A stretch of 64,000 nucleotides of DNA from Myxococcaceae bacterium (lineage in GTDB: Bacteria > Myxococcota > Myxococcia > Myxococcales > Myxococcaceae). The position numbers and the translations under genes were made by a program. The stretch covers positions 62,001 through 126,000 of the forward strand of contig JAEUJQ010000027.1 of the NCBI GenBank assembly GCA_016793095.1, read 5' to 3'. Below the pieces are notes generated by a model. It did not search any database, was not told the origin of the DNA, and saw nothing but the letters and a program-made list of their open reading frames with translations. Shown one piece after another: positions 1-64,000 of this stretch (position 1 is the first letter of the stretch; each line of letters opens with the position of its first letter).

Positions 1-1046
1 CACGAGGCGAGGGCGTCGGGCGAGATGTCGGGCGTGTCGATGGAGATGGGGCCCGCCTCTTTCACCGAGCCCGTCACGGCGACGTCGCCCTTGTCGGAGA
101 GCCGCACGTCCTTCACGCCGTTGGTGCCGATGGCGCCGACGCCGACCGTGGTGCCTTCGTCGGCGCCCTTGCGGTCGCTGGCGAGCAGATCGCCGGCCGT
201 CGCGACGCGGACGTCCGAGGCGCCCTTCATCGCGTCCCCAACGCTGCCCACGTGGCTCGAGTCCTTGAGGAGATCGGCCGCGAGCCCGTCCTCGCCGCCG
301 ACCGCGCCGATCACCTTCAGCATGCCCATGCGCGCGAGCTTCGACTTCATCGCGTCACCGGTGATCGCGCCCTTCGGCTTCGCGGGGGCAGCGTCGGCGA
401 CGGCGGGCTTCGGAGGCTTCACCACCTCAGCGGGCTTCTCGGGCGCCTGGGGAACGGCCGGCTCGACGAGCTTCTTCGGCATCGGGAGCAGCACCGCCGC
501 GTGGCGATCGAGCTGCAGCTCCTCGAGGCTGAGCTCCTGCTCGACGGGGGTCGGCTGTGCCCACACGTAGCCAGCGCCCACCAGGTGCGCCGTCAGGGAC
601 AAGGCCATCGCCACCACGAAGGCGCGGTCGAGCTGCGCCGTGAGACCGCGGGCGCCCTTCGGCAGCTCGAGCTGCGGCGGCGGCGCGCTGGGCGTGACGA
701 GCTGGAAGAGGACGGTCACGTCGCCCACCTTCACCCGGCCCCTCGACCCCCGTGGCAACGAGAGCTCTGACCCGGGAACGTCGGCGAGCGCCTGCTCCAC
801 GCCTCCGAGCGACACCCGCCCCTCGGCGGCACCGCCCTTCACCAACAGCGCGGCGTCCTTCGTCACCTTGAAGAGCGTCACCGCCTTCGGCAGCTCGCCC
901 ATCGGCACGCAGAACGTGCTCTTCGGGTCTGCGCCGACGGAGATGGTGGCCTTCTTCCCGGGCTCCAGCGTGCGATCCTCGATGATGCGTCCAGCGTGGA
1001 TGAGGGCGATGCGGAGCGCCTGGGCGGTCGAGGTCGTCGCGGTCAT
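1..1046 (-). CDS. AgmX/PglI-type protein (GltG-like), 3' end truncated by the window edge
   Basis: The reading frame starts at the ATG complementary to 1044-1046, just after a strong GGGAGGAG ribosome site, and runs off the left edge after about 348 codons. The first ~120 residues form a globular region. A single membrane segment follows (around residues 140-160, AFVVAMALSLTAHLVGAG). A Pro/Lys/Val-rich spacer comes next, then a segment reading MKSKLARMGMLKVIGAVGG and continuing with GVGAIGTNGVKDV. That order (membrane anchor, Pro-rich spacer, MGMLK.IG segment) is typical of the myxobacterial AgmX/PglI family, whose TonB-like C-terminal domain would lie outside the window. Relatives include gliding-motility components that span the periplasm in Myxococcus. 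The family call is fairly firm; a motility role is inference, because the diagnostic C-terminus is missing. Confidence 0.7.
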   Translation of the reverse strand, partial: MTATTSTAQALRIALIHAGRIIEDRTLEPGKKATISVGADPKSTFCVPMGELPKAVTLFKVTKDAALLVKGGAAEGRVSLGGVEQALADVPGSELSLPRGSRGRVKVGDVTVLFQLVTPSAPPPQLELPKGARGLTAQLDRAFVVAMALSLTAHLVGAGYVWAQPTPVEQELSLEELQLDRHAAVLLPMPKKLVEPAVPQAPEKPAEVVKPPKPAVADAAPAKPKGAITGDAMKSKLARMGMLKVIGAVGGEDGLAADLLKDSSHVGSVGDAMKGASDVRVATAGDLLASDRKGADEGTTVGVGAIGTNGVKDVRLSDKGDVAVTGSVKEAGPISIDTPDISPDALAS

Positions 1047-1085
1047 GCTCCTCCCGACAGCACCTGCCTGATCAGGGTTCCCCGC

Positions 1086-1130
1086 GAGATAGAGCCCTAT
1101 TGACTCTTTCTCGCCCCGGCGCGCAGACTG
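1086..1130. promoter_or_regulatory. Divergent promoter region (candidate elements)
   Basis: The 90-bp gap between two divergent genes holds TATCTC on the minus strand (1091 down to 1086), which could be a -10 for the AgmX-like gene about 40 bp from its start. On the plus strand TTGACT (1100-1105) could be a -35 for the ADP-ribosylglycohydrolase, with a weak CAGACT (1124-1129) 18 bp downstream and 7 bp before the ATG. This is motif reading only. Confidence 0.3.
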
Positions 1131-1136
1131 ACGTCC

Positions 1137-2033
1137 ATGACACCTTCGGAGCGGCTGAGCCTCGCGTGGAGATCGCTGGACGGGCTGTCGGTGGGCGACG
1201 CGCTCGGGGAGCAGTTCTTCGGGCCTGAGCGCACCGTGCTGGATCGCATCGAGCGTCGGGAGGTGCCGGCGGGCCGATGGCCGTACACGGACGACACGGA
1301 GATGGCCCTGGGCATCGTCGAGGTGCTGGCTGAGCGGGGCGTCGTCGATCAGGAGCTGCTGGCCGACGTCTTCGCGCGCCGGTTCCGCGCCAATCGGCAC
1401 CGCGGCTACGGCGGGACGGCGCAGACGATCCTCGAGGCGATTGGCGACAAGGCGCCCTGGCAGCAGGTGAGCCGCCGGGTGTTCGGGGGCGAAGGCTCTC
1501 AGGGGAATGGCGCCGCGATGCGGGCGGCTCCCGTCGGCGCGTACTTCTTCGATGACGACGAGCAGGTGATCGTCCAGGCGCGCCGATCGGCCGAGGTCAC
1601 GCACGCGCACCCTGACGGGCAGGCTGGCGCGATCGCCGTCGCGCTGGCGGCCGCGTTCGTCACCCGCGATCCGGGGATGCGGGACGGCGATGAGCTGCTG
1701 CGGTGGGTGGCCGAACGCACGCCGCCGGGCCCGACCCGTGACGGCCTCGAGCGCGCGAGAGAGCTGCCGCTGCACGGGCCCCTCTTCCGCGCCATCGCCC
1801 TCGGCACGGGCCAGAACGTCATCTCGAGCGACACGGTGCCGTTCGCCCTCTTCTGCGCGGCGCGCTGCCTCACCGACTACGAGGCGGCGCTGTGGACGAC
1901 GGTCGCGGGGCTCGGCGATCGCGACACCACCTGCGCGATCGTCGGCAGCATCGTCGCCATGAACCGGCAGGCGACGATCCCTCGAGGGTGGCTCGAGGCG
2001 CGAGAGGTCCTGGGGCGCACGTCGGCGTGGTGA
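1137..2033 (+). CDS. ADP-ribosylglycohydrolase family protein (DraG-like)
   Basis: A 298-residue protein of normal length for this family. It has GDALGEQF near residue 20, the metal-binding TDDTEMA at 51-57, GNGAAMRAAPVG in the middle and GDRDTTCAIVGSI near the C-terminus. These are the acidic motifs that hold two Mg ions in DraG/ARH enzymes, which remove ADP-ribose from modified proteins, nucleic acids or small molecules. No signal peptide is seen, so it should be cytoplasmic. There is no ADP-ribosyltransferase or nitrogenase gene nearby, so the substrate cannot be inferred. It is divergent from the AgmX-like gene and probably a single-gene unit. Confidence 0.88.
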   Translation: MTPSERLSLAWRSLDGLSVGDALGEQFFGPERTVLDRIERREVPAGRWPYTDDTEMALGIVEVLAERGVVDQELLADVFARRFRANRHRGYGGTAQTILEAIGDKAPWQQVSRRVFGGEGSQGNGAAMRAAPVGAYFFDDDEQVIVQARRSAEVTHAHPDGQAGAIAVALAAAFVTRDPGMRDGDELLRWVAERTPPGPTRDGLERARELPLHGPLFRAIALGTGQNVISSDTVPFALFCAARCLTDYEAALWTTVAGLGDRDTTCAIVGSIVAMNRQATIPRGWLEAREVLGRTSAW

Positions 2034-2065
2034 TGGTTCCTACGGACTGACGACCGGACCTCGGC

Positions 2066-2071
2066 GACAAT
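2066..2071 (+). promoter_or_regulatory. Candidate -10 hexamer of a leaderless promoter
   Basis: GACAAT ends 6 bp before the ATG of the PilZ gene, and no Shine-Dalgarno sequence is visible. If used, the transcript would begin at or next to the start codon. No convincing -35 was seen. Confidence 0.3.
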
Positions 2072-2077
2072 CGCCGC

Positions 2078-3106
2078 ATGGAAGACAGCCAACAGCAGGA
2101 GTTCTTCCGCTCGGTATCCGAGGCGTTCGAGCGCAACCGGGAAGCGGCGATGCAGAGCTTCGAGCTCATCCTGCTCGGCCTCGTCATCATCCTCGCGGCG
2201 ATGCAGGCCGTCGGGTACCTGCGACGCAGACGCGGCCTGGTCCTGGGAGTCGAGCAGATCGCGTTCCAGCGCGGCCTCACGAGGGACGAGCTGGCGCTGG
2301 TGCTCGACCTCGCGCGCGTGGGCGGAGTGCCGCCGCTGCGGCTCTTGACGCACCTCGACGTCTTCGAGCGGGTGACAGGCAAGGCGTTGTCGGGCGCGCT
2401 GTCGGTCTTCCTGTCGGGCGAGCCGTTGGCGAACCAGGTTCGCCGAATCCGCCATGCGCTGCACTTCGATGTCCTCCCCGCGCACGCGCCGCTGCTGACG
2501 ACGCGGGAGCTGTCGCCGGGAACCGCCGTGCACTTCGGCGCGAACCATGGCCAGGTCTCGCACCTCGACGAGGCGCACCTCGAGGTCGAGCTGCGTGAGC
2601 CGGTGAGCCTCGAGCGTGGGACGACGGTCACCCTCATCCTCACCCACGCCCGCGAGGCCCGGTATGAGCTCCACTGCCGGCTGACCGAGGTCCGGAACGG
2701 CACCCAGCTCCTCCTCGCTCACGACGAGGCGCCGGTGCGCGTGCAGCAGCGTGAGTACGTGCGCGCGAAGGCGGCCGGGCCGATCCGTCTGGTCGCCGTC
2801 TCCTGGCCAGGCCACTCGATCGAGCAGCGGGAGATCGAGGGCCAGCTCGTCGATCTCAGCGGCGGGGGCGCGCTGGTGACCTGTCACACGGTGCTCCCGC
2901 CCGGCGTGCGCTTCACGGCGACCTTCTCGGCGGGCGAGCAGATCTTCTCGAAGCTCGACGGAGTGGTGATCGCGACCCACGGAAGAGACGCCGGCACCTT
3001 CGAGCTGCACCTCGAGTTCCCCCGTCTGCCCCCCGCCGAGCGGGAGCGCCTCATCGGTGCCGTCGCGAAGCTGCAGGCGACGGAGCAGCGCGCCGCGCGA
3101 GCGTGA
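2078..3106 (+). CDS. Membrane-anchored PilZ-domain protein
   Basis: 342 residues. A single hydrophobic helix lies near residues 28-46 (FELILLGLVIILAAMQAVGY), followed by RRRR-type positive charges. That suggests an N-terminal anchor with the rest in the cytoplasm. The C-terminal third carries the PilZ signature: an arginine motif in QREYVRAKA and, about 40 residues later, DLSGGGALV (D-x-S-x-x-G). These residues bind cyclic di-GMP in characterised PilZ domains. The middle 150 residues are charged and not recognised. Likely role: a membrane-linked c-di-GMP receptor; its target is unknown and the neighbours give no clue. Confidence 0.8.
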   Translation: MEDSQQQEFFRSVSEAFERNREAAMQSFELILLGLVIILAAMQAVGYLRRRRGLVLGVEQIAFQRGLTRDELALVLDLARVGGVPPLRLLTHLDVFERVTGKALSGALSVFLSGEPLANQVRRIRHALHFDVLPAHAPLLTTRELSPGTAVHFGANHGQVSHLDEAHLEVELREPVSLERGTTVTLILTHAREARYELHCRLTEVRNGTQLLLAHDEAPVRVQQREYVRAKAAGPIRLVAVSWPGHSIEQREIEGQLVDLSGGGALVTCHTVLPPGVRFTATFSAGEQIFSKLDGVVIATHGRDAGTFELHLEFPRLPPAERERLIGAVAKLQATEQRAARA

Positions 3107-3122
3107 GGGCGCTGGTCGCTGC

Positions 3123-3128
3123 TACAAA
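3123..3128 (+). promoter_or_regulatory. Candidate -10 hexamer of a leaderless promoter
   Basis: TACAAA ends 6 bp before the ATG at 3135, with no ribosome site between them. It belongs to a recurring pattern in this window (see findings). Confidence 0.3.
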
Positions 3129-3134
3129 CGCCTC

Positions 3135-4625
3135 ATGCGCGCGCTTCTCCTGCTGGGAATGGGCTGGGGGCTCCTGGTGTGTGGCACCGGTTGCGGCTCG
3201 TCGGTGGTGACCACGGCCGGGAAGGACGGTGGAGCTGGGGGCGGTGCGGGCTCCATGTGCGCGAGTCCTCGCGTGCTCTGCAACACGTTCTGCGTGGACC
3301 TCGCGACGAACCTCGACCACTGCGGGAGATGCAGCAACCCCTGCTCGGGAACGGCGACGTGCGCGAATGGACAGTGCAGCACAGGAGGTGGCTCGGCAGC
3401 AGGCGGCTCGGCAGCAGGCGGCTCAGCAGCAGGCGGCTCAGCAGCGGGCGGCTCGGCGGCGGGCGGCTCGGCGGCGGGCGGCTCGGCGGCGGGCGGCTCA
3501 GCGGCGGGCGGCTCAGCAGCGGGCGGCTCGGCGGGCGGCTCAGCAGCGGGCGGCTCAGCAGCGGGCGGCTCGGCGGGCGGCTCAGCAGCGGGCGGCTCAG
3601 CAGCGGGCGGCTCAGCAGCGGGCGGCTCGGCGGGCGGGTCCGCGGGCGGTGGCTCTGCAGGCGGTGGCTCTGCAGGCGGTGGCTCTGCAGGCGGTGGCTC
3701 TGCAGGCGGTGGCTCTGCAGGCGGTGGCTCGGCAGCCGGTGGTTCTGCAGGCGGTGGCTCTACGGCCGGTGGTTCGGCAGCCGGTGGCTCTGCAGGCGGT
3801 GGCTCTGCAGGCGGTGGTTCTGCAGCGGGTGGCTCGACAGCGGGTGGCTCGGCCGCGGGCGGTGTGGCTCCCCTGACCATCGCGTACGCCACGAGCCCGA
3901 ACGGTCCGGCCCAGGCGAGCATCCCGACCGGCTCCACCATCTACGGCCGCCTCGAGAACGCACCCGCGACCGGCGTCCAGGCCTGCACCCACCCGGCGGG
4001 TTCGACAGACTGCTCGTCACCCCCGACGAACTGGGCCACCTTCCCCGCGAACGGCTGGACCTACGACGCTTTGGCCTCGACCTGGCGCGCGACGATCGCG
4101 CCCAACTCGTTCCCACCCGGACAGTACGTGTCCTTCGCGCGCAACACGACCACCGGCCAGACCGCGACGCCACGCACCATCACGCTCACCGGCCCCAGCA
4201 CCATCTACTCTGCGACGCTCGATGGACCCGCCGCCGCGAGTCTGCGCGTACGCCAGACCATCTATGGGCGGATCACCGGCAGCAGCGCGATGACGCAGGC
4301 CTGCTCGGAGGCGCAGGGCAGCGGCTCCTGCGCGAACCTCGCGAACTGGGCCACCTTCCCTGCGAACGGCTGGACATGGGACGGGAGCGTGTGGCGCGCG
4401 ACCATCGCGGCCAACAGCTTTCCACCTGGCACCTACACCAGCTACGCGCTCGACGTGGCGACCGGCTCTCGCGCGGCGCCCGTCACCGTCACGCTCACGC
4501 TCACCTGCGCGTGGACGGCCATCGTCCCCGGGCCCGTCCCGCCGCCCACGACGCCGTGCAGCGCTTCGAACGAGGGCGCGATGGAGCTGGCCAACGGCTA
4601 CACGTGGACCTGCGCCTGTCAGTGA
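3135..4625 (+). CDS. Lipoprotein with Cys motif, long Gly/Ser/Ala linker and two repeat domains
   Basis: 496 residues. The start at 3135 is chosen because it directly gives a signal sequence (MRALLLLGMGWGLLVCGTGC), with a plausible though non-ideal lipobox ending GTGC. A Cys-rich module follows (CNTFC...CGRCSNPC...CANGQC), resembling the stigma1-like Cys motif common in myxobacterial secreted proteins. Next is a ~160-residue linker of GGSAA and GGGSA units. The C-terminal ~230 residues are two tandem copies of a beta-rich domain, each with IYGR, NWATFPANGWT and WRATIA.NSFPPG. It is presumably surface-exposed on a flexible stalk. No enzymatic motif is seen and the function is unknown. Confidence 0.8.
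   Translation: MRALLLLGMGWGLLVCGTGCGSSVVTTAGKDGGAGGGAGSMCASPRVLCNTFCVDLATNLDHCGRCSNPCSGTATCANGQCSTGGGSAAGGSAAGGSAAGGSAAGGSAAGGSAAGGSAAGGSAAGGSAAGGSAGGSAAGGSAAGGSAGGSAAGGSAAGGSAAGGSAGGSAGGGSAGGGSAGGGSAGGGSAGGGSAGGGSAAGGSAGGGSTAGGSAAGGSAGGGSAGGGSAAGGSTAGGSAAGGVAPLTIAYATSPNGPAQASIPTGSTIYGRLENAPATGVQACTHPAGSTDCSSPPTNWATFPANGWTYDALASTWRATIAPNSFPPGQYVSFARNTTTGQTATPRTITLTGPSTIYSATLDGPAAASLRVRQTIYGRITGSSAMTQACSEAQGSGSCANLANWATFPANGWTWDGSVWRATIAANSFPPGTYTSYALDVATGSRAAPVTVTLTLTCAWTAIVPGPVPPPTTPCSASNEGAMELANGYTWTCACQ
3384..3863 (+). repeat. 15-bp coding minisatellite (GGSAA/GGGSA linker)
   Basis: Tandem 15-bp units inside the lipoprotein gene. The first half uses GGCGGCTCAGCAGC-like units (GGSAA). The second half, from about 3640, switches to GGCGGTGGCTCTGCA (GGGSA). 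A few units are shortened by 3-6 bp but always in frame. The sharp change of unit suggests two separate rounds of expansion. Confidence 0.9.
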
Positions 4626-4657
4626 GGTGACGCGGCGCGAGTGACTCGCGCTTCACC
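4626..4657 (+). terminator. Hairpin after the linker lipoprotein (weak terminator candidate)
   Basis: GCGCGAG (4635-4641) pairs perfectly with CTCGCGC (4645-4651) around a TGA loop. An outer GGTGA/TCACC pairing can extend it. There is no T-tract, so it could equally be a 3'-end stabiliser. Confidence 0.35.
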
Positions 4658-4695
4658 GCTGGCGCGAATCACGCCCTCGATCGCGGGTGGCCTGC

Positions 4696-4701
4696 TATCT
4701 G
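4696..4701 (+). promoter_or_regulatory. Candidate -10 hexamer of a leaderless promoter
   Basis: TATCTG ends 6 bp before the ATG at 4708. It supports that ATG over the in-frame GTG at 4687, which would lie upstream of this element. Confidence 0.3.
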
Positions 4702-4707
4702 CGGCGA

Positions 4708-5691
4708 ATGCACGCAGGCCGGCACTACTCGGTTCGGGAAGTCATCGCCTGGACGCGCTTCGCCATCGTCCTGTTCCTGCTGGTGGCGACCGTGCCCACG
4801 GTGGCCTGGGCAGTGTTCGACCAGCACTGGCTCGTGCTGCCGTGGCAGCCGGTCGCGCTCGTCGGCACCGCGGTGGCCTTCGTCACCGGCTTCCAGAACA
4901 ACGCAGCGTACGGCCGGCTCTGGGAGGCGCGGCAGATCTGGGGCTCCATCATCAACCTGAGCCGCACGTGGGGAGTCCAGGTGCTCGACCTGCCCATCAC
5001 GACGCCCGCCGTGAAGAAGCAGCTCATCGAGCGGCACCTGGCGTGGTTGACGGCGCTGCGCTTCCAGCTGCGGGAGAAGCGCACCTGGGAGACGGTGGAC
5101 CGGCACGACAACCGCAGCTACCAGCACTTCTACGAGGTGCCGGAGTGGCAGTCGGACCTCTCCACCGAGCTGAAGGCCCTGTTGAACGAGACCGAGCACG
5201 CGCAGGTGCTCGCGACGAAGAACCGCGCCACCCACGCGCTCGCAGCGCAGTCGAGGGAGCTCGCGGCGCTGGCGGCGAAGGGCGCGCTGACCGACCTGCG
5301 CTTCATCGAGCTCGAGCGCACCATCGCCGCGCTCTACGACGCGCAGGGCCGCTGCGAGCGCATCAAGAACTTCCCCTACCCGCGCCAGTTCGCGACGCTC
5401 AACGGCTACTTCAAGACGGCGCTGGTCGCGGCGCTCCCGTTCGCGCTCCTGCCCGAGTTCCACAAGCTCGGGCCGGCGTTCGTGTGGGTCACCATTCCGA
5501 GCTCGACCATCGTGTCGTGGATCTTCCACATGCTCGAGAAGATCGGCGAGGCGTCTGAGAACCCGTTCATGGGCGGCCCCAACGACGTGCCCATCAGCGC
5601 GATGGCGCGCACCATCGAGATCGACCTGCGCGAGCTGCTCGGTGAGGCTCCCCCGCCCGCGCTCGCCCCGAAGAACAACATCCTCAGCTGA
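4708..5691 (+). CDS. Bestrophin-family ion channel (UPF0187/YneE-like)
   Basis: 327 residues, normal for bacterial bestrophins. The N-terminal part has two hydrophobic segments (FAIVLFLLVATVPTVAW and PVALVGTAVAFVTGF). The second is followed by QNNAAYGRLWEARQIWG, the most conserved motif of the family. Two further hydrophobic stretches (AALPFALLPEF; WVTIPSSTIVSWIFHML) lie near residues 240-275. The C-terminal FMGGPNDVPISAMARTIEID matches the conserved tail. Bacterial homologues form pentameric inner-membrane channels. Ion selectivity cannot be read from sequence. No operon partner is seen. Confidence 0.88.
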   Translation: MHAGRHYSVREVIAWTRFAIVLFLLVATVPTVAWAVFDQHWLVLPWQPVALVGTAVAFVTGFQNNAAYGRLWEARQIWGSIINLSRTWGVQVLDLPITTPAVKKQLIERHLAWLTALRFQLREKRTWETVDRHDNRSYQHFYEVPEWQSDLSTELKALLNETEHAQVLATKNRATHALAAQSRELAALAAKGALTDLRFIELERTIAALYDAQGRCERIKNFPYPRQFATLNGYFKTALVAALPFALLPEFHKLGPAFVWVTIPSSTIVSWIFHMLEKIGEASENPFMGGPNDVPISAMARTIEIDLRELLGEAPPPALAPKNNILS

Positions 5692-5708
5692 GCGGACGAG
5701 CGGCTCCG

Positions 5709-5940
5709 GACTCTGCGAGCCACGCCAGTCGCCCAGGCCGTGCGCGTCACCCCGCCGTCGCGGCTCGGGCGGCTCCGCGAGGATGGCTGACTCTGCGAGC
5801 CACGCCAGTCGCCCAGGCCGTGCGCGTCACCCCGCCGTCGCGGCTCCGCGAGGATCGCTCAGCGCTGACTCTGCCAGGTCCCCACGCCGGTCGCCCACGC
5901 ATCGAGCCAGGCCTTGAGCGTCACCCCGCCGTCGCGGCTC
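5709..5940. repeat. Three tandem ~78-80-bp repeats derived from a gene's 3' end
   Basis: Units begin with GACTCTG at 5709, 5789 and 5867. Each contains CGCCAGTCGCCCA or a variant of it, and ends in CACCCCGCCGTCGCGGCTC. Units 1 and 2 are almost identical. Unit 3 is diverged and is the actual 3' end of the minus-strand esterase gene (its stop is at 5859-5861). Units 1 and 2 therefore look like downstream duplications of that gene's last codons, lying between the convergent bestrophin and esterase genes. Confidence 0.85.
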
Positions 5941-7256
5941 GAGAGGGACGCGCTGACGCCGCCATCGACCAGGACCACCCCCGCGCCAGGCAACAGCACA
6001 TGGTCGTCGCCAGGCCGCACGAAGTACTTCGAGGTGGCGCGGGCATCGTACGTTGGCAGCACCTGCGCGAGCCCGTTGACGTAGGCGGCGGTCGGCGGGG
6101 TCGCCCACCCGGCGGTCGTGCCCGGAGAGTAGAAGAACCGGGCGATCACCTGATCTCCATCGGTGGCCAGCAGCGCGACGCGCGAGGTCGGGGCCGAGGC
6201 GAGCTGGTGCTCGAGGACCTCGGGGAAGCCTCCGTCGCATGTCGTGCAGGCGGCTGGCACCTGCAGGTTCCACTCGCGCCGCATCGCATCGAAGTAGGGC
6301 GAGTCGATCATCGGAGAAGAGTCTGCGAGCAGGTGCACCTGGGCCTCGGGGAAGGCCGCGCGCACGCGGTGCAGGTTCAGGTTCGTGCCGTACCCTCCGC
6401 CTGAGATGCCCACCAGCCAGACCACTCCGACTGACGGGTGCCGGGCGCGCAGCCACGCGAGGTAGGCGTCGAGGTTGCGCGCGCCGTGGAACCGGTGCGT
6501 GCGGGCGACCGGCATGTCGAAGAGGCCTGCCTTCGTGAAGTAGGTCCGGGTCGCGTCTCCCGCGTGCAGGTCGCCCGTGCAGTAGGGCACGAAGGCCCAG
6601 GATGCGTTCCGCAGCGGGTTCTCCGGGCGGCGCGCGAAGAACACCGAGCCCTTGATCTGGTTGAGCTCGGTGGAGAACGCCCCACCCCCGTCTCCAGGGA
6701 ACGGATCGGGGTGGCTCACGTAGACGGCGAGGGGCCTCGTCCCACCGGGGATGTCCGCCAGACAGAACGAGTCGGTGCCGTAGTTGCAGATGGGGCCCCA
6801 GCGGTAGAGCGAGGGCTGGCACATGCCGTTGTTCCAGCAGGCGCCACCGCCCTGCAGGAAGACCACCAGCTCGTCCGTCGCGCCGGCGTTGTAGCCGATG
6901 CCCGCCGGAGCTCCGAGGGCGCACGCGGTGCCGCTCACGGGGAAGAAGGCCCAGTTCGGATCTCCCCTGCCGACGCCGGCGTCCGTTCCCGCGTCGGCTT
7001 CACCGCCGCCCGTGCCACCGGCGATACCGCCCGCAGCGCCCCCTGCCAGGCCGCCGGCGACTCCGCCTGCGACGCCTCCCGCGCCGCCGCCCACGCCTCC
7101 AGACGCCCCTCCCGCGCCACCACCAGCCGCGCCTCCGCCCTGCGCACCACCATCAGCGAGACCGCCAGCGCCGCCACCGGCAGCCGGGCCCGGACCTGGA
7201 ACCCCGCCGCCGCACGCGCACAGCGCCACCACCACCACCCGAAGGAGCGTCTTCAT
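5859..7256 (-). CDS. Pectinacetylesterase/Notum-like serine hydrolase lipoprotein
   Basis: 465 residues. The start at 7256 yields a lipoprotein signal (MKTLLRVVVVALCAC). A ~70-residue Gly/Ala-rich linker follows (AGGGAGG, AGGVAGG). The catalytic region has YNAGATDELVVFLQGGGACW, a nucleophile motif GISGGGYG and GDDHVLL near the C-terminus as the likely histidine motif. The layout (LQGGGACW early, G-x-S-x-G in the middle, a distal Asp/His) is that of the pectinacetylesterase/Notum family, which removes acyl groups from polysaccharides or proteins. The actual substrate is unknown. The first ATG at 7274 would merely extend the signal peptide. Confidence 0.75.
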   Translation of the reverse strand: MKTLLRVVVVALCACGGGVPGPGPAAGGGAGGLADGGAQGGGAAGGGAGGASGGVGGGAGGVAGGVAGGLAGGAAGGIAGGTGGGEADAGTDAGVGRGDPNWAFFPVSGTACALGAPAGIGYNAGATDELVVFLQGGGACWNNGMCQPSLYRWGPICNYGTDSFCLADIPGGTRPLAVYVSHPDPFPGDGGGAFSTELNQIKGSVFFARRPENPLRNASWAFVPYCTGDLHAGDATRTYFTKAGLFDMPVARTHRFHGARNLDAYLAWLRARHPSVGVVWLVGISGGGYGTNLNLHRVRAAFPEAQVHLLADSSPMIDSPYFDAMRREWNLQVPAACTTCDGGFPEVLEHQLASAPTSRVALLATDGDQVIARFFYSPGTTAGWATPPTAAYVNGLAQVLPTYDARATSKYFVRPGDDHVLLPGAGVVLVDGGVSASLSSRDGGVTLKAWLDAWATGVGTWQSQR

Positions 7257-7330
7257 CAGGACGGACTCTGACACCGCGGCCAGAGAAAACAGAAAAAGCC
7301 CGCCGAACGCGCTAGAACCCTGCGTCGTTC

Positions 7331-9265
7331 ATGCGCGTCGGCGACTGCCCCAACTGCCGTGCTCCCGTCGAGTTCAGGCCGGGCGCCGGCAAGGTGAAGG
7401 TGTGCGACTACTGTCACACCGTCGTCCTGCGCGGCGAGTTCAAGCTCGAGAACCTGGGCCGGGTCGCCGACCTCGTCGACACCCAGTCGCCGCTCAAGGT
7501 CGGGCTGTCGGGGCACCACTCGGGCAACGCCTTCACCATCGTCGGGCGCATCCAGAAGTCCAACGGCGCGGGCACCTGGGACGAGTGGTGTCTGGGCTTC
7601 GATGACGGGCGCACCGCCTGGCTCTCGGAGTCCGAGGGCGAGTGGAACCTGATGCTGCCGCTCGACGGCGTGGGCGTGCCGCCGGCCGATCAGCTGCGGC
7701 CCCTCGCCAGCTTCCAGCTGCGCGATCGCCTCTTCGTCGTCGAGGAGGTCGGGCACGCCGACACCGTCGCCGCCGAAGGCCAGCTGCCCGACTTCAACCG
7801 GCAGCACGTGTACTGCGACGCCACCGGGCCGAAGGGCGCCTTCTGCTCCCTCGACTACGCGGACAACGGCTCGGGCGAGGCCTTCGTCGGCGCCCGCACG
7901 TCGATCGATCAGCTCGGGTTCGACAAGGCCGAGCTCGCGCCCACCCCGAAGCGCGACGCCCTCAAGCAGGCCCGCTGCCCCAACTGCAACGGCACCCTCG
8001 AGCTCAAGGCTCCCGACGCGGTGAAGCGGGTCGCCTGCCCGTACTGCGGCGCGCTGCTCGACGCCGGCTCGGGCGACCTCGCGTTCCTGCAGCTGCTCGA
8101 CAAGCCGCCCTATGAGCCGGTGCTGCCGCTCGGGTCCGAGGGCACGCTGCTCAAGACGCAGTGGACGGTGCTGGCCTTCCTCATCCGCAGCACGAACGTC
8201 GAGGGCACCCGGTACCCGTGGGAGGAGTACCTGCTGTGGAACCAGCAGGCCGGCTTCCGCTGGCTGATGAACTCGAACGGCCACTGGACCTTCCTCACGC
8301 CCATCGCGGCCGGTGACGTCGGCCTCTCCTTCCGCAAGGCCACGTGGAACGGCAAGGGCTTCAAGGCCTACCAGCAGGTCTTCGCCGTCACCGACTACGT
8401 GGCCGGCGAGTGCTACTGGCAGGTCACCGTCGGCGAGCAGGCGAAGGCGTCGGAGTACGTCGAGCCCCCCGAGAGCATCAACTGCGACGAGACGGACACC
8501 GAGGCCACCTTCACCCACGGGCTGATGCTGAGCGCTGATGAGGTGAAGCAGGCCTTCCGGCTCAAGGCGACCATGCCCGTCGCTCAGGGCATCGCGCCGG
8601 CGCAGGTGAACCCCCACAAGGCGAAGCTCGGCTCCCAGTTCGCGTGGGCCGGCATCTGGAGCGTCGTCTTCCTCGCGCTCCTCATCGCGTTCTCGGTCAT
8701 CGGCGACACGCGCGAGTTCATGCGCACGACCTTCACCGTGCCGCCCGGCGTGAAGCCCGGCACGCCCGAGTCGCAGCAGTTCTCGCAGCCCTTCACCATC
8801 GACAAGAAGGTGCCGCTCGAGGTCGAGTTCGAGGCGCCCGGGCTCGACAACGCCTGGCTCGCGGTGCAGCTCGATCTCGTCAACGAAGACACCGGCGAGG
8901 TCGTCTCGGTGAGCCCCGAGGCCAGCTACTACCAGGGCGTGGACGACGGCGAGCGCTGGAGCGAAGGCAGCCGCAGCAACTCGAAGCAGACCGCCGAGGT
9001 CGACCCCGGCAAGTACGTGCTCCGCGCGACGCCCAGCTTCGAGCAGACGAGCATGGCGGCGCGCGACTACCTGGTGGTGGTGAAGGCCGACTCCGGCACG
9101 GGCCTGTGCTGCCCCTTCTTCATCTTCCTGCTGCTCTTCGCCGGGCCCCTCGTCACCGCCCTGCGCAGCTCGTCCTTCGAGACGCGCCGCTGGAACGAGG
9201 CGGTCTTCCAGACGTCACCGGGCGTCAGCACCTTCCCCTACGCGAAGCAGGAGGACGACGAATGA
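7331..9265 (+). CDS. Membrane protein with two zinc ribbons and DUF4178-type domains
   Basis: 644 residues. It opens with a zinc ribbon (C6, C9, C25, C28: CPNC...CDYC) followed by a DUF4178-like domain (GTWDEWCLGFDDGRTAWLSE). A second ribbon (CPNC...CPYC, about residues 217-240) precedes a second, diverged copy (PWEEYLLWNQQAGFRWL). Two membrane segments lie near residues 437-460 and 594-613. They bracket a ~130-residue, probably extracytoplasmic, beta-type domain. The stop codon overlaps the next start (ATGA), so translation is likely coupled. In other bacteria DUF4178 genes sit beside DUF350 genes, as here; the biochemical role is not established. A TAGAAC element lies 12 bp before the start. 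Confidence 0.8.
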   Translation: MRVGDCPNCRAPVEFRPGAGKVKVCDYCHTVVLRGEFKLENLGRVADLVDTQSPLKVGLSGHHSGNAFTIVGRIQKSNGAGTWDEWCLGFDDGRTAWLSESEGEWNLMLPLDGVGVPPADQLRPLASFQLRDRLFVVEEVGHADTVAAEGQLPDFNRQHVYCDATGPKGAFCSLDYADNGSGEAFVGARTSIDQLGFDKAELAPTPKRDALKQARCPNCNGTLELKAPDAVKRVACPYCGALLDAGSGDLAFLQLLDKPPYEPVLPLGSEGTLLKTQWTVLAFLIRSTNVEGTRYPWEEYLLWNQQAGFRWLMNSNGHWTFLTPIAAGDVGLSFRKATWNGKGFKAYQQVFAVTDYVAGECYWQVTVGEQAKASEYVEPPESINCDETDTEATFTHGLMLSADEVKQAFRLKATMPVAQGIAPAQVNPHKAKLGSQFAWAGIWSVVFLALLIAFSVIGDTREFMRTTFTVPPGVKPGTPESQQFSQPFTIDKKVPLEVEFEAPGLDNAWLAVQLDLVNEDTGEVVSVSPEASYYQGVDDGERWSEGSRSNSKQTAEVDPGKYVLRATPSFEQTSMAARDYLVVVKADSGTGLCCPFFIFLLLFAGPLVTALRSSSFETRRWNEAVFQTSPGVSTFPYAKQEDDE

Positions 9266-9423
9266 AGTGGTTCGGAGGCATGGTGGTGGGCCTGTGGGCG
9301 CTCCTGCACGGGTTCGGGCTCGATCGGTTCCCCGACGAAGATCGCGGCGAGCTGCCCGCGAGCGTTCGCCTGGCGCCGGGCGGCATTCTGATGTGGCACG
9401 ACGGATTCATGGGAGGGAAGTGA
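9262..9423 (+). CDS. Small 53-residue protein of the DUF4178-DUF350 cluster
   Basis: It starts in a 4-bp ATGA overlap with the upstream gene and ends 3 bp before the DUF350 gene, so it is almost certainly translated with them. The N-terminus is moderately hydrophobic (MKWFGGMVVGLWALLHGFG) and could be a signal anchor. The remainder is short and polar (PDEDRGELPASVR; ILMWHDGFMGGK). I do not recognise the family. The tight spacing is the main evidence that it is real. Confidence 0.6.
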   Translation: MKWFGGMVVGLWALLHGFGLDRFPDEDRGELPASVRLAPGGILMWHDGFMGGK

Positions 9424-9426
9424 GCG

Positions 9427-9645
9427 ATGGACATGGACGCGCTCGTCAAACCAGTGGTGTTGGCCGTCGTCTTCTCGGTGATCGGCATGCTCGTGTTCAT
9501 CGCGGGCTTCTTCGTCATCCGGAAGCTGCTGCCCTTCGACGTTCACAAAGAGCTCGAGGTCGATCAGAACACCTCGGTCGGCATCGTGATCGCCTCGTTC
9601 ATTCTCGGGCTCGCCTTCATCATCGGCATGGCGATTCACAGCTGA
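9427..9645 (+). CDS. DUF350-family (UPF0719) small membrane protein
   Basis: 72 residues with two clear membrane helices (PVVLAVVFSVIGMLVFIAGFF and VGIVIASFILGLAFIIGMAI) joined by a short charged loop, FDVHKELEVDQNTS. This corresponds to one DUF350 repeat; larger family members carry two or more. It follows the 53-aa gene by 3 bp and belongs to the same transcription unit. The function is unknown; it may partner the DUF4178 protein in the inner membrane. Confidence 0.75.
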   Translation: MDMDALVKPVVLAVVFSVIGMLVFIAGFFVIRKLLPFDVHKELEVDQNTSVGIVIASFILGLAFIIGMAIHS

Positions 9646-9658
9646 GCCCGGTGCGCTG

Positions 9659-10744
9659 ATGTGCGCGCAACCACGTGCCGTTCGCGGGGTTCGAACCCTC
9701 GTGAGCCGCTTTGGCGTCCTGGCCGTGGTGCTGTCCCTGGCAGCGGGCGTGGCGTCTGCGCACGATCTGGGGCTCGACCTCACGCTCAACGGCACCGCGA
9801 CGAGCCCCAACAACCCGCGCACCGGCTCGGCGGGGTTGATCCTCTCTGGCAGCTACGACTTCACCGATCGGTGGACGGGCTTCCTCACGGCCATGTACGT
9901 GCGCGACTTCGCCACGCGCAGCGCTGACTCGTCGAGCCCGGGGTCGAACGTCTTCCTGTTCTCGGGCGGAGCGATGTTCCTCGCCTCGAGCCACCTCATG
10001 TTCATGGCGACGGTGACCGGCTCGCCACCGACGGTGCAGCGCAACGCGACCGCGGTGATCGTCAACGACACGACGGCCAACCTCGTCGTGCGCGGCACCA
10101 ACGCCAGCCTCGGAGGCTCCGTGCTCGGCTCGTATGCGACCAACGGCTTCTCGAACTGGGAGCACACGGTCGATCTCGCCGTCGGGGTGAACCACTTCGA
10201 GAGCAACCAGGTGGCCGAGCTGCCTGACACGGCGGCCGCCCGACTGGTGCGCGGGTTCTGCACGCAGGAGCCGGCGCGCGGCTACTGTCCTCTGGTGAAC
10301 GGCGTGAAGGCCCCGCTCACCCAGGTCCGGTTCAGCGCGACCTACACCGCCACCCTCTTCTTGAAGACCGACGTCGGCCTCGACCTGTCGGGCTTCGTCT
10401 ATGACCATCCCGATCCGTTCTCCGTCGGCAGCTTCAGCGCCGTGGTGCTCGGTCGGCAGGGACCCGAGGTCGGGCTGGGGCTGCCGATCGCGCCGTGGCG
10501 GCTCACCGCGCGGCCGTTCGTGATCATCCGCGCCGGGAAGTTCTCGGTGCGGCTCGCGTACCAGCTCGGCCTGTACACCTCTGACGCGGGGTCGAACCAC
10601 CTGGTCAGCGTGCGGCTCACCTGGAAGCTGTCGCCCTCGCTCCGGGTGTCGCTCACCGGGCTCGGCCAGACGGACGTCGATCGGGGCGCGGTGGTGAACA
10701 GGGGCGGGACCCTGACGGGCGGCGTGCTCTACATCTTCCCATGA
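9659..10744 (+). CDS. Possible outer-membrane beta-barrel protein
   Basis: 361 residues. A cleavable signal peptide is visible at residues 15-34 (VSRFGVLAVVLSLAAGVASA), so the GTG at 9701 is an alternative start. The mature part is rich in alternating polar/hydrophobic stretches (SYDFTDRWTGFLTAMYV; FSVRLAYQLGLYTSD; VSVRLTWKLSPSLRVSLTG) and ends in VLYIFP, a pattern typical of outer-membrane barrels. It has one pair of cysteines in a probable loop (GFCTQEPARGYC). No specific family is recognised. It lies 13 bp after the DUF350 gene and may be the last gene of that operon. Confidence 0.6.
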   Translation: MCAQPRAVRGVRTLVSRFGVLAVVLSLAAGVASAHDLGLDLTLNGTATSPNNPRTGSAGLILSGSYDFTDRWTGFLTAMYVRDFATRSADSSSPGSNVFLFSGGAMFLASSHLMFMATVTGSPPTVQRNATAVIVNDTTANLVVRGTNASLGGSVLGSYATNGFSNWEHTVDLAVGVNHFESNQVAELPDTAAARLVRGFCTQEPARGYCPLVNGVKAPLTQVRFSATYTATLFLKTDVGLDLSGFVYDHPDPFSVGSFSAVVLGRQGPEVGLGLPIAPWRLTARPFVIIRAGKFSVRLAYQLGLYTSDAGSNHLVSVRLTWKLSPSLRVSLTGLGQTDVDRGAVVNRGGTLTGGVLYIFP

Positions 10745-10747
10745 CGG

Positions 10748-10779
10748 GTTGTTGCGAGACGGGGCCCGACAGGGGACGA
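10748..10779 (+). promoter_or_regulatory. GTTGTTG-N10-CCCGACAGGGGACGA shared upstream element
   Basis: The 15-mer at 10765-10779 recurs exactly at 20360-20374 and for its first 11 bases at 29964-29974. GTTGTTG (10748-10754) also precedes the second copy. It lies 47 bp upstream of the GTG of the Cys-repeat lipoprotein. Candidate promoter or operator; the cognate factor is unknown. Confidence 0.45.
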
Positions 10780-10825
10780 TAGGCGTCTGCGCCGGCCGTC
10801 TGGCGCATCCCCTGGGAGCATCACC

Positions 10826-13522
10826 GTGACTCTTCGACTCCGTTCCGCGCCCGCGCTCGTGTCCGCGTGTCTGGCGCTGATCTTCACCGGCTGCAGCAAC
10901 TGCGGAACCACCGTCATCGGCGGGCGGGACGGCGGAGGTGGCGGCCTCAGCGGGACGGGCGGCGGGTTGAGTGGCACCGGCGGCGGCTTCTCGACCGGCG
11001 GCGGGCTGACGGGCGGCGGCGGAGGCGGCGGCAACGCCACCGGCGGCGGGAACGCGACGGGCGGCGGCATGGCAGGAGGCGACGCGGACGGCGGCATGGA
11101 CGGTGGCTCGACCCAGCTGTGCACGCTGGTGAGCTGCCAGTCGGCCAACGCGACCTGCGGACCGGTCGGCGACGGCTGCGGCGGCTTCATCAACTGCGGC
11201 ACCTGCACGTCCCCTCAGACCTGCGGTGGCGGCGGCACGCCCTCCCAGTGCGGCGGCTCGATGGGCTGCGTGCCGAGGACCTGCGCAGGCGAGAACGCGA
11301 ACTGCGGTCCCGTCGGTGACGGCTGCGGCGGCATCTTGAACTGCGGCACCTGCTCGGTCGCGGGAGAGACCTGCGGGGGCGGCGGCACTCCGAACCGCTG
11401 CGGCGCGGCGGGCTCGATGATCGTGGACGGCGGGTGCCAGGGACTCACCGCCTGCCCCATGGGCCTCAACTGCGGCCCCCTCGCCGACGGCTGCGGAGGC
11501 ACCATCAACTGCGGCGCCTGCACCGTCATGGGCCAGACCTGCGGCGGCGGCGGCCAGTCGAACGTGTGCGGCGCGTCGAACTCGTGCGTGCCCCGCACCT
11601 GCGCCCAGGCCCAGGCCAACTGCGGCCGGGTCGGTGACGGCTGCGGCGGCCTCACGCCCGACTGCGGCTCGTGCAACGTCGACGCGGGCGTCATCTGCGG
11701 CGGAGGCGGCATCCCCAACGTCTGCGGCAACAACATCCCCGACGCGGGCACCTGCACCGGCCTGTGCCCACGGCAGAACCAGTGCGACGCCGGCGTCAAC
11801 ACCGTCACCGGCACGGTGCGCGCGCCGACCCCGCCAGCCTATGGCAACGCCGACCCGATCCCCGGGGCCCTCGTCTACGTGCCCAACGCCACCGTGCAGC
11901 CGCTGCCGCAGGGCGCCTCCTGCACCACCTGCTCGGGCCAGGCGTCGGGCAGCCCGCTCGTGTCCACCACCACCGCGACCGACGGCACCTTCACGCTGTC
12001 GAACGTGCCGTGCGGCGCGAACGTGCCCCTCGTCATTCAGCTCGGGAAGTGGCGCCGGCAGATCACCATTCCCAACGTGGCCTGCTGCGGGAACACCGCG
12101 CTCACGGCCGACCAGTCGCGGCTGCCGCGCACCCAGACCGAGGGTGACCTTCCCCTCATCGCCATGGTGACGGGCAGCGCCGACCCGATGGAGTGCATCC
12201 TGCCGAAGGTCGGCATCGCGGCGAGCGAGTTCACTGCGCCCAACGGAAACGGCCGGGTGCGGATGTATCGCGACAACGGCACCAGCTTCCCGGGCGGAGG
12301 CTCCGTCGGCGGCCTGTTCGGCAGCCCCACCGAGCTCGCGCGGTACGATCTCGTCATCATCGACTGCGTCGGCGGGCAGGTGAATCGCAGCGCGACGGAG
12401 CTGACCAACCTGCGCAACTACCTGAACAGCGGCGGCCGCATCTACCTGAGCCACTACGGCTACGTCTGGCTGTACCAGAACGCGCCGCTGAGCTCGGTCG
12501 CCAACTGGCAGCCCGAGCAGACCAACCCGCCCGACCAGAGCGCCTTCATCGACACGTCGTTCCCCAAGGGCATGACGTTCTCGCAGTGGATGCAGCTGAC
12601 GGGAGGCTCGACGACGGCTGGCCGCATGCAGGTGCAGCAGGTGCGGCGCGACACGAATGGGCTGACGGCGATGTCACCAGCCCAGCGGTGGGTCTACTCG
12701 TCGAACCCGGCGAGCCCGGCCATCCCCCTGCAGTTCACGTTCAACACCCCCATCGGGGTGCCGCCGGCGCAGCAGTGCGGGCGCGTGCTCTTCTCGGACT
12801 TCCACGTGGCGACCGGCGGCTCGGGCGGCGGCACCTTCCCCACGTCGTGCGGCACGGCCTCGGCGATGTCCGCCCAGGAGAAGGTCCTCGAGTTCATGAT
12901 CTTCGACCTCACCTCGTGCATTCAGCCTGATGACGGCCAGTCAACCTGCTCGCCGCGCACCTGCATGCAGCTCGGCTACAACTGCGGTCAGCAGGGCGAC
13001 GGCTGCGGCGGCATCATCGACTGCGGCACGTGCCCGATGGGCCAGTTCTGCGGGGGCTCGGGGCAGCCGGGCGTCTGCGGCGGCTCGATGTGCACCCCGC
13101 GCACGTGCCTGCAACAGAACCTCGAGTGCGGCCAGGCCGGCGACGGCTGCGGTGGCACGCTGAGCTGTGGCTCGTGTCCGCCCGGCCAGGTGTGTGGGGC
13201 CGGCGGGCCCGGCCGCTGCGGCTCCGGAGGCTGCACCCCGCGCACGTGCGCAGACCAGGGGCTCTCGTGCGGCCCGGCGGGAGACGGCTGCGGCAACCTC
13301 ATTCAGTGCGGCACGTGCACGGCGCCCGACACCTGCGGCGGTGGCGGAACGCCGGGGGTCTGCGGACGGACGAGCTGCCAGCCGCGGACCTGCATGCAGG
13401 CGAACGCGGTCTGCGGCGTCATCGCTGACGGCTGCGGCGGCACGGTGAACTGCGGCTCGTGCGCGGCGCCGCTGACGTGCGGCGGTGGCGGCATTCCGCA
13501 CCAGTGCGGCGGCATCATGTAA
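10826..13522 (+). CDS. Large Cys-repeat lipoprotein with a central Greatwall-like region of unknown function
   Basis: 898 residues from a GTG start that places a lipoprotein signal (SACLALIFTGC) at the N-terminus. A Gly-rich linker follows. Then come four ~46-residue Cys-rich repeats, a ~380-residue central region and four more repeats at the C-terminus. A typical repeat has CVPRTC, NCGPVGDGCGG, NCGTC and TCGGGGTPNRCG, with eight or so cysteines that are probably all disulphide-bonded. The central region starts with a carboxypeptidase-regulatory-like beta fold (TATDGTFTLSNVPCGANVPLVIQ). It then has a part reading DLVIIDCVGG...LRNYLNSGGRIYLSHYG, reminiscent of ThuA/GATase-like folds. The repeats may bind surface polymer; no function is known. 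Confidence 0.8.
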   Translation: MTLRLRSAPALVSACLALIFTGCSNCGTTVIGGRDGGGGGLSGTGGGLSGTGGGFSTGGGLTGGGGGGGNATGGGNATGGGMAGGDADGGMDGGSTQLCTLVSCQSANATCGPVGDGCGGFINCGTCTSPQTCGGGGTPSQCGGSMGCVPRTCAGENANCGPVGDGCGGILNCGTCSVAGETCGGGGTPNRCGAAGSMIVDGGCQGLTACPMGLNCGPLADGCGGTINCGACTVMGQTCGGGGQSNVCGASNSCVPRTCAQAQANCGRVGDGCGGLTPDCGSCNVDAGVICGGGGIPNVCGNNIPDAGTCTGLCPRQNQCDAGVNTVTGTVRAPTPPAYGNADPIPGALVYVPNATVQPLPQGASCTTCSGQASGSPLVSTTTATDGTFTLSNVPCGANVPLVIQLGKWRRQITIPNVACCGNTALTADQSRLPRTQTEGDLPLIAMVTGSADPMECILPKVGIAASEFTAPNGNGRVRMYRDNGTSFPGGGSVGGLFGSPTELARYDLVIIDCVGGQVNRSATELTNLRNYLNSGGRIYLSHYGYVWLYQNAPLSSVANWQPEQTNPPDQSAFIDTSFPKGMTFSQWMQLTGGSTTAGRMQVQQVRRDTNGLTAMSPAQRWVYSSNPASPAIPLQFTFNTPIGVPPAQQCGRVLFSDFHVATGGSGGGTFPTSCGTASAMSAQEKVLEFMIFDLTSCIQPDDGQSTCSPRTCMQLGYNCGQQGDGCGGIIDCGTCPMGQFCGGSGQPGVCGGSMCTPRTCLQQNLECGQAGDGCGGTLSCGSCPPGQVCGAGGPGRCGSGGCTPRTCADQGLSCGPAGDGCGNLIQCGTCTAPDTCGGGGTPGVCGRTSCQPRTCMQANAVCGVIADGCGGTVNCGSCAAPLTCGGGGIPHQCGGIM

Positions 13523-13554
13523 CGCGCTGGCGTTCGAGGTCGTTGTCAACAGCG

Positions 13555-13578
13555 TGCCCGCGAAGGCTCGCGCGGGCA
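13555..13578. terminator. Hairpin between convergent genes (weak)
   Basis: TGCCCGCG (13555-13562) pairs with CGCGGGCA (13571-13578) around an 8-base loop. It lies between the Cys-repeat lipoprotein and the convergent SDR gene. No T-tract follows on either strand. Confidence 0.3.
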
Positions 13579-13624
13579 GTCGTTCATCGTCTCGGTGGCG
13601 AGCGCTCTGCAGTCGGCCGGCCCC

Positions 13625-14563
13625 TCAACGAACGGGCTGCTCGACGAGGCGCCACAGTCGCTCGCGGTCCTCGCTCGACTCCTTCGTCCAGCGGGCGAGG
13701 TGCGTCGAGACCGGTGCGCGGTCGAACCAGAACAGCCCGCTCTTTCCCGCGAGGCGCGGCGCAACGGCAAGCCAGACGGCGGTGTCTGCGCCCTGGTCTG
13801 GCGTGCGCAGTCGCGACCGCGTCAGCCGGTAGAACCTCGGCAGGGAGGACTGCACGGCGGGCGTGTCGGCCCAGCCCGGGTGCATCGCCGAGAAGGTGAT
13901 GTCGGGCTGCTTCACCGCCCACAGCTCGTTGAGGATCACCTCGGCGCGTTTGGTCTGCGCGTACGCCACCACCCCGTCGAAGCGCTCGACCGCGCCCTGC
14001 AGGATCGGCAGCGACAGCTTCTGGGTGTACAGGCCGCCCGACGCGACCGTGATGACGCGCCCCTTCGCGACGAGCAGCTTCGGGAGCAGCGCAGTCGTCA
14101 GGGCGAACGGCCCCAGCACGTTGGTGGCGAAGGTGAGCTCGTGGCCCTCTGCCGTGCGCGTCATCGTGTCCGGCAGGACTCCCGCGTTGTTCACCAGCAC
14201 GTCCACCGGGCCCTTGAAGCCCTCGACGAAGCGGCGCACCTCGGCGAGGACCGAGACGTCGAGCTGGTGCAGGTGCAGGTCGGCGCTCGGCAGCTCCTTC
14301 GACAGCGCGTCGCGCGCAGCCCGGCCCCGCCCCTCATCGCGACAGAGCAGGTGCACCGTCGCCCCCAGCGCCGCGAGCGCGCGCGCGGTCGCGAACCCCA
14401 GGCCCGAGTTCGCCCCGGTGATGAGCACCGACTTCCCTTGCATCGAGACACGCGTGTCAGCGGCGACGAAGCGCTGCGCGTGCCGCTCGAAGCCCGAGCG
14501 ATCGAACGAGAAGACGACCGAAGCGTCGAGGATCGCGTCGAGGAGCGCCATGACGACCTTCAT
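13625..14563 (-). CDS. Short-chain dehydrogenase/reductase (DHRS12-like)
   Basis: 312 residues with the complete SDR signature: the NAD(P)-binding TGANSGLG at about 49-56, NNAG near 127, a serine in TVASGG near 160 and the catalytic YAQTK (Y-x-x-x-K). The C-terminal part ends in a helical WTKESSEDRERLW segment. Overall order and length resemble the DHRS12 subgroup. The N-terminal ~40 residues precede the Rossmann fold and may form a membrane-associating or packing helix. The substrate is not predictable. It lies 150 bp downstream of the kinase gene on the same strand, so it may be separately transcribed. Confidence 0.85.
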   Translation of the reverse strand: MKVVMALLDAILDASVVFSFDRSGFERHAQRFVAADTRVSMQGKSVLITGANSGLGFATARALAALGATVHLLCRDEGRGRAARDALSKELPSADLHLHQLDVSVLAEVRRFVEGFKGPVDVLVNNAGVLPDTMTRTAEGHELTFATNVLGPFALTTALLPKLLVAKGRVITVASGGLYTQKLSLPILQGAVERFDGVVAYAQTKRAEVILNELWAVKQPDITFSAMHPGWADTPAVQSSLPRFYRLTRSRLRTPDQGADTAVWLAVAPRLAGKSGLFWFDRAPVSTHLARWTKESSEDRERLWRLVEQPVR

Positions 14564-14713
14564 CTAACACCGCCGCGCGGCGGCGCCGCGACGAGGCCTT
14601 CAGCGCGCGGCAAGCGGGCTCATGGGCCCTGGAACGACGCGGTCAGGGCCGGAGACGAGTGGAGCCATCACCTCGGAGGCCTTCGAGTGGAAGTCTCGCC
14701 GCGACGACGGCCC

Positions 14714-16150
14714 TCACTCCACCCACCGCTGCGGCGCCGACTCGGTGTGCTGCGCGCTGACGGTGATGACGCGGGGCCCCAGTCGGGTCCCGTCGGTGAG
14801 CACGAGCTCGACCTGATGCGCGCCCGTGGGGAGCTCGAGCTGGCGCGGGGCGAAACCTGCCGGGCGGCCGTCGACGAAGATCTCACCCTTGAGCAGGCGC
14901 TCACCGCCGATGGCCAGCACTCCCATCGCCTTCGGCGCCGCGGGCGCAGGCGCTGGAAGGGCGCGCCGCGGCCTGGCCTCCGACCGCGCGGGCTCGACGG
15001 GGAGCGCTGCGACCTCACGCGGCGAGTCCGCAGGCTGCACGGCGGGCTCGGCGGGCGCCGTCACCGCGGGTCCGGGAGCGGACGGCGGCGCCGCAGGGCC
15101 GGGCCACTGCCTGGCCACGATCGATGCGACGCCGAGCGCCACGACCGCCCCCACCAGCCCGAGGACGCGAGCACGGCGCGCTGCCGGAGACGGGTGGACC
15201 GACGGCCGGCCCGACGGCGTGGGCGTGGGGAGCCGAGGAGCCGACGCGGGCACGACCAGCGCCATCCACTCCTTGAGAGCACGCCGCAGCTCGAACCCGG
15301 GAGGCGCGAGGGCGGCCTGCACGCGCTCGCACGCCTGCGCGAACGCCTCGGCGGTCGGGTGACGGGCCTGGCGATCGCGGCGCACGGCCCGACCGATCAG
15401 CTCCCGCACCTCCGCGGGCAGCGAGGCGTCGGCGTCGAGCTCGAGGCCCGCGAGGAGATCGACCAGCGCGTTCTCGTCCTTCATCGCGCTCTCGCCGGTG
15501 AGCAGCGCGTGCAGCGTGCAGCCCAGCGAGAACACGTCGGCGCGCGCGTCGAGCCCCCCGCTGCGCATCGCTTGCTCCGGCGCCATGTAGGTGGGCTTGC
15601 CGCGGCTGGCGGCGCCGATCGTCTTCTCGGTGCGCTGCTCCCAGAGCGCGATGCCGAAGTCGGCGAGCTTCACGTCTCCCGCGCGAGAGACGAGGACGTT
15701 CTGCGGGCTCACGTCGCGGTGCACGACGCCGAGCGCCGCGCCGTCGTCGCCGACCGCCGTGTGCGCGGCGTGCAGCGCGTGGCCGACGGTCGCGGCGATG
15801 CCCAACGCGACGGGCGCCGGCATGGGCTGGTGCGCCGCGCTCCCCAGGCTCGCCAGCCGCGCCGCGTCGAGGCCGTCCACCAGCTCGAGCACCTGAAACG
15901 CCACGCCTTCGACGATGCCGAAGTCGATGACGGCCACGAGGTTGGGGTGGTGTAGCCGGCTGGCGAGCCGCGCCTCATCGACGAACATGCGCTGCAGCCG
16001 CTCGTCACCGACCCGCTCGGCCGCCATGCGCTTGACCGCGACGCGCCGGCGAAAGCCCGCGTCGCCGTGCAGCACCGCTTCCCACACCTCGGCCATGCCG
16101 CCCTGCCCCAGCGGTCGCACCAGCTCGTACTTGCCCGCGAGCAGCGTCAT
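14714..16150 (-). CDS. Hanks-type Ser/Thr protein kinase with C-terminal PEGA-like domain
   Basis: 478 residues. The start at 16150 is chosen because the kinase fold begins immediately (LLAGKYELVRPLGQGGMAEVWE). It has the catalytic lysine in RRVAVKRM, HRDVSPQNVLV as the catalytic loop, DFGIA as the Mg-binding loop and TYMAPEQ in the activation segment. All key residues are present. After the kinase (to about residue 270) comes a Pro/Ala linker containing a membrane segment (GLVGAVVALGVASIVA). A short PEGA-like domain follows (GEIFVDGRPAGFAPRQLELP), probably periplasmic. TACCAT lies 9 bp before the ATG as a possible -10. Expected to be an inner-membrane receptor kinase; the ligand and targets are unknown. 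Confidence 0.88.
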   Translation of the reverse strand: MTLLAGKYELVRPLGQGGMAEVWEAVLHGDAGFRRRVAVKRMAAERVGDERLQRMFVDEARLASRLHHPNLVAVIDFGIVEGVAFQVLELVDGLDAARLASLGSAAHQPMPAPVALGIAATVGHALHAAHTAVGDDGAALGVVHRDVSPQNVLVSRAGDVKLADFGIALWEQRTEKTIGAASRGKPTYMAPEQAMRSGGLDARADVFSLGCTLHALLTGESAMKDENALVDLLAGLELDADASLPAEVRELIGRAVRRDRQARHPTAEAFAQACERVQAALAPPGFELRRALKEWMALVVPASAPRLPTPTPSGRPSVHPSPAARRARVLGLVGAVVALGVASIVARQWPGPAAPPSAPGPAVTAPAEPAVQPADSPREVAALPVEPARSEARPRRALPAPAPAAPKAMGVLAIGGERLLKGEIFVDGRPAGFAPRQLELPTGAHQVELVLTDGTRLGPRVITVSAQHTESAPQRWVE

Positions 16151-16159
16151 GGCGCGCCG

Positions 16160-16165
16160 ATGGTA
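16160..16165 (-). promoter_or_regulatory. Candidate -10 hexamer for the kinase gene
   Basis: On the minus strand TACCAT lies 9 bp before the start codon at 16150, with no ribosome site between. It is part of the recurring short-leader pattern. Confidence 0.25.
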
Positions 16166-16226
16166 GCGCCGCCAACGCCGTTTCGAGCGGCCTTCGAGCA
16201 GCGCGCGTGTCAGGCTCCACCACCTC

Positions 16227-17255
16227 ATGCACCTCTGCGTGAACTACCCGGTGACGAAGGGCCGCCTGGTGTTGCGCACAGCGACCGACTGGGAGCGCGA
16301 CGTCGAGCCCACCCGGACGACCGCCACCCGGGCCTGGTTCGACGTGGACGTGGCGGGCCCGCTGCTCGAGCTCAAGCCCTGCCTGCGCGACGCAGGCGCG
16401 GTGCACTGGGCGAAGGGCCCCAACTACGTGCTGACGCAGCACGAGCGCGATCGCGACCTCTACCCCTACTTCTTCGGCGACGAGCACGGCCACGTGTCCG
16501 ACGTGCTCCACGTGCACCACGACGCCGTGACCCGCGCCGTCCGCGTGTACCACCCGCCCGGCTACGACGAGAACCCGCTGCGCCGCTTCCCGGTCCTCTA
16601 CATGCAGGACGGAAAGAACCTCTTCTTCCCCGAGGAGGCCTTCGCGGGCAACGAGTGGCGGGTGGACGAGACGATGGACCGCCTCGACCGGATGAACGCC
16701 ATCCGCAAGTGCCTCGTCGTCGGCATCGCGCCCGGTGATCGGATGCGCGACTACACGAAGCCCGGCTACGACGAGTACGGCCGCTTCGTCGTCGAGAAGC
16801 TGAAGCCGCTGGTGGACGGCAACCTGCGCTCACGACCCGAGCCGCACGCGACGGTCGTGATGGGCTCGTCGCTCGGCGGCGTGGCGGCGCTGCACCTGGG
16901 GTGGAAGTGGCCGCACGTCTTCGGCCGCGTCGCGGCGCTCTCGTCCACCTTCGGGCACCTCGACGATCTCTTCGAGCGCATCTCCGCCGAGCCGAAGAGG
17001 GACCTGCTCATCTACCTGGACAGCGGCTGGCCGAAGGACAACTTCGAGGCCACCAACGCGATGCGCGACCTCCTCGTGCACAAGGGCTTCCGGCTGGGCG
17101 TCGATCTCCTGCAGTTCAGCTTCCCCGAGGGGGTGCACGGCGAGGGCTCCTGGGCCGCGCGCATTCACCTGCCCTTTCAGTTCTTCTTCGGGCGCGCGTG
17201 GCTGGCGCAGCGTGGTGACGTGGAGATGCTCGCGCCGCCGGCCATCGTGTGCTGA
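16227..17255 (+). CDS. Esterase D/Fes-type alpha/beta hydrolase
   Basis: 342 residues, no signal peptide. The C-terminal two-thirds is a putative-esterase domain. It has the strand-turn RRFPVLYMQDGKNLF, the nucleophile elbow GSSLGG (Ser about 213) and a likely catalytic His in EGVHGEGSW (about 304). The N-terminal ~100 residues resemble the small beta domain that precedes the hydrolase in ferric-siderophore esterases and in carbohydrate esterases of this group. The function could be hydrolysis of an acyl, sugar or siderophore ester. It is divergent from the kinase gene with only 76 bp between the two starts. Confidence 0.78.
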   Translation: MHLCVNYPVTKGRLVLRTATDWERDVEPTRTTATRAWFDVDVAGPLLELKPCLRDAGAVHWAKGPNYVLTQHERDRDLYPYFFGDEHGHVSDVLHVHHDAVTRAVRVYHPPGYDENPLRRFPVLYMQDGKNLFFPEEAFAGNEWRVDETMDRLDRMNAIRKCLVVGIAPGDRMRDYTKPGYDEYGRFVVEKLKPLVDGNLRSRPEPHATVVMGSSLGGVAALHLGWKWPHVFGRVAALSSTFGHLDDLFERISAEPKRDLLIYLDSGWPKDNFEATNAMRDLLVHKGFRLGVDLLQFSFPEGVHGEGSWAARIHLPFQFFFGRAWLAQRGDVEMLAPPAIVC

Positions 17256-17267
17256 GACGGCCTCGCG

Positions 17268-18341
17268 ATGTTCCCCGCCATCGTCGTCGCCCTCCTCCTG
17301 GCCGAGCCTGCGGTCGCCTCGCCGTCTCTGACGGTGGTGTCGCCAACCGACGACGCCCTCGCGACCCGAGCCGCGCAGACCCCTGACCTCCCGGTCGCGC
17401 TGACGGTGAGCGCCCCTCCGGTGGCGAGGCCCGGCCCTGCCCCCGTGGTGAGCGACGTTCTCGCGCGGGCACGGAGCGCCTGGGTGAGCGCCGACTTCGT
17501 GACGTGCCTTGGGCTGCTCAACGACGACGCCCGCGTGATGGAAGCGCTCCAGCGCGGCGAGCGCACCACCGCCTCGCGCACCCTCGCGTGGCGGGTCGCC
17601 TGCAAGGTGGGGGCGCGGCAGGGCGACGGGGCGAAGCGCGACGCTGAGTGGTTGGCGACCCTCCAGCTGCCGGTGCCGGACGATCTCGGCGTCATGACCC
17701 CCGACGTCGAGGTCCTCCTCACCAGCGCGCGGCGGGCGGTCGATGCCCAGCCGCGCCTGCCCCTCGTCATCCGCAGCCCCTCGCGCGACGCCGTCGTCGC
17801 CATCGACGGGCGGCCCGCCGCGTGCATCGTGCCGTGCCGCATGGAGCTGAACGCTGGAGTCCACCTCGTGCAGGTGTCGGCAGATGGCAACAGTCCCGTG
17901 GCGCGACCCGTGACGGTGTCCGGCGACCTGACCGAGCTCGACCTCGTCCTGCCGCCGGCCGACCCCGCGCTGGCGGCGACGCAGTGGCACGAGCGGCGCG
18001 CGCAGGGCGCCAGCCTCGACGAGGGCCGGTCCGTTCTGCTGCTCGGCATCGCCCTTCGCACGCCCCGGCTGCTGGTGCTGGGGCCCTCCGAAGAGGCGGG
18101 CCTCGTCCGCGGGGCGCTCGCGGTGGACGGCGTGGTGCAGGCCCGCGCCGAGCGTGACGATGTCCAGGCCCTGGTGCGCGACCTGCTCGTGCGCGGCCGG
18201 CTGATGGAGCCCTCGGTGCCCCTGTGGAAGCGGTGGCCCTTCTGGCTCGCGGTCGGCGCGGCCGTCGTGGCCAGCGGGGTCACCACGGCGGTGTTGATCG
18301 CGAACCGGCCCGTCATCACGCGGGTGGAGCTCAACCCATGA
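17268..18341 (+). CDS. PEGA-domain protein with C-terminal membrane anchor
   Basis: 357 residues with a short signal sequence (FPAIVVALLLAEPAVA). The central part has a PEGA-like stretch, VVAIDGRPAACIVPCRMELN followed by AGVHLVQVSADG, with two cysteines replacing the usual residues around the turn. A single hydrophobic helix (FWLAVGAAVVASGVTTAVLIA) lies near the C-terminus. PEGA domains are small beta domains commonly attached to surface-layer or envelope proteins. It starts 12 bp after the esterase gene and overlaps the next gene by 4 bp. The specific function is unknown. Confidence 0.65.
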   Translation: MFPAIVVALLLAEPAVASPSLTVVSPTDDALATRAAQTPDLPVALTVSAPPVARPGPAPVVSDVLARARSAWVSADFVTCLGLLNDDARVMEALQRGERTTASRTLAWRVACKVGARQGDGAKRDAEWLATLQLPVPDDLGVMTPDVEVLLTSARRAVDAQPRLPLVIRSPSRDAVVAIDGRPAACIVPCRMELNAGVHLVQVSADGNSPVARPVTVSGDLTELDLVLPPADPALAATQWHERRAQGASLDEGRSVLLLGIALRTPRLLVLGPSEEAGLVRGALAVDGVVQARAERDDVQALVRDLLVRGRLMEPSVPLWKRWPFWLAVGAAVVASGVTTAVLIANRPVITRVELNP

Positions 18342-18973
18342 GGGCCGCCTGCCTGCTGCTCCTGCTGGCCGGCTGCGCGGTGCAGCGCGAGGTGGCGCTC
18401 ACCTTCGGCAGCGAGGGTGAGGGGCTCGACGGCTTCATGTGCAAGGACCCGGCGGGGCAGTTCCTGCTCGATCGCGCGAAGGACGGCGACGGCGGCGTGC
18501 GGGGCGGCTCCCTCGTCGTAGACTTCGTGCGGCTCGGCGGCGTGCCCGGCTGTCGCACCGGGCAGCTGATGAAGTGGTGCTCGACGCACGAGTGCAAGCC
18601 GCTGCGCCACACCCGCGCGTGCGTGCCGCTGACGTTGCCGACCTCGATGATGAAGCGCGAGGAGCTGCGCGCCGCGGTGCTCTCGGCGATGAAGCAGACC
18701 GGCAACACCGGCGTGCTCGCGGACGCGCCTGACGAGTTCGTCATCGTTCGCGCGGTAGGCAGCCTCGAGCCGTGCGCGACCCTCATGCCCGCGGCCGACG
18801 CCGCCACGCTCCCGGACTTCGACAAGAGCCAGCTGCTCGGCTGCGCCTACTCGTGCCCGGTGTTGCTCGACCGCGTGGAGCAGGACGTCTACCTGGGCTT
18901 CGAGACGCTCACCGCCCAGTGCGAGCAGGGCGTGCGGATCTGCAGCGACGGCCAGCTGCAGTGGCAGCCGTGA
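18338..18973 (+). CDS. Cys-rich lipoprotein partner of the PEGA protein
   Basis: 211 residues. It starts in an ATGA overlap with the PEGA-domain gene, which implies coupled translation. MRAACLLLLLAGC is a textbook lipoprotein signal (lipobox LAGC). The mature protein has about ten cysteines in pairs (CRTGQLMKWCSTHEC; GCAYSCP; CEQGVRICSDG), probably disulphide-bonded in the periplasm or at the surface. I do not recognise a family. The overlap suggests that the two proteins act together in the envelope. Confidence 0.7.
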   Translation: MRAACLLLLLAGCAVQREVALTFGSEGEGLDGFMCKDPAGQFLLDRAKDGDGGVRGGSLVVDFVRLGGVPGCRTGQLMKWCSTHECKPLRHTRACVPLTLPTSMMKREELRAAVLSAMKQTGNTGVLADAPDEFVIVRAVGSLEPCATLMPAADAATLPDFDKSQLLGCAYSCPVLLDRVEQDVYLGFETLTAQCEQGVRICSDGQLQWQP

Positions 18974-18976
18974 GCG

Positions 18977-20281
18977 TCACTTGAGGCCCAGGCGGGTCAG
19001 CAGCTCGATCAGGTGCGAGCGGTCCATCTTCGCGTGCCGCGCCGCCGCCGACACGTTGCCCTTCGTCACCTCGAGCAGCCGCGGCAGGTAGTGGCGCTCG
19101 AAGCGATCGAGCACCTGCGCGCGCGCGTCCTTGTACGCCAGCTCCGGGCCCGGGAGCGCGGGCTCGGCGCCAGGCGCGGCCACCGGTGGATCGAGGGTGG
19201 GCCGCTCGCCCATCGCGAGCGTCGCCTCGACGAGGTTCTTGAGCTCGCGGACGTTGCCGGGCCAGTGGTGCGCACGCAGCGCGGCGAGATCGTCGGGGCT
19301 GAAGAGCGCCTGCGCGGTGCGCTCCGAGCCGGCCTCGACGAGGAAGTGCTGGATGAGCGGCTCGAGATCGTCGAGGCGCTGGCGCAGCGGCGGCACCTCG
19401 AGGCGCACCACCGCGAGGCGGTAGTAGAGGTCGAGGCGGAACTGCCCTGCGTTCACCTCGGCCTTGAGGTCGCGGTGCGTCGCCGCCACCACCCGCACGT
19501 CCACCGACAGCTCCTCCGCCCCGCCGACCCGACGAAACCGCCGTCGCTCGAGCGCGCCGAGGAGCATCGCCTGCAGGCTCTGCGGCAGCTCGCCGATCTC
19601 ATCGAGGAAGAGGGTGCCGCGGCTCGCCCGCTCGAACGCTCCCTGGTGTCGCCGCTCGGCGCCGGTGAACGCCCCCTTCTCGTGCCCGAAGAGCTCGCTC
19701 GCCACCACGCCCGGCGCCAGGCTGCCGCAGTCCACCGTGATGAAGGGCCCCTTCGCGCGCGCTGAGCGGAGGTGCAGCTCGCGGGCGATGACCTCCTTGC
19801 CGGTGCCGGACTCGCCGATCAACAGCACGCCCGTCTCGGCGGTCGCGGCCTTCTCGACCCTCGCCAGCAGGGTGCGCATCACCGGAGCGCGCCCCTTGAG
19901 CGACCCCAGGCTCTCGTCTTCGAGCATCGGCACCGAGGCGTTCTTCCCCTCGCCGACCAGCACCTGGGTCTTGCCGAGCTGGAGCACCGCGCCCGGCGGC
20001 ACCTGCCCCTCCCGTACGGTGACGCCGTTCACCACCACGCCGTTGGTCGAGCCGACGTCACGCACCACCACCGAGGAGCCACGGCGCGAGAGCTCGACGT
20101 GAAACCGCGAGACGGTGTTGTCGCTGAGCTGCAGGGTGTTGCCTTCGGCCGTCCCCAGGGAGACCAGCTCGGCCTCGTCCGTCACGGACTTCCCGGCGTC
20201 GGGGCCCGAGACGACGCTCACCGACAGGGTGCGCATCGGCAGGCCGACGAACGCGACGGGCTGGGTGCCTTCTTGCGCCAT
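18977..20281 (-). CDS. FHA-domain sigma54-dependent transcriptional activator
   Basis: 434 residues. An N-terminal FHA domain (about 25-110) has LSDNTVSRFHVEL and DVGSTNGVVVNG, which carry the phosphothreonine-binding residues. The AAA+ domain follows, with Walker A GESGTGKE, an intact GAFTGA loop that contacts sigma54, Walker B GTLFLDEIGEL and the R-finger region. The C-terminus carries a Fis-like helix-turn-helix (NVSAAARHAKMDRSHLIELL). The FHA replaces a receiver domain, so activity should respond to Ser/Thr kinase signalling. It is convergent with the Cys-rich lipoprotein gene, 3 bp apart. Target promoters are unknown. Confidence 0.92.
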   Translation of the reverse strand: MAQEGTQPVAFVGLPMRTLSVSVVSGPDAGKSVTDEAELVSLGTAEGNTLQLSDNTVSRFHVELSRRGSSVVVRDVGSTNGVVVNGVTVREGQVPPGAVLQLGKTQVLVGEGKNASVPMLEDESLGSLKGRAPVMRTLLARVEKAATAETGVLLIGESGTGKEVIARELHLRSARAKGPFITVDCGSLAPGVVASELFGHEKGAFTGAERRHQGAFERASRGTLFLDEIGELPQSLQAMLLGALERRRFRRVGGAEELSVDVRVVAATHRDLKAEVNAGQFRLDLYYRLAVVRLEVPPLRQRLDDLEPLIQHFLVEAGSERTAQALFSPDDLAALRAHHWPGNVRELKNLVEATLAMGERPTLDPPVAAPGAEPALPGPELAYKDARAQVLDRFERHYLPRLLEVTKGNVSAAARHAKMDRSHLIELLTRLGLK

Positions 20282-20289
20282 GGCGGCGC

Positions 20290-20295
20290 ACCATA
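20290..20295 (-). promoter_or_regulatory. Candidate -10 hexamer for the FHA-sigma54 activator
   Basis: On the minus strand TATGGT lies 8 bp before the ATG at 20281. No Shine-Dalgarno sequence is seen. Confidence 0.28.
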
Positions 20296-20346
20296 CGCGG
20301 AGGGACCGCGCTCAGCGACCGCCACGGCCGTCGGCTGCACCCGCCA

Positions 20347-20374
20347 GTTGTTGGCTCGACCCGACAGGGGACGA
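20347..20374 (+). promoter_or_regulatory. GTTGTTG-N6-CCCGACAGGGGACGA shared upstream element
   Basis: Second exact copy of the 15-mer found at 10765-10779, again preceded by GTTGTTG (20347-20353). It lies 86 bp upstream of the cytochrome lipoprotein start, in the divergent region shared with the FHA-sigma54 activator. Confidence 0.45.
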
Positions 20375-20460
20375 GACACGCCTCGGGGAACGTGGGCTGG
20401 AACGCCGCTTGCGAAGGGTCCCGACGCGGGTGCAGTTCACTCTCTCCGGGGGTTGTACAC

Positions 20461-23124
20461 ATGCGTCGAACGTTGGTCGCGCTGGCGGCGGTGTCGTTGT
20501 TTGCCTGTCCGCCCGGGAATACCGAGATGGATGGAGGAGCCGCGGGAGGCTCGGCTGCAGGGGGCTCTGCGGCAGGGGGTTCTACGGCCGGCGGCTCCAC
20601 GGCAGGCGGCTCGACGGCGGGCGGCTCGACGGCAGGCGGCTCGACGGCCGGCGGCTCTACGGCGGGCGGCTCTACGGGGGGCGGCTCTACGGCGGGCGGC
20701 TCGACGGCGGGCGGCTCCACGGCGGGCGGCTCCACAGCGGGCGGCTCCACGGCGGGCGGTTCCACGGCGGGCGGGTCCGCGGGCCCCGTCCTGGCCCGCT
20801 CCAGCCGCTCCACCACCATCGACATCGCCGGGAACGACTCCATCGTCGCGATGGTGAACCCCGATGTCGGCACGGTGAGCTTCTTCAACACCATGACGAA
20901 CACGAAGAGCGGGTCGGCGTCGTTCGGCGCCGCCAGCCAGCCCGAGGGCGTCGTCATTCACCCTGACGACACGACGGCCTTCGTGTTGCTGCGCCGCGAC
21001 CAGCGACTGGCGAAGGTGACGGGCATCAACACCACGACCCCGGCCGTCGCGGCCACGCGCGCGCCCACCGGCTCGGAGCCCACCGGCGTTGCCCTGACGC
21101 CGAGCGGCGCCTTCGCCTTCGTCGCCAACTTCGGTGAGAACACCGTCAGCGTCATCGACACGGCCACCATGACGCAGGCGGCGACGATCGCGCTCGCGAG
21201 CCAGCCCCGCGCCATCGCCATCACCAACGACGGCGACTCCGACGACGCGGACGAGCGCGCCTTCGTCACCCTCTTCTACGGAGACCCCATCGCCGAGGCG
21301 TCGGACACCGGCCGCATCGGCAAGGTGGTCGAGCTCGCCGTCGGCGCGCGCACCGTCACCCGCACCATCGATCTCAACCCCTTCATGGACACGGGCTTCT
21401 CCACCACGGTGCTCGCAGACGGCGGGTTCCAACAGCCGGGCGTGGCGTGCTCGCCCAACCAGCTCTTCGGCATCACGCTGCACAACGGCAAGGCGTACGT
21501 GCCGAGCGTGTGCGCGTCGCCGCGGGGCCCGGTGAACAAGTTCACCAACCTGTTCGCGACGGTGTCCGTCATCGATCTCACCACCAACACGGAAGACACC
21601 TCGTCGACCGGCAGCGCGGTCATCTCGAAGCTGGCGCACCTGCAGGGCGGGGCGACCTCGAGCCTCCTCGGGGTCCCGGTCGGCATCGCCTTCGTCGAGG
21701 GCGTCAACGTCGGCTACCTGCTCTCGCAGGCGGCGGACATGGTGCAGCGCATTCACTACAACCCGGGCGTGCCGCGCGGCCCGATCTCGCTCGGGCCCGA
21801 CGCCATGTTCGCGCAGATCAACCTGCGCGGCGCCGGCGGCATCAAGGTGCCCACCGGGCTCGCCACCGGCCACGCCAACGGCCGCCTGTACGTGAACAAC
21901 TGGGCCGATCGCTCGCTCTCGGTGGTGAACCTCGCGCTCCAGCAGGTGGACGCGACGGGCGATGGCGTCGTGTCCGAGCCGAAGCCGATGGCCGCGACGC
22001 CCGAGGGCCGCGTGCTGGCCGGCAAGAAGTTCTTCTTCACCGGCACGGGCCGCTGGGCTGACCGCCAGGTGAACTCGTGCGCCAGCTGCCACCCTGACGG
22101 CCTCACCGACAACCTCACCTGGATCTTCGCTGCGGGGCCCCGCCAGTCGACCGGTCTGGACGGCATGTACGGCAAGACGACGATGGGCGATCAGCGCGTC
22201 TTCAACTGGACGGGCATCTTCGACGAGATGCACGACTTCGAGCTCAACACGCGCGGCACGGCCGGCGGGAAGGGCGCCATCACCGAGGGCACGGCGCCGA
22301 ACGACACGCCGTTCAACCTCACCGCGGGCGTGCTGCTCACCGGCTTCACTCAGGTGACGCGCAACGACTTCCTCTCGGGATCGACCAGGGCGGTGGTGGC
22401 CACCCGCGCCGTCCTGCGCGACTGGGACGAGATCGATGACTACGGCAAGACGATTCGGGCGAACCGCGCCCCGACGAACCTCGACGCGATGGCGGTGACG
22501 CGCGGCCGCATGGTGTTCGTCAACAACAACTGCCACTTCTGCCACGGCGGCCAGAAGTGGACCTCGAGCCAGCTGCCCTACACCCCCTCGCCGGACAAGA
22601 ACGGCTCCCTGCCGGGGACGGTGGGCGGCCCCGACGCGGGCACGGGTCTGCGCACGCGCACCCTCGACGCGGGCGTCATCTTCGGGCGGCCGAATGACCA
22701 GCTGATGGTGGACATCGAGCGCGGCGTCGGCCTGCCGGACAGCGGTGTTGGCAACGTCGGCCCAGAGCGCGTCACCTGCGTGCTGCGCAACGTCGGCACC
22801 TTCGACGGGAACGACGCGCTCGAGCGGAAGGCCGACGGCACCCTGGCGCAGGGAGCGCGGGGCTTCAACCCGCCCGCCCTCACCTCGGTCGCCACCGGCG
22901 CCCCCTACTTCCACCACGGCCGCGCCCGCACGCTCGAAGACGTCTTCACCGCGCAGTACGCCGCCCACTACCAGGCGGCGTCGGCCAACTTCCTCGCTGG
23001 CGGCGGCACGTCGCCGGCTGAGCGGCAACAGATCGCGGACCTCGTGGCGTTCCTCAAGTCCATCGACGAGTCCACCATGCCGGTGCCGCTCGACCCGTCT
23101 CAGAACATCTGCCTCGGCTATTGA
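20461..23124 (+). CDS. Beta-propeller/di-haem cytochrome c lipoprotein
   Basis: 887 residues. The ATG at 20461 gives a lipoprotein signal (MRRTLVALAAVSLFAC); upstream in-frame codons would bury it. A GGSTA linker (residues ~25-110) leads to a YVTN-type propeller (PTGVALTPSGAFAFVANFGE; TVSVIDTATMTQAATIAL). The C-terminal half has two haem-binding motifs, CASCH (540-544) and CHFCH (691-695). It also has PYFHHGRARTLEDVF, the distal-ligand region of MauG/cytochrome c peroxidase relatives. Both haem sites are complete. It is probably a surface-tethered redox enzyme or electron-transfer protein; the substrate is unknown. A strong terminator follows. Confidence 0.82.
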   Translation: MRRTLVALAAVSLFACPPGNTEMDGGAAGGSAAGGSAAGGSTAGGSTAGGSTAGGSTAGGSTAGGSTAGGSTGGGSTAGGSTAGGSTAGGSTAGGSTAGGSTAGGSAGPVLARSSRSTTIDIAGNDSIVAMVNPDVGTVSFFNTMTNTKSGSASFGAASQPEGVVIHPDDTTAFVLLRRDQRLAKVTGINTTTPAVAATRAPTGSEPTGVALTPSGAFAFVANFGENTVSVIDTATMTQAATIALASQPRAIAITNDGDSDDADERAFVTLFYGDPIAEASDTGRIGKVVELAVGARTVTRTIDLNPFMDTGFSTTVLADGGFQQPGVACSPNQLFGITLHNGKAYVPSVCASPRGPVNKFTNLFATVSVIDLTTNTEDTSSTGSAVISKLAHLQGGATSSLLGVPVGIAFVEGVNVGYLLSQAADMVQRIHYNPGVPRGPISLGPDAMFAQINLRGAGGIKVPTGLATGHANGRLYVNNWADRSLSVVNLALQQVDATGDGVVSEPKPMAATPEGRVLAGKKFFFTGTGRWADRQVNSCASCHPDGLTDNLTWIFAAGPRQSTGLDGMYGKTTMGDQRVFNWTGIFDEMHDFELNTRGTAGGKGAITEGTAPNDTPFNLTAGVLLTGFTQVTRNDFLSGSTRAVVATRAVLRDWDEIDDYGKTIRANRAPTNLDAMAVTRGRMVFVNNNCHFCHGGQKWTSSQLPYTPSPDKNGSLPGTVGGPDAGTGLRTRTLDAGVIFGRPNDQLMVDIERGVGLPDSGVGNVGPERVTCVLRNVGTFDGNDALERKADGTLAQGARGFNPPALTSVATGAPYFHHGRARTLEDVFTAQYAAHYQAASANFLAGGGTSPAERQQIADLVAFLKSIDESTMPVPLDPSQNICLGY
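20534..20785 (+). repeat. 15-bp coding minisatellite (GGSTA linker)
   Basis: Tandem GGCGGCTCGACGGCA-like units encode the GGSTA linker of the cytochrome lipoprotein, with one GGSTG variant. Same length and layout as the linker repeat at 3384-3863, but with Thr instead of Ala. Confidence 0.88.
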
Positions 23125-23158
23125 GGCGCTGCACTCCCCTCCCCGGGGATCGTGACCG

Positions 23159-23199
23159 CAGCCGCCCGGGCGCCGCGTTGGCCCGGGCGGCTGTTTTTT
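23159..23199 (+). terminator. Rho-independent terminator
   Basis: AGCCGCCCGGGC (23160-23171) pairs perfectly with GCCCGGGCGGCT (23181-23192) around a 9-base loop, then G and six T residues. It lies 35 bp after the cytochrome gene and is the clearest terminator in the window. Confidence 0.93.
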
Positions 23200-23318
23200 C
23201 GCGCGCGCGTCGTTCTCACTCCACACTCTCACGAGCCTGCCCCGCGAGGGTCGCGACTTTGGCGGGCGGTGGTATAGGCGGCCGGGAATAGTCCCCGCTG
23301 GTCGCCGTTGGAGGCACG

Positions 23319-23798
23319 ATGCGCTCGAAGCTGCTCCTCATTGGTCTCGTCGCCCTGTCGGGCTGCATGCGGAAGATCCCGGGCACCGAGATCGACGACA
23401 CCGCAGACTCCCGCGCGATCCTCGACGTGATGACGGCGTACCGGGCGGCGGTCGAGCAGCGCAACCCACAGGCCATCATCGACCTCGCTGACCCCCAGTT
23501 CCGCGACGACGGCGGCAGCGCCACACCCGACGATGATCTCGACTACTCCACGCTGTACACGTCGCTCGCGACCCGCTTTCAGCGCATCGAAGACGTGCGC
23601 CTCGACATGAACGTGCGCCGCATGGAGTTCGACGACGGGTCCGCGGCGGCGCGCGTCACGTACACGTACACGCTGTCCTTCAAGATGCCGACGTTGTCGG
23701 GCCGCACCCAGACGGACACCGACATCAAGCAGATGGTGCTCCGGCGCACCGACGAGAGTGGCGGCAAGGCCCGCTGGCGCATCGTCTCGGGGATCTGA
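23319..23798 (+). CDS. Lipoprotein with NTF2/SnoaL-like fold
   Basis: 159 residues with a perfect lipoprotein signal, MRSKLLLIGLVALSGC, and a GGAGG ribosome site 6 bp before the ATG. TATAGG (23273-23278) about 40 bp upstream is a good -10 candidate. The mature part reads ILDVMTAYRAAVEQRNPQAI and later RVTYTYTLSFKMP, a helix then a curved beta-sheet, as in NTF2-like proteins with a D..A...AV.....NP/D motif. Proteins of this fold bind small ligands or serve as accessory domains. No catalytic residues can be assigned. Confidence 0.72.
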   Translation: MRSKLLLIGLVALSGCMRKIPGTEIDDTADSRAILDVMTAYRAAVEQRNPQAIIDLADPQFRDDGGSATPDDDLDYSTLYTSLATRFQRIEDVRLDMNVRRMEFDDGSAAARVTYTYTLSFKMPTLSGRTQTDTDIKQMVLRRTDESGGKARWRIVSGI

Positions 23799-23802
23799 GT
23801 CC

Positions 23803-24026
23803 CCCGGTTCGACCGCCTGCGTTCGGCCTGCGCTCCTCGGCGTGAGGTCGCTGGGGTGATCACGTTCGCCTCGTCGTCTCCGCCCTCTCTCTTCCGGCTC
23901 CGTCTCACGCGTGTCCCGGTTCGACTCCGCCTTCGAACGGATTGCGCTCCTCGGCGTGTGAGGTCACCGGTGATGACGTTCGCCTCCGCTCGGTCAGTCT
24001 TCCGGCCGTCGTCGGGCCGGTGAGGC
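23803..24026. repeat. Imperfect tandem 112-114-bp intergenic repeat
   Basis: This 349-bp gap (23799-24147) has no convincing gene. Two copies start with CCCGGTTCGAC at 23803 and 23915. Both contain TGCGCTCCTCGGCGTG and GTGAT.ACGTTCGCCTC in the same order. A CCGGCC/GGCCGG hairpin (24003-24021) lies at the end of copy 2. On the minus strand the core repeats in frame as EANVIT..., RRGAQ..., RRRS, but no start or ribosome site supports a gene. TAGAAG (24094-24099) may be the -10 for the TPR gene at 24148. Confidence 0.7.
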
Positions 24027-24147
24027 ACGGGCAGACGTGAACGCATCGTCTCCCTCGCGGCGATCTTCCTTGACCCGAGGAAAAACGCGTCGCTAGAAGA
24101 CCGCGCTTTCCCAAGAAACCCCCTCTTCAGAGCTCGAGGCGTACACC

Positions 24148-25734
24148 ATGGCTGCAGACACCGGCACGCAGAACTCCGACTGGAAGAAGCGCGAGAGCCT
24201 CTCGTCGGCGATGGTGCAGATCGTGGTCGTCGCGGTCGTGCTCGCGCTCGTGGTCTTCCTCGTCTACCGCCGCGGCAACACGAAGAAGGAGATCGGCGAG
24301 CTGATGAAGGAGGCCCGCTCTGCCTCGTTCCGCGGGAACCCTGCCGACCTCCGGAAAGCGCTCGAGAAGGCCGAGGCGGCCGTCGAGCTCGACTCGAGCG
24401 CCGCTGACCCGCTCGCCCTCGTCGCCAGCCTCTACACCGACCTCTGGCTCAATCACCGCGAGAACGGCGCCGAGGCGAAGGCGAAGGACTTCCTCGAGCG
24501 GGCCAAGCGCGCCGACTCCAGGACCGAGGAGCGCTACGGCAGCGAGGCGCTGCACATGATCGCCGCCGGTAACCCGAAGGGCGCCGAAGACTTCATCGAG
24601 GAGCTGCGCAAGAAGGGCGCCTCGAGCGCGAAGCTCTTCTACGCCCAGGCCGTCGCCCTGAAGATGCGTGGCAACCTGTCGCTCGCGCGCCAGGGCTTCA
24701 CCACCGCGATGGACAAGGCGTGGAAGGACGCAAACTACTCGTCGGCCTGGGGCGAGGCCCTGCTCGAGGAAGGCACCGTCGGCGCCATCGACACCTTCAC
24801 CAAGGCGCTCGGCACCAACCCCGACCTGCTGCGCGCGAAGAACGGCCTCGCCCTCGCTCGCGTGATGAAGAAGGACAAGATCGGTGACGCCGAGGCGATG
24901 GTGAAGGGCGTGCTCGATCGCGACGCCGAGCTCTCGCCGCCCCTGAAGGCCCGCGCGATCGCCGTGCAGGCGCACATCGCGAACATCGCCACCCAGTCCG
25001 ACGAGGCCATCAAGCTCGCCGACCAGGCCCTCGGACTGAACCCGGAGGATCGCTGGGCCCTCTACGCCAGGGCGAACGCGCTGGCCGCGAAGAAGGACCC
25101 GGGCGCCGTCGCGGCCTACACCGACCTCGTCACCAGGCAGCCGTCCGCCCCCAACTTCTACTTCGAGGGCGCGAAGAACCTGCAGGCCGCTGGCATGACC
25201 GACGCCGCCATCGCGCTGCTCGACAAGTACGAGGCCTTCTTCAAGCAGGTGAAGAACCAGACCGCCGACGGCAAGGAAGTGGGCTACCTCGAGCGTGACG
25301 ACCGGTACTACCTCGCCCGCGGTGACGTGCTGCGGTCGGCCGACAAGCTCGACGACGCCATGCTCGCCTACGACAAGGCGATCGAAGCGAAGAACATCAA
25401 CGTGACGAAGGCCTACTACTCGAAGGCCAGCATCTTTCTGGCCAAGAAGGACTACGACAAGGCGTTCGAGATGCTGAAGGACATCACCCCCGAGGACGGC
25501 ACTGGCCAGCTCGCCGAGGCCTACATGGGGATGGGCGACGTGATGTTCGCGAAGAAGGAGTTCGGCCCCGGCTGCCAGAGCTACGTCTTCGGCCTCATCA
25601 AGATGAAGGCCCAGCAGGCCCAGCGCGAGCAGCTCAACGCCGTCATCACCGACGTCGCGACCCGCCTCAAGGCCGCGAAGCAGAACGACCTGCTGAAGAC
25701 CTGGAACGAAGAGGCGAAGACCTTCATCCAGTGA
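24148..25734 (+). CDS. Membrane-anchored TPR protein
   Basis: 528 residues. One N-terminal membrane helix lies at about 22-40 (MVQIVVVAVVLALVVFLVY) and is followed by RRGNTKK. The rest is predicted helical with tetratricopeptide-type repeats throughout (ALEKAEAAVELDSSAADPLALVASLYTDLW; AIKLADQALGLNPEDRWALYARANALAAK; DAMLAYDKAIEAKNINVTKAYYSKAS). TPRs mediate protein-protein contacts, so it is likely a scaffold. The charge pattern could put the TPR domain on either side of the membrane. It is convergent with the NTF2-like gene, 12 bp apart. Confidence 0.75.
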   Translation: MAADTGTQNSDWKKRESLSSAMVQIVVVAVVLALVVFLVYRRGNTKKEIGELMKEARSASFRGNPADLRKALEKAEAAVELDSSAADPLALVASLYTDLWLNHRENGAEAKAKDFLERAKRADSRTEERYGSEALHMIAAGNPKGAEDFIEELRKKGASSAKLFYAQAVALKMRGNLSLARQGFTTAMDKAWKDANYSSAWGEALLEEGTVGAIDTFTKALGTNPDLLRAKNGLALARVMKKDKIGDAEAMVKGVLDRDAELSPPLKARAIAVQAHIANIATQSDEAIKLADQALGLNPEDRWALYARANALAAKKDPGAVAAYTDLVTRQPSAPNFYFEGAKNLQAAGMTDAAIALLDKYEAFFKQVKNQTADGKEVGYLERDDRYYLARGDVLRSADKLDDAMLAYDKAIEAKNINVTKAYYSKASIFLAKKDYDKAFEMLKDITPEDGTGQLAEAYMGMGDVMFAKKEFGPGCQSYVFGLIKMKAQQAQREQLNAVITDVATRLKAAKQNDLLKTWNEEAKTFIQ

Positions 25735-25746
25735 GCGGCGCGCGGC

Positions 25747-26202
25747 TCAGGGCTGCTTCCACTCCGCAGAGATGATCTTCCAGTCGCCGCTGCGCTGCTC
25801 GAGGGCGCCCTCGATGTCGTAGCGGCTCACGCCGTCGCCGGGCTCCTGCCAGTTCACGTCGCGACCACGGGCGAACACGAAGACCCCGCTGAACGTCGCG
25901 GACGACGCGCCCGTCACCTTCACGTCGAGGCTGGGGTTCAGCACCACCACGGCGTTCTGGTTGCGGAACAGCTGGCCCAGCAGCACCTGCTTCACGTCCT
26001 GCTTCGAGCTGCCGCCCGGGCCGCGGAAACCGTCGGCGATCGCGTCGGTCAGCCCGCCCAGGTCTCGCTTCTCGGCGGCCGTCACGCAGGCCGCGATCAG
26101 CTCGCGCACCTCGTCTTCGGCGCTCTTCTTCGTGCGGGGCCAGAGGAGCGCGCCGGCGATCAACGCCAGCCCGCCGCCGATCAACACGACGCGTCGATCC
26201 AT
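25747..26202 (-). CDS. Small membrane-anchored NTF2-like protein
   Basis: 151 residues. The N-terminal helix RRVVLIGGGLALIAGALLW is a probable signal anchor. The rest reads like a small NTF2/SnoaL fold (VRELIAACVTAAEKRDLGGL then strands ending SGDWKIISAEWKQ). Its start overlaps the stop of the cyclic-nucleotide-binding gene by 1 bp (TGATG), so it is the third gene of a minus-strand operon. The function is not known; it is distantly similar in layout to the lipoprotein at 23319. Confidence 0.65.
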   Translation of the reverse strand: MDRRVVLIGGGLALIAGALLWPRTKKSAEDEVRELIAACVTAAEKRDLGGLTDAIADGFRGPGGSSKQDVKQVLLGQLFRNQNAVVVLNPSLDVKVTGASSATFSGVFVFARGRDVNWQEPGDGVSRYDIEGALEQRSGDWKIISAEWKQP

Positions 26203-27518
26203 CAGCCCTCCACCACCAGCTCGTCAGCGTCGAGCACCTCGATGGGCCGCATGGCCTCGCCGATCTGCTTGAGGCGCCGCTCCGAGAGCCCGTCGAGGTA
26301 GTCGCGCAGGCCCGGGTAGGTCTTGAGCAGGGCCTCGAACGAGGCGCGATCGAGCGTCGCTACGGCCGTCTTCCGGGTCGCCACCACCGTCGCGGTCGCG
26401 CGCAGGCCCTTGAGCAGCGCGATCTCGCCCGCCACCTCACCCTCGCGAATGACGTTGAGGCTCACCACCCCGCCCGCCGGGTCTTCCTTCTGAACGACGA
26501 GCTCGCCGGCCAGGACCAGCACCAGCGCCGACACCGGCTTGCCCTCGACGATGACGCGCTCGCCCGGCTGCAGCCCCTTGAAGGTGAAGCGCGCGAGCAG
26601 CGCCGAGCGATCGGCCTCGGGCACGGGCACGAAGAGCGGCGAGGTGGCGATGATGTTCCGGGCCATGCGCGTCTGCGCGAACTCCGCGAGGATCTGCGGC
26701 ACCGTCGGGTGGTTGCGGGCCAGCTCGTTCAGGTCCTGCCGTTCGATCTCCAGCACGTCGGCGTCGCCCACTGCCCGCACGGTCGAGGTCGGCGGCGCGC
26801 CGGTGAGCAGCGACATCTCTCCGAAGATCGACCCGCCACCGAGGAAGGCGAGGCGCTTCTCCTGCCCCTCGACGCGCCGGCTCACCTCGGCCTTCCCGGC
26901 GACCAGCACGAAGATGCGATCGCCGCCCTCGCCTTCGGCGCAGATGGCCTCGCCGTCCTGCAGCTCGCGGTACTCGACGAGCTCGACGAGATCGACGAAG
27001 GCCTCTCGCGGAAGATCGGCGAACAGCGGCAGCGGCGGGCGCGCTTCGGGGTCGGCGTGGCCCCCGGGATCGGGAGCGGCGAGCACGTTGATCGCCGTGT
27101 CCGACAGCTCCGAGCCGTTCAGCGTCATGAGATCGCCTGACACCTGGCCGTCGTAGAGCGACTCGGGCGGCAGCGGAGGCGGCACCGAGGCCTTGCCGCC
27201 GATGATGCGGGCCGCGCGCGCGTGAATGCGGGCCAGCGTCTCGCGAATGCGCTTCTCGCGCGGCGCCAGGGGCAGGGCCTGACGGCAGGCGGCGATCGCC
27301 GACAGCAGGTAGTCGCGTCGCAAGAGGCCCTCGGCGCACGCGTGCAGCACGGTGACCGCGCGCTCCTTCTCGCCGAGCTTCCCGTAGCAGCGGGCCGCCA
27401 GCATGCGGGAGCGGTGATCGTTCGGCTGCCGTCGCACCGACTCGGCGAAGCAGGCGAGCGCCCTCTCCCAGTTCCCCTCGGCGATGAAGTCGAGGCCCAG
27501 CTCTCTGAGTCCGCTCAT
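26202..27518 (-). CDS. TPR-like protein with two cyclic nucleotide-binding domains
   Basis: 438 residues. The first ~110 residues are helical TPR-like (ALACFAESVRRQPNDHRSRMLAARCYGKLG). The first cyclic-nucleotide-binding domain contains DGEAICAEGEGGDRIFVLVAG, GSIFGEMSLLTGAPPTSTVRA and the phosphate-cassette arrangement of a functional site. A second copy (GERVIVEGKPVSALVLVLAGE; GEVAGEIALLKGLRATATVVA) lacks the usual R-T-A/S cassette arginine and may not bind nucleotide. No DNA-binding domain is present. It is likely a cytoplasmic c-nucleotide-responsive scaffold, lying between the FHA-TPR gene upstream (29-bp gap) and the NTF2-like gene. Confidence 0.8.
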   Translation of the reverse strand: MSGLRELGLDFIAEGNWERALACFAESVRRQPNDHRSRMLAARCYGKLGEKERAVTVLHACAEGLLRRDYLLSAIAACRQALPLAPREKRIRETLARIHARAARIIGGKASVPPPLPPESLYDGQVSGDLMTLNGSELSDTAINVLAAPDPGGHADPEARPPLPLFADLPREAFVDLVELVEYRELQDGEAICAEGEGGDRIFVLVAGKAEVSRRVEGQEKRLAFLGGGSIFGEMSLLTGAPPTSTVRAVGDADVLEIERQDLNELARNHPTVPQILAEFAQTRMARNIIATSPLFVPVPEADRSALLARFTFKGLQPGERVIVEGKPVSALVLVLAGELVVQKEDPAGGVVSLNVIREGEVAGEIALLKGLRATATVVATRKTAVATLDRASFEALLKTYPGLRDYLDGLSERRLKQIGEAMRPIEVLDADELVVEG

Positions 27519-27547
27519 GGGTGGTGTGCCAGTCGTGGGGAAGGCGG

Positions 27548-29911
27548 TCAGGGCGCCATCGCGGCGACCTGGTTCTTGGCCTTCTCGTGAACGGGGTTGC
27601 CCGGCTCGGTGACGGCGATCACCGTCTTGAACTTGCGCAAGGCCTCGCGCGGGTCGCGGTCCTTCAGCATGTAGCCGGACTGGTAGAGGTCCTCGGCCTT
27701 CTCGGCGACGCCGTCGAAGCCCTTCCGGGCGTCGGGATCCTGCGGGTCGATGCGCTTCGCCTCGCGGAAGTTCGCCATCGCGTTCTCGAGGTCCTCCCGA
27801 ATGAGGGCCTCCTTGCCGGCCGAGATGGCTGCCTTGAGCAGCGCCTGCGCCAGCTCGTCGCCATACCGGTTCTGGGTGAGGCCCATCGAGCGATAGGCCT
27901 GGAAGGCGAGGCGCAGCGGCTTCGCGGCCTGAGTGAGCTGCCCCTGGCGGAACTTCTTCATGCCCTCGTCGTAGTTGCGCCCGAAGTTGGGGATCGTGCT
28001 GGCCAGCGACTTCGCCTTCGAGACGATCTCCTTGTCGCCCGGGTGCGAGTCGATGACGCGTGAACACTCGCTGGCCGCGCGCTCCCACTCCCCACCCATG
28101 AACTTGCGCTCGACGATCGCGAAGGCCATCGCGAGCTCCTCCTGGCGCTGGGCCTTCCTGGCGGCGGCGGCGTTGGCCGCGGCGAGCTTCACGTCCTTCT
28201 CTTCGGCCTTCTTCGACTCCTCGAGGGTGCGCTCGAAGTCGGCGACCTGCTGCGGCAGATCGCCGAGCTGCTCGGAGGGGATCTCGTTGAGCAGCTGCTT
28301 CGCCGCGTCCAGCTCGCCGGCGGCGAGGAACTCCTGCACCTTCGCCTTGTGGTACTCGACCTGCGCGGCCTTGAGGGCCTCCTCGAGCTTGTCGCGCTCG
28401 TCCTCGGCGCGGTTGGTGCTCTTGGGCGTGTCGGTGAGGATCTTCCGCGCGTCTTCGAAGCGCTTGTCGGCGATGTAGGTGCGCGCCTGCTCGAACGCGC
28501 GCTGGATGTTGAGGGCCTCACGCGCCTGCAGCCCGAGCTTCGTCTTGTCGATGCCGGGTGACAGCCGCTCGGCGTCATCGACGAGCTTCACGGCGTCTTC
28601 GTAGCGGCCGTCCTTCACGGCAGTGCGGGCTTCCTGCATCTTGAGCGCGCTCTGCTCGGCGCGGGGATCGACCGGAGGTGGCGGCGGTGGCCGGGTGGCG
28701 ATGCCGATGACGAGGATGAGCAGCACCAGCACGGTGCCGGCGATGAGGCCGATGCGCACCTTCGGGTTGAGGGCCTTGAACTTCGCGGCGAGGCCCGTCT
28801 CGGCGGGGTTGTGGCGCGCCGTGCGCACCGGGCGCGAGCGGGGACCCTTCGCGGCCTTGCTCTTCTCGGGCTTCTCCTCGCCCTCGCCTTCGCCCTCGCC
28901 CTCTCCCTCCTCGCCCTCGGCCTTCTCCTCTGCCGACTCCTCGCCTTCACCTTCTGCCGCTTCGCCTTCGGTCTTCTCCTCACCCTCGCCCGCTTCGCCC
29001 GACGACGCTTCCCCGTCGGCGGACGGCGCCTCGCCTTCCGCGGCTTCGCCCTCCTTCGCCTGCGCCTTCTTCTTCTTCGCTTCCTTCTTCGCCTCTTCCT
29101 TCTGCTCGGCCTCTTCGCGGGCCTTCTTGAACGCGGCGAGCTCATCGACGAAGCGGATCTTCGTCTTGCCGATCTGAATCTCGTCGCCGTTGTTCAGCAT
29201 GGTGTCGGCAGAGATCTTCTTGCCGTTGAGCTTCGTGCCGTTGCCGGAGCCGAGATCGCGAAGGAGCGTGCCCTCGTCGGAGTGGATGAGCTCGATGTGT
29301 TTGCGCGAGACGGACTGATCGGAGAGCTGGAGATCGACGCCGGGCGTGCGGCCGATCACCATGCGCACGCCCTTGAAGCGCTTCTTCTTGCCAGCGTCGG
29401 GACCGCCGACGATCTCGAGCTTGATGGGTGGGCCTGCGCGCGTGGCGTTCGCGTCGTCGGCCTCGTCTTCGTCACCCCCGCCCTCATCGCGTTCGAGCGC
29501 CGGGAGCGCCTTCGTCTTCGGGGCCAGCTCGGGATCGAGCGCGTCGAGCCCGTCGCCTTCGAGGCTCAGGCTGGCTGAGCTCTCACCCTCCTCGACCGCC
29601 TGGTAGTTCTGCCCCGTGCTGTAACCGCCGCCCTCGTCGAGGTCCTCGGCGGGCATCGGCTGGCGGGTGGGCGGGGCCCGCTTCGGGGCGGGTCGCGGCG
29701 GCGCGGGCGCGCGAGCGTTCGTCTTGTTGTCCCGCTCGGGATCGTCTTCGGGCAATGGGTTCTTCGCCTTCGCGATCGTGGCGTTGGCCCGCTCGGGGTC
29801 TTCGCCCTCGGGCAGGGGGTTCTGAGCGCGGGCGATGGTCGCGTTCGCCCGCTCTGGATCGTCCTCTCCCGCGCTGCTGCGGGCGGTGCCGGTCTTTCTC
29901 GGAGGCGCCAT
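27548..29911 (-). CDS. FHA-domain, single-pass TPR scaffold protein
   Basis: 787 residues. The N-terminus has three copies of a ~22-residue motif (DDPERANATIA, EDPERANATIA, DDPERDNKTNA), whose Thr residues look like kinase sites. A clean FHA domain follows (IGRTPGVDLQLSDQSVSRKH; DLGSGNGTKLNGKKI, about 185-260). Then comes a ~110-residue very acidic Glu/Gly/Ala-rich stretch, a membrane helix (IGLIAGTVLVLLILVIGIAT) and a large helical C-terminal domain with TPR-like repeats. It is the first gene of the minus-strand operon. FHA domains read phosphothreonine, so it may link Ser/Thr kinases to a membrane complex. Confidence 0.8.
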   Translation of the reverse strand: MAPPRKTGTARSSAGEDDPERANATIARAQNPLPEGEDPERANATIAKAKNPLPEDDPERDNKTNARAPAPPRPAPKRAPPTRQPMPAEDLDEGGGYSTGQNYQAVEEGESSASLSLEGDGLDALDPELAPKTKALPALERDEGGGDEDEADDANATRAGPPIKLEIVGGPDAGKKKRFKGVRMVIGRTPGVDLQLSDQSVSRKHIELIHSDEGTLLRDLGSGNGTKLNGKKISADTMLNNGDEIQIGKTKIRFVDELAAFKKAREEAEQKEEAKKEAKKKKAQAKEGEAAEGEAPSADGEASSGEAGEGEEKTEGEAAEGEGEESAEEKAEGEEGEGEGEGEGEEKPEKSKAAKGPRSRPVRTARHNPAETGLAAKFKALNPKVRIGLIAGTVLVLLILVIGIATRPPPPPPVDPRAEQSALKMQEARTAVKDGRYEDAVKLVDDAERLSPGIDKTKLGLQAREALNIQRAFEQARTYIADKRFEDARKILTDTPKSTNRAEDERDKLEEALKAAQVEYHKAKVQEFLAAGELDAAKQLLNEIPSEQLGDLPQQVADFERTLEESKKAEEKDVKLAAANAAAARKAQRQEELAMAFAIVERKFMGGEWERAASECSRVIDSHPGDKEIVSKAKSLASTIPNFGRNYDEGMKKFRQGQLTQAAKPLRLAFQAYRSMGLTQNRYGDELAQALLKAAISAGKEALIREDLENAMANFREAKRIDPQDPDARKGFDGVAEKAEDLYQSGYMLKDRDPREALRKFKTVIAVTEPGNPVHEKAKNQVAAMAP

Positions 29912-29963
29912 GGTGCGGGCAGGAGGCTAGCAGGCCAGCCCACGAAAGTGCGGAACTCCCCCA

Positions 29964-29978
29964 CCCGACAGGGGTACG
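29964..29978 (+). promoter_or_regulatory. Third copy of the CCCGACAGGGG element
   Basis: CCCGACAGGGG (29964-29974) is followed by TACG rather than ACGA, and ends 16 bp before the tldD ATG. A candidate -10 (TACGTT, 29975-29980) directly abuts it. Here the element would have to act from inside the core promoter. Confidence 0.4.
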
Positions 29979-29990
29979 TTCCCGACCTCC

Positions 29991-31406
<1,416 letters not shown>

Positions 31407-31482
31407 CGACGCGGCTCGCGCGTCGAGAACGCGACCGCGCCACGACGCAGGGGGCCCGAGGGTTCGCCCACGAGCGGGGACT

Positions 31483-32289
31483 TCACCGCTTCGTGAGGTT
31501 CCGCGCGGTCGGCAGCGGCGCGTCGATCGTCTTCAGCACCGCGGAGAGCTCGGACGCCCACTCCCCACCGGGGTTCGTCGCCAGGTACAGCTCGTAGTGG
31601 GCCTTGGCGTTGGGCACGTCGAGGGCGAGCTGCTCGAGGAAGCCCAGCAGCACGAGCGCGTTGCCGTGCCTGGGCTGGGCGGCGACGCTCTTCTGCGCCG
31701 CCTTGCGGGCGAGCCTGAAGTCGTTGCGCTCGGCGCGGGAGATCGCGATGCCGTACCAGGCGTCGGCGTTGCGCGGCGCCACCTTCACCGCGGCCTGGAA
31801 GTACGGGAGCGCCGCGGCGTACTGGCCCTGCTCCACCAGCTTCGTGCCCTTCTGCAAGAGGCCCTTCAGCTTCGGCGGCACCGGCGCCCGCTTCGTCGTC
31901 GGCGTCACGAGCGGCGGCAGGCCGGTCTGGGCGGTGGCGGTGGCTTTCCCCTCGGCCTGCGTCATGGCCTGCGGCGCGACGGGGGCCACGACCGCAGCGA
32001 CCTGGAGAGGCTGAGCAGGCTCCACCGCAGCGGGCTCTTCGGCAGCTGGCGCCAGCGCCACGGCGTTCGACTTCGCCACCGACGTCCCCGGACTCAGGAA
32101 GGCCGCGCCGATCACGGCCAGGCCCGCAGCCGCGATCACGATCGCGAGACGCCCCGAGCGGCGAACGGTCGCCTCGGCCACCGCGACGTCGGCCACCTCG
32201 TCCATGAGCTCCCGGTCGAGGACGGCCGCCGTCGAGCGCAGGGTCAGGCCAGGCGGGGTGTTGGAGTAGATGTGTGAAGAGCGCACCAT
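31483..32289 (-). CDS. Single-pass TPR protein between tldD and pmbA
   Basis: 268 residues. The start at 32289 is preceded by GGAAGGAG, a good ribosome site. A membrane helix (RRSGRLAIVIAAAGLAVIGAAFL) lies near residue 50, then a Pro/Ala-rich linker. A C-terminal TPR-like domain follows (YAAALPYFQAAVKVAPRNAD; AERNDFRLARKAAQKSVAAQ). It is transcribed against both tldD and pmbA, so it is not part of their operon. It may be a scaffold; the function is not recognisable. Both ends are clearly supported. Confidence 0.75.
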   Translation of the reverse strand: MVRSSHIYSNTPPGLTLRSTAAVLDRELMDEVADVAVAEATVRRSGRLAIVIAAAGLAVIGAAFLSPGTSVAKSNAVALAPAAEEPAAVEPAQPLQVAAVVAPVAPQAMTQAEGKATATAQTGLPPLVTPTTKRAPVPPKLKGLLQKGTKLVEQGQYAAALPYFQAAVKVAPRNADAWYGIAISRAERNDFRLARKAAQKSVAAQPRHGNALVLLGFLEQLALDVPNAKAHYELYLATNPGGEWASELSAVLKTIDAPLPTARNLTKR

Positions 32290-32464
32290 GTTCGAGCTCC
32301 TTCCGTTCACCCTCGCTGTGCAACCCGGGCGCCAGCCAGAAGGGAACGCCTTTTCAGGCGTGTAGCGGACGTGACGCGGGTCGCTCGCGACCGTGGGGAA
32401 ACCGCGACCCCACCCGCCACTCAGCAGGTGCAATCCGACTGAAGCCGACACAGATTCGCCCTCC

Positions 32465-33811
32465 ATGAACTCGTACGAGCAGCTCGCGAAGAAGCTGGTC
32501 GCCCGCGCGAAGAAGGCGGGCGCGAAGCAGGCCGAGGCCTTCGTGCAGGTAGGACGAGAGGCCACCTGTCGTGTCCGCGACGGAGAGATCGAGCACCTCA
32601 CCCAGGCCACGAGCAAGGGCGTGGGCCTGCGCGTCTTCGTGAAGAACCGGCTCGGCTTCTCGTGGACCAGCGACTTCGAGCCGTCGTCGCTCACCGCCTT
32701 CGTCGAGCGCGCGGTGCAGCTCGCCGAGGCTGCCGCGCCCAACCCGCTCAACGGCCTGCCGGACGAAGACGAGCTCGGCGACTTCCCCGAGGTGGGCCCG
32801 CTCTACGACGCCGAGGTCGCCAGCCTCGCGCCCGACTGGAAGATCAACGCCGCGCTCGAGATGGAGAAGGCCGCGCGTGCGTTCGACCCGCGCATCAAGA
32901 CCATCGAGTCGGTCGAGGCCGGCGAGATGGTGGGCGAGGTGTTCCTGGCGTCGTCGGCCGGCGTCACCGGCTACTCCCAGGGCACCAGCGTGTACCTGTA
33001 CACGGGCGCGGTGGCGGAGGCGGACGGCCAGCTGCAGAACTCGTGGTGGTACGACGCGCGCCGCTTCCTGAAGGACCTCGAGTCACCAGAGCACGTCGCG
33101 AAGGAAGCCGCCCGGCGCGCGGTGCGCATGCTCGGCGCGAAGAAGGTGAAGTCGCAGAAGGTGCCGGTGATCTTCGACCCGATGATGGCGGCCAGCTTCA
33201 TCGGCGGCATCGCGGGCGCGGTGAACGGCGACGCGGTGTTCAAGAAGGCCTCGTTCCTGGCCTCGAAGCTGGGCCAGCCGATCGCGCCCACGACCGTCAC
33301 CATCGTCGATGACGGGTTGATGCCGCGCGGCCTGGCGACGAGTCCCTTCGACGGCGAGGGCGTGCCCACGCGCCGCTCGCCACTCGTCGAGCAGGGCGTG
33401 CTGAAGACCTTCCTCTACGACGCGTTCACCGCGCGCAAGGCGAAGACGCGCAGCACCGGCAACGCCTCACGCGGCTACCGCAGCCTGCCCAGCATCGGCA
33501 CCCACAACCTCTACCTCGAGCCCGGCACCGTCACGCCCGAGGCGCTCATCAAGGACGTCTCGCACGGCTTCTACGTGACCTCGATGCTCGGGCACGGCAC
33601 CAACCTGGTGACCGGCGACTACTCACGCGGCGCCACCGGCCTGTGGATCGAGAACGGCGAGCTGACGCGGCCCGTGCAGGAGGTCACCGTGGCCGGCAAC
33701 CTGCTCGACATGCTCATGCGCATCGACGGCATCGGCAGCGATCTCACCTTCCGGGGCTCGGTCGGGGCCCCCACCATCCGCTTCAACGAGTTGACCGTCT
33801 CAGGAGAGTGA
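32465..33811 (+). CDS. pmbA: PmbA/TldE subunit
   Basis: 448 residues. It starts at the ATG at 32465, 175 bp after the divergent TPR gene. It matches the TldE/PmbA family in length and motifs: AEAFVQVGREATCRVRDGEIE, the central MAASFIGGIAGAVNGDAVFKK and FDGEGVPTRRSPLVEQGVLK. The metal-binding H-E-x-x-x-H of TldD is absent, as expected for the non-catalytic partner. The C-terminal GSDLTFRGSVGAPTIRFNEL is standard. Together with TldD it should form a peptide-processing complex. The ParB-like gene follows after 3 bp, suggesting co-translation. Confidence 0.9.
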   Translation: MNSYEQLAKKLVARAKKAGAKQAEAFVQVGREATCRVRDGEIEHLTQATSKGVGLRVFVKNRLGFSWTSDFEPSSLTAFVERAVQLAEAAAPNPLNGLPDEDELGDFPEVGPLYDAEVASLAPDWKINAALEMEKAARAFDPRIKTIESVEAGEMVGEVFLASSAGVTGYSQGTSVYLYTGAVAEADGQLQNSWWYDARRFLKDLESPEHVAKEAARRAVRMLGAKKVKSQKVPVIFDPMMAASFIGGIAGAVNGDAVFKKASFLASKLGQPIAPTTVTIVDDGLMPRGLATSPFDGEGVPTRRSPLVEQGVLKTFLYDAFTARKAKTRSTGNASRGYRSLPSIGTHNLYLEPGTVTPEALIKDVSHGFYVTSMLGHGTNLVTGDYSRGATGLWIENGELTRPVQEVTVAGNLLDMLMRIDGIGSDLTFRGSVGAPTIRFNELTVSGE

Positions 33812-33814
33812 CCC

Positions 33815-34783
33815 ATGGCCGCCACGAAGAAGAAGCCCCGCGCTCCCCGCCGCAAGAAGGCCGAAGCCGGCTCGAAGGGCCTCGCCCCGAAAGACGTCAG
33901 CGCGACGAGTGACGCGACGAAGGCGCTGGAGGCGCAGATCGTCCAGGACGGCGGCGCGGTCATCGGCAGCTACAAGGACCCGCTCGGCGGCAACGCCGTC
34001 ATCGTCGCGGCGCTGCCCATCGACAAGGTGAAGCCCACCGACTACCAGCGCGATCGCAGCGAGACGCACACGAAGAAGCTCGCCAACGCCATGGAGCGAG
34101 TCGGCCGGTACCTCGACCCCGTCATCGCGCTGCGCCACGCCGACGGCCTCTACTACTCGCCCAACGGCAACCACCGGCTCGGCGCGATGACGCTGCTGGG
34201 CGCGAAGTCCATCGTCGCCCTCGTCGTCCCCGACGCCGACGTCGAGTTCAAGATCCTCGCGCTCAACACCGAGAAGGCGCACAACCTGAAGGAGCGCTCG
34301 CTCGAGGTGATCCGCATGTACCGCGGCCTCGTCGGCGCCCGCGGCAAGGAGAAGGAGAGCGAGTTCATCGCGATGTTCGAGGAGCCGCACTTCGCCACCT
34401 TCGGCGCCGTCTACGAGAAGCGCCCGCGGTTCTCGGCCGGCGCGTACACCTCGGTCGTGAAGCGCCTCGAGGGCTTCTTCGAGGAGCCGATCCAGGACGC
34501 CCTCAAGGAGCGCGAGAAGCGCGCCGACCTGCTCATCGCCTGGGACGACGACGTGGTGAAGGTCGTCGAGGCGCTCAAGGCGAAGGGGCTGCAGTCGCCG
34601 TACCTGAAGAACTACGTCGTCGCGCGGGTGAACTTCCTGCGCTTCAAGAAGGACGGCGAGTTCGACTTCGAGGAGACCATCGGCAAGCTGCACGCCGCGA
34701 CGAAGAAGATCGACGCCGACAAGGTGAACAAGGAAGACATCGCGAAGATGGGCGGCGCGCCCGCCGAGAGCAGCGACGAGTAG
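33815..34783 (+). CDS. ParB-N/Srx-like domain protein coupled to pmbA
   Basis: 322 residues. The N-terminus is a Lys/Arg/Ala-rich tail (ATKKKPRAPRRKKAEAG). The middle has the ParB-N/sulfiredoxin-like fold: IDKVKPTDYQRDRSETHTKK, then LDPVIALRHADGLYYSPNGN with HRLGAMTLLGAKSIVALVV. The conserved Arg of the usual G-x-x-R motif appears as GNHR. The C-terminal 170 residues are not recognised; no clear HTH is visible. Its start is 3 bp after the pmbA stop, so the two are probably co-expressed. It differs from chromosome-segregation ParB in lacking a neighbouring parA and parS-like sites. Possible nucleotide-dependent DNA clamp or unrelated enzyme. Confidence 0.7.
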   Translation: MAATKKKPRAPRRKKAEAGSKGLAPKDVSATSDATKALEAQIVQDGGAVIGSYKDPLGGNAVIVAALPIDKVKPTDYQRDRSETHTKKLANAMERVGRYLDPVIALRHADGLYYSPNGNHRLGAMTLLGAKSIVALVVPDADVEFKILALNTEKAHNLKERSLEVIRMYRGLVGARGKEKESEFIAMFEEPHFATFGAVYEKRPRFSAGAYTSVVKRLEGFFEEPIQDALKEREKRADLLIAWDDDVVKVVEALKAKGLQSPYLKNYVVARVNFLRFKKDGEFDFEETIGKLHAATKKIDADKVNKEDIAKMGGAPAESSDE

Positions 34784-34861
34784 CTGCACTCTGGGCCACC
34801 CTCGGGTGTCGGACGGTGTGGTAGCGTCAACGGTGTCAGGCCGTCTGTCCCGAGGTGTCGT

Positions 34862-36481
34862 GTGCAGTCCAGAGCGCTTCTCGTGGTGCTGGCCCTCTCG
34901 GCCGCCTGTGGCGTGAAGCCGCCCGCCGGCGCGGGAGCGGAGATCTGCGACAACAAGAAGGACGACAACGGCGACGGCAAGATCGACTGCGTCGATCCGA
35001 AGTGCTTCCAGCACGCCTCCTGCCTGGTTTCCCCTCGCGAAGACTGCACCAACGCAGTCGATGACGACGGGAACGGAAAGAGCGACTGCGCCGATCCGAC
35101 CTGCGAGGGCGAGTCGTGCGGCTCCGGCTGCCTCTGCCTCGGAGGCCAGCGCATGACCGGGACGGGAGGCGGGGTCGGAGGCGGCGCCGGTGGCGGGACG
35201 GCAGGCGGCTCGGTGACCGGCGGTGGCTCGGCGACCGGCGGTGGCTCGGTGACCGGCGGTGGCTCGGCGACCGGCGGTGGCTCGGCGACCGGCGGCGGCT
35301 CGGTGACCGGCGGCGGCTCGGTGACCGGCGGCGGCTCGGTGACCGGCGGCGGGTCGGCCACGCCGGAGACGAACTGCGCCAACAACATGGATGACGACGG
35401 CGACAACAGGACCGACTGCGACGACCCCGACTGCGTGGGCGTCACCTGCGGCATGGGCTGCGTCTGCGCGCTCAACCGCCGCGTCGAGTCGAGCTGCGCC
35501 GACAACCTCGACAACGACGGCGACGGACAGCGCGACTGCGCTGACTCCGACTGCGTGGGCGCCGGCACCGAGCTCTGCGACGACGGCATCGACAACACCT
35601 GCGATCGCGCCATCGACTGCGGCGACCCCCTCTGCACCGGCAACGGGGCCTGCGCGAACGTGCTCGACGGCCGGGCCTGCCTCTCGTCGAGCCAGTGCGC
35701 CTCTGGCCGCTGCCTCTCCGAGGCGCTCGACGGCATTCCCAACGGGACGTGCACCAACGCCACCGCGTGCAACGTCTCGGCGCAGACCGGCTGCAACGGC
35801 GGCCGTTGTGTGTCCGTCGGCGGCCAGGGCCAGTGCCTCGCGCCCTGCACCGGCACGGGCCTCGGCGCGACCGGCCGCTGCCGCGCGGGCTTTGCCTGCG
35901 TCGACGCCGACTCGAACCCGAACAACGACAACAACACCTGCCGGCCCCTGTGTTCCAGCGACTCGGAATGCAGCGGCAGCGGAGCCGGTTACGGGTGCAA
36001 CCCATGGAGCAAGCTCTGCCAGAGCCGGGACCGCGGCCTCGCGAAGTACGGCGCCGCGTGCACGCTGAACGCCCAGTGCGAGGGCGGGCTCTGTCTGCGG
36101 GGCGTCGAGTTCCCGAACGGCTCCTGCACCGGGTGGTGCCGCGCGGACAGCCGCAACTGCGGGCCCGACGGCTACTGCTACGTCGACGTCTCGTACGGGG
36201 ACAACCTGGGCACCTGCTACCAGTCGTGCATGGGCGCGGGCGGTACGCCGTCAACCTGTCGCGTCTCGGACAACTACAAGTGCTGGCCCATGTTCCAGGG
36301 TGGGCCTACCGCGTGCGTCTGCATCGCGCCGGGCGGGCCGTGTGTGATCGGAGGCGCCAGTGACTGCTGCACCGGCATCTGCCAGACCGGAACGTGTCGC
36401 TGCGTCCCCGCCTTCGGCACCTGCTCCGCTCACCGGGAGTGCTGCTCCGGTACGTGCTTCGCCGGTTCGTGTACCTTCTGA
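34862..36481 (+). CDS. Cys-rich lipoprotein with calcium-loop-like repeats and Gly/Ser linker
   Basis: 539 residues from a GTG start; the signal LLVVLALSAAC fits a lipobox. Repeats of the form EICDNKKDDNGDGKIDCVD, with DDDGNGKSDC and DNDGDGQRDC later, look like Cys-bracketed DxDxDG calcium loops, five or so in total. A linker of GGGSAT/GGGSVT (about residues 102-165) separates the first pair from the rest. The C-terminal ~250 residues have many Cys pairs (CASGRCLSEA; CQSRDRG; CTGICQTGTCRC). It is probably a calcium-stabilised, disulphide-rich surface protein. TAGCGT (34822-34827) upstream may be a -10. Confidence 0.78.
   Translation: MQSRALLVVLALSAACGVKPPAGAGAEICDNKKDDNGDGKIDCVDPKCFQHASCLVSPREDCTNAVDDDGNGKSDCADPTCEGESCGSGCLCLGGQRMTGTGGGVGGGAGGGTAGGSVTGGGSATGGGSVTGGGSATGGGSATGGGSVTGGGSVTGGGSVTGGGSATPETNCANNMDDDGDNRTDCDDPDCVGVTCGMGCVCALNRRVESSCADNLDNDGDGQRDCADSDCVGAGTELCDDGIDNTCDRAIDCGDPLCTGNGACANVLDGRACLSSSQCASGRCLSEALDGIPNGTCTNATACNVSAQTGCNGGRCVSVGGQGQCLAPCTGTGLGATGRCRAGFACVDADSNPNNDNNTCRPLCSSDSECSGSGAGYGCNPWSKLCQSRDRGLAKYGAACTLNAQCEGGLCLRGVEFPNGSCTGWCRADSRNCGPDGYCYVDVSYGDNLGTCYQSCMGAGGTPSTCRVSDNYKCWPMFQGGPTACVCIAPGGPCVIGGASDCCTGICQTGTCRCVPAFGTCSAHRECCSGTCFAGSCTF
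35163..35358 (+). repeat. 18-bp coding minisatellite (GGGSAT/GGGSVT linker)
   Basis: Tandem GGCGGTGGCTCGGCGACC-like units inside the calcium-loop lipoprotein gene. Some units use GTG (Val) instead of GCG (Ala). This 18-bp period differs from the 15-bp periods at 3384 and 20534. Confidence 0.85.
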
Positions 36482-36485
36482 CGCC

Positions 36486-37859
<1,374 letters not shown>

Positions 37860-37861
37860 GC

Positions 37862-38752
37862 TCACTCGCCGTGCTGGGGCCCGAGCTCGGCGGCGATCCG
37901 CTCGATGCGCGTGCGCAGCTCGTTGCGCTCGGGCATGCGGGGGTCGGCGTCGAGCAGCTCGGCGAGGTGCTCCACCACCGTCGACAGCAGCTCGAGGTCC
38001 TTCGACTTCTCGGCCTCGTCAAAGAGCGGCAGGAGCGCCTGCTTCGCCAGGGCGAGCTCCTCGAAGTCGAACAGCGCGTCCACGGCCGACAGCCGGTTCC
38101 AGATGTCGCGCGAGGGATCGGTGGCGATGGTGGAGACGACCTTCACCGCGCCAGCCTGGTCACCACGCTCGGCCTGCACGATGGCCTTCGCGACGTCCTT
38201 GCGCTGCACGAGGATCGTCTCCTCGATGGCGACGAACCGGTCGGCCAGCGCGTCGTGCTTCGCGCGCACCAGCGCCTCGGCCATCGCGTCGAAGGTCTTC
38301 ATGCCGTCCTGGCCGAAGGCCGAGAGCAGCTCGCTGACGAACCGGTCGTACCGGGGCTGCTCCTGGGGGATCTTTGGCAGGTACGCCTCGACCACCTTGA
38401 AGCGGGTCTCGAGCGTGCCCTCGTCGGGCTCGCCGTCGACGAGGCCCGCGAGGTCTTCGAGCAGGTGCAGCACCCCGAGCGCGATGTCGGTCGGCGTGAC
38501 CTGTCCTGGCAGCCAGCGCCGCCACAGCTCTTCCGACGCGGCCGCCGGGAAGACCGAGAACTGGCCCACCCCCTTCCAGTGCTCGTGCCAGGTCCTCGCG
38601 ATGGCGAACGGGTAGTTCTCGAGCGCCGCGGCCTTGAAGGCCGCCTCGGTCACCATGACGCCGTAGTGCGCCAGCGTGCCGAGGATCGCGTCGGTCGAGT
38701 ACGTGTCGATGCCCTTCTGCTGCCAGCCCTTGTCGACGCGCTCAGTGCCCAT
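37862..38752 (-). CDS. Unrecognised protein, tandem paralogue B
   Basis: 296 residues, no signal peptide. The N-terminus MGTERVDKGWQQKGIDTYS and later TLAHYGVMVTEAAFKA match the upstream paralogue (38742-39635) nearly position by position (TLNHYGAKVDEAGFKA). WKGVG and a W/F-rich motif around residue 65 are shared too. The second half is predominantly helical. Its start overlaps the paralogue's end by 11 bp, so it is downstream in the same operon. No family is recognised; a HEAT-like helical fold is possible. Function unknown. Confidence 0.75.
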   Translation of the reverse strand: MGTERVDKGWQQKGIDTYSTDAILGTLAHYGVMVTEAAFKAAALENYPFAIARTWHEHWKGVGQFSVFPAAASEELWRRWLPGQVTPTDIALGVLHLLEDLAGLVDGEPDEGTLETRFKVVEAYLPKIPQEQPRYDRFVSELLSAFGQDGMKTFDAMAEALVRAKHDALADRFVAIEETILVQRKDVAKAIVQAERGDQAGAVKVVSTIATDPSRDIWNRLSAVDALFDFEELALAKQALLPLFDEAEKSKDLELLSTVVEHLAELLDADPRMPERNELRTRIERIAAELGPQHGE

Positions 38753-39635
38753 GGTGACCGACCCTCCGGTGCGCCTCTTCGAAGCGTGAGATGACGCCCT
38801 CGACGAACGCGGGGTCGCCCTTGAGCGTCGGTGAGCCCTCGAGGTGCCGCGCGAGCAGGTGGATCACCGTGTCGGCGAGCGGCCAGCGGTCCTCCTTCGC
38901 CGCGTCGTCGAAGAGGGCGAGCCCGTGGGCCTTCAGCGCGTCGATGGCCTCGAGCTGCGAGAGCGCGTCGAGCGCCCAGTAGCGCGTGAAGATGGTCCGA
39001 TCGGGAGCACCCGCGGCCAGGGCGGTCAGCTTCGCGAGGCCGTCGTCGCGCGCGCCGGCCTGCGCCTCGAGCAGCGCCGTCACCACGCCCTTGCGGTCGA
39101 GGAAGAGAGACTCCTGCAGCGCGGCGGTGCGTTGGGCGAGCGCCGCGTGGCCGCGGGCCTGGAGCGCTGACGGCAGCTGCTCGAACGCGGTCGCGAAACG
39201 ATCGAGGAAGCTGACCAGCTCGCTGGTGAAGAGCGTACGGGTCTCACCGGCTGGAGGCAGGGAGCCGAGCAGCTTCTCGACGTCGTCGAGGGCGGGCTCG
39301 AGGGCGCCGGCCTTGCCGTCCATCAGCTCAGACGCGCGACCGAGCACGGTGACGATCTTCTCGGCGAGGTGGGCCGGCGTGACGCGCTCGGGGAAGAGCC
39401 GCCGCATCAGCTCGTCGGCGGCGGCGTAGGGGAACGGCGCGAACGGGCCCACGCCCTTCCACCCGAGCTTCCACTCGCCGGCGATCTGCAGCGGGTACTG
39501 CTTCTCGGCGAGCGCCTTGAAGCCCGCCTCGTCCACCTTCGCGCCGTAGTGGTTCAGCGTTCCGAGGATCGCGCCCGTCGAGTACCCGGACAGGCCCTTC
39601 GTCTTCCACTGCTTGTCGACACGCTCAGCGCCCAT
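38742..39635 (-). CDS. Unrecognised protein, tandem paralogue A
   Basis: 297 residues. It begins MGAERVDKQWKTKGLSGYSTG, the same opening as its neighbour, and keeps WKLGWKGVGPFAPFPYAAADEL. It lies 37 bp after the crotonase gene on the same strand. TACAGC is 6 bp before the ATG (39642-39647) as a possible leaderless -10. The C-terminal half is helical (FTRYWALDALSQLEAIDALK) and shares only its layout with paralogue B. I recognise no catalytic motif. The two genes look like an old tandem duplication that has diverged unevenly. Confidence 0.75.
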   Translation of the reverse strand: MGAERVDKQWKTKGLSGYSTGAILGTLNHYGAKVDEAGFKALAEKQYPLQIAGEWKLGWKGVGPFAPFPYAAADELMRRLFPERVTPAHLAEKIVTVLGRASELMDGKAGALEPALDDVEKLLGSLPPAGETRTLFTSELVSFLDRFATAFEQLPSALQARGHAALAQRTAALQESLFLDRKGVVTALLEAQAGARDDGLAKLTALAAGAPDRTIFTRYWALDALSQLEAIDALKAHGLALFDDAAKEDRWPLADTVIHLLARHLEGSPTLKGDPAFVEGVISRFEEAHRRVGHHGH

Positions 39636-39641
39636 GGCGCG

Positions 39642-39647
39642 GCTGTA
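39642..39647 (-). promoter_or_regulatory. Candidate -10 hexamer for paralogue A
   Basis: On the minus strand TACAGC ends 6 bp before the ATG at 39635, so the paralogue pair could have its own leaderless promoter distinct from the crotonase gene's. Confidence 0.28.
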
Positions 39648-39672
39648 CCGCACAACCGCCCTTTGGCCTTGC

Positions 39673-40431
39673 TCAAAACGCGCCGTGCCGTCCCGCGCCC
39701 TTCGCGAAGCGGGCGGCGCCCTCGACGCCCTCGGCGAGCAGCGCGCCGAGGCCACCCTCGAACTCGTTGGCGAGGGCGCGCGGCAGATCGTGCTCCCACT
39801 GCGTGAGCGCCGAGAGGCGATCGGCGCGCATGCACCGCTGCGGAAAGGAGGCCACCTGCCGGGCGAGCGCCTCGGCCTCCTCGCGTGCCTTCCCCTTCGG
39901 CACCACGCGGTTGGCGAGGCCGATGGCGAGCGCCTCGTTCGCGTCGACGGGGCGACCGGTGAGGATCAGATCGAGCGCGCGCGACTGGCCGATGAGGCGC
40001 GGCAGGCGCACGGTGCCGCCGTCGATGAGCGGCACGCCCCAGCGCCGGCAGAACACGCCGAAGACCGCGTCCTCCTCGACGACGCGCAGATCGCACCAGC
40101 ACGCGAGCTCGAGGCCTCCCGCGACCGCGTAGCCGCTGACGGCGGCGATGACGGGCTTCGAGAGCAACAGGCGTGACGGGCCCATCGGCCCGGCGCCAAA
40201 GGGATCGACCCGGTTCTGCCGCTCGGTGCCGACGGACTTGAGATCGGCGCCCGCGCAGAAGGTGCCGCCGTCGCCGAAGAGCACCGCCACCGAGGCGCTG
40301 TCGTCGGCCTCGAACGCCTGGAAGGCCTCGGTGAGGGCCTTGCCCGTCGTGCCGTCGACGGCGTTCCTGGCCTCGGGGCGGTGGAGGATGACGGTGGTGA
40401 CGACGCCGTTCTTCTCGATGCGCACGCTCAT
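39673..40431 (-). CDS. Enoyl-CoA hydratase/isomerase (crotonase) family protein
   Basis: 252 residues, starting at the ATG at 40431. It has FCAGADLK, the oxyanion-hole pattern, then AVSGYAVAGGLELACWCDLR and the trimerisation-region GVPLIDGGTVRLPRLIG. The FxxPE glutamate typical of true hydratases is replaced (FGVFCRRWG). It may therefore be an isomerase or another crotonase activity rather than a classical hydratase. The substrate is not predictable. Upstream of a pair of unrecognised genes; on the same strand as the ATPase/Toprim-like pair but 135 bp away from it. Confidence 0.88.
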   Translation of the reverse strand: MSVRIEKNGVVTTVILHRPEARNAVDGTTGKALTEAFQAFEADDSASVAVLFGDGGTFCAGADLKSVGTERQNRVDPFGAGPMGPSRLLLSKPVIAAVSGYAVAGGLELACWCDLRVVEEDAVFGVFCRRWGVPLIDGGTVRLPRLIGQSRALDLILTGRPVDANEALAIGLANRVVPKGKAREEAEALARQVASFPQRCMRADRLSALTQWEHDLPRALANEFEGGLGALLAEGVEGAARFAKGAGRHGAF

Positions 40432-40566
40432 GGAGCCCTCGCTACGCGATGCCGACTCGTCGCACTTCGGCACGACCATCGACCAGCGACGGAGGAGCCG
40501 ACGCAAGCGTGCTCCAACTCCCAGCAGCAGCGATGATCGTCGCCCGCTCGGCTCTTTCCAGCTGTC

Positions 40567-40995
40567 TCATGGAGTCGCTCCAACCGGAGTCCTGTTCACC
40601 CGAACGCTCTCGGCAGGCGTGCCGAGCTCAGCGAGGTGGAGCACCCACGTCTCGATGCACCAGGTCGGAACGCAGACCGCGACGGGCTCAGCGGCCTGCC
40701 GGGCCTCCATTGAGTGTGCGGCCAGGCGCGCATCCAGCTCGGTCTTCCGCTGCGTCACCCCCACCGCATCGCCATCGATGTGCACGAGGAGCCCGAGGTT
40801 GGCCTGAAACGCCTTCGCACGACGCTGCCGAACGAGCGCCGGGTAGCGACTCAGCACCCAGTCTGCAGCGCTCCCCTGCCCGTCGGGCGCTACCTCGACC
40901 CCCACGACCCGAACACCGGCCTGTTCACACAGCCGCCGGAAAAACCGCTCGGCCCGCCGGTCTTCGCAGAGCAGGCGCACACGAGACTGGCTCAT
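40567..40995 (-). CDS. Small Toprim-like protein, partner of the AAA ATPase (possible defence nuclease)
   Basis: 142 residues. The fold reads as a short Toprim domain: a conserved Glu in LLCEDRRAERFF (E11), the D-x-D motif in HIDGD (D74, D76) and a later IETW (E115), as in DUF4276-type Toprim proteins. The first motif after VRLL and the WxIETW end are characteristic. It is shorter than most DUF4276 members (~200). The start overlaps the ATPase stop by 4 bp (ATGA), so the two are translationally coupled. Toprim plus ATPase pairs include OLD-family, Gabija-like and PARIS-type phage-defence systems. Nuclease activity is inferred, not seen. Confidence 0.65.
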   Translation of the reverse strand: MSQSRVRLLCEDRRAERFFRRLCEQAGVRVVGVEVAPDGQGSAADWVLSRYPALVRQRRAKAFQANLGLLVHIDGDAVGVTQRKTELDARLAAHSMEARQAAEPVAVCVPTWCIETWVLHLAELGTPAESVRVNRTPVGATP

Positions 40996-42119
40996 GGTTC
41001 GAGTCCAGTCCCGGACCTGGACTCGGCCACGAACTTGAACGCGTCATACGCCGTGACCCCGCTCGCCAGGTCGGGGAGGAGGGGGGCGATGCGTATGTGA
41101 CCAGCGTCCTTGTCTCGCCACATCCTCCATGTACCGTCCGCGGCGAGGTAGTTGATGGTCTCAGGATGGTGCGACACGACGAGGAGCTGCTGGTTCTTCT
41201 CTGCCGCAGCGTCGCCGACAGCCTGGAGCCAGGGCTGGATTCCCTGAGGGGCAACGTAGTTTTCCGCCTCATCGAGCACGATCAGCGAGGCCCGCGGAAG
41301 CCCCAACCGCAGCAGCCCGTACAACGCAATCAGCAACCGCTGACCATCCGAGAGTTTCGCCCACCCGAGTTCGTGTGTCCGTTGTCCGAACGAGAAGCGC
41401 GCGCGAAGGTCCTTCACCTCTGGAGAAATGGGTTCAAGGCGCAGCGTCGAGAAACCGGCGAGAACCGCCTGCAGGTCCCTTCGGAGCGCATCGGTCGCGT
41501 CGGGGTCCTCGCCCATCCGCGAGCGATACCAGCTGGCGAAGTTGGACAGGTCTCGTTCGAGCCAGGGGTTCTCCGCCACCGCTGCGCCACCAAGGCGGCG
41601 CGGGTCCGGCTTCACCGCCCAGATCGACCCGATCGCCTCCCGAAACGCGATGATTCGCTTGTTGTCTGCGCGCTGCTCCAGCGCCGAGATGAACGACCGC
41701 CTTCGATCGAAGGGAATCGTCGTTCTTGCGACCGCGCTCGGGGGATCGTCACCGAAGAGCTCGACCTTCCCGCCGTCCGCCCGGTAGAGCACGGCTCCGT
41801 TCGCCTTCAGCTCCTCGCGCACTGCGGTTCGCCCTGTCTCGAGCCGAATGTCGAGGCGGTAGTGGAAGGCGTCCGAAGCGACGATGGCCTCGAGTTCGAA
41901 CGACTGGAGTTCATCCTGCAGCCATTCGGTGCGCGCAGAAGTCGATGGAGTCTCGTCTACAGTTCTCCCGTGCACGAGCAGGTCCTGAAGAAGCCAGAGC
42001 ACCTCCACGAAAGCGCTCTTCCCGGCTCCGTTCTCGCCGACCAACACGCTTGCTCGCGGTGGGACCCACTCGAAGTTCACGAATGAGCGGAAGTTGTGTG
42101 CGTACAAGCGCTTCAGCAT
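40992..42119 (-). CDS. AAA/ABC-type ATPase of a two-gene module (possible phage defence)
   Basis: 375 residues from the ATG at 42119, preceded by GGAGGAACC, a good ribosome site; a further ATG at 42158 would only add an untypical N-terminus. The order is that of SMC/ABC-like solitary ATPases: Walker A GENGAGKS (28-35), an ABC-signature-like LSDGQ (256-260), Walker B LIVLDEAE (279-286) and an H-loop histidine in VVSHH (316). This resembles the COG4637/AAA_21 predicted ATPases found with small Toprim proteins. By eye the gene looks slightly less GC-rich than its surroundings. Function beyond ATPase is inference. Confidence 0.78.
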   Translation of the reverse strand: MLKRLYAHNFRSFVNFEWVPPRASVLVGENGAGKSAFVEVLWLLQDLLVHGRTVDETPSTSARTEWLQDELQSFELEAIVASDAFHYRLDIRLETGRTAVREELKANGAVLYRADGGKVELFGDDPPSAVARTTIPFDRRRSFISALEQRADNKRIIAFREAIGSIWAVKPDPRRLGGAAVAENPWLERDLSNFASWYRSRMGEDPDATDALRRDLQAVLAGFSTLRLEPISPEVKDLRARFSFGQRTHELGWAKLSDGQRLLIALYGLLRLGLPRASLIVLDEAENYVAPQGIQPWLQAVGDAAAEKNQQLLVVSHHPETINYLAADGTWRMWRDKDAGHIRIAPLLPDLASGVTAYDAFKFVAESRSGTGLEP

Positions 42120-42204
42120 GGTTCCTCCGGCGAGACGCGTGAACGTAGCAGGCTTCATGGCCTCGGGCTGAGCACGTGGTCGTCGACTTGCGCAGCAGCC
42201 CCGA

Positions 42205-42210
42205 TAGAAC
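42205..42210 (+). promoter_or_regulatory. Candidate -10 hexamer of a leaderless promoter
   Basis: TAGAAC ends 7 bp before the ATG at 42218 of the phosphotransferase gene. GTCGAC (42182-42187), 17 bp upstream, is a weak -35-like match. Confidence 0.32.
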
Positions 42211-42217
42211 GCGCCGC

Positions 42218-43201
42218 ATGGACGAGCGCATTCGCAGCGCCCTCGCAGCCCACGGCGCGACGCTGACGTCGGTGAAGCCGCTGCACGGCGGCGCCTGCCA
42301 GGAGAACTTCAAGATCGAGCTCACCCTCGACGGAAAGCCCCTCACGCTCGCGCTGCGAAGTGACGCGAAGACGTCGCTGCCGGGCAGCCTTCGCCGACGC
42401 GCCGAGTACGCGGTGATCGGCGCCGCGGTGCAGGCCGGCGTGCAGACGCCCACCGCCCGGTGGTTGTCCCCTGGCCTGCTGCGCGAGGGCGCCGACGCGT
42501 ACTTCCTCGACTGGGCGAGCGGCGAGGCCATCGGTCGTCGGGTGGTGCGCAACCCCGAGCTCGCCGAGGCCCGAGCGAAGCTGCCAGGCCAGCTCGCGGT
42601 CACCCTCGCCCGGCTCCACAGCATCACCCCGGCGACGGCGGCGCTGCCGCTCGAGGTGCCGAAGACGTCTCCTGCGCAGAGCGCCCTCGACTCGCTCAAC
42701 GTGATGATGGACTCGATGCCCGTCGTCTACCCAGCGGTCGAGTTCGGGTTGCAGTGGCTCGCCGCGCGCATCCCTGTCGAGCGTGAGGTGGTGCTGCTGC
42801 ATGGCGACTTCCGCACGGGGAACTTCATGGTGACCCCCGAGGGCCTGTCGGCGGTGCTCGACTGGGAGTTCGCCCGCTGGGGCTCGCCGTACGAGGACCT
42901 GTCGTGGGTCTCCGTGCGCGACTGGCGCTTCAACCGCCTCGAGCTGCCCGTGGGCGGCTTCGCGAAGCGCGCGCCCTTCTACGAGGCCTACGAGCGCGCG
43001 AGCGGCCGCCGCGTCGACCTCGACGCCGTGCTGTGGTGGGAGATCGTCGGCAACCTGCGCTGGGCGCTCGGCAGCGTGCACCAGGGCGAGCGCTATCTGT
43101 CCGGCGAACAGACCGACCTCGAGCTGATCGCCATCGCCCGGCGGAACGTCGAGATGGAGTTCGAGGCGCTGAGGCTCATTCGTCGCGGGAGGCTCGACTG
43201 A
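42218..43201 (+). CDS. Aminoglycoside-phosphotransferase-fold protein of an ACAD10-like operon
   Basis: 327 residues from the ATG at 42218; a GTG at 42176 is in frame but would sit upstream of the -10-like TAGAAC. The APH/choline-kinase fold is clear: HGDFRTGNFM (catalytic H-x-D-x-x-x-x-N) and VLDWEFARWGSPYEDLSW (metal-binding DWE). The adjacent DUF6285 and acyl-CoA dehydrogenase genes follow after 1 bp each. This trio is common in proteobacteria and resembles the domain arrangement of ACAD10/11, which phosphorylate and process 4-hydroxy-acyl-CoAs. The role is thus probably catabolism of hydroxylated fatty acids. Confidence 0.85.
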   Translation: MDERIRSALAAHGATLTSVKPLHGGACQENFKIELTLDGKPLTLALRSDAKTSLPGSLRRRAEYAVIGAAVQAGVQTPTARWLSPGLLREGADAYFLDWASGEAIGRRVVRNPELAEARAKLPGQLAVTLARLHSITPATAALPLEVPKTSPAQSALDSLNVMMDSMPVVYPAVEFGLQWLAARIPVEREVVLLHGDFRTGNFMVTPEGLSAVLDWEFARWGSPYEDLSWVSVRDWRFNRLELPVGGFAKRAPFYEAYERASGRRVDLDAVLWWEIVGNLRWALGSVHQGERYLSGEQTDLELIAIARRNVEMEFEALRLIRRGRLD

Positions 43202-43202
43202 C

Positions 43203-43619
43203 ATGCAGAACCGACCCGATCACCCCACCCTGCTCGACGCCGTCGCCCAGTTCCTGCTCGGCGAGGTGAGCCCGAAGCTCGAGGCCGACAAGGCGCTGCA
43301 GTTCCGCGTGCTGATCGCCGCCAACCTCGCCACCGTCGTCGCCGCCGAGCTGCGCACCGAGACCGCGCGCTTCGAGGCCGAGGCGTCGCGCCTGAAGCGG
43401 CTGCTGCCCGCCGAAGCGTCGGCCCTGCGACTCGACACGCCCGACCGGGCGGCCCGCCTCGAGGCGCTCGAGCAGCTCAACCGGGCGCTGACGACGAAGC
43501 TCCGGGCGCGCTCGCTCTCGCCCGAACAGCTCGCCGAGGTGCAGGAGGCGCTCTTCGCCACCGCGAAGGAGACGCTCGAGGTCACCAACCCGCGGTTCGA
43601 TCTCTCCCACGAGGCCTGA
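43203..43619 (+). CDS. DUF6285-family protein
   Basis: 138 residues, mostly helical, with RPDHPTLLDAVAQFLLGEV and KALQFRVLIAANLATVVAAEL, the opening typical of DUF6285 proteins encoded between APH-like and acyl-CoA dehydrogenase genes. It starts 1 bp after the phosphotransferase and ends 1 bp before the dehydrogenase. It has no enzymatic motif and probably serves as a small partner of one of them. Confidence 0.8.
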   Translation: MQNRPDHPTLLDAVAQFLLGEVSPKLEADKALQFRVLIAANLATVVAAELRTETARFEAEASRLKRLLPAEASALRLDTPDRAARLEALEQLNRALTTKLRARSLSPEQLAEVQEALFATAKETLEVTNPRFDLSHEA

Positions 43620-43620
43620 C

Positions 43621-44814
43621 ATGGACTTCCTGCTCAACGAGACGCTGTCGGCGACCCGCCAGCGCGTTCGCGAGTTCGTCGACGCGCACATCATCCCCGC
43701 CGAGAATCAGGTGTTCGCCGAGGATCGCGCCGGCAAGCGCGACACGCTGAAGGCGCTGCAGGCGAGGGCGCGCGCCGAGGGCCTGTGGGTCCCGCACCTG
43801 CCGCCGTCGCTCGGGGGGCTCGGGCTGGGCCCCATGGGCATGTGCGCGCTGTTCCGCGAGATGGGCCGCAGCCCGGTCGGCGCCAAGGTGTTCAACTGCG
43901 ACGCGCCCGATCAGGGGAACATGGACCTGCTCCTGATGGCGGCGAAGCAGGCCCACCAGGATCGGTACCTCGCGCCGCTGGTGCGCGCCGAGATCACCAG
44001 CGCCTTCTGCATGACGGAGCCCGCGCCCGGCGCCGGGGCGGACCCCACTAACCTGCGCACCGCAGCGAAGCCCGTGACCGGCGGCTGGGAGATCACCGGC
44101 CGCAAGTGGTACTCGACCGGGGCCCGCAACGCGTCGTTCCTCGTCGTGATGGCGCGCACGAGCGACGATCCAAAGACGGGCGCGACGATGTTCCTCGTCG
44201 ATCGCCACGCGAAGGGCGTCACCTACGTGCGTGACATCCCCACGTTCGGCGACTCGCCGCTCGATCATGTCGAGGGCGAGCTCACCTTCGACGCGGTGAA
44301 GGTGACGCCCGACGACGTGCTCGGCCAGCTCGGCGAGGGCTTCAAGCTCGCTCAGGTGCGGCTGGTGCCGGCGCGGCTGACCCACTGCATGCGCTGGTTG
44401 GGCCTCGCCGAGCGCACGCTCGAGCTGTGCCGCCCGTACATCACCGAGCGTCAGAGCTTCGGACGCGAGCTCGCGCGCCACCAGCTCGTGCAGCAGATGA
44501 TCGCCCGCAACGTGAGCGCCATGCACGCGGGCAACCTGATGACGCTGCACGCGGCGTGGATGCTCGAGCAGGGCAAGCACAAGGAAGCGAAGCCCTACTC
44601 GTCGATGGCGAAGAACCACGTCGCGAAGCTGCTGTGCGACGTGCTCGACGACGCCATGCAGATGCACGGCGGGCTCGGCTACTCTGATGACGTGCCCTTC
44701 GGCCGCTGGTACCGCGCCGCGCGCGCAGCCCGCTTCGCCGACGGCCCGGACGAGGTCCACACGATCACCGTGGCGCGAGACTGGCTGCTGGGGCGCCTCG
44801 AAGTGCTGGTGTGA
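43621..44814 (+). CDS. Acyl-CoA dehydrogenase (ACAD10/11-like)
   Basis: 397 residues, full length. It contains the FAD/substrate-binding ITSAFCMTEP, the WYSTGA motif and the C-terminal QMHGGLGYSDDVPFGRWYR, with RQSFGRELARHQLVQ in the helical domain. These fit the ACAD10/11 branch that acts on 4-hydroxyacyl-CoA derivatives after phosphorylation, which matches the adjacent phosphotransferase. A flavoprotein in the cytoplasm. The kinase gene after it starts 7 bp downstream but is not functionally linked in any obvious way. Confidence 0.92.
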   Translation: MDFLLNETLSATRQRVREFVDAHIIPAENQVFAEDRAGKRDTLKALQARARAEGLWVPHLPPSLGGLGLGPMGMCALFREMGRSPVGAKVFNCDAPDQGNMDLLLMAAKQAHQDRYLAPLVRAEITSAFCMTEPAPGAGADPTNLRTAAKPVTGGWEITGRKWYSTGARNASFLVVMARTSDDPKTGATMFLVDRHAKGVTYVRDIPTFGDSPLDHVEGELTFDAVKVTPDDVLGQLGEGFKLAQVRLVPARLTHCMRWLGLAERTLELCRPYITERQSFGRELARHQLVQQMIARNVSAMHAGNLMTLHAAWMLEQGKHKEAKPYSSMAKNHVAKLLCDVLDDAMQMHGGLGYSDDVPFGRWYRAARAARFADGPDEVHTITVARDWLLGRLEVLV

Positions 44815-44821
44815 GGGCTCC

Positions 44822-46171
<1,350 letters not shown>

Positions 46172-46174
46172 GGG

Positions 46175-46519
46175 TCAACCGCCGAGCAGGCTGACGAACG
46201 GCGCGGGACCGATGGCGCCGATGACGATGGCTCCGGCCTCGACGGCGAGCGACGTCGCCAGCACGCTCTTGCGCGCGTCCTCGGTCGCTTCGCCCTGGCG
46301 CTCCTTCTGCTTCAGCATCGACGAGCGCAGAACGAAGACGACCAGGCCGAGCGCGGCGACGCCCACGGTCGTGAGGAACCACGCGAGGTGGGCCGTCTGG
46401 GAGAGCGTGATCTGCCCCTCAGAGAGCACCAGACGCAGGGCGGCGACTCCGAGCGCGGCGCCCTCGGTGACCGCGATGAGCAGGAAGTGGGTCCGATTGA
46501 ACGGCTGAGGCGAAGCCAT
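46175..46519 (-). CDS. Small integral membrane protein of unknown function
   Basis: 114 residues with three or four hydrophobic helices (LLIAVTEGAALGVAALRLVL; AWFLTTVGVAALGLVVFVL; VEAGAIVIGAIGPAPFVSLL) and a short charged loop (KQKERQGEATEDARKS). It lies 12 bp downstream of the MYXO-CTERM hydrolase on the minus strand and is probably co-transcribed with it. I do not recognise the family. Confidence 0.65.
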   Translation of the reverse strand: MASPQPFNRTHFLLIAVTEGAALGVAALRLVLSEGQITLSQTAHLAWFLTTVGVAALGLVVFVLRSSMLKQKERQGEATEDARKSVLATSLAVEAGAIVIGAIGPAPFVSLLGG

Positions 46520-46531
46520 GAGGTGCTGACC

Positions 46532-47836
46532 TTACCCCACGTCCTTGCCAGCACCGCGGCGCACGCCGCCGTCATGAAGCGTCCGCGCTGAACCTCGGCG
46601 ACGGCGCAACGCGAGCACCCCAAGGAGCACCGTCACGCCGGGGCCCGAGACACAGCCGCACCCAGCGGGCGCCGTCGTCGCGCATCGGCCCGCCTCGCAG
46701 ACCTGATCTGCCATGCAGATCGCGCACGCACCGCCGTTGAGCCCACACGTCTGCGCCGAAGGTGCGACGCACTGCGCGCCGTTGCAGCAACCGGTGCAGG
46801 TCGAGGCGTTGCACGTGGCTGAACCACCGCCGGTGGACGCGGTCCCTCCGGCCGTCGCGGTCCCTCCGGCGGCTGCGGTCCCTCCGGCGGTCGCGGTCCC
46901 TCCGGCGATCGCGGTCCCTCCGGCGGTCGCGGTCCCTCCGGCGATCGCGGTCCCTCCGGCGGTCGCGGTGCCGCCCGCCGTCGCCGTCCCGCCGCCAGCG
47001 CCACCCCCCATTCCGCCGTCGATGCCGCACAGGTTTCCCAACGCCATCGTCACCTGGTTGATCGTCCCGTTGGAGGCGTCGGCGACCGCCATCGCCTCGA
47101 CGCAGGAGCTGGTGCTTCCGGTCAGGAACTGCCCCAGGAACGCTCGCGCGTAGCGCTTGAAGACGGCCGAGCGCGCCATGTTCCAGGTCGCGAACCCGCA
47201 GGCTCCGGTGCACACGAGGCTCGACGGCTCCTGTGGATCGCAGTGGTTCGCCATGGGCACGTTGAACCGCCCCTTGAGGCCCGGCTTCCCGGTGAACCAG
47301 GTCACGGCGTTGTTCTGGCTGTTGCACGTCTGCGGGGGCGCGAACTCGAAGAGCGTCGGCGCTGCGACCATCGAGGTCTGAGCCGCGCCGAGCCCTGAGC
47401 TGTCCACCGGATCGAGCAACACGACGGCCTTCGTCTGGCTCGACCGTCGGGAGGCCGCGAGCCACGCCGCGAGCCCGCCAGCGCTGTGGCCGCCGAAGCC
47501 GATGCGCGTCGCATCGCCCTGCCCCGAGGTGACGACCGCCTCGACCGCGGCGATCAACGCGTCGGCGTTGAGGGAGTGATCGACCATGAGGCCGCCGGTC
47601 AACTGCGGCGCGACCACGAGCATGCCGTCGGCCTGGAGCGCCTGAGCCAGTCCGCGGACGTTGTCCTTCGTGTTCGAGAAGCCGTGCCCCAGCGCGACGA
47701 CGGGGAACGGCCCGGAGCCGGCCGGGAGGTACCGATCGACCTGAAACGACATGCCGCCGGCCGACACCGTGAAGGTCGTCTGCGCTTGCGTCACCGCGGG
47801 TAGCAGCACGGCGAGGGAGGCGAGGCGGAAGAGCAT
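46532..47836 (-). CDS. Secreted alpha/beta hydrolase with Gly/Thr linker and MYXO-CTERM tail
   Basis: 434 residues. An N-terminal signal peptide (MLFRLASLAVLLPAVTQAQ) leads to a hydrolase domain resembling cutinase/PET-hydrolase-like esterases: PFPVVALGHGFSNTKDN, GGHSAGG (nucleophile Ser), LLDPVDSS and ANHCDPQ with the likely histidine. A GGTATA linker follows, then a Cys-rich segment and finally GCGCVSGPGVTVLLGVLALRRRR. That is a MYXO-CTERM sorting signal (GCGC, hydrophobic helix, Arg cluster). About 20 residues after the Arg cluster are unusual. It is probably anchored at the cell surface through that tail. The substrate is unknown. Confidence 0.83.
   Translation of the reverse strand: MLFRLASLAVLLPAVTQAQTTFTVSAGGMSFQVDRYLPAGSGPFPVVALGHGFSNTKDNVRGLAQALQADGMLVVAPQLTGGLMVDHSLNADALIAAVEAVVTSGQGDATRIGFGGHSAGGLAAWLAASRRSSQTKAVVLLDPVDSSGLGAAQTSMVAAPTLFEFAPPQTCNSQNNAVTWFTGKPGLKGRFNVPMANHCDPQEPSSLVCTGACGFATWNMARSAVFKRYARAFLGQFLTGSTSSCVEAMAVADASNGTINQVTMALGNLCGIDGGMGGGAGGGTATAGGTATAGGTAIAGGTATAGGTAIAGGTATAGGTAAAGGTATAGGTASTGGGSATCNASTCTGCCNGAQCVAPSAQTCGLNGGACAICMADQVCEAGRCATTAPAGCGCVSGPGVTVLLGVLALRRRRGSARTLHDGGVRRGAGKDVG
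46838..46990 (-). repeat. 18-bp coding minisatellite (GGTATA linker)
   Basis: Tandem GGAGGGACCGCGACCGCC-type units (as read on the minus strand) encode the GGTATA linker of the hydrolase, with occasional Ile (GGTAIA) and Ala (GGTAAA) variants. Confidence 0.85.
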
Positions 47837-47889
47837 GGCCGCGTTGTGGCCGCGACGAGGCGGCGGTGCAAGCAGCGCGACATTCCGTC

Positions 47890-47908
47890 CGTTGGTCGAG
47901 GACCAACG
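47890..47908. promoter_or_regulatory. Perfect inverted repeat in a divergent intergenic region
   Basis: CGTTGGTC (47890-47897) and GACCAACG (47901-47908) are separated by GAG. It lies 54 bp upstream of the hydrolase start and 98 bp upstream of the GspC-like gene, a good position for a shared operator. The regulator is unknown. Confidence 0.4.
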
Positions 47909-48005
47909 CGAGACACGTTGTCACCTCGCGCGCGGGCTCCCGTGGCGCAACCCGACGGAAGCCCTCCGCCCCCCGCGTGGCACCAGCATTGCTCCGACGC
48001 CCGAC

Positions 48006-48818
48006 ATGCGCCTGCGCACCTCGCTTCTCCTGCACGTCGGCCCCCTGGCGCTCCTGGCGATCGTCGCGGTCCTCGTCACGCTGCCGTTCACCACCTGGCT
48101 GGAAGCGGAGCTCGCCCCACCGATCATCACAAGCGCGCCGGCGCTGAGCGGAGCGGGGCGCGAGGTGGCCCCACCACTCGACGCGCCCCGGCTCCACGCA
48201 CTGCTTGGGCTCTCCACGACGCCGAGGCCTGGGCCGATCGTGCTGGCGAGCCGTGTCCCGTTCGCGGGGCGCTTGCTGGGCACGTTGTCTGCGCGCGCAC
48301 GTGAAGAGTCGATGGCCTCGTTCGTACTGCCGACCGGGGAGACCGACACGGTCTGGGAAGGCGATCAGGTGGCCGACGCCGAGGTCGTCAGCATCGAGCG
48401 GGGCGCCGTCGTGCTGCTCCGCAATGGCTCACTCGAGCGCGTGGCGCTGCGACCGACGGGGCCTGTCACACCAATTCCTGCCATCCAGGCGGTGTCTGCA
48501 CATGACTACCGGGTCTCACGCACGGAAGTGCTGCGTCGCATGTCCGACCTCTACGCGTTGTCGCGCGAGGTGCGCATCGTGCCCGCGTTCCGCGACGGGC
48601 TGCCGATCGGGTTCCGCTTCGCCGGCATCGCGGCCGACTCTCCCGTCGCCCAGCTCGGGCTGCAGAGCGGAGACGTGATCCGCGCCGTGAACGGACAGCC
48701 GATGCAGTCAGTGCAGCAGGTGCTGGCGCTCGCCGCGTCACTCGAGCGCGCGGGAGAGGTCCGCATCGAGCTCGAGCGCAGCGGCCAGCCGCTCACCCAC
48801 CGGTACCAGCTCGATTGA
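48006..48818 (+). CDS. GspC-like PDZ protein upstream of gspC
   Basis: 270 residues with an N-terminal membrane helix (GPLALLAIVAVLVTLPFTTW). The middle (FVLPTGETDTVWEGDQVADA then VVSIERGAVVLL) is the homology-region domain of GspC. A C-terminal PDZ follows (EVRIVPAFRDGLPIGFRFAG; LQSGDVIRAVNGQPMQS). The same blocks occur in the adjacent gspC (QARIVPAFKDGVAQGFKLF; VQNGDVIKRINGYDLNS). It is thus a tandem paralogue lying 21 bp before gspC. It could be a second inner-membrane clamp or a regulator of secretion. Whether it takes part in type II secretion is inference. Confidence 0.72.
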   Translation: MRLRTSLLLHVGPLALLAIVAVLVTLPFTTWLEAELAPPIITSAPALSGAGREVAPPLDAPRLHALLGLSTTPRPGPIVLASRVPFAGRLLGTLSARAREESMASFVLPTGETDTVWEGDQVADAEVVSIERGAVVLLRNGSLERVALRPTGPVTPIPAIQAVSAHDYRVSRTEVLRRMSDLYALSREVRIVPAFRDGLPIGFRFAGIAADSPVAQLGLQSGDVIRAVNGQPMQSVQQVLALAASLERAGEVRIELERSGQPLTHRYQLD

Positions 48819-48839
48819 CCGGGAGCCTGCCGTTCCGTC

Positions 48840-49883
48840 ATGACGACCGCACTCGCATTGACAAATTGGCAGAAGACCGCTCGGAAACCTCCCGTTTCCC
48901 GAGTGATTTCAAGGCGGTTGGTGGCATCGGGCTTGCTCACGCCACCCCTTGCCGTGGAGTTCCTCTTCAAGCGCCATTTCTGGCTGGTCCACCTCGCCTT
49001 CCTCTTCGGGGTCTCGTTCTTCATCGCGAAGACCGGGAACGCGTTCCTCGAGGCCCAGCTCCTGCCCCTGCCGACGGGTGAGACACGGCAGGTGCTCAAG
49101 CCCCAGGTCGTCGAGCCGGTGCCCCAGCTCGTGCTCGACCGCATCGCGAAGCTCACCGGCTTGCCCGTGCCGAAGCCCGAGCCCGAGGTGAAGGAGCCCG
49201 AGGCGCCGCGGGTGGACATGGAGTCGCCGCCGGTCCACTCGTCGCTGCGCCTCAAGCTGCTGGGGACGCTCATCGCGGGCAACCCCGAGTGGTCGGTCGC
49301 CTCCATTCAAGACGTCGTCACGTTGAAGACCAACACGTACATGGTCGGTGACACGATTCAGGGCGCCGAGGTGCTCGAGATCGAGCGCAAGCGCGTCATC
49401 ATCAAACACAACAACCGGCGCGAGTACATCGACGAGAACCCGGGCGACGGCTCGATGGCGCCTCCGCCACCGCCGGTCCAGACGATCGCCGCGGCCCCGG
49501 TGAAGTACAACGACGCGCCGCCTCCTGCCGTGGGCCTCGGCTCCACCATCAAGCAGCTGAGCGAGAACGAGTACGAGGTGCCGCGCGCCGAGATCGACAA
49601 GACGCTCTCGAACCTCAACGACGTCGCGATGCAGGCGCGCATCGTGCCCGCCTTCAAGGACGGCGTGGCCCAGGGCTTCAAGCTCTTCTCGATCCGCCCC
49701 GACTCCATCTACTCGAAGATCGGCGTCCAGAACGGCGACGTCATCAAGCGCATCAACGGTTACGACCTCAACAGCCCCGAGAAGGCCCTCGAGGTCTATT
49801 CCAAGCTCAAGGAGGCGTCGCGCATCGACATCGAGGTCGAACGCAACGGCGCCAACGTCCGCAAGACCTACAACGTTCGCTGA
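48840..49883 (+). CDS. gspC: Type II secretion protein GspC
   Basis: 347 residues from the ATG at 48840; an in-frame GTG at 48954 gives a start more like family members (EFLFKRHFWLVHLAFLFGV). The membrane helix is followed by a Pro/Glu linker, an HR domain (LLGTLIAGNPEWSVASIQDV) and a PDZ domain (ARIVPAFKDGVAQGFKLFSI). GspC links the inner-membrane platform to the GspD secretin. The first gene of the gspC-N run; gspD follows after 11 bp. The long Pro/Ala stretch near residues 200-230 may be a periplasmic spacer. Confidence 0.88.
   Translation: MTTALALTNWQKTARKPPVSRVISRRLVASGLLTPPLAVEFLFKRHFWLVHLAFLFGVSFFIAKTGNAFLEAQLLPLPTGETRQVLKPQVVEPVPQLVLDRIAKLTGLPVPKPEPEVKEPEAPRVDMESPPVHSSLRLKLLGTLIAGNPEWSVASIQDVVTLKTNTYMVGDTIQGAEVLEIERKRVIIKHNNRREYIDENPGDGSMAPPPPPVQTIAAAPVKYNDAPPPAVGLGSTIKQLSENEYEVPRAEIDKTLSNLNDVAMQARIVPAFKDGVAQGFKLFSIRPDSIYSKIGVQNGDVIKRINGYDLNSPEKALEVYSKLKEASRIDIEVERNGANVRKTYNVR
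48922..48937 (+). promoter_or_regulatory. Sigma54-like -24/-12 sequence within the gspC 5' end
   Basis: TGGCATCGGGCTTGCT matches the -24/-12 consensus (TGGC at 48922, TTGC at 48933). It lies 17 bp before the alternative GTG start of gspC. In a genome this GC-rich one or two chance matches are expected in 64 kb. Confidence 0.2.
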
Positions 49884-49894
49884 CACGACCTGAC

Positions 49895-52327
49895 ATGAAC
49901 ACCCGCCTCGCCTTTGCTCTCTTCTGCGCGCTCTCACCGCTCGTCGCGCTGGGGCAGCAGCCCCCCAAGCCGCCGCCTCCACCCGGCGCTGCCGCCGCTG
50001 CACCTGGCGCCACCATCGCCCCCCGCAAGCCCAGCTGCGAAGAGACCCGCCGCAAGGGCCGCTACAACATCTACTTCGACAAGGTCGAGATCGAGAAGCT
50101 GGTGCAGACGGTCTCGGACGTCACCTGCAAGACGTTCATCCTGCCCGAGAACATTCGCGGCAAGATCAGCATCATCGGCCCCGAGAACGGCAAGGTCGAG
50201 GTCGACGCCGATCAGTTCTACGCGGCGTTCCTCGCGGCGCTCGACGCCAACAGCCTGTCTGTCTACGCGAACGGCAAGTTCATGAAGATCGTGGACAAGC
50301 AGCGCGCCAAGCAGTTCCCGATTCAGACCATCCTCGATCCGTCAGAGCAGTACACGATGAACGAGCAGATGGTCACGCGCATGTTCAAGATCAAGCACGT
50401 CGAGATCGAGCAGCTGCGCGGCGTGTTGCAGCAATTGGTGACGCCGTCGGGTGACACCATTCCGTTTCAGCCCGACACCATCATCATCAACGACCTCGCG
50501 TCGAACATGCACCGCCTCGAGCGGCTGGTGGAGCAGCTCGACTCGCGATCGTCGTCCGACGAGATGCGCGTCATCCAGGTGCAGTTTGCGACCGCGCAGG
50601 AGATCTCGGACAAGATCACCAAGCTCTTCGAGGCGAAGGTGAACCGGCCGGGCCAGCGGCCGGGAGGCTTCGTGCCGCCGCCCCCGCCCGGCGCGAGCGC
50701 GCCCACCGGAGCCGAACCAACGGGCCCGGCGACCCTGACCCAGCTCATCCCCGACGAGCGCACGAACAAGCTGATCGTCATCGCCAGCCCGAACGCGATG
50801 TCGCGCATCGACGCGCTCATCCGGGAGATCGACATCCCCATCTCGGGGGAAGGCCGCATCAACGTCTACTACCTCGAGAACGCCAACGCCGAAGACGTGG
50901 CCTCGACGCTGCAGACGCTCGCGCAGGGCACGGCCAACCGGCCCAAGACGCCAGCGCCGCCGCCGCCGCCCGGCGCCGCCCGCCCCACGACCGCCGCCGA
51001 GCTGTTCTCTGGCGAGGTGAAGGTGTCGGCCGACAAGTCGACGAACGCGCTCGTCATCATCGCCAGCCAGAACGACTACCGCTCGCTGGTGCGGGTCATC
51101 GAGAAGCTCGACATTCAGCGCCGGCAGGTCTTCGTCGAGGCCGTCATCATGGAGGTGAACCTCGACCGCAACTCCGAGCTCGGCATCAACTTCCACGGCG
51201 GCGTGCCGCTGCCCTCGCAAGAGGTCACGCCGGTCTTCTTCGGCACCAAGTACTCGCGACAGGGCCTGCCCCCCAGCCTCAACCTGGCCAACCTGATCTC
51301 GTTGTCTGGCTTTCTGGGTGGCATCTCGAGCACGAAGACCATCAACATCGCCGGCCTCAACATTCCCAACTTCGGCCTCGTCATCAACGCCCTGCAGACC
51401 TCGAGCGACGTGAACGTGCTGTCGACGCCGCACATCCTCACCACCGACAACGAGGAAGCCGAGATCACGGTCGGGCAGAACGTGCCGTTCCAGTCGGGCT
51501 TCGCGGCCGGCGGCTTCGGGCTGGGCGGTCTGGGGGGGCTCGCCGGCGGGCTGGGTGGGGCGGCGGGTGGCCTCGGTGGGCTCGGCGGGCTCGCGGGCGG
51601 CCTCGGCGCGCTCGGTGGCCTGGGCGGTGGTCTGCCGTTCGGGCAGATCCAACGCCAGAACGTCGACCTCAAGCTCTCCATCAAGCCGCAGATCAACGAG
51701 TCGGACTACGTGCGCCTCGTCATCAACGAGCAGATCGAAGAGATCGCCTCGAGCGACCCGATTCTCGGGCCGACGACGTCGAAGCGCAGCGCGAAGACGA
51801 CGGTGGTGGCGAAGGACCAGGAGACGATCGTCATCGGCGGCATCATGCAGGATCGCCTGGTGGAGTCGGTCTCGAAGACGCCGCTGCTCGGCGACATTCC
51901 GCTCGTCGGCAACCTCTTCCGCCAGCAGACCCGCCGCAAGGTGAAGACGAACCTGCTGCTCTTCCTCACGCCGTACATCATTCGCGACGCGGGCGACTTC
52001 CGGCGCATCTTCGAGCGCAAGCTGAAGGAGCGGCAGCAGTTCGTCGAGCAGTTCTACGGCGCCACCACGGCCTACGACGTGGCCATCGACTTCAACCGCA
52101 AGCCGGGGCCCATCGCCCGCATGACCCAGCTGCTGAACAAGGAGCTCAACCGCGTCGAGAACGGCGGCGCCGGCAACCCCGGTGAGCGCGTCATTCAGCC
52201 GTCGGACGACAAGACCGCGCCGGAGAAGAAGGCCGAGCCGGTGCTGGCGCCCTCGTCGGGCACGCCGCCGGTGCCGGTGAAGGAGCCGAGCCCGGAGCAG
52301 CTCAAGGTGCAGCCGGAGATCCAGTAG
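49895..52327 (+). CDS. gspD: Type II secretion outer-membrane secretin GspD
   Basis: 810 residues with a signal peptide (MNTRLAFALFCALSPLVALG). The N0 domain (GRYNIYFDKVEIEKLVQTVSD) and N1-N3 repeats follow, with VQFATAQEISDKITKLFEA as a typical element. The secretin core has VFVEAVIMEVNLDRNSELGI, LSTPHILTTDNEEAEITVG and IVIGGIMQDRLVESVSKTPLL. A ~50-residue glycine-rich insertion (about 533-582) lies inside the secretin domain. The C-terminus ends in a Pro/Glu-rich tail. It forms the outer-membrane channel. gspE follows after 2 bp. Confidence 0.95.
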   Translation: MNTRLAFALFCALSPLVALGQQPPKPPPPPGAAAAAPGATIAPRKPSCEETRRKGRYNIYFDKVEIEKLVQTVSDVTCKTFILPENIRGKISIIGPENGKVEVDADQFYAAFLAALDANSLSVYANGKFMKIVDKQRAKQFPIQTILDPSEQYTMNEQMVTRMFKIKHVEIEQLRGVLQQLVTPSGDTIPFQPDTIIINDLASNMHRLERLVEQLDSRSSSDEMRVIQVQFATAQEISDKITKLFEAKVNRPGQRPGGFVPPPPPGASAPTGAEPTGPATLTQLIPDERTNKLIVIASPNAMSRIDALIREIDIPISGEGRINVYYLENANAEDVASTLQTLAQGTANRPKTPAPPPPPGAARPTTAAELFSGEVKVSADKSTNALVIIASQNDYRSLVRVIEKLDIQRRQVFVEAVIMEVNLDRNSELGINFHGGVPLPSQEVTPVFFGTKYSRQGLPPSLNLANLISLSGFLGGISSTKTINIAGLNIPNFGLVINALQTSSDVNVLSTPHILTTDNEEAEITVGQNVPFQSGFAAGGFGLGGLGGLAGGLGGAAGGLGGLGGLAGGLGALGGLGGGLPFGQIQRQNVDLKLSIKPQINESDYVRLVINEQIEEIASSDPILGPTTSKRSAKTTVVAKDQETIVIGGIMQDRLVESVSKTPLLGDIPLVGNLFRQQTRRKVKTNLLLFLTPYIIRDAGDFRRIFERKLKERQQFVEQFYGATTAYDVAIDFNRKPGPIARMTQLLNKELNRVENGGAGNPGERVIQPSDDKTAPEKKAEPVLAPSSGTPPVPVKEPSPEQLKVQPEIQ

Positions 52328-52329
52328 CC

Positions 52330-54114
<1,785 letters not shown>

Positions 54115-54121
54115 CGGCCCC

Positions 54122-55387
54122 ATGCCCGTCTTCGAGTACAGAGGCCTCGCGGCCAACGGCAAGACGGTGACGGCCTTGAAGGAGGCCGACTCGCCCAAGG
54201 CGCTGCGGGCAGCGCTGCGCAAAGAGGGCGTGTTCCTCACCGAGGTCGTCGGGCAGGCAGAGGCGGGGCTCAAGGCGGGCGGGAAGAGCGCGAAGGCCGC
54301 GGCGACGCAGGCGCTCTCGGCGGACATCAACCTGCGTCGGCTCGCGCGCGGCCGCATCAACACCGACGATGTCGCGATCATGACGCGACAGCTGGCGACC
54401 CTGCTGGGCGCAGGCGTGACGCTCGTCGAGGCGCTCAGCGCGATGGTCGATCAGGTCGAGAAGGAGCAGCTCAAGCGCATTCTCTCGGACGTGAAGCAGA
54501 AGGTGAACGAGGGCAACTCGCTGGCCGACGCGCTCGACGCGCACAACAAGGTCTTCGGCAGCCTGTTCATCAACATGATCCGCGCGGGCGAGTCGTCGGG
54601 CGCGCTCGACTCGGTGCTGCTGCGGCTGGCCGAGTTCACCGAGGGCCAGGCGCGCCTGCGGCAGAAGATCGTCGGCACGATGATCTACCCGCTCATCATG
54701 ATGGTGGTCGGCGGCGGCGTGCTCGTGATGCTGATGACGGTCGTCGTGCCGAAGGTGACCAAGATCTTCGACGACATGAAGGTGACGCTGCCGTGGACGA
54801 CGCGGCTGCTCATCTGGTCGTCCACCTTCCTGCAGGAGTGGTGGTTCGTGCTGGTGCCCATGTTCATCGCCGGCGCCCTCTTCTTCTTCCAGTGGACGCG
54901 CAGCGCGAAGGGCAAGCCCGTCTGGGACAAGGCAGTGCTGAAGGTGCCGGTGTTCGGCCCGCTGGTGCGCATGCTGTCGGTGGCGCGGTTCTCGCGCACG
55001 TTGGCGACCCTGCTGAAGTCGGGCGTGCCGCTGCTCACCGCGATGGACATCGTGAAGAACGTCGTCACCAACACGGTGATGAGCGACGTGGTGGACAAGG
55101 CGCGCGACTCGATCCGCGAGGGTGAGAGCATCGCCAACCCGCTCAAGCGCTCGGGTGAGTTCCCGCCGCTGGTGTACCACATGGTGTCGATCGGCGAGCG
55201 CTCGGGCCAGCTCGAGGACATGCTGCTCAACGTCGCCGACAGCTACGAGTCGCAGGTGAACGTGCGCATCGGCGCGCTGACGTCGCTGCTCGAGCCGATG
55301 ATGATCGTGAGCATGGGCGCGGTGATCGCCTTCGTGGCGTTCTCGATCCTGATGCCGATTCTGCAGATGAACTCGATGGTGCGGTGA
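54122..55387 (+). CDS. gspF: Type II secretion inner-membrane platform GspF
   Basis: 421 residues with the GspF/PilC arrangement: FEYRGLAANGKTVTALKEAD at the N-terminus and two homologous domains. Each has ALDSVLLRLAEFTEGQARLR-type cytoplasmic helices and hydrophobic segments (MVVGGGVLVMLMTVVVP; FVLVPMFIAGALFFFQW; MIVSMGAVIAFVAFSILMPI). It anchors the pseudopilus machine in the inner membrane. The next gene is a tiny one at 55396. Confidence 0.95.
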   Translation: MPVFEYRGLAANGKTVTALKEADSPKALRAALRKEGVFLTEVVGQAEAGLKAGGKSAKAAATQALSADINLRRLARGRINTDDVAIMTRQLATLLGAGVTLVEALSAMVDQVEKEQLKRILSDVKQKVNEGNSLADALDAHNKVFGSLFINMIRAGESSGALDSVLLRLAEFTEGQARLRQKIVGTMIYPLIMMVVGGGVLVMLMTVVVPKVTKIFDDMKVTLPWTTRLLIWSSTFLQEWWFVLVPMFIAGALFFFQWTRSAKGKPVWDKAVLKVPVFGPLVRMLSVARFSRTLATLLKSGVPLLTAMDIVKNVVTNTVMSDVVDKARDSIREGESIANPLKRSGEFPPLVYHMVSIGERSGQLEDMLLNVADSYESQVNVRIGALTSLLEPMMIVSMGAVIAFVAFSILMPILQMNSMVR

Positions 55388-55395
55388 GGAGACCG

Positions 55396-55527
55396 GTGAA
55401 CGTGAAGACGACCCTCTCTGCCGACCCCCGCCCCGCCTCCGAGCGCTGGCTCTGGCGGCTGATGACCGCTGGCCTGCTCGGGCTCGCCGCCGGCCTCGTG
55501 GCCGTCGGCCTCAAACTCTATGTGTGA
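55396..55527 (+). CDS. 43-residue membrane protein between gspF and gspG
   Basis: A GTG start 8 bp after gspF gives a 43-residue protein with one membrane helix (LMTAGLLGLAAGLVAVGLKLY) after a charged N-terminus (VNVKTTLSADPRPASERW). It ends 13 bp before gspG. Position inside a tightly packed operon suggests it is translated. No homologue is recognised; a small accessory subunit of the secretion platform is a guess. Confidence 0.5.
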   Translation: MNVKTTLSADPRPASERWLWRLMTAGLLGLAAGLVAVGLKLYV

Positions 55528-55540
55528 AAGGAACCACCGC

Positions 55541-55966
55541 ATGACCCGCTCGAAGCTCCGCTCGTTGACCCGCCGCCGCCGCGCCCGCGGCATGACGCTG
55601 ATCGAGATCATCGTCGTGATCACCATCCTCTCGCTGCTGATGGCCGCCGTCGGCGTGGCCGTCATCCCCCAGCTCGAGCAGGCCAAGGTGGACCGCGCGA
55701 AGATGGACATTCAGAACATCCAGAACGCGCTGAAGACGTTCTACGCGAAGAAGGGCAACTACCCTGACACCGGCGTGGGCCTGAAGGCGCTGGTGGACGC
55801 CCAGATCCTCGAGCGCGTGCCGATGGACCCGTGGGACACCGAGTACGTCTACATGAAGGAAGGGTCGAACCCGGTCATCATCTCGTACGGCAAGGACAAG
55901 GCGCCGGGCGGCACCGACACCGACGCCGACATCTCGTCGAAGGACATCGGCGCGAAGAAGCAGTGA
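55541..55966 (+). CDS. gspG: Major pseudopilin GspG
   Basis: 141 residues from the ATG at 55541, preceded by GAAAGGA; the earlier ATG at 55520 is not favoured. The prepilin cleavage site is RARG/MTLIEIIVVITILSLL, with the invariant Glu at +5. Typical elements include QAKVDRAKMDIQNIQNALKTF, the YPDTGVGLKALV region and the calcium-binding loop near the C-terminus. It builds the pseudopilus shaft. Confidence 0.95.
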   Translation: MTRSKLRSLTRRRRARGMTLIEIIVVITILSLLMAAVGVAVIPQLEQAKVDRAKMDIQNIQNALKTFYAKKGNYPDTGVGLKALVDAQILERVPMDPWDTEYVYMKEGSNPVIISYGKDKAPGGTDTDADISSKDIGAKKQ

Positions 55967-55973
55967 GCGAACG

Positions 55974-56096
55974 ATGAGCTCCGACCCGCGCAAGCGCGAG
56001 ACGACGAACGGGCTCTCTCCCCTGGCGATCGCCGTGGGGCTGGGGGGCTCGGCGCTGGTGTGGCTCGCGCTCGACGCGCTGCGGAGGTTCTTGTGA
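55974..56096 (+). CDS. 40-residue membrane protein between gspG and gspH
   Basis: ATG 7 bp after gspG; 40 residues with a basic N-terminus (MSSDPRKRETTNG) and a single helix (LAIAVGLGGSALVWLALDAL). It ends in a 4-bp GTGA overlap with the gspH start. Similar in size and layout to the 43-residue gene before gspG, though with no evident sequence identity. Confidence 0.5.
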   Translation: MSSDPRKRETTNGLSPLAIAVGLGGSALVWLALDALRRFL

Positions 56097-56818
56097 GCGC
56101 CGCCGCGAGTCGTCACCGCTCCAGCGCGAGGGCCCGGCGCGGCATCACGCTCATCGAGCTCGTCGTCGCGCTCGGCATCGTCGTGGTGCTGTTCGCGGCC
56201 GTCGTCTACGGGGTGGGGGCGCTGACCGGCGCGAGGGCGAAGGAGGCCTCGGCCGAGCTCGCGGGCACCATTCGCGCGCTGTACGACTCGGCGGCGCTCT
56301 CGGGGAAGACCTGCCGGCTCGTCTTCGAGCTGCCCGGCAAGGGCGCGGAGGACGACGAGGTGAAGTACCACGCCGAGTGCGCGAAGGGGGGCGTCACCGC
56401 GGGCGCCAACCGTGAAGACGAGCAGCGCTCGGCCGACAAGAAGAAGGACAAGCGGCGCAGCGACGAGGACGACACGCGGTTCCGCTCGCTCTCCGGGAGC
56501 GACACCGGCCCGAGCCTGCAGGAGCTGATGGCGCGCGAGAAGAACCGCGTCGAAGAGGCGGCCAAGTTCTCGACCTTCTCGAACGAAGACGTCGTGGAGC
56601 GCACGCTGCCGAGCGGCGTCGCGGTCGAGGTGTGGACCTCGAAGCTCAAGACCGCCGCGAAGTCGGGCGTCGCGTACCTCTACTTCTTCCCCCAGGGCTT
56701 CACCGAGCGCGCACAGATCTACGTGAAGCAGGGCAAGAACGTGTGGACGATCACTGTCTCGCCGCTGACCGGGAAGACCGTCATTCACGCCGAGGCGCTG
56801 GAGCTGCCGAGGTCATGA
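56093..56818 (+). CDS. gspH: Minor pseudopilin GspH
   Basis: 241 residues from a GTG that overlaps the preceding small gene (GTGA). The prepilin motif is RARRG/ITLIELVVALGIVVVL. An internal ~80-residue Lys/Glu/Asp/Arg-rich segment (NREDEQRSADKKKDKRRSDE) is far more charged than in most GspH. The C-terminus YLYFFPQGFTERAQIYVK is GspH-like. It overlaps gspI by 4 bp (ATGA). Confidence 0.88.
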   Translation: MSAAASRHRSSARARRGITLIELVVALGIVVVLFAAVVYGVGALTGARAKEASAELAGTIRALYDSAALSGKTCRLVFELPGKGAEDDEVKYHAECAKGGVTAGANREDEQRSADKKKDKRRSDEDDTRFRSLSGSDTGPSLQELMAREKNRVEEAAKFSTFSNEDVVERTLPSGVAVEVWTSKLKTAAKSGVAYLYFFPQGFTERAQIYVKQGKNVWTITVSPLTGKTVIHAEALELPRS

Positions 56819-57774
56819 CGACGCGCGCCTTCACCCTGCTCGAGACCGTCGTCGCCATGTCGATCCTGGCGGTGTCGCTGATGGCCATCCTCGACATCAA
56901 CTCGACGGCGGTGTCGGCGCACATCTTCGCGCGGAAGCTGACGGTCGCCACGCTGCTCGCCCGCTCGAAGATGACCGACATCGAGCAGAAGCTCTACGAC
57001 GAGCCGCTGCCGGTGGACGACGACGAAGACGCGGGCGACTTCAGCCAAGAAGGCTGGCCGTCGTACAAGTGGCGCGCGAAGATCATCGCGCCCCGCACCA
57101 ACGGGCTCAGCCCCGAGCAGCTGTTCACGGCGCTCTTCAACCTGCCGCTCGGCGGTGGGGACTCCAAAGACGGCAAGGGCAGCCCGCTGGCGGCGCTCTT
57201 CGGCGGCGGCGGCGCGCCCGGTGGTGCGGCAGGAGCGGCTGCGGCGGCGGCCCTCGGCGGCGCTCCGGGCGGGGCTCCCGGCGGCATGGGGGGCCTCATG
57301 GGGGCGTTGGGGGGAGCGAACCCGCTCACGGCCCAGTTCCAGCAGATGGTGGACACGCTGCAGAAGTCGGTGCGCGAGGTGCACCTCACCGTGACGTGGA
57401 AGGAGGGCAAGGTCACCGAGAGCTTCGACCTCGTCACCCACGTCGTCTCGCTGGGGCCGGGGTCCGATCGGAACGGCGGCGCGGCAGCAGTGGCCGGGGC
57501 GCCCGCAGGCGCGGCCGCAGACGTCTACGTCGACGCCACCACCGGCCAGCCGGTGCCCAACGCCCAGCCGGGGCCCAGCGGGCAGATGATCAACCCGGCT
57601 ACCAACCAGCCGGTCATCACCGCCGCCCAGTTCGCTCAGCAACGCGGCGGCGCGGCAGGTGCGATCGGCGCCCCGGGCATTCTGCAGAGTCCGATCCCCG
57701 GCATGCGGCCCATCGCACCGGCCATGGTGCCGCAGGGCATCGGGAACGTCATTCGCGGAGGGGGCTTCCAGTGA
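56815..57774 (+). CDS. gspI: Minor pseudopilin GspI with large Gly/Ala-rich insert
   Basis: 319 residues, more than twice the usual ~125. The prepilin signal is very short, MTTRA/FTLLETVVAMSILAVSLM; the -1 residue is Ala rather than Gly. The family core (HIFARKLTVATLLARSKMTDIEQ) is intact to about residue 100. A glycine/alanine-rich insert (~122-171), a second core region and a Pro/Ala-rich tail follow. It lies between gspH and gspJ with 4-bp overlaps on both sides, so the reading frame is secure. Confidence 0.82.
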   Translation: MTTRAFTLLETVVAMSILAVSLMAILDINSTAVSAHIFARKLTVATLLARSKMTDIEQKLYDEPLPVDDDEDAGDFSQEGWPSYKWRAKIIAPRTNGLSPEQLFTALFNLPLGGGDSKDGKGSPLAALFGGGGAPGGAAGAAAAAALGGAPGGAPGGMGGLMGALGGANPLTAQFQQMVDTLQKSVREVHLTVTWKEGKVTESFDLVTHVVSLGPGSDRNGGAAAVAGAPAGAAADVYVDATTGQPVPNAQPGPSGQMINPATNQPVITAAQFAQQRGGAAGAIGAPGILQSPIPGMRPIAPAMVPQGIGNVIRGGGFQ

Positions 57775-58442
57775 GCGCCCGCCGCGGCTTCACCCTCATC
57801 GAGGTCGTCACCGCCATCGGCATCACCGCCTTCATCGGCGTGGTGATTGGCGTCACCTTCAGCACGACGATCGCGAACAAGGACGTCATCGAAGGCCAGG
57901 CCGAGCGCTACCGCATGCTGCGCGCCGCGATGAGCCGCATGGCGCGCGAGATCGGCGCCGCGTTCGTGAGCGATCGCTTCGACTCCAGGCGCTACCGCGA
58001 CGCCTTCGATCGCCCGACCAACTTCGTCGGCACCCGCGAGAAGCTGCTGTTCACGAGCCTCGCCCACCAGCGCCTCTACGCGGACGCGAAGGAGAGCGAT
58101 CAGATGGTGGTGGAGTACTCGGTGAAGCGCTCCCCCGACCAGAAGGCGCGCGACCGGCAGGACCTCATTCGTCGCGAGAAGGTGATCCTCGAAGAGCGCA
58201 TGGAGCGCGGCGGCACGGAAGACATCCTCTTCGAGGGCATCAAGAAGCTCGAGTTCCAATACTGGAACAGCGAGCGCAAGCAGTGGGAAGACGAGTGGGA
58301 CACCCGCCGGAGCGAGCGGCGCACCATTCTGCCGACGCGGGTGAAGATCACCATCATCGCGGTGGACGAGAACGGCAAGGACGTGAAGTACGTGACGCAG
58401 ACGCGCGTCATGCTCAACACCGAGTTCCCGAGGTTCCAGTGA
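57771..58442 (+). CDS. gspJ: Minor pseudopilin GspJ
   Basis: 223 residues from a GTG overlapping gspI (GTGA). The prepilin motif is SARRG/FTLIEVVTAIGITAFI. RYRMLRAAMSRMAREIGAAF is typical of GspJ, as is the KKLEFQYWNSERKQWEDEW region. It joins GspI and GspK at the tip of the pseudopilus. A 4-bp overlap follows into gspK. Confidence 0.93.
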   Translation: MSARRGFTLIEVVTAIGITAFIGVVIGVTFSTTIANKDVIEGQAERYRMLRAAMSRMAREIGAAFVSDRFDSRRYRDAFDRPTNFVGTREKLLFTSLAHQRLYADAKESDQMVVEYSVKRSPDQKARDRQDLIRREKVILEERMERGGTEDILFEGIKKLEFQYWNSERKQWEDEWDTRRSERRTILPTRVKITIIAVDENGKDVKYVTQTRVMLNTEFPRFQ

Positions 58443-59899
58443 GAGCCGGCAGCCGCCACAGGCCGACGGCGAGGCGCGCTCCCGTGGCTGGCCGGCGGGG
58501 GACCGAGCGTGGCGTGGCGCTGTTGCTGGTGCTGGTGGGCATCGCCGTGCTGTCGCTGGTGGCCAACGAGGTCCGCTACAACTCGATGGTCGAGCTGCGG
58601 CTGGCGACCAACCAGCGCGACGAGGTTCGCGCGCTCTACCTCGCGCGCTCGGGCATCGCGATGTCGCGGCTGATGCTGCGCTACCAGAAGCAGATCGATC
58701 AGATGCCGATCCCCAACTTCTCGGGAATGCTGCAGGGCATTCTCGGCTCGAACCCGGGGCTCGCCAGCCTGCTGGGTGGCGCGGGCGGCGCGGGCGGCCT
58801 GGGCGCGCTGGCGGGGGCGCTCGGCGGCGCGGGGGCTCCGGGCGGGCTGCCAGGGGCCGGGGGCATTCCCGGCATGCCCGGCGCCGGCGGGATGCCCGGC
58901 ATGAGCACGGCCTCGATCCAGCTCTGGCGCATGGCAAAGATCGACTGCCACATGCTCGAGGGCATGGTGCCCGAGGTCACCGAGAAGGGCGGCCTCGCCC
59001 CGATGAAGAGCTCGAACAAGAAGTTCGAGTTCGACGACGAGAACCCCGAGCTCGGCAAGGAGCAGCAGGCGAAGAAGTTCGGCTCGTTCACCGGCTGCTT
59101 CGACACCGTCATCAGCGACGAGGAAGAGCGCATCAACCTGAGCAAGCTCGACGGCACCATGCTGGTCGCGGTGGTGGTGGTGAACCAGCTCGTCTCGACG
59201 CTCAACGACAAACGCTACGAGTTCCTCTTCGAGAAGGAAGACGCCAACCGCCTCAAGGTGCCGGCCAACGAGATCATCGTCAACCTGAAGGACTGGAGCG
59301 ACGAAGACGAGTCAGGCTCGAGCCTCAACCTCACCGGCCAGGGCGAGCCGTTCGTGCGCGGCTTCTCCGACGAGAACAGCGGGTACTCGAACTACGAGAC
59401 GCGCTACCGCGCGAAGAACGCCCGCTTCGACAGCCTCGACGAGGTGTACCTCGTGCACGGCGTGAACGATCGCGTGATGGCCGCCTTCAAGGACAAGTTC
59501 ACCGTCTACCCGGACATGAACGCGCGGCTGAACATCAACACCGACGATCCGGTGATGCTCGAGATCGCCATCCGCTCCATCGTGAACCCGATCCCCGTGG
59601 ATCCGCGGCTGGCAGACCCGATCTTCATCGACACCGTCATCAAGCGCATTCGCGCGGCGCGCCTGTTCGCCATGTTCGGCATGAGCGTGGTGGACTTCGC
59701 CAACATCGTGGCCTCGACGGGGCTCGCGGTGAACCCGACGATCCTCAACAACCCGCAGAACCAGCGCTTCATCGGCGACAAGAGCAACACCTACCGCCTG
59801 TCGGTCACGGGCTCGGCCGGTGACGTCACCCGCACCATCACCGCGGTCGTCCGCCTCGACGACGGCCTCGGCCGGCTCGTCTACTGGAGAGAGGAGTAG
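58439..59899 (+). CDS. gspK: Minor pseudopilin GspK with Gly-rich insert
   Basis: 486 residues from a GTG overlapping gspJ. The start-adjacent hydrophobic segment is ERGVALLLVLVGIAVLSLVA, without the usual Glu +5, as expected for GspK. A Gly/Ala/Pro-rich insertion (~109-158) follows LGSNPGLASLLGG. Later FTVYPDMNARLNINTDDPVM belongs to the GspK alpha-domain. Tip subunit of the pseudopilus. gspL starts 2 bp later. Confidence 0.9.
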   Translation: MRAGSRHRPTARRAPVAGRRGTERGVALLLVLVGIAVLSLVANEVRYNSMVELRLATNQRDEVRALYLARSGIAMSRLMLRYQKQIDQMPIPNFSGMLQGILGSNPGLASLLGGAGGAGGLGALAGALGGAGAPGGLPGAGGIPGMPGAGGMPGMSTASIQLWRMAKIDCHMLEGMVPEVTEKGGLAPMKSSNKKFEFDDENPELGKEQQAKKFGSFTGCFDTVISDEEERINLSKLDGTMLVAVVVVNQLVSTLNDKRYEFLFEKEDANRLKVPANEIIVNLKDWSDEDESGSSLNLTGQGEPFVRGFSDENSGYSNYETRYRAKNARFDSLDEVYLVHGVNDRVMAAFKDKFTVYPDMNARLNINTDDPVMLEIAIRSIVNPIPVDPRLADPIFIDTVIKRIRAARLFAMFGMSVVDFANIVASTGLAVNPTILNNPQNQRFIGDKSNTYRLSVTGSAGDVTRTITAVVRLDDGLGRLVYWREE

Positions 59900-59901
59900 C
59901 C

Positions 59902-61485
59902 ATGGCCCGCGTCCTCGGCCTCGACCTCGGGTCCCACACGGTGAAGGCCGTGCTGCTCGAGACCACCCTGCGTGGCTTCCAGGTGAAGGGCTGGGCGACC
60001 GCGCCCGTGCCCACCGAGGGAGAGCGCCTGCCACGCCTCGAGGCCGCCCTGCAGCAGGTGCTCGCGGCCGAGCCGATGGCCGCTGACACGGTGGTGATCT
60101 CGGTTCCCGGCGTCTCGGTGGCGACCCACTCGCTCGCCCTGCCCTTCTCGGACGCCAGGAAGGTCGAGGCCGCGCTCGCGGGCGAGGTGGCCGATCAGCT
60201 GCCCTTCGATCTCGACGACGCCGTCTACGACTACCAGGCGAACGAGACGAAGACCGGTGACGTGAAGGGCGCGCAGGTGCTGGTCGGCGTGGTGCGCAAG
60301 GAAGAGCTGGCGGCGCTGCTCGAGTCCCTCAAGAAGCAGAAGCTCGACCCGCGCATCGTCACCCACCCGGGGCTCGCGCTGCAGAACGTGCTGGCGACGC
60401 TGCCCAGCGCCGACGATCAAGCCGTCGCGGTCATCGAGCTGGGGCACGAGCGCACCAGCCTCGCCATCGGGCGCGCCGGCGGCCCGGTCGACTTCGCGCG
60501 CACCTTCACTGGCGGCGGCCTCGCGCTGTCGAAGGCGCTGGCCACGGAGTTCAAGATTCCCCTGGCCGAGGCGCAGAGCTGGAAGGAGACCCACGGCGCG
60601 GTGGGCGCCGAGGTGGTGGGCCCAGACGCCGAGCGCGCGGCGGGCGCTTTCCTGCGCGCCCTCCAGCCGGTCGTTCGTGAGCTGCGCTCGAGCCTCAAGG
60701 CCTACTCGGCCCGCTTCAAGCGACCGGTGACGCGGGTGCTGCTGTGCGGAGGCACGGCGAAGCTGCTGGGCCTGCCCGGGCAGCTCGAGAAGGATCTGGG
60801 CCTGCCCTGCTCGCTCGTCTCGCTCCCTCCCGAGGCGCAGGGGGCCCTCGGCCTCAACGCGGGACCCGAGGCCGTGCAGGCCTGGGCGCTCGCGCTCCGG
60901 GGCCAGGCGACCGGCGCGAAGGCGCCACGCTTCAACCTCCGCCGCGGTGAGTTCGCCTTCAAGAGCGACTTCGACTTCGCGCGCGACAAGCTCGGGCAGA
61001 TCGCCGCCTTCGCGGTGGTGCTGCTGATCCTGCTCGTCGCCTCGGGCGTCGCGCGGAACACCATTCTCGAGCGCCGCGAGAAGGCCGTCGATCAGCTCCT
61101 CTGCGACGTCACCCAGCGCATCCTCGGCAAGTGCGAGAAGAACTTCGACATCGCGCTCAACCTGCTCGAGGGGAAAGAGAGCCCGTCGGCGAGCGTGCCC
61201 AAGCGGTCCGCCGTCACGCTGCTGGCCGAGGTGTCGCAGCGCATCCCCGCGGACTCGCCAGTGACGCTCGAGCGGGTGACGGTCGATCTCGATCGCGTCG
61301 AGCTCGTCTGCCAGGCCCCGAGCATGAAGCAGATGGAGGACGTGATCACCGCGCTCAAGACGTACAAGTGCTTCAAGGAGATCAGCGAGGGGAAGGTCGA
61401 GAAGTCGAAGGACGGGACGAAGGTGCAGTTCCGCCTCGACGTGAAGGTCGAGTGCCCGGACGACTCCAGCGCGGGGCAGGGGTGA
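59902..61485 (+). CDS. gspL: GspL, PilM-like/actin-fold cytoplasmic domain
   Basis: 527 residues. The N-terminal ~350 residues have the actin/PilM fold (GLDLGSHTVKAVLLET; VIELGHERTSLAIGR; VLLCGGTAKLLGLPGQ). A membrane helix (IAAFAVVLLILLVASGVA) near residue 370 and a periplasmic ferredoxin-like tail follow. It links GspE to GspM in the platform. gspM starts 3 bp later. Confidence 0.9.
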   Translation: MARVLGLDLGSHTVKAVLLETTLRGFQVKGWATAPVPTEGERLPRLEAALQQVLAAEPMAADTVVISVPGVSVATHSLALPFSDARKVEAALAGEVADQLPFDLDDAVYDYQANETKTGDVKGAQVLVGVVRKEELAALLESLKKQKLDPRIVTHPGLALQNVLATLPSADDQAVAVIELGHERTSLAIGRAGGPVDFARTFTGGGLALSKALATEFKIPLAEAQSWKETHGAVGAEVVGPDAERAAGAFLRALQPVVRELRSSLKAYSARFKRPVTRVLLCGGTAKLLGLPGQLEKDLGLPCSLVSLPPEAQGALGLNAGPEAVQAWALALRGQATGAKAPRFNLRRGEFAFKSDFDFARDKLGQIAAFAVVLLILLVASGVARNTILERREKAVDQLLCDVTQRILGKCEKNFDIALNLLEGKESPSASVPKRSAVTLLAEVSQRIPADSPVTLERVTVDLDRVELVCQAPSMKQMEDVITALKTYKCFKEISEGKVEKSKDGTKVQFRLDVKVECPDDSSAGQG

Positions 61486-61488
61486 GCC

Positions 61489-62037
61489 ATGGCTGACGTG
61501 ATGACGACGATTCAGAGCTCGATCGCCACGCTGTCGGCGCGCGAGCGGCGCATGGTGATGGCGGCCGGCTTCGCGGTGCTCGTCTTCGTGGTCTTCATGG
61601 TGACGTTCAGCTTCTCGAACAAGGCGACGGCGATCAGGAACCGCACCACGCAGAAGATCGACAAGCTCTCGCGGGTGCAGGATCTGGCGGGCGTCTACAA
61701 CCAGTCGCGCGCGCAGCGGGAGCTGGCCGAGCGGCAGCTGGCGGCCTCGAACATCCGCCTCTCGTCCTTCCTCGAAGACATCGCGAAGCAGAAGGGCGTC
61801 GAGCTGCCCACCATCAACCCCAAGGCCGACGTCCCGCTCGAGGGCACGAAGATCGTCGAGAGCTCGGTCGAGGTGACGTTGACCGACGTGAAGCTCAACC
61901 GGCTGCTCGAGTTCCTGCAGGCGGTCGAGAGCGCGCCAGGCGTGGTGAAGGTGAAGTACATGCGCCTCGAGCCACGCGTCGCCAACGAGAACATCACCGC
62001 GTGGCTGCAGATCGCCACCTACCACCTCAAGAACTGA
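61489..62037 (+). CDS. gspM: GspM
   Basis: 182 residues with an N-terminal helix (VMAAGFAVLVFVVFMVTFSF), a coiled-coil (RTTQKIDKLSRVQDLAGVYN) and a periplasmic ferredoxin-like domain (KIVESSVEVTLTDVKLNRL). It is PilO-like in layout and pairs with GspL. The next gene, gspN, starts 4 bp later. Confidence 0.88.
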   Translation: MADVMTTIQSSIATLSARERRMVMAAGFAVLVFVVFMVTFSFSNKATAIRNRTTQKIDKLSRVQDLAGVYNQSRAQRELAERQLAASNIRLSSFLEDIAKQKGVELPTINPKADVPLEGTKIVESSVEVTLTDVKLNRLLEFLQAVESAPGVVKVKYMRLEPRVANENITAWLQIATYHLKN

Positions 62038-62041
62038 AGCC

Positions 62042-62965
62042 ATGGCCACCTCGAAGCTGAAAGTCGTGCGGCGCGTCTTCGGCTACGGCGCCTTCTTCTT
62101 CCTGGCCGTGGTGACGGCGTTCTTCCTCACGTTCCCCTACGACGCCCTGAAGGACCGGGCGCGCCTCGAGGCGGACAAGGCCGGCTTCTTCCTGCGCATC
62201 GGCTCCATCGGCCCCGGCTTCTTCTCGCTGCGCGCGAAGGAGCTGCAGCTCAGCAAGAAGTCCGACGCCGACCCGCCGCCGGCGCCGCTGAAGATCGAGG
62301 CGGTGTCCGCGGGGCCTTCGCTGCTGCCGCCGGGCGCGAGCGTCGTCATCAGGCTGTTCGGCGGCACCGTCACCACGCGCGTGTCCGGGTTGTCGAACCT
62401 CAGGGTGCGGGTGGACGCCGAGGACCTCAACCTCGCCAGCCCCACCCTGAAGGAGTTCTCGGGCATCGACTTCGCCGGCACCATCGAGGCGCACGTCGAT
62501 CTCACCCTGCCCCGCGTGCCCGTCGGCCAGGGCCCGGCAGAGCCCGACCTCTCGCAGGCGAGCGGCACGGTCACGCTCGAGGCGAAGGGGCTCGCGGTGA
62601 ACGGCGGCTCGATGGAGATGGTGATCCCCCAGTTCGGCCCCGAGCCCACGCCGCTCGATCTACCGAAGATCGTCGTGGGCGATCTGTCGGGGAAGCTCAA
62701 GTTCGAGAAGGGCGCTGGCACCATCGAGCGGTTCGAGGCGAAGTCTGCCGATCTCGAGCTGCAGGCGTCGGGCACCCTGAAGCTCGCCAGGCGCCTCGAG
62801 TACGCCGAGCCGGGCATCGAGGTGCGCTTCAAGCCCGACCCCGAGTTCCAGAAGCGCCTCGGCCTCATCGGCAGCGCGCTGTCGATGGTGGGGCCGGACC
62901 CGAAGGACCCGTCGTGGCGCATGGGCCGCCTCACCGGGTACCTCGGCCGCCCCAACTTCCGCTGA
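62042..62965 (+). CDS. gspN: GspN
   Basis: 307 residues with one N-terminal membrane helix (GAFFFLAVVTAFFLTFPYDALKD in outline) and a periplasmic beta-rich domain (RLFGGTVTTRVSGLSNLRVR; GVDFAGT-like blocks). GspN is an optional, poorly understood inner-membrane subunit. It is the last gene of the run and is followed 9 bp later by a convergent response regulator. Confidence 0.82.
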   Translation: MATSKLKVVRRVFGYGAFFFLAVVTAFFLTFPYDALKDRARLEADKAGFFLRIGSIGPGFFSLRAKELQLSKKSDADPPPAPLKIEAVSAGPSLLPPGASVVIRLFGGTVTTRVSGLSNLRVRVDAEDLNLASPTLKEFSGIDFAGTIEAHVDLTLPRVPVGQGPAEPDLSQASGTVTLEAKGLAVNGGSMEMVIPQFGPEPTPLDLPKIVVGDLSGKLKFEKGAGTIERFEAKSADLELQASGTLKLARRLEYAEPGIEVRFKPDPEFQKRLGLIGSALSMVGPDPKDPSWRMGRLTGYLGRPNFR

Positions 62966-62973
62966 GCCAGCCC

Positions 62974-63528
62974 TCAGACCTGCCCGCGCGAGAGGATGTT
63001 CTGCAGGTTCTGCCGGCTGATGCCGAGCAGCTGCGCGGCCTGCGCCTTGTTGCCGTGGGTGCGCGCGAGGGCCTCGAACACCATGGCCCGGCGCACGGCG
63101 TCGAGCACGTCAGGCATCGCCCAGTCGCCGACGACGCGGCGCACCACGGCGTCGAGCTCGAAGTGCCGGGGAGCCTGGAGGCCCTCGACGACCTCGAGCA
63201 GATCCTCGGCCGAGAACGGCTTGGCGACGAACGCCGCAACCCCGGCCTTGCCCAGGGCGAGCCCGTCAGACGCCTCGGCGAACCCGCTCACCGCGATGAC
63301 GGGCGGCGCGGGGTGTTGGCTCGCCGCGGCGCGCGCGACGTCCACTCCGCTCTCCTCGCCCAGCTTCACGTCGGTGATGACGAGATCGACGCCGCTGTGG
63401 AGGATCGTCAGCGCTTCAGCCACGGTCGCGACCTCGATCACCGTCGCCCCGGTGCGCTCGAGGATTCGGCGAATCGTCGTCCGCACCAGCGGCTCATCAT
63501 CGACGACCAGGATCCGCGTGAAGGCCAT
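62974..63528 (-). CDS. Response regulator with Fis-type HTH (ActR/RegA-like)
   Basis: 184 residues. The receiver domain has VVDDEPLV, the phosphoacceptor Asp in LVITDVKLG, a Ser in AVSGFAEA and Lys in FVAKPFS. The C-terminus is a Fis-type helix-turn-helix (NKAQAAQLLGISRQNLQNIL) without an AAA+ domain, as in the ActR/RegA/PrrA family. GACATT (63538-63543 on the minus strand) lies 9 bp before the ATG. Its cognate sensor is not in view. Convergent with gspN. Confidence 0.9.
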   Translation of the reverse strand: MAFTRILVVDDEPLVRTTIRRILERTGATVIEVATVAEALTILHSGVDLVITDVKLGEESGVDVARAAASQHPAPPVIAVSGFAEASDGLALGKAGVAAFVAKPFSAEDLLEVVEGLQAPRHFELDAVVRRVVGDWAMPDVLDAVRRAMVFEALARTHGNKAQAAQLLGISRQNLQNILSRGQV

Positions 63529-63567
63529 GCACTCGAAAATGTCTCAGCGCTCGCCCCGCGGTGCCAT

Positions 63568-63605
63568 GCAACAGATGTTGCGCCCATTCCCCCACATGGG
63601 TGCCC
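63568..63605. promoter_or_regulatory. Two inverted repeats in the regulator/FHA divergent region
   Basis: GCAACA/TGTTGC (63568-63573 and 63576-63581) is a perfect 14-bp palindrome around GA. Next to it, GCGCCCAT (63580-63587) pairs with ATGGGTGC, with one mismatch. They lie between the divergent starts of the response regulator (63528) and the FHA gene (63669). A candidate operator. Confidence 0.4.
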
Positions 63606-63656
63606 CCGCACCCCGGAAACGCAAAGGCCCACGTTTCTGACCGAAACGTCCCGTGC

Positions 63657-63662
63657 TAGGCG
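63657..63662 (+). promoter_or_regulatory. Candidate -10 hexamer of a leaderless promoter
   Basis: TAGGCG ends 6 bp before the ATG at 63669. No ribosome site is present. Confidence 0.28.
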
Positions 63663-63668
63663 GCCGAT

Positions 63669-64000
63669 ATGGCCGAGCTGGTCTTCCTGCGTCGCGGTGA
63701 AGAAGTCCTGCGGTTCACGATCGACAAGCCTCGAGTCGTTCTCGGTCGAGGCGAGAAGTGCGACGTCGCCGTGCCTGATCCGGAGGTCTCGCGACAGCAG
63801 GTGGCCCTGTCTTTCACGGGCGACCAGGTCATCGCCGAGGATCTGTCGGGCAAGGGCATCGTCGTCGCCGGGAAGAAGGTGACGTCGACCCCGCTCCAGG
63901 ACGGCGCCGACATCGCCCTCGGTCAGTGGCGGGCGATCTTCCGTTCACGCACGTCATCGAGTGATGAGGACGCAGCGACCGAGATCGGCCAGCAGACCGA
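63669..64000 (+). CDS. FHA-domain protein, 3' end truncated by the window edge
   Basis: About 110 residues are visible. The FHA fold is clear: VVLGRGEKCDVAVPDPEVSR followed by QQVALSFTG and DLSGKGIVVAGKKV, although the SxxH histidine is changed (SRQQ). The usual STNG loop reads SGKG. This may weaken phosphothreonine binding. The gene continues past the right edge; by analogy with 18977-20281 it could be an FHA-sigma54 activator, but nothing here proves that. Confidence 0.75.
   Translation, partial: MAELVFLRRGEEVLRFTIDKPRVVLGRGEKCDVAVPDPEVSRQQVALSFTGDQVIAEDLSGKGIVVAGKKVTSTPLQDGADIALGQWRAIFRSRTSSSDEDAATEIGQQT

Follow-up and report, generated by a model that had tools for sequence, protein, structure and literature searches.

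A probable horizontally acquired OLD-type ATPase–Toprim cassette with a frameshifted partner gene in a Myxococcaceae genome

Introduction

Split gene pairs in which an OLD-ABC ATPase is linked to a TOPRIM protein form a broad class (PMC12839542). Class 4 OLD systems, or PARIS, consist of an OLD-type ATPase gene and an adjacent, separate Toprim gene (PMC10568477, PMC12796447). In PARIS, the Toprim nuclease is kept in check by the ATPase; once freed by a phage protein, it cuts tRNA (PMC12409363). Split OLD-ATPase/Toprim pairs belong to a known class of bacterial immunity, which is incompletely mapped.

Here we describe a gene pair found in a 64,000-nucleotide stretch of a Myxococcaceae genome (contig JAEUJQ010000027.1, positions 62,001 to 126,000), hereafter called the window. 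An earlier note, made from the letters of the sequence, had proposed an ATPase with a Toprim-like partner, possibly active in phage defence. Our analysis makes it probable that the locus is a horizontally acquired cassette made of a split OLD-ABC ATPase and a Toprim nuclease, and that the nuclease copy is impaired here by a frameshift.

Results

Organization of the cassette

The two genes are carried by the minus strand. The ATPase gene (40992-42119) comes first and is followed by a 142-codon reading frame (40567-40995). The ATGA overlap of 4 bp that couples them, already pointed out in the earlier note, is indeed present (42119..40992 with 40995..40567) and the same overlap recurs in several homologous loci. 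The features of the region are as follows.

40992..42119, minus strand: ATPase of the OLD/SMC-type ABC group (AAA_21/RecF-SMC-like), 375 aa; all motif residues identical throughout an alignment of 17 sequences.
40567..40995, minus strand: Toprim-like partner, shortened frame of 142 aa; E11, D74xD76 and IETW kept, early TGA after the frameshift.
40442..40627, minus strand: displaced C-terminal part of the partner gene, in the -1 frame, ending in APPSLVDGRAEVRRVGIA and a stop; matches the family tail PPSL..a..E..R.
40434..42195, no strand assigned: inserted cassette, approximate limits from congener comparison, between divergent crotonase and APH-like genes.
39673..40431, minus strand: left flank, enoyl-CoA hydratase/crotonase, genus-conserved, outside the module.
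42218..43201, plus strand: right flank, APH-family phosphotransferase, divergent, with a conserved start ATG at 42218, outside the module.

The ATPase and its small partner form a self-contained cassette. As the earlier note had described, it is bordered by ordinary genes, a crotonase on one side and an APH-family phosphotransferase on the other, and its GC content (~0.64-0.68) is lower than that of the flanks (~0.70-0.73).

Elsewhere in the window, alpha/beta hydrolase and lipoprotein-like genes (46532-47836 and 34862-36481) contain long Gly/Thr-Ala repeat linkers (GGTATAGGT..., GGGSATGGGSVT...) of the usual low-complexity type. Between an acyl-CoA dehydrogenase and a hydrolase, region 44687-46519 encodes a Ser/Thr protein kinase and a small protein of 114 aa. 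Because the dehydrogenase and hydrolase genes adjoin with almost no gap in congener G005, this region looks like a second accessory insertion near the module.

The ATPase

The motifs previously read in the larger protein were all found intact: Walker A GENGAGKS (~42015-42038), the signature LSDGQ (~41340-41354), Walker B VLDEAEN and an H-loop SHH. Across 17 aligned ATPases, residues G28, N30, G31, G33 and K34, L256, S257, G259 and Q260, D283 and E284, and H317 are invariant. An upstream start is possible at 42158; homologues start at the equivalent of 42119 (MLKRLY...). The protein matches Pfam AAA_21 above the cut-off (3e-14) and, more weakly, the SMC_N, RecF and Rad50 profiles. PADLOC models matched by the ATPase are AbiLi, mad3, HEC-01A and AriA. 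Judging from these motifs and the AAA_21 match, the larger protein is an intact OLD/SMC-type ABC ATPase.

The small partner belongs to an unnamed family

The small protein is a member of an unnamed family of ~180 residues. Alignment of 18 members shows that E11, G41, D74, D76, R83, P110, T116 and W117 are invariant and that E115 and E130 are nearly so. Since they are conserved across these 18 proteins, the Toprim-like E11, D74/D76 and IETW motifs first noticed in the 142-residue protein are not due to chance. Relative to the strands predicted for an intact homologue, the expected Toprim pattern is present: the conserved E follows strand 1 and the DxD follows strand 3. E, G, DxD, R and TW, all of them invariant, fit a Toprim metal-binding pattern.

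Searches with the window protein gave no significant match in Pfam, NCBIfam or PHROGs, and weak matches to PDC-M38B and HEC-01B in PADLOC. Validated defence models do not recognize it, and phmmer against the PDB found no match for either the small protein or its profile. Sub-threshold Pfam matches of the 142-aa protein to the unrelated Peripla_BP_3 and GspH were set aside as chance. In the literature on HEC-01, DUF3226 and DUF4276, we found no account of this family.

Fold and profile comparisons

The intact homologue from Corallococcus sicarius was predicted with high confidence (AlphaFold; pLDDT 90, pTM 0.88). The order of strands and helices in this model fits Toprim. With VIA-align, Toprim domains of OLD nucleases occupy ranks 1, 2 and 5 (6nk8, Z 7.4; 6njv, 6.7; 6njw, 6.2), and their superpositions span 147-149 residues, C-terminal helices included. 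The margin is small, as unrelated Rossmann-like chains, lumazine synthases among them, reach Z 6.3. Matches to lumazine synthase and ribose-5-phosphate isomerase were taken to reflect a common alpha/beta arrangement. A weak viral structural match was named RloB. Search with the same model using Foldseek returned nothing at E <= 0.001. The earlier note had made its reading depend on a predicted Toprim fold; OLD Toprims do head the VIA-align ranking, with Z values that are suggestive only. The model is thus suggestive of a Toprim-like fold for the small family.

Profile-profile comparison relates the small family to HEC-01B (probability 95%, E 2e-8). The E, the DxD and the helix carrying E-(T/A)-W are in register in this alignment; the C-terminal halves remain unaligned. 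DUF3226 also matches (93%, E 2.5e-7) over the N-terminal half only, with E...DAD in register. With DUF4276 and DUF4435, which had been named as possible relatives, the comparison was not significant (2% for DUF4276; 6%, E 0.006 for five DUF4435 sequences, aligned over E..DxD..IE only). Pfam DUF4435 matched no member of the small family. In Myxococcota loci, a related ATPase gene adjoins 24/27 HEC-01B, 27/30 DUF4276, 7/8 DUF4435 and 15/30 DUF3226 genes.

Elsewhere in the genome that contains the window lie two genes of this kind, one for a true HEC-01B/DUF4276 protein and one for another protein of the DUF4276 type (G000, C69:187765-188361 and C90:234152-234676). These are candidates for other ATPase-Toprim-like systems.

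Distribution and insertion site

Relatives of the small protein were found in 19 of 195 Myxococcota genomes, in searches that used one genome per species and in which several homologues came from MAGs or contig ends. A single small protein used as query against genome contigs gave no match. A search with a five-member Corallococcus-type alignment found more pairs in Corallococcus species, in a Planctomycetota MAG and in another bacterial MAG. Phage and plasmid records gave no match when searched with one homologue (L028). The ATPase adjoins the small protein in 16 of the 18 homologous loci that were fetched, the two genes mostly overlapping. One of the two loci without ATPase stops at a contig edge; the other, a weak match in G023 (L042, 24 bits) with no ATPase at its side, probably does not belong to the family and was left out of the true pairs.

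In all six congeners, the crotonase and APH-like genes lie side by side in divergent orientation, and the cassette is absent from this site in every one of them. The patchy occurrence and the absence from this site are unlike the pattern that, according to the earlier note, would speak against its reading, namely a pair shared by nearly all related strains with the same flanks. The gap between the two genes is 56-236 bp in five congeners and holds a different ORF, encoding a ~180-aa unknown protein, in the sixth (G003, L092). As the slot lacks the cassette in congeners, we conclude that the cassette was added in the window genome. In two more distant relatives, the same slot is occupied by single other genes: a 464-aa protein in G021 (L097) and a gene that appears AbiEi/DUF559-like by eye in G023 (L098). 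Different single genes fill the slot in G021, G023 and G003, so insertion into this crotonase-APH intergenic slot has occurred repeatedly.

A separate copy of the cassette is present in congener G006, at another locus and with only ~31-33% identity to that of the window. In the ATPase tree, the copies of these two congeners do not group. In many hosts, the GC3 of the cassette is below that of its neighbours. The divergent copy located elsewhere, the ATPase tree and the lower GC3 together indicate horizontal spread of the cassette.

A frameshift in the partner gene

Intact relatives of the small protein are ~163-200 aa long. The window protein aligns with them as far as a VDE-like motif and diverges beyond; relatives whose 3' end is complete run on for another ~45-60 residues, which include a conserved PPSL tail. 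This tail (...PPSL..a..E..R) was recovered downstream of the 142-aa ORF in a different frame, with a stop at 40442, ~10 bp ahead of the crotonase start. An HMM of the C-terminal part of the family, built without the window sequence, matches the displaced frame (40442-40627) with 17.8 bits and E 2.2e-7, the other frames scoring ~0 bits. None of 20,000 shuffles equalled this score. The odd shortness of the partner is damage by frameshift: the C-terminal ~50 residues were moved into another frame, hence the length of 142 aa. The earlier note had singled out this unusually short protein as the most likely novel component. It is instead a frameshifted copy of a ~180-aa family gene that has lost its last two helices.

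The 142-aa ORF retains the catalytic core, with all four core strands and each catalytic motif residue, and the ATPase gene is intact, as would be expected of a complete, naturally minimal Toprim selected as a new, shortened effector. This seems very unlikely to us, as the PPSL tail of the relatives lies downstream out of frame rather than being deleted, and no second 142-aa version was found among the relatives.

The system could also be functional here if programmed -1 ribosomal frameshifting yielded an intact product, or if the frameshift were a sequencing error. The displaced frame is open and stop-free from 40627 to 40442 and keeps its match to the family tail, as for a recent or spurious lesion, and the frameshift is known from one assembly. 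Against programmed frameshifting, no slippery heptamer was seen by eye in the overlap and relatives use a single frame. Against a sequencing error, the overlap has no long homopolymer, and ~24 conserved genes over 40 kb of the window show no comparable frameshift with respect to two congeners, which makes a general assembly error unlikely. Antisense ORFs, spurious extensions and matches of low complexity account for the few split matches among neighbour genes. A functional system by either route is therefore rather unlikely. We retain true damage to the gene: since the truncated product would lack its last two helices, reduced or lost activity is expected even though the catalytic residues stay, and the nuclease of this copy probably works poorly or not at all.

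Three further copies of the cassette are broken: the partner in G110, the second copy in G033 and the copy from Vicinamibacterales. In the single-contig genome G033, an internal deletion across both genes (L128, 3513-3902 and 3728-6733) has left the N-terminal half of the ATPase and the C-terminal half of the Toprim. This second copy is evidently a relic, and the genome that carries it is finished.

Discussion

Proposed mechanism and role

PARIS and OLD/Gabija suggest how the intact system would be expected to work. By this analogy, its ATPase, of the ABC type, would dimerize via Walker A and LSDGQ. It may bind the small Toprim protein in a complex that keeps the latter inactive. The ATPase would act as a sensor of infection, and sensing would release or activate the Toprim subunit. 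The putative E/DxD/E cluster would then bind Mg2+ or Mn2+ and cut nucleic acid, either phage or host DNA or tRNA, and this cleavage would stop phage growth or kill the cell. In the window genome, a frameshift located after the catalytic core would interrupt this sequence of events at the nuclease.

Judged by analogy, it is rather likely that this type of cassette serves anti-phage defence. We favour such a role because of its patchiness, horizontal spread, decay and kinship. Two observations speak against it: phage and plasmid records gave no match with the one homologue used as query, and neighbours of the pair are metabolic or regulatory genes in most loci, with helicase or candidate-defence neighbours in two loci only, G106 and G129 (SNF2 helicase in the latter). 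The most defence-like neighbourhood among the loci seen is that of G106 (L037, 31-4940 and 8867-9595), where the pair is flanked by PADLOC HEAT-ARM_XIII and SWIM_XIII genes and a PDC-M17B protein. Generic neighbour matches such as IscS/DndA were considered uninformative on defence.

The pair might otherwise be a DNA repair or chromosome-maintenance module, in which a RecF/Rad50/SMC-like ATPase works with a processing nuclease. The profile matches of the ATPase to SMC_N, RecF and Rad50 agree with this, as does the class 5 OLD protein Cran1, which acts in the cell cycle and not in defence (PMC12796447). A housekeeping repair gene would hardly be confined to ~10% of genomes, sit at many different insertion sites, differ strongly between copies of a single genus and have decayed several times, so that this role appears unlikely. 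A pair of the toxin-antitoxin or selfish type, maintained through addiction and not for defence, would account for two overlapping genes, for their decay and for their unrelated host loci, and Pfam annotates AAA_21 as putative AbiEii. AAA_21 is, despite its name, a generic OLD/ABC ATPase model, no AbiEi/AbiEii nucleotidyltransferase model is among the matches listed for either protein, and the ATPase, the larger of the two proteins, shows the conservation of an ABC ATPase. We consider addiction highly improbable and keep defence as the preferred role.

More tentatively, and less likely than not, the ~180-aa family may represent a deep branch, not described before, of Toprim effectors that stand alone and have their own ATPase sensor. 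It would extend across Myxococcota and into Planctomycetota and Vicinamibacterales, with a trigger and target (perhaps tRNA) unlike those of PARIS. If so, its repeated decay in myxobacteria would reflect strong autoimmunity.

This compact Toprim-like family is missed by current Pfam, NCBIfam and PADLOC models, so defence-finding software would overlook it. The small size of the partner makes it convenient for studying how an ATPase controls a nuclease. Recognizing the short partner as a frameshifted gene is a useful correction: tests need an intact relative, such as the Corallococcus sicarius pair (L028/L102).

Comparison with known systems

Among architectures put forward in the earlier note, that of OLD and PARIS stands, with an OLD/PARIS-like ATPase and a separate Toprim-like gene. 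That of Gabija does not: there is no fused GajA and the flanks are the crotonase and APH genes. OLD class 1/2 and Gabija GajA resemble the cassette in ATPase architecture, and the C-terminal domains of 6nk8, 6njv and 6njw are the best structural neighbours of the small family. In contrast to these proteins, the cassette splits ATPase and Toprim into separate genes; unlike in Gabija, no UvrD-like GajB was noticed next to it.

As in PARIS (AriA/AriB), ATPase and Toprim are encoded by adjacent separate genes, and the window ATPase matches AriA models (1e-15). The small partner differs, being a ~180-aa protein without significant DUF4435-type profile similarity. Likeness to MADS (MAD3/MAD4) comes from the ATPase, which matches mad3/NF047739 (4.5e-18 and 4.9e-11), and from one or two small-family members that match mad4/NF047734 weakly. 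However, these matches fall far under the curated cut-off (42 vs 420 bits), and neither a methyltransferase of MADS nor any further gene of that system was identified at the window locus. DUF3226 and DUF4276 proteins are likewise encoded beside related ATPases, but the similarity of the small family to DUF3226 is confined to the N-terminal half and that to DUF4276 is not significant.

HEC-01 (Hma-embedded candidate 01, HEC-01A and HEC-01B) also comprises two genes, for an ATPase and a partner of ~200 aa. All 17 cassette ATPases match HEC-01A models (best 9e-30; window ATPase 3e-17). The difference lies in the small subunit, which HEC-01B models do not recognize firmly: the window protein scores 13 bits (E 0.016) and the best homologue of the family reaches 7e-7, whereas the best HEC-01B members score up to 250-290 bits. 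The cassette is best placed in the broad class formed by TOPRIM-linked OLD-ABC pairs, where HEC-01, itself a candidate system, comes nearest to it.
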